Of a stretch of 29,586 bases of DNA, positions 1 to 29,586 are shown one piece after another. This DNA comes from a virus. The translations under genes were made by a program, and so were the position numbers. Location: IMG/VR virus record IMGVR_UViG_3300026293_000038, positions 1 through 29,586 of that record. One strand, 5' to 3'. Numbering within the stretch: position 1 is the stretch's first letter; each line of letters begins with the position of its first letter. The notes beneath the pieces are model-generated. The model worked only from the letters and a program-made list of their open reading frames with translations. It made no database searches and was not told the DNA's origin.

Positions 1-1066
1 GGGCTCGTAACCAGTGCTTGCCCTGGGCCAAGCGCTGGGACCATTTCCCACAATGCCGAATGTACATCGCCACTTGTCCGCTTCAGCGGGTTAAGGTTGT
101 AGTCGCTCTTCACGCAGTGGATGATACGCGTGTTACAAAGCTCGAAAATCTCATCTGGAATATGAGAGGGCTGCTGCGAAACGAAGCCCAAGGCAAGCCA
201 ACGCTTTCGCCCCCGCCGGGCAATCAGCTTCAGCATATCCATCGTCGCCGTCATGCGTTCGCGGTTTTCTTTACTGATGAATGTGTGAGCCTCTTCAATA
301 ATGACGAATGTGGGTGGACCCTTCGGGTTCCGAACCTTCTCGCTGAACGTCTGCCGCAGAATCCAGGCAATTGCGATGTTCTTCGCGTTATCGTTATGTA
401 GGCCACTTATATCGATGATGCTCACGCGGCCTGCAACGAGAAGGTCTTCGGGGTCCAGCGGCTCCCCTGCATCAAAGATCTTGGTCCTCTTTAGGGACTC
501 GAGTTTTCGGGTCAAAGCCCAGAGAGTGCCTGACGCCGCCTGATCCGCTTGGTTTGGGATTTCATTCATGACGTCTTGAAGAGTAAAGCCTCCCGCGTCC
601 GCAAGATCCCCCTCGAAGAATGCCTCGGAAAGGCACACCGAATTCCTTCGAGCCTTTTCTTCCGGCTTCACCACCCATGGGATGATAGACTCGGAAATCT
701 CTGAGTCCTTCGGGCTTCCTGCTCGAGGCTTTTAGCTTCTCCTTGAGATGCGTTTCTCATCGCTTCGTCCATCGCCGTGTATTCGCCTTCAATATCAAGA
801 ACTACGACGGCGTATCCATTATGCGAGGCCTCTTCGATTAGAACTTAAGCGGTGTTCATTTTTCCGCTCCCAACTGTTCCGAAGATCCCGACGTTTCGCG
901 GAAGAACCTTCTTCGACTTGCTATCGAGCGTAACCAGTACGCCAGGGTAGCCAGAAAGCACACCGAGAATCATGTCGCCCTTGAGTCCGATGAGCTTCTC
1001 AATCTCTTCTGTCGAAAGATCCCTAACTACAGATTTAGGGATCGGACGCGTCCCAGTACCGAACAT
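1..1066 (-). pseudogene. herA: Decayed HerA-like (DUF87) DNA-translocating ATPase, cut by window edge
   Basis: Reading the minus strand through several frames gives a recognisable HerA/FtsK-superfamily ATPase. The N-terminal piece ends in a P-loop, GIFGTVGSGKMNT (about 851-889). It is followed by a TAA stop at 845-847, where a Gln codon would fit. The frame reopens as VLIEEASHNGYAVVVLDIEGEY. At least two frame changes follow, near 700-725 and 615-650, and then a long clean stretch contains Walker B FVIIEEAHTF (about 280-309) and SQQPSHIP (about 158-187). Family knowledge: HerA hexamers work with the NurA nuclease in end resection or phage defence. One stop and at least two frameshifts make it non-functional as written. 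The P-loop has Met where Ser or Thr normally follows the Lys. The plus-strand ORFs here are shadows. Only the exact frameshift positions are uncertain. Confidence 0.75.
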
Positions 1067-1903
1067 CGCGCCATCGCGAAATAGTCGAGCAACAGAGGGA
1101 AACCTCGCATCGCCTGATGGCTTGCATCGGCAAGAACTATGGCTGCCGCTTGATCGAACACCTCCTTACTCTTCCCGCGTAGGTACTCCATGAGATCGAC
1201 TCGGAGTTCTCTCGCGTCGAGGTATTCTCCTCGATCCAATAATTCACCCGCGTTGAGAAGCTCCACATTCTTAGAGCCTTCAATGACGCCTACGATCCAT
1301 CCGCCGGTATGAGACATAGAGGACGCGTTGGATCTTATCGCCCTGGTAAGTCGTCGCTGCGACCCCGATCCGTGCACGCCCGCCAGAAAGCGAAGGGGAC
1401 CGGGAAAGAGTTCCATCGATGCCGCAGACCTGACCTTGAAAGAGTTGTTCCTTGGCCCATGCGATCATTTCTGTCGTGGGACGCTTGATCTTATTGACGA
1501 TAGACGGATCACTCTCAAGAAGTTCCTCACGAAGGCGCCTGCGGAGATCGACGGCTTCCCGTACATCCTTCGCGATTAAGCCATCCGCACAATGATAAAA
1601 TTCCTCTACCTCCTGCCACCTTTGTAGATCAACCATCTCCTCGAAGTTCGGAATACCTGCGCCCGTGCCGCTTTCCTCCCCGGATACGAGCCATTCCATG
1701 GTGACCCGGAGCGCCTTTGCGATTCGGTAGAGTTCCGGGGCGCTCGGGAAGACGCCCCTCGTCGCGGCCTCGGCGGCCTCCTGGGAAATCCCCGCAAGCT
1801 CCGCTAGATCACGCGGATACATCCCGGCTTTCGACAGGGTCGTGATCAGCCGGTCCGCAAAACCCGGGTCCGACGGTTTCGATATGGGCATGACGGATGT
1901 CAT
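1027..1903 (-). pseudogene. nurA: XRE helix-turn-helix fused in frame to a broken NurA-like nuclease
   Basis: The first frame (1903 to 1280) starts with about 75 residues of XRE-type helix-turn-helix (LAELAGISQEAAEAATRG, then LRVTMEWLVSGEE). It runs on without a stop into a NurA-like N-terminus with the motif GIDGTLSRSP followed by RARIGVAATTYQGDKIQRVLYVS. NurA nucleases carry an acidic residue in such a DG(S/T) motif. A frame change near 1305-1320 moves the homology to another frame (SHTGGWIVGVIEGSKN... to FPLLLDYFAMA), which ends at 1027. Only about 130 residues follow the DG motif, shorter than a full NurA domain, so an internal deletion is likely. It lies directly upstream of the broken herA. 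The ribosome site is AGAGG about 8 bases before the ATG. Whether the HTH-NurA join is original or a deletion product cannot be told from this sequence. Confidence 0.6.
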
Positions 1904-1925
1904 ATTTTCTTGCCTCTAAAATAGA

Positions 1926-1958
1926 CCAGGGGACGAGGCTTAAGGCCCGGTCCCCTGG
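1926..1958 (-). terminator. Probable intrinsic terminator of the leftward repressor transcript
   Basis: A perfect 9-bp stem (CCAGGGGAC at 1926-1934, GTCCCCTGG at 1950-1958) encloses a 15-base loop that can pair further. On the minus strand the stem is followed by TCTATTTTAG. It lies about 70 bases past the repressor stop and before the nurA-like start. Confidence 0.6.
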
Positions 1959-1969
1959 GAGGTGATAAA

Positions 1970-1996
1970 CCCGCCGTTGAGCGCGTCAACAGCGGG
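1970..1996. other. Second hairpin between repressor and nurA-like gene
   Basis: CCCGC and GTTGA (1970-1980) pair with TCAAC and GCGGG (1986-1996) around a 5-base loop with one mismatch. It may be part of a tandem terminator with the stem at 1926-1958. No long T tract follows it. Confidence 0.4.
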
Positions 1997-2028
1997 GGAG
2001 TAATTCTTAAATTCATGAAACGAAGCCT

Positions 2029-2811
2029 CTATTCCTGCCGCGACCACCACCAGATGACCTTGCCGCGGACGGCCCGCTCGGCGTCCTCCCCAGTGAGCAC
2101 CCGCGGGTAGCCCTCGGCTTCAGGATTGTCCGCGATGAGGATGAGGTGCGAATCGCTCCTGATGACCCGCTTGAGCGTGATGCCTCCCTCCGGCAGCCAC
2201 ATGGCGTAAATCTTGCGGTTCTCGACGCTCTCGATCGTGTTCGCTCTTAGGTCCACCGCCACGAGGGCCCTCTTCTGGATCGTGGGCTCCATCGAGTCCC
2301 CCATGGCCCACAGGCACACGATCTTCTCGTCCCTGCGCGTCTGCCTCTTTGCGATCCTGGGCAGGGCCACGTCGTAAATCACAGCGTACCCGTCGGTGGC
2401 CCCGGAGGCCACATTCCTGCCGGGCCCCATGGCCGCCGGGTCCGAAAGGATCCGAATGGGTACGAACGCGTCCTTGCGCTCCGTCCGCTCGAACTCCTCC
2501 CTGATCTCGGGATCCTCGGCCTCGAAATAGATGATGCGGGGCTCGGAAGGCTCTTGCCGTCTGCCCGTAAGCAGGTAGAGGGTTTGCTCGGGGAAAGTGC
2601 GGGCAAGCTGAAGCCATGTCTTCCCGGTTAAGGAGGACTTTCCCCTCAAAAAATCATCCCATCTTTGTCTTTTGATTCCCGTCCTTCTGGAAAATTCAGA
2701 CCAGTTCCCATTGAATTCTGCCTCGACCCACTCGACGAGCCTATTCGTAAGACCCTGTATTTCCGGGCTTTTAGATCTTATTGCAGATTTTGCCAAGATT
2801 TTTGTTGACAT
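2029..2811 (-). CDS. CI-like phage repressor (HTH plus S24 LexA-type peptidase)
   Basis: A 260-residue protein with a two-domain repressor layout. The N-terminal helix-turn-helix lies around residues 30-80 (WSEFSRRTGIKRQRWDDFLRG). The C-terminal S24 domain has catalytic Ser173 in GDSMEPTI and Lys214 in ITLKRV. A possible self-cleavage region lies near VASGATDG (134-141). It should keep the lytic promoters silent in lysogeny and self-cleave after RecA activation, as in lambda CI. It is the only intact leftward gene, divergent from the CII-like gene. Its start codon overlaps the -35 box of the rightward promoter at 2805-2833. No good ribosome site precedes the ATG, so the message may be leaderless. 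Confidence 0.9.
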   Translation of the reverse strand: MSTKILAKSAIRSKSPEIQGLTNRLVEWVEAEFNGNWSEFSRRTGIKRQRWDDFLRGKSSLTGKTWLQLARTFPEQTLYLLTGRRQEPSEPRIIYFEAEDPEIREEFERTERKDAFVPIRILSDPAAMGPGRNVASGATDGYAVIYDVALPRIAKRQTRRDEKIVCLWAMGDSMEPTIQKRALVAVDLRANTIESVENRKIYAMWLPEGGITLKRVIRSDSHLILIADNPEAEGYPRVLTGEDAERAVRGKVIWWWSRQE

Positions 2812-2833
2812 GAATCTTGAAATTTCAGATAAT
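2805..2833 (+). promoter_or_regulatory. Rightward sigma70 promoter (PR-like)
   Basis: TTGACA at 2805-2810 is a perfect -35 box. It is separated by exactly 17 bp from GATAAT at 2828-2833, a 5/6 match to the -10 box. It points towards the CII-like gene, and its -35 box overlaps the repressor start codon. Confidence 0.7.
2814..2830. promoter_or_regulatory. Candidate repressor operator inside the PR spacer
   Basis: The perfect 10-bp palindrome TGAAATTTCA (2818-2827) is extended by ATC/GAT with one extra T. It lies exactly between the -35 and -10 boxes, where a bound repressor would block RNA polymerase. Confidence 0.5.
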
Positions 2834-2932
2834 CCGCTCGAACCTGAAAAAGCCCTCTGGAAAGACGCAGAAAACCAAGTTGCAGCACTGTCATTATTCT
2901 ATAACCTTTTTTCTCCCGTCCGCGAGGGTAAA

Positions 2933-3388
2933 ATGGACGACACGCTTCCTCCTCTGACCACCTGGCAGTTCTACCACGCCTGTCAGCACGTCCTCGGGAT
3001 GCCGGCCCTGCAGAAGATTTTCAAGCGCTCCCCCACACAGATCTACCGCTGGGCCCGGGATCCGGCCTACTGCGAGGACATCGAGCGCAACCCGCTGGAC
3101 CTGCATCTGGTGCTAATGGAGCGCCTTTCGGAAATAGGCCGCGCCGACATCGCCAGGGCCGCCGCCTCCATTCTCGCCCAGGCGGTCGGGTGCGAGCTCG
3201 TCGCAGCCCCCTCGAAATGGGGCTGTCGTCATGTTCCCACGGTCGAGGAGCAGCTCCTCGACGTCTACATGGCCCTCACGAAATTCGTTGAAGCGGTCAG
3301 GCAGCGCAAGCCTGCCGCACAATTACGATATTTAGCTGGCAAGGTCAAGGAAAAAATCGACGTCGCAATCCCCTCAAATCAGGGCTAG
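2933..3388 (+). CDS. CII-like phage regulator
   Basis: A 151-residue protein resembling the phage CII regulatory family: FYHACQHVLGMPALQKIFKRSPTQIYRW reads as a helix-turn-helix, followed by a helical region (LVLMERLSEIGRADIARAAAS). In such phages it controls the lysis-lysogeny decision. The frame is open further upstream, to 2810 and beyond, but the ATG at 2933 has a GAGGG site 4-8 bases ahead and begins where the homology begins. It is the first gene after the PR-like promoter and is followed within 5 bases by the excisionase-like gene. The family call rests on pattern recognition. Confidence 0.7.
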   Translation: MDDTLPPLTTWQFYHACQHVLGMPALQKIFKRSPTQIYRWARDPAYCEDIERNPLDLHLVLMERLSEIGRADIARAAASILAQAVGCELVAAPSKWGCRHVPTVEEQLLDVYMALTKFVEAVRQRKPAAQLRYLAGKVKEKIDVAIPSNQG

Positions 3389-3392
3389 GCAG

Positions 3393-3812
3393 ATGAATCC
3401 GCGATATCTTACCCTCAAACAGGCGGCCGTTTACACGGGCCGCTCCCCGTCCTGGCTCTACCGCAACGGGGAGGCCGTATATTCGGCCGTCAAGGTGGGC
3501 GGCAAATGGTCTTTCGACCCGTTCATGATCGACCGGGTGCACGGAGGCTGCAATGAGCGTTTACCGGGACGCGAGGCGAAAACGGAACAAATGGGTCTGG
3601 GAATTCCGTCTGCGGGGCGTCCGGTACAACAGCCCCAGGGGATACTCAAGCCGAAGACGGGCAGAAGCCGCGGAGCGCGCCTTCAGACAGGCGCTCGAGG
3701 CGCCCGCAGAGCCGCCTCCTCCGGCGGAGCCCCCTGTGGAGTCCACGACCCCTACGACCTTCTTGGAACTGGCGACCGCCGCCATGCGCAAGTGGGAGGA
3801 GGCGGCCCATGA
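3393..3812 (+). CDS. Excisionase-like HTH protein with a long overlap into int
   Basis: The first 50 or so residues (YLTLKQAAVYTGRSPSWLYR ... GGKWSFDPFMIDRV) look like a MerR/HTH_17-type excisionase or DNA-binding domain, which phages often encode just before int. The frame then continues for about 85 Arg/Gly-rich residues that overlap the integrase frame from 3553 to 3812 and show no domain. The functional protein may be only the first 55-60 residues, with an ancestral stop lost. Alternatively the full 139-residue product is made. It starts 5 bases after the CII-like gene. Confidence 0.6.
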   Translation: MNPRYLTLKQAAVYTGRSPSWLYRNGEAVYSAVKVGGKWSFDPFMIDRVHGGCNERLPGREAKTEQMGLGIPSAGRPVQQPQGILKPKTGRSRGARLQTGARGARRAASSGGAPCGVHDPYDLLGTGDRRHAQVGGGGP

Positions 3813-4806
3813 CCCGCAATGGCTCGCCACGAAGCGGTATGTCCTCAGGCGGTACTTCCGGGAATGGATGATGCTTCCTGTCTCCGAGATCACGCCCGAG
3901 CTCGTGAAAAGGCGGGTCCTTGAGATCAAGCACGAAACGTCGCCCGAGGCCGCGAACAGGTACCTCAAGATCCTGCGGGCCGTGTTCAACGCGGCCGGCG
4001 CGCCCAATCCGACGGCCGGCATACCCTTCTTTCCCAGGATGGAGCAGCCGGCGGGCGAGTACGTTCCCACCGCCGCCGACATTAAGGCTCTGCTTCTCAA
4101 GGCCGACCCGGAGCTCAGGGCATACCTCGAGGTTTCGTATCACACCGCCGCCAGGCCTTTCGAGATCGCGCGCCTGGCATGGAAGGACGTGGACTTCGCC
4201 CGCGGGACGGTCACGCTCTGGACCCGCAAGAAGTCCAGGGACCGTTCCTGGACCCCTCGGGAGATCCCGATGAACGACACGCTCAGAAGGGCCCTTAGAC
4301 AGTTGAGGTCGCGGGAGGGCGAGCTTGTTTTTCCGAACCCCAGGACGGGGGCGGCCTACATGAGGCGTCCGAAGGCCCTGAAGACTCTCTGCCGGAAGGC
4401 CGGCATTCGGCCGTTCTGCTGGAGGGGCCTGAGAAAGGCGGCCGCGACCGAGATGCTTCGCGCCGGAGTTCCGGTCCCGGTGATCTCCAAGATCCTGGGA
4501 CACACGAACATCCAGACCACGATGATTTATCTGGGGGTGGACGACGACGCGATGCGCTGGGCGCTCGCGGCGCTCAACGGAATCGTCACGATCCCTTCGG
4601 GTCGGGACTGCAAATTTCCGGAGGACGAAAAAATTACCAGTGGATCGCCAGTGGAAGCGGCGAGGGCGGAAGGGGCCCCGGGACGGCCTCTTCCGTATCC
4701 CCGCGCCGCCGTTATGGAATCTCTGGTCGGGAAGGAGGGATTTGAACCCTCGACCTCATGCTCCCGAAGCCAGGCCGTAACTTCCCGAACCAAGCGAAAC
4801 AGCTGA
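3553..4806 (+). CDS. int: Tyrosine-recombinase integrase
   Basis: A 417-residue phage integrase. Residues 1-50 form a basic arm-DNA-binding region (WVWEFRLRGVRYN). Residues 65-150 form a core-binding SAM-like domain. Residues 170-335 are catalytic: Arg201 (TAARPFEIARL), a Lys near 226-227, Arg294 (RGLRKAAAT), His317 (LGHTNI) and nucleophile Tyr326 (MIYLGV). The box II His is replaced by Arg291. A ribosome site GGAGG (3542-3546) supports the start. The last 27 codons run through the tRNA-Pro core in the opposite sense, giving the familiar GKEGFEPSTS tail. Integration would therefore replace the C-terminal codons. It integrates and, with the upstream Xis-like protein, excises the phage genome. 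Confidence 0.95.
   Translation: MSVYRDARRKRNKWVWEFRLRGVRYNSPRGYSSRRRAEAAERAFRQALEAPAEPPPPAEPPVESTTPTTFLELATAAMRKWEEAAHDPQWLATKRYVLRRYFREWMMLPVSEITPELVKRRVLEIKHETSPEAANRYLKILRAVFNAAGAPNPTAGIPFFPRMEQPAGEYVPTAADIKALLLKADPELRAYLEVSYHTAARPFEIARLAWKDVDFARGTVTLWTRKKSRDRSWTPREIPMNDTLRRALRQLRSREGELVFPNPRTGAAYMRRPKALKTLCRKAGIRPFCWRGLRKAAATEMLRAGVPVPVISKILGHTNIQTTMIYLGVDDDAMRWALAALNGIVTIPSGRDCKFPEDEKITSGSPVEAARAEGAPGRPLPYPRAAVMESLVGKEGFEPSTSCSRSQAVTSRTKRNS
4633..4654 (+). repeat. Left arm-type integrase sites of attP
   Basis: Two tandem 11-bp units, ATTACCAGTGG and ATCGCCAGTGG, lie inside the end of int. The same pair recurs in the same orientation at 4885-4906 on the other side of the core, the arrangement expected of P and P' arm sites. 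Confidence 0.7.
4724..4770 (-). other. attP core: 3' half of tRNA-Pro(CGG)
   Basis: Read on the minus strand, this 47-bp segment holds the anticodon loop TTCGGGA (anticodon CGG), the 3' anticodon strand GCATG, variable loop AGGTC, T arm GAGGG-TTCAAAT-CCCTC, acceptor strand CTTCCCG, discriminator A and CCA. Phage attachment cores commonly match the 3' half of a tRNA gene so that integration restores it. The flanking arm sites and the overlapping int support this role. Confidence 0.75.
4724..4787 (-). pseudogene. Truncated tRNA-Pro(CGG) lacking D-arm 3' part and 5' anticodon strand
   Basis: CGGGAAG at 4781-4787 (minus) pairs perfectly with the acceptor strand CTTCCCG of the core. Between it and the anticodon loop are only about 12 bases (TTACGGCCTGGC). 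Compared with a normal tRNA-Pro, about 11-14 bases after CCTGG are missing, so no D arm or anticodon stem can form. A functional tRNA is unlikely. Confidence 0.6.
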
Positions 4807-4856
4807 TTTTTCTCGCTTTCCAAACGGCATCCATCGGCTGATCCCTGGTAAAAGCC

Positions 4857-4875
4857 TACGGGTTTTGAGCCCGTA
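4857..4875. other. Hairpin between att core and right arm sites
   Basis: TACGGG (4857-4862) pairs with CCCGTA (4870-4875) around a 7-base loop. It could be a weak terminator after int or an att-region fold. The loop also resembles a tRNA-Leu(CAA) anticodon arm, but no other tRNA part is present. Confidence 0.35.
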
Positions 4876-4884
4876 TTGGAGGCG

Positions 4885-4906
4885 ATTACCAGTGGATTAC
4901 CAGTGG
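4885..4906 (+). repeat. Right arm-type integrase sites of attP
   Basis: Two perfect tandem copies of ATTACCAGTGG, matching the left arm pair at 4633-4654. The first copy contains the GTG start codon (4892-4894) of the next gene, so integrase bound here would cover its translation and transcription start region. Confidence 0.7.
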
Positions 4907-5395
4907 AAATCCGTCGCGTCTTTCGCGTTCCTAGTCGCCGTTCTCGCCTGCTCACCGTCGATCGAGCAGTGGGCCCCGAGGGCGTTCGTCGAGGGCGTTC
5001 CCGTCGCCTCGGATCTCGAGCCTGACGAGATCGACGCCCTGTCCGCGCTCGGCAAGGCCTGTGCCCGCCTATTCCCTGAGCGGGCGCTTCCTACCGTAAT
5101 TTTCGTCCGCTCTCCAAACCAGAAAGTGCCGGAAGTGTGCAAGGGCCCAGGCTGCGCCGGCGAATGCGCCGACACCTGGGCCGAGTATCCCGACGTGATG
5201 GACCCCGAACCCCGCGTGCCGTCCGAGGGATATTCCGGCCTCGAAACCGGCGGCTACGTCTTCGTCTCCAGGATCGGCCCTAGGAAGGACGCACTCATGA
5301 GCCTGCTCGTTCATGAGTTCGCGCATTGGTTCTGCGGCTGCGGGCACGGCCCCGAGCACGACGCAATGGAGAAAACTCTTTGGGAGGCGCTGTGA
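4892..5395 (+). CDS. Predicted lipoprotein zinc metallopeptidase
   Basis: A 167-residue protein starting at GTG 4892, with GGAGG at 4878-4882 nine bases ahead. The N-terminus has a short charged stretch, a hydrophobic segment and a lipobox-like end (FLVAVLAC, Cys20), so it is probably exported and lipid-anchored. Near the C-terminus, VHEFAHWFCGCGHGPEHD contains a zinc-metalloprotease HEXXH motif with later His/Asp residues as possible third ligands. There are several Cys in the middle (CKGPGCAGEC). It sits alone between attP and the early genes, the typical place for a lysogenic-conversion gene. Its substrate is unknown and the family is not named here. Confidence 0.65.
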   Translation: MDYQWKSVASFAFLVAVLACSPSIEQWAPRAFVEGVPVASDLEPDEIDALSALGKACARLFPERALPTVIFVRSPNQKVPEVCKGPGCAGECADTWAEYPDVMDPEPRVPSEGYSGLETGGYVFVSRIGPRKDALMSLLVHEFAHWFCGCGHGPEHDAMEKTLWEAL

Positions 5396-5475
5396 TGGAT
5401 CCGGTTTCCATCTTTCTGCTTGGTTTCGTCTGCGGGCTGATGCCGTTTTTCATCCTGGTATGGATGATGCGGTGA
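5395..5475 (+). CDS. Tiny predicted membrane protein (26 aa)
   Basis: The ATG at 5395 overlaps the metallopeptidase stop (TGATG), implying translational coupling. The 26 residues are almost one hydrophobic helix (SIFLLGFVCGLMPFFILVWM) ending in MR. It could be a partner of the lipoprotein. No family is recognised and reality rests on overlap and composition. Confidence 0.45.
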   Translation: MDPVSIFLLGFVCGLMPFFILVWMMR

Positions 5476-5504
5476 CGCCATAACCCGAACGGAGGAGGAC
5501 CGCC

Positions 5505-5705
5505 ATGAAGACAGCCGTCTGGGGAAAACTCAAGGGGAAAGGGTGCAGGTACGCGACGTGTCCGTCCTGCGGCCGCGTGGTCGACATTACCAGGGACCAC
5601 ATATGGTTCGGTGACGGAGGCTGGTACTGCGACCCGTGCGGGTCCGCGCGGAGAAACCCGGCAAAAGTCAACCTCAACACGGTCAGGGAGGCACACGCGA
5701 AATGA
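5505..5705 (+). CDS. Small zinc-ribbon protein
   Basis: A 66-residue basic protein with CPSCG near residue 19 and CDPCG near residue 46, a classic four-Cys zinc ribbon. A strong GGAGGAGG site precedes the ATG. It ends in an ATGA overlap with the next gene. Such proteins are common in phage early regions; the function is unknown. Confidence 0.7.
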   Translation: MKTAVWGKLKGKGCRYATCPSCGRVVDITRDHIWFGDGGWYCDPCGSARRNPAKVNLNTVREAHAK

Positions 5706-5890
5706 ACGAAAAAAACGTTTCAGAAGACGATCTCGTCGGAAAGCTCAGGGACCGGCTCATGGCCGCGTGGATAACCCTGTTTGACCTGGAACCGATGCTT
5801 CCGCAGTCCAAGGCGAGCATTCTGTACGCGGCCCGAAAGATCATCGGGGAGCTCCTTCCTGCGAACGATGGAGCAGAGGCCGGGAGATAG
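5702..5890 (+). CDS. Hypothetical small early phage protein (62 aa)
   Basis: It starts at ATG 5702, overlapping the previous stop. The frame is open upstream to 5636, but that part overlaps the zinc-ribbon gene and is unlikely to be used. The product is an acidic, helical protein (VGKLRDRLMAAWITLFDLEPMLP) with no recognised domain. Confidence 0.6.
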   Translation: MNEKNVSEDDLVGKLRDRLMAAWITLFDLEPMLPQSKASILYAARKIIGELLPANDGAEAGR

Positions 5891-5895
5891 AAGCG

Positions 5896-6114
5896 ATGTA
5901 TTGCTGCGACGTCCTACTGTTCAACACATGCGACGGCGGAGAGTCCTGCGAATGTCGAAGCGTGGACGTGCGCGAGGCCGGCCGGAGAGTCTACACGCTC
6001 ATCGAGCGGTGCGATCGGCCGTACGTGGAACGCGGAGACAAAATCATGGTGACGGGCTCCAACGAACCTCTTACCGTCTGCCCATACTGCGGGGAGCGGG
6101 TGGCCGATGCGTGA
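5896..6114 (+). CDS. Small Cys-rich phage protein
   Basis: A 72-residue protein with Cys pairs at the N-terminus (YCCDVLL, GGESCECRS) and CPYCG near the C-terminus, suggesting a zinc site. Part of its coding sequence (6001-6046, IERCDRPYVERGDKI) is copied exactly at 6115-6160, where it is read in another frame as the start of the nuclease gene. It overlaps the nuclease start at 6107. Confidence 0.6.
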   Translation: MYCCDVLLFNTCDGGESCECRSVDVREAGRRVYTLIERCDRPYVERGDKIMVTGSNEPLTVCPYCGERVADA

Positions 6115-6160
6115 ATCGAGCGGTGCGATCGGCCGTACGTGGAACGCGGAGACAAAATCA
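6001..6160 (+). repeat. Exact 46-bp direct repeat, copies 114 bp apart
   Basis: Copies occupy 6001-6046 and 6115-6160 and are identical base for base, with flanks that differ at once. Copy 1 is inside the Cys-rich gene. Copy 2 straddles the beginning of the exonuclease gene in a different reading frame. Confidence 0.95.
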
Positions 6161-6724
6161 CTGCCCAGCGTAACCGAAGTCCTTCGACCATACCAGGATC
6201 TCCGGGCGGTCCCGCCAGACGCGCTCGAACACGCGGCCTGGAGAGGGACCGAGGTGCACAGGATCTGCTCCTGCGTCGCCCGCGGAGTGCCTTATCTGGG
6301 AGGCGTCCCCGAGGGTTGCGCCGGATATGTCCTTTCGTTCCAGGAGTGGTTCGGGTTTGCCGTCATATCGGTGCACCTGGTCGAGCAGGAGCTGGTCGAC
6401 ATGGAGCTAGGCTACCGGGGACGTCCCGACCTTATCGCCAGGCTCAGGGGAGATTCCGAAGCCGAGCTCACCCTGGTCGACTATAAGACCGCCAGGACGG
6501 TCTCCAGGATATGGAGGGGCCAGTTGGCCGCCTACAGGCGGCTTGCCGACAGGGCCGGCTATCCGGTCCTTCGGACTCTGGCCCTCAGACTGGATGAGAC
6601 CGGAGGGCCCGCAAAGGTAACGGAGTACACGGACCACAAGAGGGACTTCGCCGCCTTCCTGGCGGCCCTGACCGCCTACAAGTATTTCGTTCAAGACACG
6701 AAAAAAGGAGGTAAGGAACCATGA
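6107..6724 (+). CDS. PD-(D/E)XK phage exonuclease (RecB-like)
   Basis: A 205-residue nuclease of the RecB/PDDEXK type. It begins with LPSVTEVL, typical of phage family members. It then shows WRGTEVHRI, an upstream Glu (VEQELV), Asp108 in GRPDLI, the D-Y-K motif at 125-127 (LVDYKT) and Gln139-x-x-x-Tyr (GQLAAYR). These residues form the metal-dependent active site. It should resect DNA ends so that the downstream RecT-like protein can load, the pairing known from phage two-component recombination systems. Residues 4-18 are encoded by copy 2 of the 46-bp repeat, so the extreme N-terminus looks newly acquired. It overlaps the coiled-coil gene at ATGA (6721-6724). Confidence 0.8.
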   Translation: MRESSGAIGRTWNAETKSLPSVTEVLRPYQDLRAVPPDALEHAAWRGTEVHRICSCVARGVPYLGGVPEGCAGYVLSFQEWFGFAVISVHLVEQELVDMELGYRGRPDLIARLRGDSEAELTLVDYKTARTVSRIWRGQLAAYRRLADRAGYPVLRTLALRLDETGGPAKVTEYTDHKRDFAAFLAALTAYKYFVQDTKKGGKEP

Positions 6725-7419
6725 CACAACACGTCGATTTCATGGCTGGGTTGGAGACGGGGCAGAAGATCGACAGACGATCGAAACTCTTGGATATGGA
6801 GGCTGTAAAGGCCAGGTTTGCTCCATACAGCGAGGCGATCGACCTCATGTTCCGGGAGGCCCGCGAGCATGAGGTCCGGGACGAGGAAAGCCTCAAGGCC
6901 GCGATCGCGATGGCCGGGCAGGCGCAGGCCCTGGAGAAAAAGATAGACGCGCAGAGGAAAGCGATCGTCGAGGAACCGAACCGGTTCGTGAAATCCGTCA
7001 ACGGCTTCGCTTCCGATTTCCTGGGCAGGCTCAAGGAAATTGTCCAGGATCTCAAAAAGAAAATCTCCGATTACCAGTACGCCCAGGAGCTCGCCAGACG
7101 CGAGGCCGAGCGGAAGGCGCAGGAGGAGGCCAAGCTCCTCCAGGAGAAGCTCAACCGGGATGCGGAAAGCAAGGGGGTCCAGGCCCCTGTGGTGCCCGCT
7201 CCGGTGCTTCCGGAGCCTCCCAGAGTGACCCGGACGGAAACCGGAACGAGCGCTCATATCAGAAAGGAATGGACGTTTCGGGTTGTGGAACCCGCACAGG
7301 TCCCGAGAGAGTATTGCGTGCCTGACGAGCGGCTGATCCGTCAGGCCGTGAAGATGGGCGTCCGAGAAATCCCTGGAGTAGAAATCTACGAGGAAGCCAG
7401 GACCGTGCTGAGAACATGA
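6721..7419 (+). CDS. Coiled-coil recombination-associated phage protein
   Basis: A 232-residue protein. Residues 20-155 are strongly helical and charged (EAIDLMFREAREHEV, ELARREAERKAQEEAKLLQEKL), then a Pro-rich linker (VVPAPVLPEPP), then a compact C-terminal domain (HIRKEWTFRVVEPAQVPREY ... IPGVEIYEE). This C-terminal pattern is common in phage genes next to RecT or ssDNA-annealing systems. It lies between exonuclease and RecT with a 14-base gap, so it likely assists them. No catalytic motif is seen. Confidence 0.65.
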   Translation: MTQHVDFMAGLETGQKIDRRSKLLDMEAVKARFAPYSEAIDLMFREAREHEVRDEESLKAAIAMAGQAQALEKKIDAQRKAIVEEPNRFVKSVNGFASDFLGRLKEIVQDLKKKISDYQYAQELARREAERKAQEEAKLLQEKLNRDAESKGVQAPVVPAPVLPEPPRVTRTETGTSAHIRKEWTFRVVEPAQVPREYCVPDERLIRQAVKMGVREIPGVEIYEEARTVLRT

Positions 7420-7432
7420 GGGGAAACAAAAG

Positions 7433-8383
7433 ATGCAGACGAGAACGGAGCTCACGGCACAGAAGGTTAAGACGATCCGCGCCCTGCTTACGGACGAGCG
7501 CGTGAAGAAACAACTCCTGATGGCGATCCCGAAGCACCTGTCCGTCGACCGCCTGCTCAGGGTGGCGATCACGTCCATACAACGCAACCCGGCACTCCTT
7601 GAATGCACGCCACAAAGCCTTCTGGCTTGCGTGATGACCGCGGCGCAGCTCGGCCTGGAGCCCGACGGAATTACCGGGCAGGCCTACATGGTCCCGTACA
7701 GGAACAGCAAGAAGCCCGGAAAACCCATGGAGGCGCAGCTCATTCCCGGCTACCGCGGGCTCCTGGCCCTCACGAGGCGCAGTGGGGAAGTCAGGAGCGT
7801 GCAGGCTCACGTCGTCTACTCGAACGACCGGTTCGAGCTGCGCTACGGGCTCGACGAGAAGCTCGAGCACGTGCCGGCCGACGGGGACCGTGGGGAGCCG
7901 AGGGGCGCATACGTGATTTTCCGGTACAAGGACGGGTCGCATTCGTTCGACTACATGAGCAGGGAAGACATCGAGAAGGTACGACAGCGCTCGAAATCGC
8001 CCGCCGAAGGCCCGTGGGCCACGGACTGGGACGAAATGGCGAAAAAGACCGTGATCCGCCGGCACGCGAAGCTAGCTCCGATGTCCGTCGAATTCGCCAA
8101 GGCGGTGGCTCTTGAGGACAGGTTCCATGCCGGAGAGTCACAAATGGACCTGCTTACCGAGGGAGAACAGGTGATCGAGCCGGAACAGCCCCTTCCGGAG
8201 CCTTGTTTCGAAGAGCTCGTTGCCGAAGCCGCAAAGGGAGACGGGGCGATCTTACAGCAACTCGAAAAATTCGTCGCAGTCACGGCGGAGGCGAACGGGA
8301 TCGGTCCGGAGGAACTCAAGGAGACGGCTGCCAGGAATTTCGAAGAGTTTTGGCACGCATTCCACCAATGGATGCAGAAGTAG
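7433..8383 (+). CDS. recT: RecT-family single-strand annealing protein
   Basis: A 316-residue RecT homologue. The conserved core covers residues 25-230: the helical start (LPKHL-like, IPKHLSVDRLLRVAITSIQRNP), LLACVMTAAQLGLEPDGITGQAYMVPY, AQLIPGYRGLLALTRRSGEVRSVQAHVVYSNDRFE, and WDEMAKKTVIRRHAKLAPMS. These are standard RecT signatures. The acidic tail (230-316) differs more. It anneals complementary single strands made by the exonuclease, for phage recombination and circularisation. Weak ribosome site (AGGGGAAACAAAAG). Confidence 0.95.
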   Translation: MQTRTELTAQKVKTIRALLTDERVKKQLLMAIPKHLSVDRLLRVAITSIQRNPALLECTPQSLLACVMTAAQLGLEPDGITGQAYMVPYRNSKKPGKPMEAQLIPGYRGLLALTRRSGEVRSVQAHVVYSNDRFELRYGLDEKLEHVPADGDRGEPRGAYVIFRYKDGSHSFDYMSREDIEKVRQRSKSPAEGPWATDWDEMAKKTVIRRHAKLAPMSVEFAKAVALEDRFHAGESQMDLLTEGEQVIEPEQPLPEPCFEELVAEAAKGDGAILQQLEKFVAVTAEANGIGPEELKETAARNFEEFWHAFHQWMQK

Positions 8384-8393
8384 GCGGCGAAAA

Positions 8394-9461
8394 ATGAAAA
8401 AGTGCCCGGCGATACGCTTTTACCCCGGCGACTGGCTGAGGGACCTTAACCTGAGCGCGTGCAGCCTCGCCGCACGCGGACTGTGGATCGGCATGCTGTG
8501 CGTCATGCATCAATCACCGAGGTACGGCTACTTCCTTATAGGGGACAGAGCGCCCACCGTGGACGAAGCCGCGCGTATACTCGGCTGTACTGCTGACGAA
8601 TACTCCAACTGTCTTGCGGAACTTGAGCGAGCCTCGGTACTTTCCCGAACAGAGGACGGTACGATTTTTTGCCGGAGGATGGTACGTGATGAAGCGAAAC
8701 GGAAGCAATGGCGTACGCGGCAGGAACGTCACAGAAGCGCTAAGAATGCCACCAGCGTGACGTCACGCACCTTGTCACGCTCTTGTCACGCTGTTGTCAC
8801 GCCACTTGTCACGCCCTTGTCACGCCCTCCTCTTTCCTCCTCTCCCTCTTCCTCTCCCCCTATAACCCCCTCTTCTTCTCCTTCTTCTCCTTACTCCCCT
8901 TCTTCCATCTTCTCTTCTAGAAATAAATTAATAGATAGTACTGGTACGGCGGAGGAAGAAAGGGGGGGTATGGGGGGGAAAGGAACCCAGCACATAACGG
9001 CAGACACATGTCACGCTACGGCAGGGGGAGGAATCCCCCTGCAACCCCCTCTTGTCCCGTCCGATCGTCATCGGACGGGACCGTCGCCCGTATCCGCGCC
9101 GGGTGAATCTGAGCAACTCATTCTGGTTGAGCCTCCACACGAGCCCCAACCTGTCATCACGATACCCGTCCTGCCAGGCAAATCCGGCCAAGCGGAGTTT
9201 GGGGTCTGCCGGGACCAGGTGGATGAATGGACAAGCCTGTTTCCCGCCGTCGACGTCGAGCAAGAGCTGCGCACGATGCGTGCCTGGTGCCTGGCAAATC
9301 CTGATCGGCGCAAGACCAGCAGGGGTGTCATGCGGTTCATCACGGGCTGGTTGGCCAGGGAGCAGAATCGGGCCGGCAGGCAGCGCGCGGATCCGTTCAG
9401 GAAGACGGGCTTCGGGTTTCTCACGGCGACATTCGGCGGAGAGCCAGAAACGGAGGATTGA
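8394..9461 (+). CDS. Phage replication initiator-like protein (lambda O type role)
   Basis: A 355-residue protein starting 10 bases after recT. Residues 5-110 form a conserved N-terminal region (RFYPGDWLRDLNLSACSLAARGLWIGML, then a winged-helix-like region VDEAARILGC). Residues 120-185 are a Ser/Pro/Thr low-complexity linker coded by the iteron and pyrimidine tract. A C-terminal domain near 270-325 (VDEWTSLFPAVDVEQELRTMRAW ... RGVMRFITGWL) is of the kind that contacts the helicase or loader. The frame is open upstream to 8220, but the ATG at 8394 matches the start of homology. The repeats inside its own gene, as in lambda O, support an initiator role. The biochemical function is inferred. Confidence 0.7.
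   Translation: MKKCPAIRFYPGDWLRDLNLSACSLAARGLWIGMLCVMHQSPRYGYFLIGDRAPTVDEAARILGCTADEYSNCLAELERASVLSRTEDGTIFCRRMVRDEAKRKQWRTRQERHRSAKNATSVTSRTLSRSCHAVVTPLVTPLSRPPLSSSPSSSPPITPSSSPSSPYSPSSIFSSRNKLIDSTGTAEEERGGMGGKGTQHITADTCHATAGGGIPLQPPLVPSDRHRTGPSPVSAPGESEQLILVEPPHEPQPVITIPVLPGKSGQAEFGVCRDQVDEWTSLFPAVDVEQELRTMRAWCLANPDRRKTSRGVMRFITGWLAREQNRAGRQRADPFRKTGFGFLTATFGGEPETED
8759..8825 (+). repeat. Iteron array, consensus CTTGTCACGC
   Basis: Six copies start at 8759 (GACGTCACGC), 8771, 8782, 8793 (GTTGTCACGC), 8805 and 8816. Spacings are 12, 11, 11, 12 and 11 bp, about one helical turn. A further CATGTCACGC lies at 9007-9016. The phased array suggests binding sites for the initiator encoded by the same gene. 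Confidence 0.75.
9021..9079. other. Two strong hairpins at the downstream side of the origin
   Basis: Hairpin 1: GCAGGGGG (9021-9028) pairs with CCCCCTGC (9035-9042), loop of 6. Hairpin 2: CCCGTCCGAT (9056-9065) pairs with ATCGGACGGG (9070-9079), loop of 4. Both are perfect. They could be primosome or single-strand initiation structures. Confidence 0.6.
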
Positions 9462-9464
9462 GGC

Positions 9465-10022
9465 ATGGAGATGAGCAGGTTTCGCTGGGGAATGAATGAG
9501 CTCTACGCTTACTACGGGCGGAAGCCGCTCACGGACGCCCAGGAGCGCGTCTACTGGGAAGCCGTCTGCCGGTACTCCGACCGCGCCTGGACGGAGACCG
9601 TGACGAACCTCATGCGATGCACGAAGCCCTTGGCCGGCAATTTCCCGAGCCCGCAGGAACTGCGGACGACATGCCAGAACATGCAGGACTCAAGAGAAGG
9701 GCCGACCGGAGAAGAGGTACAGGAACATTACTGTTCCGAGTGCGGCGGACGCGGCTTCCTGGAAAGCTACGCTGCGGATGATCCCATGCAGTACACGTCG
9801 GTCGTCAGGTGCGGCCATTGCGAGAACTGGCGCAGGCGTTTCGGCCCAACGCTTCCGATCCGCACGAGGCGGCAATTGGAGGCCCGCGGCAGGATCCTGA
9901 CCCGGGGCGGCTACCGCAGGGAGGACTGGGAAGAATGGCTCGAGCTCGGGTGGAGAGATCTCACTCCGCCAACGGATGGGACAGGGCCGCTTACGCGGAT
10001 CTTGGAGACAATTGGAGCCTGA
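9465..10022 (+). CDS. Helicase-loader-like zinc protein
   Basis: A 185-residue protein with GGAGG (9452-9456) eight bases before the ATG. Residues 8-70 (NELYAYYGRKPLTDAQERVYWEAV ... GNFPSPQELR) resemble the N-terminal domain of phage helicase loaders such as the G40P-loader family. A zinc ribbon follows: CSECG at 90-94 and CGHC at 116-119. The C-terminus is Trp/Arg-rich. Its position just after the initiator-like gene fits a loader (lambda P role). The zinc ribbon is clear; the loader role is inferred. Confidence 0.6.
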   Translation: MEMSRFRWGMNELYAYYGRKPLTDAQERVYWEAVCRYSDRAWTETVTNLMRCTKPLAGNFPSPQELRTTCQNMQDSREGPTGEEVQEHYCSECGGRGFLESYAADDPMQYTSVVRCGHCENWRRRFGPTLPIRTRRQLEARGRILTRGGYRREDWEEWLELGWRDLTPPTDGTGPLTRILETIGA

Positions 10023-10035
10023 AGGAGTGTCTGCG

Positions 10036-10305
10036 ATGGCAAAAGCTCTCTTTTATCTCTTCTGCATCTGCTTCGGCTCGGTCTGCCTGCTTTTCCTGCT
10101 TGACCGTCTCTCCGGATGGCGGTCGGGAGCGCTCGGCGCGACGGACTGCCGGCCGCATCTGTACCTGTCCGGGACCGTCGAGATCCGCGGAAAACCTGGC
10201 GTGCTGTATGTGCTGGACTACAGGGACCTCCAGGAGCTTGTTCAGATGCTCCAGGCGGTGGAGGCGGACATGAACGGTAAGGCGAAATGGCTCGGGACGG
10301 ACTAG
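10036..10305 (+). CDS. Small single-pass membrane protein
   Basis: An 89-residue protein with AAGGAG at 10022-10027. Residues 4-22 form one transmembrane helix (ALFYLFCICFGSVCLLFLL), followed by a soluble domain of about 60 residues with short beta-like stretches (PHLYLSGTVEIRGKPGVLYVL) and a helix. No family is recognised. It overlaps the longest possible start of the resolvase frame. Confidence 0.6.
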   Translation: MAKALFYLFCICFGSVCLLFLLDRLSGWRSGALGATDCRPHLYLSGTVEIRGKPGVLYVLDYRDLQELVQMLQAVEADMNGKAKWLGTD

Positions 10306-10355
10306 AGGGAAAACGGCACATATCTGAGGAGAAGCGCGAGGAGGCCAAGAAACGG

Positions 10356-10880
10356 ATGAGGGATGAGCAGATGGCTAGATCAAAGGACTGTGTGCTGGCG
10401 TTAGACTTGGGGACCCGGTGCGGCTGGGCGTATTGGGCTCCGCCGTTTGTGCGGCCCGACAGCGGAGTACAGGTCTTCGACCTGGCGCGCGGGGAGTCGC
10501 CAGGGATGCGTTACGTCAGATTTTCTCGGTGGTTACAGGAGCTTTTCGACTGGGACGTCTGGCTCGTCGTCTACGAGAGGCCGCATCTGCGGGGCGGCTA
10601 CGCGGCTGGGCTCCTCACCGGGCTCGAGTGCCTCGTGCAGACCCATGCGGCGGTGCGGGAGATAGAGTACTATCCGGTCCACTCGGCGACTCTGAAAAAA
10701 TGGGCCGCTGGGCACGGGCGCGCCGGCAAGGAGCAGATGATAGAGGCGGCGCGCAGGCTCTGGGCGATAGAGCCTGAGGACGACAACGAGGCGGACGCGC
10801 TGTGTCTGCTGGGCTACGCCAAGGCGGAGATTGTGCCTCAAGTCCAGCGCGGTGTCGTGGCGGGAGGGGCGGCCAAATGA
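10356..10880 (+). CDS. RuvC-like Holliday junction resolvase
   Basis: A 174-residue protein of the RuvC/RNase H fold. Asp17 (VLALDLGT), Glu74 (VVYERP), and the late acidic cluster DDNEADAL (Glu145, Asp147) match the four metal-binding acids. HSATLKKWAAGHGRAGKEQM is the typical DNA-contacting region of phage RuvC-like enzymes. It would cut branched recombination or replication intermediates before packaging. The ATG at 10356 was chosen because GAGGAGG lies 11 bases ahead and the domain begins just after it. The frame also offers ATGs at 10287 (weak site, charged extension) and 10371. Confidence 0.8.
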   Translation: MRDEQMARSKDCVLALDLGTRCGWAYWAPPFVRPDSGVQVFDLARGESPGMRYVRFSRWLQELFDWDVWLVVYERPHLRGGYAAGLLTGLECLVQTHAAVREIEYYPVHSATLKKWAAGHGRAGKEQMIEAARRLWAIEPEDDNEADALCLLGYAKAEIVPQVQRGVVAGGAAK

Positions 10881-10937
10881 TTGCGCAGTGGAGGCAGTGC
10901 ATGACGGCTCAACCAAGAGGAGAGAGGAGGAGACAAA

Positions 10938-11366
10938 ATGAGCAAGGAAAATCGCGCAGTTATCGGTGCCTTGGGATGTGTACTGACGACCATTGGTCTG
11001 TTTGGGCCAATCATCCACGTGCCGCTTGTCGGCGGCTTATCGCTTGTCTCCGGGCCGGACGGCAAGCTGATGCTGATCCTGACTCTCGCCGGGCTCGTGG
11101 CCGTCTGGAGGCGGCGATACGCGGTGCTGTGGGCCACGGGGGGCCTTACGGCTCTGATGGCGTCGGCTGCCTGGCGCACGATGATGCGGGCGCTACCAGA
11201 GGCCAGGCAAACGGCACAGGACGCAGCGGCAGAGGGCGGAGAGCTTGCCAAGGCGCTGGTGGATATGTGGGCGGCCGGGCTCTCTATCGGATGGGCCTGG
11301 GCACCGCTGGCGGTCGGATGCGTATGCGTGCTCCTGGCTGCGCTAGGGCCAAGGGGGAAGTGTTAG
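10938..11366 (+). CDS. Predicted four-helix membrane protein
   Basis: A 142-residue protein with GAGGAG a few bases before the ATG. Hydrophobic segments lie near residues 7-27, 44-58, 62-79 and 115-136, with an Ala/Glu-rich amphipathic stretch between the last two. No holin or other family is recognised. Its place among early genes, away from late lysis genes, argues against a simple holin. Confidence 0.6.
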   Translation: MSKENRAVIGALGCVLTTIGLFGPIIHVPLVGGLSLVSGPDGKLMLILTLAGLVAVWRRRYAVLWATGGLTALMASAAWRTMMRALPEARQTAQDAAAEGGELAKALVDMWAAGLSIGWAWAPLAVGCVCVLLAALGPRGKC

Positions 11367-11578
11367 GAAACCGCTACGTTGGCAACAGGTCGTCAAGACC
11401 CACTCCGGGATGCTTCCCCAGTCCCGGACTCTGGAAGGCTTGGATCATGCAGGCGAAAGGTAAAGCGTCGCAGGGTTATACCCAACGGGATGGCAGGAAA
11501 GGAGGAAGCGCGGGGAGCCGCTTGACGGCGGTGCGCTATCCCTCCCCGCCCTGAAGGGCGGGGTCTCCCGCGCACTTT
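11367..11578. other. Non-coding gap with possible IS200/IS605-type right-end remnant
   Basis: This 212-base gap has no gene-like frame with its own ribosome site. Its right end holds a compound hairpin with a TGAA loop flanked by TATCCCT and TCTCCCGCGC. In my recollection this arrangement resembles the right ends and omegaRNA scaffolds of TnpB-carrying IS200/IS605 elements. No transposase is present. It coincides with an odd gene junction, since the next gene has no ribosome site. Confidence 0.35.
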
Positions 11579-11580
11579 TT
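11531..11580 (+). terminator. Intrinsic terminator or transposon-end hairpin
   Basis: The inner stem CCCCGCCC (11544-11551) pairs with GGGCGGGG (11556-11563) over a TGAA loop. The outer stem GTGCGC (11531-11536) pairs with GCGCAC (11570-11575). A TTTTT run follows at once (11576-11580). The shape suits an intrinsic terminator ending the early transcript. Confidence 0.55.
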
Positions 11581-11581
11581 G

Positions 11582-12094
11582 ATGACGACGAAGGAATATC
11601 GAAGGAACAAAGCGGAAAAAGGCTACGAAAAGATCACGTTGAAACGTCTCACGGAAGATGTCCTGCATAAACTCCGCGCCGGACGCGGACCAAAAGCACG
11701 CATCGGGCGTGAGCTTTCCGTCGCGGTTCGAATCATGGCCGAAGAATACCGCAAAGATCCTTACGGGTTCACGGCATGGCTCGGCAAAAGGCTGGGAAAC
11801 GAAGCTCGAACGGCCGAGGAAGAAAGCGAAGCCGTAAAGGCGATCTGTGACGTTCTCGATTCGCTCGGCGTCTGGCATTGGCATGTCCGACACGGATCAG
11901 AGAGGCCCGCCGGCGTGCCCGACGTCGTAGGAATCTATCAGGGCAGATTAGTTGCGATCAAAGTCAAACGGCCGGAACAAAACGTAACGGCGACTTGGAA
12001 GACGATTCTTGCCAATATCCGCGATCGAGGAGGCATAGCGTTCGTGGCGGAAGACCCGAACGACGTGCTGGAAAACCTGAACATAGGGCTCTGA
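11582..12094 (+). CDS. VRR-NUC-like nuclease-fold protein lacking the catalytic Glu
   Basis: A 170-residue protein. The N-terminal 80 residues are basic and helical (Lys/Arg-rich). The C-terminal half resembles a VRR-NUC fold: GVPDVVGIYQGRLVAIKVKRP then IRDRGGIAFVAEDPNDVLENL. Active members have E-x-K (AIEVKRP); here the Glu is Lys (codon AAA), and the usual Gln in the next helix is also missing. Asp in GVPDVV and the Lys remain. It may be inactive or have a changed role. No ribosome site precedes the ATG at 11582, which follows the hairpin at 11531-11575. Codon use is richer in A-ending codons (GAA, AAA, CGA) than in neighbours, hinting at separate acquisition. Confidence 0.65.
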   Translation: MTTKEYRRNKAEKGYEKITLKRLTEDVLHKLRAGRGPKARIGRELSVAVRIMAEEYRKDPYGFTAWLGKRLGNEARTAEEESEAVKAICDVLDSLGVWHWHVRHGSERPAGVPDVVGIYQGRLVAIKVKRPEQNVTATWKTILANIRDRGGIAFVAEDPNDVLENLNIGL

Positions 12095-12110
12095 GAGGGG
12101 AGGCGGCGAT

Positions 12111-12599
12111 ATGAAAACCGTCAGAACTGCGACGGAATGCGCGGAGATGCCCCTGTCCTGGAAGACTACCAGGCGGCTCATGACCGCGCTCAGACGCAAG
12201 GTCGCAGCAGGCCTGATCTCGCGCGTGACGCTGGCGGAATTAGGTGGATGCACGCTTTACGAAATCAGTGCCTGGCTCCGCGGCCGGCAGGCATTAAGGC
12301 GGGAGGTGGCACTACGGCTCGTGGAACATTTCAAGGCATTGCTGCCCGCAGAAAAGCCTCGGAGTGCAGACAGACCTGCGCAGCGGTACCCCGACATGTC
12401 GTTCCGTGAATGCGGTTCGGACAATCCGCCGGCGCGGCCCTTGATTCGGTTTTCCACGGGAGGGGCCCTCTGCACGGATGATTGCCCGGACGATTGCAGG
12501 TGGCGGATTCCGACGCACAACGGGGACAGGTGCCCGTTTTATGTCATAATCCCGTGGCGGCGCTGGGGATGCTGGTTCTATCTGACCGTCGAGAAATAG
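12111..12599 (+). CDS. Putative HTH phage regulator with Cys-rich tail
   Basis: A 162-residue protein with GGGGAGG at 12097-12103. Residues 15-75 are helical and read like a DNA-binding domain (KVAAGLISRVTLAELGGCTLYEISAWLRGRQALRREVALRLVEHF). The C-terminal part has clustered Cys and Trp (CTDDCPDDCRW, CPFYVIIPWRRWGCW), perhaps a metal site. It lies just before the terminase genes, the usual place for a late-gene regulator, but no known family is recognised. Confidence 0.5.
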   Translation: MKTVRTATECAEMPLSWKTTRRLMTALRRKVAAGLISRVTLAELGGCTLYEISAWLRGRQALRREVALRLVEHFKALLPAEKPRSADRPAQRYPDMSFRECGSDNPPARPLIRFSTGGALCTDDCPDDCRWRIPTHNGDRCPFYVIIPWRRWGCWFYLTVEK

Positions 12600-12602
12600 A
12601 CG

Positions 12603-12692
12603 ATGGATCGGAACCGGCCGCGGGTCCTTTCCAGGGGGGCGTCGGCCGAGGGTATCGCAGCCGCCGCGGCCCGCCTCCGCGTAGAGGGGTAG
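12603..12692 (+). CDS. Possible 29-residue leader peptide before terminase
   Basis: ATG 12603 to TAG 12692 encodes a short Arg/Ala-rich peptide (MDRNRPRVLS ... ARLRVEG). Its last codons contain the GAGGGG site of the next gene, so translation could couple to the terminase small subunit. It could also be chance. Confidence 0.3.
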   Translation: MDRNRPRVLSRGASAEGIAAAAARLRVEG

Positions 12693-12698
12693 CAAATA

Positions 12699-13286
12699 TT
12701 GGAGCGCACGTGCTACGGCGTGGCTGATCTGAAGCGGGTCTCCAGGGCCGTCCTGGCCGGCCAGGTCTTCGGGGTCAATCCTGCAACGGTGTCCCGATGG
12801 GTCTCCGAAGGCATGCCGAGGAACGAGGACGGGACGTTCAATGTGCTTGAGTGCGTCGAATGGGCCCTCGAGCAGGCCCGCACGGAGGCCGCGGGTACTG
12901 CCCATCAGGAGACCGAGGAATCGAAAAAATGGCTTGCCCAGTACCGCAAGGAACGCGCCCTGCTTGCCAGGATCGACCGGGAGACCAAGGAAGGCACGCT
13001 GCTCCCGCGCGACAAAGTTACCGCCGCCTGGCGCAACAGGTATAGCCATTTCAGGCGCCATTTGCTCCTGTGGTCGAAGCGTCTGCCGGGACGACTGATG
13101 GGACTAGACGAACGTGAGGCCGGCAGGGTGCTGGACGACGAAGTACGGTTTCTGCTCGGACTGCTAGCGCGCCCGGGCAAATTCACGCCGGCGCCGGAGT
13201 CCGACAAGGAGGACACCAGGGAAAAATGCGGGCTGGCCGATTCGACTTTCTCGAAGCCTTCTTCCCGGAGGAGCTCTCGGAGATAG
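12699..13286 (+). CDS. terS: Terminase small subunit (Nu1-like)
   Basis: A 195-residue protein starting at TTG 12699, with GAGGGG (12684-12689) nine bases ahead. Residues 15-50 form the DNA-binding helix-turn-helix (VFGVNPATVSRWVSEGMPRN). Residues 75-150 are helical (YRKERALLARIDRETKEGTLLPRDKVTAAWRNRYSHFRRHLLLW), as in lambda Nu1-type subunits. It recognises the packaging site and brings it to the large subunit. The last 60 bases overlap the large-subunit gene, and the Ser/Arg tail in that overlap is probably unimportant. Confidence 0.8.
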   Translation: MERTCYGVADLKRVSRAVLAGQVFGVNPATVSRWVSEGMPRNEDGTFNVLECVEWALEQARTEAAGTAHQETEESKKWLAQYRKERALLARIDRETKEGTLLPRDKVTAAWRNRYSHFRRHLLLWSKRLPGRLMGLDEREAGRVLDDEVRFLLGLLARPGKFTPAPESDKEDTREKCGLADSTFSKPSSRRSSRR

Positions 13287-15151
13287 AGCCTCCGGACAGG
13301 CTGATGGTCACAGAGTGGGCGGACAGGTACAGGATCCTGGAACCGTCCACGAGCGCGGAACCGGGCCCCTGGAGGACCGACCGGATCCCGTACGCGCGGG
13401 CATGGATGGACGCCTTCAACGATCCGGACGTCGAATGCGTCGTGATTCAGAGCGCCACGCAGGTCGGCAAGACGGAAACCCTGCTGAACATTCTTGGGTA
13501 TATCATCGATCAGCAGCCAGGCCCCACCATGGTGGTTTATCCTACGGTTGAGGTGGCGGAGGACGTGTCCAGGACCAGAATACAGCCGATGATCGAGGCC
13601 CATCCGAGGCTTGCGGAAAAACGCGTCGGCGACCGGCACCGGTTCACGACCTTGCGCATGCAGTTCGCCGGGATGGATCTGTACCTGTCCGGGGCCAATA
13701 GTGCGGCAAGCCTGGCCTCCAAGCCGTGCGAATACGTGCTGCTCGACGAGGTGAACAAATACCCGACCGTCCTGCAGAACGAGGCGGACCCGGTCTCCCT
13801 GGCGGTCGAGCGAACGAAGACGTTTCTGTACAGCCGGAAGATAATGATCGCCTCTACGCCTACGACGGAACAAGGGCGCATTACCCGGGAATTGGAGGAC
13901 TGCGACGCCGTGTACGAGTACCAGGTGCCGTGCCCCCATTGCGGGGTATATCAGCCCCTGGTGTTCGCGCAGGTCAAGTGGCCGCAATGTTCGAAGGACG
14001 ATCCGGACAGGCTCGGCAGGATAGAGGAGCTGGCGCATTACGAGTGCGCCAAGTGCGGCGGGACCATCCTGGATCATCACAAGCCCGGCATGCTCAGGGC
14101 CGGCCGGTGGCAGGCCGCAGCGGAGCCGGGCAGACGGCGCAAAATCGGGTTCAGGCTGTCGAGCCTTTACTCGCCCTGGGTCAAGTTCGGAAAACTTGCC
14201 GTGCAGTTCTTGCGGTCAAAGGACGATCCTGCCGAGCTGCAGAACGTCGTGAACGGCTGGTTCGGCGAGCCCTGGATCCAGCGTTACGTCAAGGTCGACG
14301 ACGACCAGGTCCTTCAAGCCAGATGCGATCTTCCTCCGCAGACCGTTCCCAGGGAAGCCGTGGCGCTTACCTGCGGGATAGACAGGCAGCAGACCGGCTT
14401 TTATTTTGTCGTGCGCGCCTGGGCCAGGGATATGACATCATGGCTCGTGCATTACGGGTTCCTGCCCTCATGGGAGGACGTCGAGCAGCTGCTGTTCGAT
14501 ACGGCCTATCCGGTCGTCGGGATGGAAGGAATGGAGATGCCGATCTGGAGGGCGGCCATCGATACGGCGGGCACCCTGCTGGATGACGCCTCGGGGATCA
14601 GCGCTACGGAGGACACGTATCTGTGGCTGCGCAAGAACGGCCGGGGCCGGGGCTGCCAGGTATGGGGGACGAAGGGATCGAGTTACCCGCTGCAGGGCAA
14701 ATTGCGGATGAGCAAGCCCCTGGACAGACTGCCCTCCGGAAAACCGATCCCAGGAGGGCTTACGATCGTCCTGCTCGACACCGACAAGCTCAAGGACGCC
14801 TTCTGGTGGCGTCTCGAACGGGCCAGAAAGCGCGAGGGGGCCGGAGCCGCTTATCTGCACTCCGGGACCGGCAGGGATTATTCGCAGCAGATTCTGGCGG
14901 AGGAAAAGCGCCTGGACCGTAAAGGCCGCGAGGAATGGGTGCGGATCCGCAAGGACAACCATTACCTCGACGCGGAACTGATCGCCGCGGCCTGTGCGGA
15001 CCCGGAATGGCTGGGAGGTGTCAGATTACTCGTGGCTCCCGCAAGGGTCGGCGGCGCGAGGACAGGCAGACGTAGGATCGTTCCGGAAGGACCGACGAGA
15101 CCCGGCCTTGGGGCCCGCGTATACGAAAGACCGTCATGGCTGAACAGATGA
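13226..15151 (+). CDS. terL: Terminase large subunit (lambda GpA-like)
   Basis: A 641-residue packaging motor and nuclease. The ATPase domain has Walker A SATQVGKTE (76-84) and Walker B YVLLDEVN (170-177, Asp174-Glu175). Motif III-like ASTPTTEQGRITREL follows. A zinc-finger insertion has CPHCG and CAKCG. The nuclease domain begins at CGIDRQQTGFYFV and continues through IDTAG and the HYLDAELIAA region. The GpA family usually makes cohesive ends, so this phage is probably cos-type. The cos site itself was not located. It overlaps the small subunit by 61 bases and the next gene by 16. Confidence 0.95.
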   Translation: MRAGRFDFLEAFFPEELSEIEPPDRLMVTEWADRYRILEPSTSAEPGPWRTDRIPYARAWMDAFNDPDVECVVIQSATQVGKTETLLNILGYIIDQQPGPTMVVYPTVEVAEDVSRTRIQPMIEAHPRLAEKRVGDRHRFTTLRMQFAGMDLYLSGANSAASLASKPCEYVLLDEVNKYPTVLQNEADPVSLAVERTKTFLYSRKIMIASTPTTEQGRITRELEDCDAVYEYQVPCPHCGVYQPLVFAQVKWPQCSKDDPDRLGRIEELAHYECAKCGGTILDHHKPGMLRAGRWQAAAEPGRRRKIGFRLSSLYSPWVKFGKLAVQFLRSKDDPAELQNVVNGWFGEPWIQRYVKVDDDQVLQARCDLPPQTVPREAVALTCGIDRQQTGFYFVVRAWARDMTSWLVHYGFLPSWEDVEQLLFDTAYPVVGMEGMEMPIWRAAIDTAGTLLDDASGISATEDTYLWLRKNGRGRGCQVWGTKGSSYPLQGKLRMSKPLDRLPSGKPIPGGLTIVLLDTDKLKDAFWWRLERARKREGAGAAYLHSGTGRDYSQQILAEEKRLDRKGREEWVRIRKDNHYLDAELIAAACADPEWLGGVRLLVAPARVGGARTGRRRIVPEGPTRPGLGARVYERPSWLNR

Positions 15152-15357
15152 GCGGCAAGGGTCGTCTGCTGCAGACCGCCAAGTCCATCCAGGAATACCT
15201 CGGCATAAACGAGGTCGTGTTCCGGACGTTTCTCAAACTTGGCATGCCGGCCCGGATCATCAACGGTCGCTGGTACGCCTGGACAGAAAACCTGGACGAT
15301 TTCTGCAGGGCCCTGACCAGACATCCCACCCGGGAAATTCCCGAAAATTGCGAATAA
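15136..15357 (+). CDS. Small HTH-like protein after terminase
   Basis: A 73-residue protein (or 69 from ATG 15148, which overlaps the terminase stop as ATGA). KSIQEYLGINEVVFRTFLKLGMPARIINGRWYAWTENLDDFCRAL looks like a short MerR/excisionase-type helix-turn-helix with a wing. Similar small DNA-binding genes accompany lambda-type terminases. Function unknown. Confidence 0.6.
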   Translation: MAEQMSGKGRLLQTAKSIQEYLGINEVVFRTFLKLGMPARIINGRWYAWTENLDDFCRALTRHPTREIPENCE

Positions 15358-15439
15358 CCCCGAAACCTGTCAAGCCCCTTTTTTGCCCGTTTTCTACCCC
15401 GAATACGCCCCGAATATACCCCGACTAAGGCCCGAATCC
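15358..15439 (+). repeat. Phased 11-bp repeats, consensus CCCCGAATA, in the terminase-connector gap
   Basis: Copies start at 15397, 15408, 15419 (CCCCGACTA) and 15430 (GCCCGAATC), exactly 11 bp apart. A related CCCCGAAAC is at 15358. The surrounding 160-base gap has T runs but no gene. The phasing suggests protein-binding sites, possibly for the preceding HTH protein or terminase. Confidence 0.6.
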
Positions 15440-15518
15440 CATTTTTGCGGTTTTTCGGGGGATAAACTCGACGTGCGGACGGAAAGGCATGTCCGGCAGT
15501 CGGACGGAGGGTCTCCGC

Positions 15519-15734
15519 ATGGCGCTAAAGACCACCCGAGAGCTTCTGGAAGAGATCGAGGCGGCCATTTCGAAAACCCTGCAGGCCCAGGAATGGGGGA
15601 GCGGGCAGAGTCGCGTAAGAAGACCGGACCTGGAGACGCTGCTTAAGCGGCGCGGCGAGCTGCTCGAGGCGCTCGCGCAGGAAGGTCATCCGAGTCCTGC
15701 GATCAACGTCGGAATCCCGCGGAGGACTTACTGA
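15519..15734 (+). CDS. gpW-like head-tail connector
   Basis: A 71-residue, mainly helical protein (LEEIEAAISKTLQAQEWG ... RRPDLETLLKRRGELLEALAQ) matching the size and helix-strand-helix pattern of lambda gpW (68 aa), which joins head to tail. The ATG at 15519 was preferred because GGAGGG (15506-15511) lies seven bases ahead; an ATG at 15489 is also in frame. It overlaps the portal start as TGATG, the lambda A-W-B order. Confidence 0.75.
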   Translation: MALKTTRELLEEIEAAISKTLQAQEWGSGQSRVRRPDLETLLKRRGELLEALAQEGHPSPAINVGIPRRTY

Positions 15735-17341
15735 TGGGTCCGCAGCGACAGGAAATGTTCGCCCGGGCCGTCGAGACCATGGCGGCCCTGATGACCCGAC
15801 GGAGCCGCACGAAACCTGTGCTGTACGCCTCGAACGGACTGCCCATACGGCCGACGGTGCCCTACCAGTACCAGAAGCGGGCCGCCAAGCGCGAAGGATC
15901 CATGAAGCAGTGGATCCCCGTCAGGCACTTCAACGCGCAGTCCGAAGCCCTGGAGCGGGAACGGATCGCCGAACGCGCAACCGACCTCGTCTATTCCGAT
16001 CCGCACGCCGCGGGCATCGTGGAGACATTCGCATCCACGGTCGTGGGCTCCGGGCTCGTCCCGCATCCGATCGTGGACGCGGACGCCATCGGGCTGGACA
16101 AGGACAAAGCGCGCGTCATCCAGAACCAGGAGCGGGCCGTCTGGCACGAATGGTGTCCCACGGCGGACGCCGGCGGACGGCTTTCGTTCTACGGACAGCA
16201 GTTCCTGCTCGAGCGCAACCTGGTCCAGTACGGTGAATACTTCGTGCTGCTTCACATGCTGGACGACCCGGGCCGTCCGTACTCGCTTGCCTGCCAGGTC
16301 GTGCATCCTCTGCGGGTGAAGACCCCTTCCGACCTTGCGGGCAATCCCAACATCCGGGATGGGATCGAACTCGGCCGGTACGGGGAGCCGGTCGCGTACT
16401 GGATCAAAAGAGCCGAAGCGCCTTTCGCCGCGGACCTGTCGTCGAACTTCGTTCGCGTGCCGGCCCGGACCGGGCACAGGTGGAACGTCCTTCACACGAT
16501 GATCATACAGGATGCCGAGCAGGTCCGCGGGATTTCGCAGTTTTCCGCCGGGATGAAGTACCTGAGGGACCTCAACGATTTTCTGGACGCGGAACTTGTG
16601 GCGAACGTCGTGACGGCCGCGTTTGCGCTGTTCATCCAGGTCGAAAGCGGCGATCCGTACGGGACCGCCGCGGCCCTGGCGGGACTCGAGGAGTCCGGCA
16701 CCGCCCCGGACGGATCGCCCAGGACCGACAGGTATCAGGAGATCATCCCGGGGTCGATCATGTACGGCAATCCGGGGGAGGAGCCCAAGCCGATTGCCGC
16801 AAGCAGGCCCGGCCAGACGTTCGAACCGTTCGTCAAGGTGATCAAGAAGGCCATCGCGGCCAGCCTGAATCTTCCGTACGTCGTCGCCTTCAGCGACGTT
16901 GCCGAGACCAATTACGCCGGGTTCAGGGCGGCAATGCTGGACGCCTGGCGCGTGTTTATGTGCCGGCGCGCCTGGCTCGGAGCCACGTGCCAGAAGATTT
17001 TCACGATGCTACAGGAGGAGGCCTGGCTGCGTGGCCGGCTTGACGTGGACGACTTTTACGGCCGCATGAGCGCCCTCACCAGGTGCGACTGGAGGGGAGG
17101 GCCGAAGGGAGACATCGAACCCATCAAGGAAATTCAGGCCGATATACTGGCCATCCAAAACAATCTCAAGACACGGAGCGAGGCGGTCGCCGAACGGGGA
17201 GGGGATTTCAGGTCGGTCATCGAGCGGCTCGAGGAGGAGCAGGAACTGCTGCGCGAACGCGGACTGCCCCTGGGAGCCGCACGGCAGGACGTCGGAACCG
17301 GAAAGGAGGACACGGACAATGCCGACGCCGAAGAAGGGTGA
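15734..17341 (+). CDS. Portal protein (lambda gpB-like)
   Basis: A 535-residue portal of the lambda family. It shows the typical start (RHFNAQSEALERERIAERATDLVYSDPHAAGIVETFASTVVGSGLVPHP), the membrane-like stem region, AEQVRGISQFSAGMKYLRDLNDFLDAELVANVVTA, and the C-terminal crown with a helical Glu-rich tail. The dodecameric ring forms the DNA entry vertex and docks terminase and connector. It overlaps the protease gene by 23 bases. Confidence 0.93.
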   Translation: MGPQRQEMFARAVETMAALMTRRSRTKPVLYASNGLPIRPTVPYQYQKRAAKREGSMKQWIPVRHFNAQSEALERERIAERATDLVYSDPHAAGIVETFASTVVGSGLVPHPIVDADAIGLDKDKARVIQNQERAVWHEWCPTADAGGRLSFYGQQFLLERNLVQYGEYFVLLHMLDDPGRPYSLACQVVHPLRVKTPSDLAGNPNIRDGIELGRYGEPVAYWIKRAEAPFAADLSSNFVRVPARTGHRWNVLHTMIIQDAEQVRGISQFSAGMKYLRDLNDFLDAELVANVVTAAFALFIQVESGDPYGTAAALAGLEESGTAPDGSPRTDRYQEIIPGSIMYGNPGEEPKPIAASRPGQTFEPFVKVIKKAIAASLNLPYVVAFSDVAETNYAGFRAAMLDAWRVFMCRRAWLGATCQKIFTMLQEEAWLRGRLDVDDFYGRMSALTRCDWRGGPKGDIEPIKEIQADILAIQNNLKTRSEAVAERGGDFRSVIERLEEEQELLRERGLPLGAARQDVGTGKEDTDNADAEEG

Positions 17342-18524
17342 AAGCAAGCAGGAGTATCTGAAGCGCTGTACGACCCAGCTCGTCGAATCCGAGGGCCGGG
17401 ACCCGGACCAGGCCTACGCCATCTGCAACAGCATGTGGATCGAAGCCAAAAACCGCAGGCAGGCGATGGCGCTTTCGGCTCCGGTCGAGTTCTCGGCCGC
17501 CGAGGCTGAGAAGGGCAGAGAACAGACGGAGCGCACGTTCCACATCACCGCATACACGGGCCGGCCCCTGGAGTTTTCCTGGGGCAAGCTCGCGATCGAC
17601 GTTTCCGGCATCCGGGCCAAACCGAAGATGCCCGTCCTGCGCGAACATCAACGGGACAGGATCGTCGGCAGGACAAAGACCGTGATCAAGGACGGATCCA
17701 ACCTGCTCATGTCCGGGACGTTCTCCCAATCCACGCGGGACGCCGCCGAAGTGCTTGCGCTGGCCGACGAAGGTTATCCATGGGAGGCGTCGATCGGAGT
17801 ATGGCCGATTAAGGTGCAGGTGCTCGATTCGGAAAAGGAAGTCGCCAAGGTCAACGGGTACGAGCTCAGGGGGCCTGCCGAGATCTGGCGGGAATCGGAC
17901 GTCCGGGAGGTAAGTTTCGTCACGTTAGGTCGTGATCCGGATTCCGCTGCGATCTCGCTTGCCCTGGGTGAGGACGTGCAGGTCGAAATCTACAGGGAAC
18001 AGGAAACCATGCAGAAGGAGAAAATCGTCATGACCAGGGAAGAATTCGAGGAGAAACATCCGGAACTTTACAGGGAGGTGTTTTCCGCCGGTGCCGCTTC
18101 CGTGGACCGGACGGCCGTACAGGCGGAGGCGGCCGCAGCCGAACGGACGCGTATCCTGGCGTTGGCGGACGCGCAGCTCGGCGAGGAATCTGGCAGGGCC
18201 CTGCGCGCGCTCGTCGAAAGTGGGATCACCGTCGAGCAGTTCCTTGCGGTGCGCGACGCGCTTTCGGCCCGGCCTTTTCAATCCCAAGGCGATGCGAACC
18301 TGAGGGCGCAGATGCTGGAGCTCTTGAAGGCAACGGGCGCACCGAACCCGGGAGCCGGGGCAAAACCCGTTCCTGCGTCCGCGTCGACCTGGGAGGCGGA
18401 GCTCGAACGGCTGCAGAAAACGGAACGGCTTACGCTCGCACAGGCCGTGCGCAAATTGGCCAGGGAGCGGCCCGAGTTGCACGAGGCGTATCTGGCCTCC
18501 CTGAAATCCGTCAACATTCAGTAA
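17319..18524 (+). CDS. HK97-type prohead protease fused to scaffold
   Basis: A 401-residue fusion. Residues 1-45 are a conserved phage N-terminal motif (KKGESKQEYLKRC ... AYAICNSMW). Residues 70-220 are the S78-like serine protease with His110 (VLREHQRDRIVGR) and Ser158 (WEASIGV). Residues 240-401 are a helical, Glu/Ala/Arg-rich scaffold (EAAAAERTRILALADAQ ... ARERPELHEAYLASL). It assembles the procapsid and then degrades the scaffold. An internal start at 18030 could give a separate scaffold, as lambda C/Nu3 do. Confidence 0.9.
   Translation: MPTPKKGESKQEYLKRCTTQLVESEGRDPDQAYAICNSMWIEAKNRRQAMALSAPVEFSAAEAEKGREQTERTFHITAYTGRPLEFSWGKLAIDVSGIRAKPKMPVLREHQRDRIVGRTKTVIKDGSNLLMSGTFSQSTRDAAEVLALADEGYPWEASIGVWPIKVQVLDSEKEVAKVNGYELRGPAEIWRESDVREVSFVTLGRDPDSAAISLALGEDVQVEIYREQETMQKEKIVMTREEFEEKHPELYREVFSAGAASVDRTAVQAEAAAAERTRILALADAQLGEESGRALRALVESGITVEQFLAVRDALSARPFQSQGDANLRAQMLELLKATGAPNPGAGAKPVPASASTWEAELERLQKTERLTLAQAVRKLARERPELHEAYLASLKSVNIQ
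18030..18524 (+). CDS. Possible nested scaffold protein from internal start
   Basis: Inside the protease-scaffold gene, AAGGAG (18015-18020) lies nine bases before an in-frame ATG at 18030. Translation there would give a 164-residue scaffold-only product, comparable with lambda Nu3 inside gene C. The signal is clear but use of the start is inferred. Confidence 0.4.
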   Translation: MTREEFEEKHPELYREVFSAGAASVDRTAVQAEAAAAERTRILALADAQLGEESGRALRALVESGITVEQFLAVRDALSARPFQSQGDANLRAQMLELLKATGAPNPGAGAKPVPASASTWEAELERLQKTERLTLAQAVRKLARERPELHEAYLASLKSVNIQ

Positions 18525-18544
18525 CCAAATGGAGGAAAAAAACG

Positions 18545-18913
18545 ATGGGATGGACCGAAACCGGAAAGAAGACGTTCATTGCGGGTGCGGCCCTGGAGGC
18601 CAAAAGACGCGTGAAGATCTCGAGCGGCACCACGTCCGATCCGCCTGAGGTCGTATATGCGGGCGCAGGAGAAGCTTGCATCGGAGTGACCGAGTACGCA
18701 GCGGCGCAGGGCGAACCCGTACAGGTCAGGCTGAAGAACTCACCCGGCACGTGCGAATGCGAAGCGGACGTGGGGACCTCGATAGCCAGAGGGACCGCGC
18801 TCTACGGGGCCGCAAACGGCAAATTGTCAGACACGGTGTCCGGGACGGCGCAGGCGATCGCCCTGGAGGCCGCAACGGTCGACGACGCGGTGATCGAAGT
18901 TCTTTTCACGTAA
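18545..18913 (+). CDS. Head decoration protein (DUF2190-like)
   Basis: A 122-residue protein, beta-rich with Gly/Ala repeats (FIAGAALEAKRRVKISSGTTSDPPEVVYAGAG-type start, then GVTEYAAAQGEPVQVRL, GTALYGAANGKL, AQAIALEAATVDDAVIEVLF). This is the pattern of capsid cement proteins. A GGAGG site precedes the ATG. Its position directly before the major capsid gene matches lambda D-E order. Confidence 0.85.
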   Translation: MGWTETGKKTFIAGAALEAKRRVKISSGTTSDPPEVVYAGAGEACIGVTEYAAAQGEPVQVRLKNSPGTCECEADVGTSIARGTALYGAANGKLSDTVSGTAQAIALEAATVDDAVIEVLFT

Positions 18914-18933
18914 GCGAATAGGAGGAAATCGAA

Positions 18934-19905
18934 ATGCCCAGACCGACTTCCGGAACGACCATTCAGAGGTCCGACCTCGGCGCGATCGCGTATGAATACA
19001 TGCTGAGCGCGTCCCAGCGGGGTTTCGTCGGACTCGAATTGCTGCCCATATTCGAGGTCGAGCGTCAGACCGCCGATTATCCGAAGATCCCGATCGAGGC
19101 CCTGCTGAAGCTTCCGGCCTCTCTCAAGCGGGCCCCAAGGAGCGCGTACAACAGGGACGACTATCAGTTCGAAATGGGGACCTACGCATGCAAGGAGTAC
19201 GGCAGGGAGGAGCCCGTCGACGACGTCGAGGCCGCACTCTACCGCAGGTTCTTCGATGCGGAGGAGGTGGCGGTGATGCGCGCCGTGGACGTGCTACTGC
19301 GCAGCCAGGAGAAGCGGATCGCCGACCTGCTGTTCTCCGTGACCAACATTCCGAATCATCACGACGTGACGACCGAGTGGAGCAACGCGGCGCAGTGCAC
19401 GCCCCTGGCGGACGTGAAGGCGGCGAAAACGGCCATGCGGGCCGCCACCGGGCTCGAGCCGAACGTGATCGCGATGTCGAAGAAGGTGTTTGACAACGTC
19501 ATGGTCTCGAGCGAGATCCAAAGCCGGTTGCAGTACACGAACCCCATCATGCTCGGCAATGACGAAGCCAACAAGGCCTTGCTGGCGCAGTACTTCGGGG
19601 TAAGCCGTGTACTTGTCGGGAACGCGATCTACGACGCGGCCAAGAAGAACAAGACCGCCTCAATTACCGACATTTGGGACGACGAATACGTCCTGTTGGC
19701 GAGAGTGTCGTCGGGCGGAAACGACCTCCGCGACCCGTGTCTCGGCCGGACGTTCCTCTGGATCGAGGATTCCCCGTCGAACATCGTGACGGAACAATAT
19801 CGGGAGGAGCAGACCAGATCGAACGTCTACCGGGTGCGGCACCACGTGGACGAGGCGATCGTCTTCGCCGGCGCGGGGTACCTGTTGGGCAACATCACGG
19901 CATAA
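18934..19905 (+). CDS. Major capsid protein
   Basis: A 323-residue capsid protein starting after an AGGAGG site. The N-terminal arm (DLGAIAYEYMLSASQRGFVGLELLPIFEVERQTADYPKIP), EPVDDVEAALYRRFFDAEEVAVMRAVDVLLRSQEKRIADLLF, and the late segments on PNVIAMSKKVFDNVM and SNVYRVRHHVDEAIVF match phage major capsid proteins with an HK97-like fold. It forms the icosahedral shell. Confidence 0.9.
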   Translation: MPRPTSGTTIQRSDLGAIAYEYMLSASQRGFVGLELLPIFEVERQTADYPKIPIEALLKLPASLKRAPRSAYNRDDYQFEMGTYACKEYGREEPVDDVEAALYRRFFDAEEVAVMRAVDVLLRSQEKRIADLLFSVTNIPNHHDVTTEWSNAAQCTPLADVKAAKTAMRAATGLEPNVIAMSKKVFDNVMVSSEIQSRLQYTNPIMLGNDEANKALLAQYFGVSRVLVGNAIYDAAKKNKTASITDIWDDEYVLLARVSSGGNDLRDPCLGRTFLWIEDSPSNIVTEQYREEQTRSNVYRVRHHVDEAIVFAGAGYLLGNITA

Positions 19906-19924
19906 TACGACTTGCGGGTCCGTT

Positions 19925-20248
19925 ATGGGTTTCAAGGCAGACTTGGCGGCGGACGTTGCGCGGATTCTTTCGGAGGACGAGCTTGCGGTCAGCGTCGAAT
20001 ACCGGGGCGCGCAGACGAGCGCCCTGGTGGAATTCGATGAGGAATGGGCCGACGGAGCGACAAGCGTCCGAAACATGCTCGTCCTTACGGTGAGCGCCGG
20101 GGACGTGCCGGCTCCGAGGAACCGTGACGACGTGGTCGTGCTCATGCCGGACGGGACCGAACGGACCTGGTACGTCGACAGGATCGCCGGAGGGGACGGG
20201 TTCGTGTGGCGTCTGATCTGCTATGAGCAGAAGCGGCCGAAGCTGTGA
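19925..20248 (+). CDS. Head-tail joining protein
   Basis: A 107-residue small beta-rich protein (VEYRGAQTSALVEFDEEW, LVLTVSAGDVPAPRNRDDVVVLMPDGTERTWYVDRIAGGDGFVWRLICYEQ). Size, pattern and position between capsid and tail-completion genes fit the lambda FII-type joiner or head-closure family. It overlaps the next gene's GTG start. Confidence 0.7.
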   Translation: MGFKADLAADVARILSEDELAVSVEYRGAQTSALVEFDEEWADGATSVRNMLVLTVSAGDVPAPRNRDDVVVLMPDGTERTWYVDRIAGGDGFVWRLICYEQKRPKL

Positions 20249-20847
20249 TCGACCTCAAGTTCAAAACGGACGGGCTGAAGCTTGCGGAGCGGTACTTTTC
20301 CAGCCTTGCCGAAAGGGCTGAGACCGCCGTTCCCAGAGCGTTACGCAAGGTCGGCTACAAGTATTCGAGGATCCTCAAGCGGGAGATTGCTACGGGGACT
20401 CCAGGCGGAGAGCGGCTCCGGCCGCTGACCATAGTGCGGCAGCGGTATCTCAGGGAGGAGACAGGCAAAAGCAGGCGGACGCCTTTCTCCATGCTTGCGC
20501 GTTTCCAGAATTACGATGTCGAGGGCAACAGGCTGACCATCGGAACCCTGGACCGGGGCACATTTGCGGCCCCCTCCTCCTGGCTGGCTTTCGCAAGAGC
20601 GTCCGCGGAAGGCAGAACGTTCAGGGTTACGCCGGGCATACGCGAGCATTTCGGCAGATATGGCAGGCCGAGAAGACCAGGAGAGAAGGCCTATACGCTG
20701 CGCAAGGAGACGACCATGCTCACTCTTCCGGCCAGACCCGCGATTGCGCCTTTTGCGCGCAAGTACGGAAACGGAATGTCGCGCGACTTCGAGACGGCTT
20801 GTTGGGCATACATGGACGGCAAGAAAGGCTCGGAAGTAAGGATCTGA
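20245..20847 (+). CDS. Tail-completion protein (minor tail protein Z-like)
   Basis: A 200-residue basic protein starting at GTG 20245, overlapping the previous stop. The N-terminal helix (ERAETAVPRALRKVGYKYSRILKREIATGTPGG) and C-terminal RPAIAPFARKY are typical of gpZ/gp10-type tail completion proteins. It joins tail to head during assembly. Confidence 0.7.
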   Translation: MIDLKFKTDGLKLAERYFSSLAERAETAVPRALRKVGYKYSRILKREIATGTPGGERLRPLTIVRQRYLREETGKSRRTPFSMLARFQNYDVEGNRLTIGTLDRGTFAAPSSWLAFARASAEGRTFRVTPGIREHFGRYGRPRRPGEKAYTLRKETTMLTLPARPAIAPFARKYGNGMSRDFETACWAYMDGKKGSEVRI

Positions 20848-20854
20848 TCGGGCA

Positions 20855-21328
20855 ATGAATGAGTTTGCGCTCGCCCGCCGGCTTGCGGAGGTCCTGGAGA
20901 CCGATCCGGAGCTGTCCGCATGGATCGGAAGCAAATATCCCGGCAGGCCCTTTTCTACGTACTTGGGCATGGACAACCGGGTGCCTCCGGGAGAATCGGC
21001 GTGTCCGTTTGCGATCCTGTTTCCGGACGGGAAGACGGCCGGAGACGGCGTTGCCGAAAAGGAACACGTGATCCTGATGAGGCTCGCGGTAGCCAACGGT
21101 GCGGTTACGAAATCCGGCTCCCGGACCTCGTATGCCGGGATCGAGGACATTACCTCCTTTGCGGACCTGGCGGTCGCCGCGATCGCGCGCAACGTTTTCT
21201 CCCTGGGGCTCGACTGGTTCAGGTTCGAGCGCGAGTTCGATCACGTCAATTATTTTCCGATGTTCGTTGCAGATTTCAGATTCGTGTTCGTGCAACACGT
21301 ATCCGTCACGGATAACCAGTACGATTAG
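20855..21328 (+). CDS. Tail terminator-like protein
   Basis: A 157-residue protein. The N-terminal helix (FALARRLAEVLETDPELSAWIG) is followed by a beta-rich core (HVILMRLAV, YFPMFVADFRFVFVQHVSV). Position between Z-like and tail tube genes matches lambda gpU, which caps the tail tube. The sequence match is weak, so the call rests mainly on gene order. Confidence 0.6.
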   Translation: MNEFALARRLAEVLETDPELSAWIGSKYPGRPFSTYLGMDNRVPPGESACPFAILFPDGKTAGDGVAEKEHVILMRLAVANGAVTKSGSRTSYAGIEDITSFADLAVAAIARNVFSLGLDWFRFEREFDHVNYFPMFVADFRFVFVQHVSVTDNQYD

Positions 21329-21346
21329 GCAAGGAGGGCGAGAAAA

Positions 21347-21760
21347 ATGCCGAGCAAGGGTCAAGGCGCAACCGTAAGGATCGGATCGAACGCGGTGGGC
21401 GAAATTCAGGACTATGAGATCGCGCTGTCCGCAGAGGCGATCGAGGATACCTGCGTCACGGACACCTGGAGGACCTACAAGCAGGGAATCCGCAGTTTTT
21501 CCGGGTCGCTTCGCGCATGGTTCGACGAGGAGGACACCTCCCAGGACACGCTTCGGGATGCGATCCTTTCGGGCAGCTCCACCGGCGAGGTCAGCAACCT
21601 GCGCTGCGAGGACGAATACGGAACGACCTCGAGAGGATATATCAGCGGCACCGTGGTGCTCACGGAAATCCGGGTCCGCAATCCGGGCATTTCCGGAATC
21701 ATCGAGATGAGCTGCAACTTCCAGGGTACCGGGATGCCGACCAGAACCGACTCCGTGTAA
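21347..21760 (+). CDS. Major tail (tube) protein
   Basis: A 137-residue protein starting after AGGAGGG. It has the typical tail-tube start (ATVRIGSNAVGEIQDYEIALSAE) and centre (DTSQDTLRDAILSGSS), and ends in a beta-rich ISGIIEMSCNFQGTG. It would stack in hexamers around the tape measure. Confidence 0.8.
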   Translation: MPSKGQGATVRIGSNAVGEIQDYEIALSAEAIEDTCVTDTWRTYKQGIRSFSGSLRAWFDEEDTSQDTLRDAILSGSSTGEVSNLRCEDEYGTTSRGYISGTVVLTEIRVRNPGISGIIEMSCNFQGTGMPTRTDSV

Positions 21761-21772
21761 CAGGGAGGACCC

Positions 21773-22219
21773 ATGAAGCTTCTCAGGGCGCGCATCGAGC
21801 CGCGCTGGTTCGATTATGCGGACGGTGTCGCTTTCGCCGTCCGTCCGTTCCCGACGTCGAAGTCCGCGTTTTCATGGTCCGGAATGCTCGACGTCGCCGA
21901 GACGGCCAAGAGAAAGTTCGTCTGGTGTCTTGTCGACTGGCGCGGGATCGAGGATGCGGACGGAAAGCCGCTCAAGTGCACGGACGAACTGAAGGCGGAC
22001 ATTTTCGATTATCCGGCCCTTTACGGGTTTCCGGTCGAAGCAATCGCCTTCATACAGGACCGTATCGAGGATCTCAGGCGCGGGATCGAGGACCAGGAAA
22101 AAAACTTGTCAGGCTCGCAGAGTGGTTCCGCGCAGGGACCGCCTGCGAGGACTGCAGGGCTTTCTGGAGTCGCAGGGGCCGAGAGCCTAAGTGCTCCGGA
22201 TGCGACCGAAGCCGGCTGA
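21773..22219 (+). CDS. Tail assembly chaperone, short form (gpG-like)
   Basis: A 148-residue zero-frame product. Residues 1-110 are a structured domain (FAVRPFPTSKSAFSWSGM ... ALYGFPVEAIAFIQDRIEDLRRGIEDQEK). After the slippery site the zero frame gives a Gly/Ser/Ala-rich tail (SGSQSGSAQGPPARTAGLSG) that looks unstructured. It lies between tail tube and tape measure, as lambda G does, and should keep the tape measure soluble. Confidence 0.8.
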   Translation: MKLLRARIEPRWFDYADGVAFAVRPFPTSKSAFSWSGMLDVAETAKRKFVWCLVDWRGIEDADGKPLKCTDELKADIFDYPALYGFPVEAIAFIQDRIEDLRRGIEDQEKNLSGSQSGSAQGPPARTAGLSGVAGAESLSAPDATEAG

Positions 22220-22440
22220 ACGCCCTGTTTGCGGAAGAACCGTGGCAGGAATTCTGCGAACTCCTCGCTTACGTGCTTCCGGGGGCCTTCGGCCCTGACA
22301 TGAGTTTGCAGTATGGAAACGTTATGACGGTACTGGACCTTTACGGCTTTTGCGGAGAGGAAAAGCTCACGGCCCTCTGGATGCTGAACGTCTGGCTTTC
22401 GGCGTACCGGGGCCTGGAGCTAAAAGAAACGAGGCGATAG
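21773..22440 (+). CDS. Tail assembly chaperone, frameshifted long form (gpGT-like)
   Basis: A -1 shift at 22099-22105 joins residues 1-111 to a 111-residue C-terminal domain (LVRLAEWFRAGTACEDCRAFW ... ELLAYVLPGAFGPDM ... LWMLNVWLSAYRGLELKETRR), giving about 222 residues. This T domain has no start of its own where the coding potential begins. It includes a CEDC/CSGC zinc-like cluster. In lambda, gpGT binds tail tube and tape measure, while gpG alone coats the tape measure. Confidence 0.75.
22097..22149 (+). promoter_or_regulatory. Programmed -1 ribosomal frameshift signal
   Basis: Zero-frame codons GAA AAA AAC hold the slippery heptamer A-AAA-AAC at 22099-22105. Eight bases later a strong hairpin begins: CTCGCAG (22114-22120) pairs with CTGCGAG (22143-22149). 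A further 8 bp (GTGGTTCC with GGGACCGC) pair inside it around a 5-base loop. The T-like frame is exactly -1. Confidence 0.8.
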
Positions 22441-22444
22441 ACGC

Positions 22445-25400
22445 GTGGCAGACAAATCCATCCGCCTGCAACTTGTCGCGACCGCCACGGGTCTGAAGGT
22501 CCTTGACGAGGCGGGCAAACAGGTTTCAAAGATATCTCTTGCCTCCAAGACTGCGTCCCAAAGCATTGCCGCTTTTTCAACCAGTCTTGCCGGCCTTACT
22601 TCGGTCCTCGGTACGCTCGCCGGCGGTGCGGTCTCGTTTTATACCCTCCAGAAGGCCGTGACCGGATTCATTGCGGACGCGGACAAAGTCAGGGACCTGT
22701 CCAGACGGATCGGGGAGACGACCGAATTCTTGTCAGAGATGGGTCATGTCGCAGAGCTGGCCGGAACCGGAAATGAAGCGTTCATAAGCTCCATCGAAAA
22801 GCTCAAGCGTGGCCTGGGGGACGCCGCCCGCGGGACGGGCGAGGCAAAAAAAGCGCTCGAGGAACTCGGGCTCTACCAGGACGTCGTCAACGGAAAATAC
22901 AGGACCGCCGAGGAAATCCTACCGGTCATTTCGGACCGACTGCTCTCCGTCGGAGACTCCGCGAAGCAGGCCTCGCTTGCGGCCGACCTTTTCGGGCGCG
23001 GATTCGGACCGATGATGAACATGCTGAAGCTCGGCTCGCAGGAGATGGAAAATCAGCGCGAGCAGGCCAGACGCCTCGGTGCGACGATAACTTTGGAAAT
23101 GGCCGACAAGGCCGACGTGGCTGCGGACGCGATGGAAAACCTCAAGGCCGCAATCAGGGGCTTTAGGAACGTCATGGTGGCGGAGCTCGTGCCGTATCTT
23201 ACGGCCGGCATGAACAGCATAATCGAAAAATTCGTTGAGCTTAGAGAAACGGGAAAGCTCGACGAATGGGCCGACAGGATTGGGACAGCCTTTACCTATG
23301 CGGCAAAAACGGCCGGGTTTTTCGCGGAGACCCTGGAAAAGGTCGCCACCTTCCATGATCAGTTCTGGAGCATGATGCCCGAGGCCCTGGGCGGAGGTAA
23401 AAGCCGCATAAGCATGCTCGAGGACGAGCTCGGCAAATACGAGGACCTGGTAAGTGAGCAGGAAAGGCTCGTCCAGCGCAGAAAATACCTGGAGGGGCTC
23501 AGAGCGGAAAACCTCCAGGGGCCGGCCTGGCAGCGCGAATACGAGGAGAACGCGAGAGCGATCGAAGCCAACCGGCGCCGGATGGAAATCGTCAAGGCGG
23601 GTATAGAACAGCTGGAAAAGGGTCTTCCGAAATTTGAAATGCCCAAGGCGCCGGAAAAACCCGTCATAAGCGGTGATCTTTGGATACCTGGTCCGATGGC
23701 TTCCCCGGTGGAGGAAAAGGCGGCGCAGGCCAAAGAAACAGTTTCCGCGCTGAGACCGATCGAGGAGGAATGGCTGGAACTGAAGCAGGAATATGCTGCG
23801 GAAGCGTATAAGACCGAACAGGACCTGCAGCTCAAAATTATCGGTCTTTCCCAGGGGGAATACACCCAAAAACAGGCCGCGCTTCAGCAGTGGTTCGAGG
23901 AAACGAAAGGTCTTTACGATGCGATCGGGGCCGACACGTCAACGCTTTACGAGTACATGGGGCTTATGAGCCGGCAGTATGCGGAGGAGGAGCGTGAGCG
24001 GCAGCTCCAGAGCAAAATGAACACCGAGGAATGGCTTGCCTGGCATCTCGAGAAAATGCAGGAGCATGGGTCGACCCTGCGGGAAATCTCCCGCGAAACG
24101 TGGGAGTGGCAGAAAAAATTCACGGATGACGCGTTTCTCGGAATGTCCATAGGCGCCCAGGAGTTCGCGGATGATCTCGGTACGCAGACCGAAAGATGGG
24201 CCGAAATCACGAGAAGCGCCGCACAGTCCATGACGAACGGGATATCGAGCTTTTTCGACAGCCTGATCACGGACATCGACAACGCCGGCGAGGCCTTCAC
24301 GAGCATGGTGACCGGCATGCTGCAGGACATGGCACGGCTCGTCATGCAGAAGGCAGTGATCGAGCCGCTGGTAGGCTCCCTGCTCGGATCCATATTCGGA
24401 GGCGCGTTAGCACATCAGGGCGGATACGTCGGGCATGACGGTGTCGTTCCAACCTATCACGCCGGGGGCGCGGTGAGACGGACAGGTCTCGCTCTACTGG
24501 AGCAGGGGGAGATCGTCCTGCCCCGTAGGTTCCATTCCGGGGGCAGCCTGGACTTTCTGCAGGATCGGCCCGGTTCGCTCGCCTCCCTGCCCAAGGGTCC
24601 AGGGGCTGCGTTTTCCATCGCGGGCAGCGCCGCATCCGTCAGTGGCGTTTCCGGGTCGCTCGACTGGTGGGACCTTCCGGCCGTACCCGAAAACGTAAAG
24701 GCCCTGTTCGAACTCTTCGGGTACTCGGTTTCGAACAGGCAGATGGGCATTCCCTACTACTGGTACGAAGGAACCGGAGGAGGAGCGCGCGCGGAGGCCG
24801 AGTTCGCAAAGACACTTTTCGGTCCCGAAGCGGACGCTTCCTTGATCAAGTCCCTGGAACAGGTCTTTTCAGGTGGGTTCGCGGCCCAGTACGAAGCCAT
24901 CAAAGCGGCGATCGCGCGGGGCGAAATGAGCGCCACAAAAGGGGCGATACCTGTGACTGCGGCGGGACTCGCTCAGGCCGGATCCGGTCTCAGCCTGCTT
25001 TACGCCTTCAAGGAATTCGCCCCGGGCAGCCCGCACTTGAAGCGTGAACCGTGGGCAGTGGAAATAACCGACGAGGATCTGGAGCAGGCCGCGAAGGATT
25101 ACGCCAAATGGATCGAAGCCTACATGCTGGCCTCCCTGGGGTTCGGCGAGGTGCAACACGCCGGAGGCGAAATCGAACGCATGCATCGCGGAGCATCGCC
25201 GGTCCTGAAATCTCTTGCCTCCGACGAGGTGCCTGCGATCCTGCAGACGGGCGAGGTCGTCCTCTCGAGGCGCATGGTCAGGGACAACAAGGCAATCGTG
25301 GAAGCCATTCTCAAGGGGGCCAAGTATTTTCACGCGGGCGGGTCCGTGGGCGGTTCGGAAGGCGGGCGCGTTTCGGTCAGTCCGAAATTCAACGTCTCGA

Positions 25401-25549
25401 TCAACGTGCAACAAAATGCCAGGTTCCCGGTGTCCGTGCGGGCGGGACCTACGATCGTGGACGAAAGCGGCATGATCGTGAACCTGCTGATCGAGGAGCT
25501 CACGAACAACCCTAATGTCCGCGCCGCACTCGGAGGAATGTTCGGATGA
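22445..25549 (+). CDS. Tail tape measure protein
   Basis: A 1034-residue protein from GTG 22445. The N-terminus has a hydrophobic, Ala/Ser-rich segment (SIAAFSTSLAGLTSVLGTLAGGAVSFY). Long charged helices fill residues 230-620. A hydrophobic region lies near 640-660 (LVGSLLGSIFGGALAHQGG). Two copies of the tape-measure motif follow: YHAGGAVRRTGLALLEQGEIVLPRR, and later VPAILQTGEVVLSRRMVR with FHAGG. Length implies a tail of roughly 150 nm if about 0.15 nm per residue applies. Confidence 0.92.
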   Translation: MADKSIRLQLVATATGLKVLDEAGKQVSKISLASKTASQSIAAFSTSLAGLTSVLGTLAGGAVSFYTLQKAVTGFIADADKVRDLSRRIGETTEFLSEMGHVAELAGTGNEAFISSIEKLKRGLGDAARGTGEAKKALEELGLYQDVVNGKYRTAEEILPVISDRLLSVGDSAKQASLAADLFGRGFGPMMNMLKLGSQEMENQREQARRLGATITLEMADKADVAADAMENLKAAIRGFRNVMVAELVPYLTAGMNSIIEKFVELRETGKLDEWADRIGTAFTYAAKTAGFFAETLEKVATFHDQFWSMMPEALGGGKSRISMLEDELGKYEDLVSEQERLVQRRKYLEGLRAENLQGPAWQREYEENARAIEANRRRMEIVKAGIEQLEKGLPKFEMPKAPEKPVISGDLWIPGPMASPVEEKAAQAKETVSALRPIEEEWLELKQEYAAEAYKTEQDLQLKIIGLSQGEYTQKQAALQQWFEETKGLYDAIGADTSTLYEYMGLMSRQYAEEERERQLQSKMNTEEWLAWHLEKMQEHGSTLREISRETWEWQKKFTDDAFLGMSIGAQEFADDLGTQTERWAEITRSAAQSMTNGISSFFDSLITDIDNAGEAFTSMVTGMLQDMARLVMQKAVIEPLVGSLLGSIFGGALAHQGGYVGHDGVVPTYHAGGAVRRTGLALLEQGEIVLPRRFHSGGSLDFLQDRPGSLASLPKGPGAAFSIAGSAASVSGVSGSLDWWDLPAVPENVKALFELFGYSVSNRQMGIPYYWYEGTGGGARAEAEFAKTLFGPEADASLIKSLEQVFSGGFAAQYEAIKAAIARGEMSATKGAIPVTAAGLAQAGSGLSLLYAFKEFAPGSPHLKREPWAVEITDEDLEQAAKDYAKWIEAYMLASLGFGEVQHAGGEIERMHRGASPVLKSLASDEVPAILQTGEVVLSRRMVRDNKAIVEAILKGAKYFHAGGSVGGSEGGRVSVSPKFNVSINVQQNARFPVSVRAGPTIVDESGMIVNLLIEELTNNPNVRAALGGMFG

Positions 25550-25893
25550 GCGGGTCATGGCCGGCGTCGCTTCCCATCCCGCAGCACGTATTCAGGGAGG
25601 ATTTTCGGTTCGAAACCGTAAGGACCCCCTTCGAGGCCGGCTACGTGCAGACCTTCGCGCGATGGACGATCGGGAAAAAGACGTTCAGCCTGCAGTGGAA
25701 CGTGATGTTTGACGATGATTTCCGGACGCTGCGCACTTTCATGACGGCACAGCGAGCCGGAGCCGGCAGTTTCAACTGGACGCATCCGGTCGACGGGACC
25801 GTACATACCGTAAGGTTTGCAGACGATTCTCTTTCCTGGGAATTGGTCGGCCCGGGCAAGCGGCGCGTGGCCGTCACGCTGGAAGAGGTCTGA
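25546..25893 (+). CDS. Minor tail protein M-like
   Basis: A 115-residue beta-rich protein overlapping the tape measure stop (ATGA). RFETVRTPFEAGYVQTFARW and FDDDFRTLRTFMTAQRAGAGSFNWTHPVDGTVHTVRF fit the gpM family of distal tail proteins, which follow the tape measure in lambda order (H-M-L). Confidence 0.75.
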   Translation: MSGSWPASLPIPQHVFREDFRFETVRTPFEAGYVQTFARWTIGKKTFSLQWNVMFDDDFRTLRTFMTAQRAGAGSFNWTHPVDGTVHTVRFADDSLSWELVGPGKRRVAVTLEEV

Positions 25894-25896
25894 TCG

Positions 25897-26727
25897 ATGG
25901 GCAGGACACTTACGGCAACCCAGATCGCAGCCAAGAACTCCCTAGCGGATGCCGGGTCTTGGATCATTCTGTGCGAAATATCAGTGACCAGAATCAAGAA
26001 ACTCAACTTTGACGGACAGACCTCCAATTTCATCCTGGGGGACATAGTACGCGGCGGGACGTCACGGGCCTTCGGCAGGGTCATCGGCATGTCCGACTTG
26101 GGCAGCTACGGCGCGCTGACCCTGTGGGACGTGCGCGGCGCGTTCGTCGATGACGAGACCTTGACCGGAGACGGCGGGGGCACGGCCTACGTGAACGGGA
26201 CCCTGTCAAACGACGACCGCACGCTCAGGTACGCGTGCTCAAAAGAGGACATCGTCTGGAACGGCCAGACCTGGACGCGGACGGCCATGCAGATCGACAC
26301 GGTCTCCAAAACCCTCACGGGCAAGCATGCTGAGGCGGCGCTGCTCGTTTTCAACGACGAGACGTTGTGCGCATATGTCGAGAACTGCCTCGGTCTGGAG
26401 GGAGAACGGATTACGCTCAGGCTCGTTTACTCCGGCAACCTGGCCGAAAGCGCCGCCTGTGCGGACACCTTTACGATCGTCGGGACCACGCTGCCCTCGC
26501 GGGAATGGGTGCAGTTCCTGCTGGGCATGGACAGGCCCCTGGCGACGGCTTTTCCGGCGATGCGCTACGACTACGGAAACTGCCGTCACAAGTTCAAGGA
26601 CCCGTCGAGCTGCCAGTATGCGGGCGCGACGACGACCTGTGACAGAAAACTTTCCACCTGCGCTGGCCTTTCCAACGAGGCGCACTACGGGAGTTTTCCG
26701 GGAATTCCGGGAGGGATTTTCGAGTAA
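25897..26727 (+). CDS. Minor tail protein L-like with Fe-S-type Cys and an inserted module
   Basis: A 276-residue tail-tip protein. The family core starts at residues 1-31 (SWIILCEISV) and resumes near 108 (RTLRYACSKEDIVWNGQTW). Residues 32-103 are an insertion with the pattern F-x-x-G-(D/E) followed by TS and later GAFVDDETLTGDGGGTAYV, absent from a minimal gpL as I know it. The C-terminus has Cys229, 239, 248 and 255. Lambda gpL uses four C-terminal Cys to bind an iron-sulphur cluster. It starts 4 bases after the M-like gene and overlaps the gpJ-like start (TAATG). Confidence 0.8.
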   Translation: MGRTLTATQIAAKNSLADAGSWIILCEISVTRIKKLNFDGQTSNFILGDIVRGGTSRAFGRVIGMSDLGSYGALTLWDVRGAFVDDETLTGDGGGTAYVNGTLSNDDRTLRYACSKEDIVWNGQTWTRTAMQIDTVSKTLTGKHAEAALLVFNDETLCAYVENCLGLEGERITLRLVYSGNLAESAACADTFTIVGTTLPSREWVQFLLGMDRPLATAFPAMRYDYGNCRHKFKDPSSCQYAGATTTCDRKLSTCAGLSNEAHYGSFPGIPGGIFE

Positions 26728-29586
26728 TGATCAACCCCGCGACGATAGGTCTCGGATTTCTGTCCGGTATGATGAGCGGATTCGCCTCGGGCGGGACGGG
26801 AGTATACCGGATTTTCAGTCTACCGCCGCGGACATTTGCGTCATCGCTGCCTCCGATGGAGGATCGGATTCCGCAGATTTCCGGCACCAGCCGCAGATTG
26901 CAGTCGAGCCTCGCGTATGGTTTTTCGGGCCCGCGCAATTCGACTTCGGACGGCCTGGCGATTCCCGTACTCGGAGGCCGGTTCCGCACGGGCGCGCAGG
27001 TCATTAACTACTACATCGAGGCCGCGGACAAGCGTGAAATCCTCTACCTGCTTCTGGCGATAGCCGAGGGCCCGCTGGAAGCCGTCGTTTATGGGAACAC
27101 GGTTTCCAACATCTGGGTATCGAAAAACCGCAAACTTTCTGAAATCAAGGGCGCTGAGTTTCAGACGCGAGCCGGCACGCACGATCAGACCGCGATCGAT
27201 TGGTTCGGGGAGCTGCATCAGGTCCGGACCGTAGAGATAGATCTTACGCAGCCGACGAAACTCCTGCTGCATTTCGAGGAAAGTCCTTTCAGGGATTCGA
27301 GCATTTTCTCAAGGACCATCACCGCCAACGGAGTCACACGATCGAGCGCGCAAAGGAAGTTCGGAACATACTCCGGCCTTTTCGCCTCCTCGGATGTCTC
27401 CGATTCGTATTACCTGGACCTTACGGACGGCAGTGCGGACGAAAACGGCGCCTTCGATCTCGGGTCGGACGATTTTACGTTTGAAGTCTGGCTCAGGCCC
27501 GGCACGCTCACGGCCTTTAAAAAGTACGGTATCTGGAAATGGCAGAACGAGACGGACCGTTCCGGATATGGGCTGGAGTATTACCACATCAACGAAAGTC
27601 TTTCCCAGTTTTTGTTCCGATCGGAAGGTACTTCCGGAGGCGTCAAATACTTCGTTTTCGCCTACGGACACATGACCTCCGACAACTGGTATCACATCGC
27701 CCTCGTGCGATCGGGAAACAGATTTTACTTCTTTTTCAACGGAACGGACGAGGCCTTACCCTCCGTGGACGACCACTGGGAAGACCCTCTGGACAGACCG
27801 AGCAATCCGGGCGTCGTCCCGACTCTCGGCAAGGCCGTCAAGTTCGAGGGCGGGACATACGATTGGCGCGGGTACATGGACGAAATGAGATTTGTCAGGG
27901 GCCAGGCGATCTACACGTCCGATTTCACACCGCCCGACGCACCGTTCGAAGGATACGAGACGGACCTTATCTCCACGCGCGGGACCGCAGTCGACAAGCT
28001 CTCTCTGATCTTTGCCTTTCCGTACGGTCTTTACGCGGAGCAGGCCGACCAGTCGACCGGAGAAATTACCGTGGTCGGCAAGGACGTCGAAATCGATGTT
28101 TTGGTTTCAAGAGACGACTGGAGCGGGACCTATTACCAGTGGCTCGGGGACGTCCGCAGGATTTCGGCTTTCCGCAAGGGTATGTACCGCGCGCAAATAA
28201 CGCTGGAGTTCAACCTGATGACCTACACGACCGTGTCTGGCACGTTCCAGGCCGGCGAACAGATCACGGGCTCGACGAGCGGGGCGAAAGCGACCATCGC
28301 CGTCCGCCGTAGCTCGACCGCAATGTACGTCGTGAACGTGAACGGCACGTTCCAGGCCGGCGAACAGATCACGGGCTCGACGAGCGGGGCCACGGGCACG
28401 GTGTCTACGGTGCCGGCGCCGGACGCCAAAAGATGGCATGTGAAAGTCTATCGCAGAACGGACGACGATTACCGCTCGTCGAGCGTGAGCGCGTGCTCGC
28501 TCTATTTGGTGGACGAGATTTACAGAAAATCTTTGGCATATCCGAACGTCGCCCTGCTCGGGCTCAAGGTGCCTTATACGGACAAGGCCGCGGACCTCGA
28601 GGACGTGAGCGTGATCGCCGACCAGGGCGACGTCACGATCCCGCAATGGGCGATCGCCGGCGGAGGCACGCAAACCAGACCGTCGTCCAATCCTGCCTAC
28701 ATGCTGGTCCGGGTCCTGTGCAACTGTCTCGGCGTGGACATAGAACGGATCGACCGGGACAGCATCCTGGCATGGGCCGACTACTGCTCCGCCGCGGTCG
28801 GGTCCGTGGCGCGGGCCTCCTGGAACGGCATATTCGACACGCTCGGGACCGGGGACGACGCCGTCAACGCGATCCTCAAGGTCGGCCGCGCCTCGCTCGT
28901 AAAAAGCGACAAATACAGGGTCAAGGTGGAAACGGTCGTCCAGGAAAGCCAGTTCACGGGCCTGTTCACGGCCGGAAACATCGTCTCGGGTTCATACGAT
29001 TTCCAGTGGATACGTAAGAGCGACCATCCGCACGCGGTGACCGTGGAGTATTACGACGCCGCGGCCGAATACGAACGCAGGAGCGTCAGTTACCGCGGGC
29101 CCGAGTATGACCTCACGGACGAGCCGCTCAGAATCGAAAGGGATTTTCTCATCGGATGCACATCTCAGGATCAGGCCAGACGGTACGCGATCCTGCGCTG
29201 GCAGCTCGCAAACATGCCGAACTGCACATGCCAGTTCGAAACTTCGGTCCAGGGCATAAACTGCGAGCCCGGGGACGTGATTTGGGTACAGCCCATGCAC
29301 AGCCGGAGGACGTTCGGAGGTCTGGTCGTTTCCGGAACAACTACCTCGGTCACGCTAGACCAGCCCGTAAGGCTCGACTCGTCTGTCATCGGTGGCCTTG
29401 CGACTATTTGGGTGCGGCACGCGAACGGATCGATAGAACGCCGGACGATTTCAGGGCCGTTCGACACGGAAACGTCGACCCTTTCTGTCTCCTCCGCCTG
29501 GAGCAGCACGCCCGCCAGGCACGACCTTTACGGGATCGGCAGGTTCCACTCGAACGTCAATGCGATCGACGTCTGGCGCTGGCGGG
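26727..29586 (+). CDS. gpJ-like central tail tip protein, partial at right edge, with LamG insertion
   Basis: An open frame from ATG 26727 (overlapping the L stop) with no stop before the window end, so at least 953 residues. Residues 1-178 form the gpJ-type start (LAIPVLGGRFRTGAQVINYYIEAADKREILYLLLAIAEGP). Residues about 179-409 are a Laminin-G/ConA-like domain (LLLHFEESPF, DFTFEVWLRPGTL, WYHIALVRSGNRFYFFFNGT, WRGYMDEMRFVRG). The core resumes with VDKLSLIFAFPYGLYAEQADQSTGEI. Residues 500-565 are two GEQITGSTSGA modules. The core then continues (KRWHVKVYRRTDDDYRSSS, YPNVALLGLKV) with Ig-like tip domains. It should pierce or recognise the host surface, and the LamG-like part may bind glycans. 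Confidence 0.88.
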   Translation, partial: MINPATIGLGFLSGMMSGFASGGTGVYRIFSLPPRTFASSLPPMEDRIPQISGTSRRLQSSLAYGFSGPRNSTSDGLAIPVLGGRFRTGAQVINYYIEAADKREILYLLLAIAEGPLEAVVYGNTVSNIWVSKNRKLSEIKGAEFQTRAGTHDQTAIDWFGELHQVRTVEIDLTQPTKLLLHFEESPFRDSSIFSRTITANGVTRSSAQRKFGTYSGLFASSDVSDSYYLDLTDGSADENGAFDLGSDDFTFEVWLRPGTLTAFKKYGIWKWQNETDRSGYGLEYYHINESLSQFLFRSEGTSGGVKYFVFAYGHMTSDNWYHIALVRSGNRFYFFFNGTDEALPSVDDHWEDPLDRPSNPGVVPTLGKAVKFEGGTYDWRGYMDEMRFVRGQAIYTSDFTPPDAPFEGYETDLISTRGTAVDKLSLIFAFPYGLYAEQADQSTGEITVVGKDVEIDVLVSRDDWSGTYYQWLGDVRRISAFRKGMYRAQITLEFNLMTYTTVSGTFQAGEQITGSTSGAKATIAVRRSSTAMYVVNVNGTFQAGEQITGSTSGATGTVSTVPAPDAKRWHVKVYRRTDDDYRSSSVSACSLYLVDEIYRKSLAYPNVALLGLKVPYTDKAADLEDVSVIADQGDVTIPQWAIAGGGTQTRPSSNPAYMLVRVLCNCLGVDIERIDRDSILAWADYCSAAVGSVARASWNGIFDTLGTGDDAVNAILKVGRASLVKSDKYRVKVETVVQESQFTGLFTAGNIVSGSYDFQWIRKSDHPHAVTVEYYDAAAEYERRSVSYRGPEYDLTDEPLRIERDFLIGCTSQDQARRYAILRWQLANMPNCTCQFETSVQGINCEPGDVIWVQPMHSRRTFGGLVVSGTTTSVTLDQPVRLDSSVIGGLATIWVRHANGSIERRTISGPFDTETSTLSVSSAWSSTPARHDLYGIGRFHSNVNAIDVWRWR
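28239..28390 (+). repeat. Exact 47-bp in-frame repeat inside the gpJ-like gene
   Basis: Copies at 28239-28285 and 28344-28390 are identical and 105 bp (35 codons) apart. They encode GTFQAGEQITGSTSGA twice. Perfect identity suggests a recent duplication or ongoing recombination. Confidence 0.95.

Follow-up and report, generated by a model that had tools for sequence, protein, structure and literature searches.

Sequence of an uncultured temperate siphophage points to a complete attP site built on the 3′ half of tRNA-Pro(CGG)

A tyrosine integrase gene that runs into half of a tRNA gene can be read in more than one way, and here the question is whether such a locus represents an unsplit phage attachment site (attP), one end of an integrated or decayed prophage, or something unrelated to integration. 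The stretch analysed here, called the window, is the whole IMG/VR virus record IMGVR_UViG_3300026293_000038 (29,586 bp, linear). It is a fragment of a temperate siphophage and encodes, besides the features in Table 1, a large terminase, portal, protease, capsid and tape measure. We conclude that it very probably holds the complete attP site of this phage, at which the integrase most likely binds paired arm sites and a core, and recombines with a host tRNA-Pro(CGG) gene.

Table 1 Features of the attP region and flanking phage genes (window coordinates)
Feature	Position	Strand	Evidence or remark
CI-like repressor with S24 peptidase domain	2029–2811	−	Profile matches; indicates temperate lifestyle
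Tyrosine integrase	3553–4806	+	PF00589, E = 2.8e-25; phrog_1, E = 1.9e-53, residues 8–349
Left (int-side) tandem pair of putative 11-bp arm sites	4633–4654	+	ATTACCAGTGG/ATCGCCAGTGG
Strong GC-rich hairpin between left arm pair and tRNA 3′ end	4655–4715	−	Fold −37.5 kcal/mol, z = −2.8
Probable attP core: tRNA-Pro(CGG) 3′ half, anticodon loop to CCA	4724–4770	−	91% identity to tRNA-Pro of MAG JANQFG01
TCGGGAAG, matching the 5′ acceptor strand of the target tRNA-Pro	4780–4787	−	Allows a D-armless tRNA-like fold
Right tandem pair of putative arm sites	4885–4906	+	ATTACCAGTGG twice, exact, in the orientation of the left pair
Exonuclease	6107–6724		Right of attP core
RecT	7433–8383		Right of attP core

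The core is nearly identical to the terminal 3′ portion of a tRNA, with CCA encoded as TGG at 4724–4726 and the anticodon CGG as ccg at 4764–4766. Across 4723–4770 (47–48 bp), identity to a real tRNA-Pro(CGG) is 91% (4 differences in 47), the comparison being with the tRNA of MAG JANQFG01, which serves as a reference and is not that of the true host. Two compensated pairs differ in the T-stem (GAGGG/CCCTC in the window, CGGGG/CCCCG in the MAG), so the half in the window still folds. It derives from, or has stayed functional for, another host.

Consistent with the initial annotation, which had held that no intact tRNA forms at this locus, ARAGORN found none in the window. The Rfam tRNA model was barely over its threshold at 4727–4787 (29.2 versus 29 bits), because of an 8-nt 5′ acceptor strand, TCGGGAAG; this strand is a remnant or a chance match. 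The resulting fold lacks a D-arm and its anticodon stem is broken, and a functional D-armless tRNA here is unlikely. Phages with tRNA-dependent lysogeny encode an intact tRNA of the isotype they target and have a short core (PMC10865867). Here the core is long, and neither the window, an incomplete record, nor a 5-kb extension of it contains a tRNA gene.

The integrase gene adjoins the site. Its homology stops near residue 349 (near nucleotide 4599), and its last ~68 codons cross the left arm pair, the hairpin and the antisense tRNA core. An overlap between the tRNA core and the int 3′ end had been noted from the start, and the overlap stands; its extent had been understated, in that the frame runs through the whole core to 4806. 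Since this read-through is in frame, integration would exchange the last integrase codons for host-encoded ones, giving a C-terminus that differs between free phage and prophage and that might act as an integration/excision switch, a scenario we consider very unlikely.

Between the left arm pair and the tRNA 3′ end, the hairpin at 4655–4715 was matched by 1 of 200 shuffles, with the longer stretch 4625–4723 reaching only z = −1.7. It is read in the direction of the tRNA, with a T run past the arm pair, and may be a terminator or form the RNA 3′ end of the regenerated tRNA. Similar hairpins were seen by eye in five of the loci described below (L019, L028, L034, L036 and L038).

Tandem 11-bp units had been proposed on both sides of the core, and both pairs are present, although the left one is imperfect: ATTACCAGTGG is exact at 4633–4643, and the adjoining unit at 4644–4654, ATCGCCAGTGG, carries 2 mismatches. 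The right pair consists of exact copies at 4885–4895 and 4896–4906. The unit is, as anticipated, not common in the genome; two further copies, an exact one at 28132 and one with 1 mismatch at 28999, are single, non-tandem and within a tail gene. Allowing up to 2 mismatches, ATTACCAGTGG has 12 matches in the window (3.0 expected), with tandem pairs only at 4633 and 4885 and none in 300 Markov-1 controls. A motif-independent test, open to any sequence, gave 131 tandem seeds for the window, of which the ATTACCAGTGG seed alone recurs within 60–400 bp. Two identical 47-bp direct repeats (28239–28285 and 28344–28390, 105 bp apart) lie within a tail protein gene.

Relatives of the integrase, at 24–43% identity, occur in MAG JANQFG01 and its relatives. 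We examined 20 such loci (L020 and L027–L045), five of which have no tRNA or fragment within 400 bp. In the other 15, an antisense tRNA, whole or as a fragment, directly adjoins the 3′ end of the integrase gene; the isotypes are Lys, Asn, Glu, Leu, Arg and Ala. All but one of these 15 have a tandem repeat 28–82 bp before the tRNA (11- or 12-bp period, at least 8 of 9 positions matching), a score reached by same-length segments elsewhere in these loci in 0–14% of cases. The repeat unit differs in most cases. With its left pair 68 bp from the tRNA, the window thus has this pair at the arm-site position of the integrase family, and the pattern in the relatives fits existing knowledge of arm-type sites.

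These comparisons bear on a different reading of the 11-bp repeats, as operators or some other kind of regulatory element in the int/exo region. In its favour, the centre of ATTACCAGTGG is nearly palindromic (CCAGTGG), and the arm-site role is deduced from sequence. However, the repeats lie at the int 3′ end, have an 11-bp period and flank the core as tandem pairs, an anatomy that recurs with other unit sequences in the integrase relatives; we regard a regulatory role as highly improbable.

A scan of GTDB genomes with the tRNA half returned matches in two places, both in MAG JANQFG01 PL23a_bin.76. At the first, L019, the order is integrase, tandem CTGACACAATAGTGACACAG, hairpin, intact tRNA-Pro(CGG), and then rpe, rsmB and fmt (these three named from translations). 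The second, L018, has the tRNA 3′ half only, with tandem CTGTCACAGTACTGTCACAG 165 bp from it, followed by SIR2 and HerA genes; on the other side of the half lie a hairpin and a gene for a repeat-rich secreted protein. The units CTGACACAATAGTGACACAG and CTGTCACAGTACTGTCACAG differ by one base, and the two tRNA copies match from the anticodon loop onward, as in the window. We infer that L019 is the int-side end and L018 the far end of one integrated element, on separate contigs. Joined, they would reproduce the layout of the window with other unit sequences; in the window both halves lie on one molecule, which supports an attP. The element thus resembles the window in its tRNA, in an identity block from the anticodon loop and in tandem 11-bp pairs on each side, and differs in being integrated and in having SIR2–HerA genes beside its far end. 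The integrase of the L019 element had no match to that of the window (tblastn, E ≤ 1e-3). Directly inside the far end, the SIR2 (PADLOC, E = 7e-109) and HerA (E = 1e-152) genes are intact (L018, 3223–6286).

The attP layout put forward by the initial annotation is therefore backed directly by the sequence and its arrangement, with both arm pairs, the tRNA 3′ half and flanking phage genes, by the recurrence in related integrases and by the split counterpart at tRNA-Pro(CGG) in MAG JANQFG01. A tRNA 3′ half without its 5′ half does resemble a displaced fragment, as if the locus were the attL or attR of a dead prophage, or a degraded tRNA gene in host DNA. The presence of both arm pairs, with phage genes flanking the core to its left and right, contradicts this reading, and the open integrase and repressor frames also argue against it, making this explanation extremely improbable.

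What, then, was the state of the sequenced molecule? Phage genes had been noted on both flanks, and this is borne out: right of 4787 there is no host gene, and the exonuclease and RecT genes follow. With phage DNA on both sides of an unsplit site, a normal prophage at the tRNA-Pro site is excluded, and the simplest reading is a free phage or circle. Two observations were made in passing on this flank. The ORF at 4865–5395 encodes a hydrophobic stretch at the N-terminus and a motif, HEFAH (HExxH), that resembles those of metalloproteases, and had no family match in profile searches; an exact 46-bp repeat (6001–6046 and 6115–6160, 114 bp apart) has one copy shortly ahead of the exonuclease gene and the other at its beginning.

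The site could also be an attP sequence on a prophage that is integrated elsewhere, at a secondary attB or as a tandem lysogen. The record has no end repeats, and HerA-like pieces at its left end, which contain a stop and frameshifts, might represent decayed host DNA. On the minus strand of 1–1900, these broken pieces of a HerA-like ATPase lie at 3–674 and 845–1066, interrupted by a frameshift and, at the Walker A region, by a stop. They are preceded by a helix-turn-helix ORF (1280–1903), whose C-terminal part, together with the next frame (1027–1416), looks NurA-like by eye. The region is either a NurA–HerA-type pair beside the repressor or decayed host DNA, and the pieces at 1–1070 may represent cargo genes of the phage, host DNA or low-quality sequence at a contig end. 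Phages often carry extra genes next to the repressor, and contig ends are error-prone. Against integration elsewhere, the HerA-like pieces adjoin the repressor and are not bordered by a tRNA, a repeat or a junction. Moreover, two contigs from other metagenomes, 99.8–99.9% identical to the window over the common part, continue the phage rightward, one by ~5 kb to the endolysin gene and beyond, and not into recognisable host genes. We consider a prophage at another site unlikely, and a free phage or circle the simpler of two readings between which the sequence does not decide.

Searches of viral contigs gave no match to the exact tRNA core or to the left end of the window, the right end of contig G001 did not overlap the window's left end, and no IMG/VR relative of the integrase, the exonuclease or the ORF right of attP was near enough to show a junction. 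A plasmid search with the core gave short matches only (80–89% identical, of tRNA 3′-half length). In a phylum-wide tRNA search, 3 of 395 genomes were within 3 mismatches. The TerL of this phage was not found in MAG JANQFG01 or in four genomes with integrase relatives, so the MAG's phylum is not established as host. These searches did not recover the attB of the true host, the closest tRNA being the 91% match described above.

The attP described here is ordinary yet unusually complete, and its mechanism would be that known for lambda-type tRNA integrators. The N-terminal domain of the integrase would bind the two tandem arm pairs, and its central and catalytic domains the core. Strand exchange with the matching sequence in the host tRNA-Pro(CGG) gene is predicted in or near the anticodon loop (about 4762–4768). 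After integration, the int side would again have an intact tRNA and the other side the displaced 3′ half. Because the attP holds the sequence from the anticodon loop through CCA, the tRNA would be regenerated and the host gene left unbroken.

Comparable sites are known. In the mycobacteriophages Boilgate and Omega, putative arm-type site pairs flank an attP core of ~43–44 bp of a tRNA 3′ half, and the tRNA is likewise regenerated on integration; the window differs in its tRNA (Pro CGG), integrase and unit sequence (PMC10865867). Anticodon-centred crossovers are a common class, and in Islander class A genomic islands the identity block likewise begins at the anticodon loop and extends to the end of the tRNA, but the window has an unsplit phage site rather than island ends (PMC4383910). 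Direct repeats have also been described as putative arm sites in oenophages (PMC8074189).

For an uncultured phage, the locus supplies an integrase together with a clean att site, and indicates tRNA-Pro(CGG) as the target in its host, which aids host assignment. The tandem pair of 11–12-bp units before the tRNA can serve as a convenient marker when att sites are sought in sequence alone.
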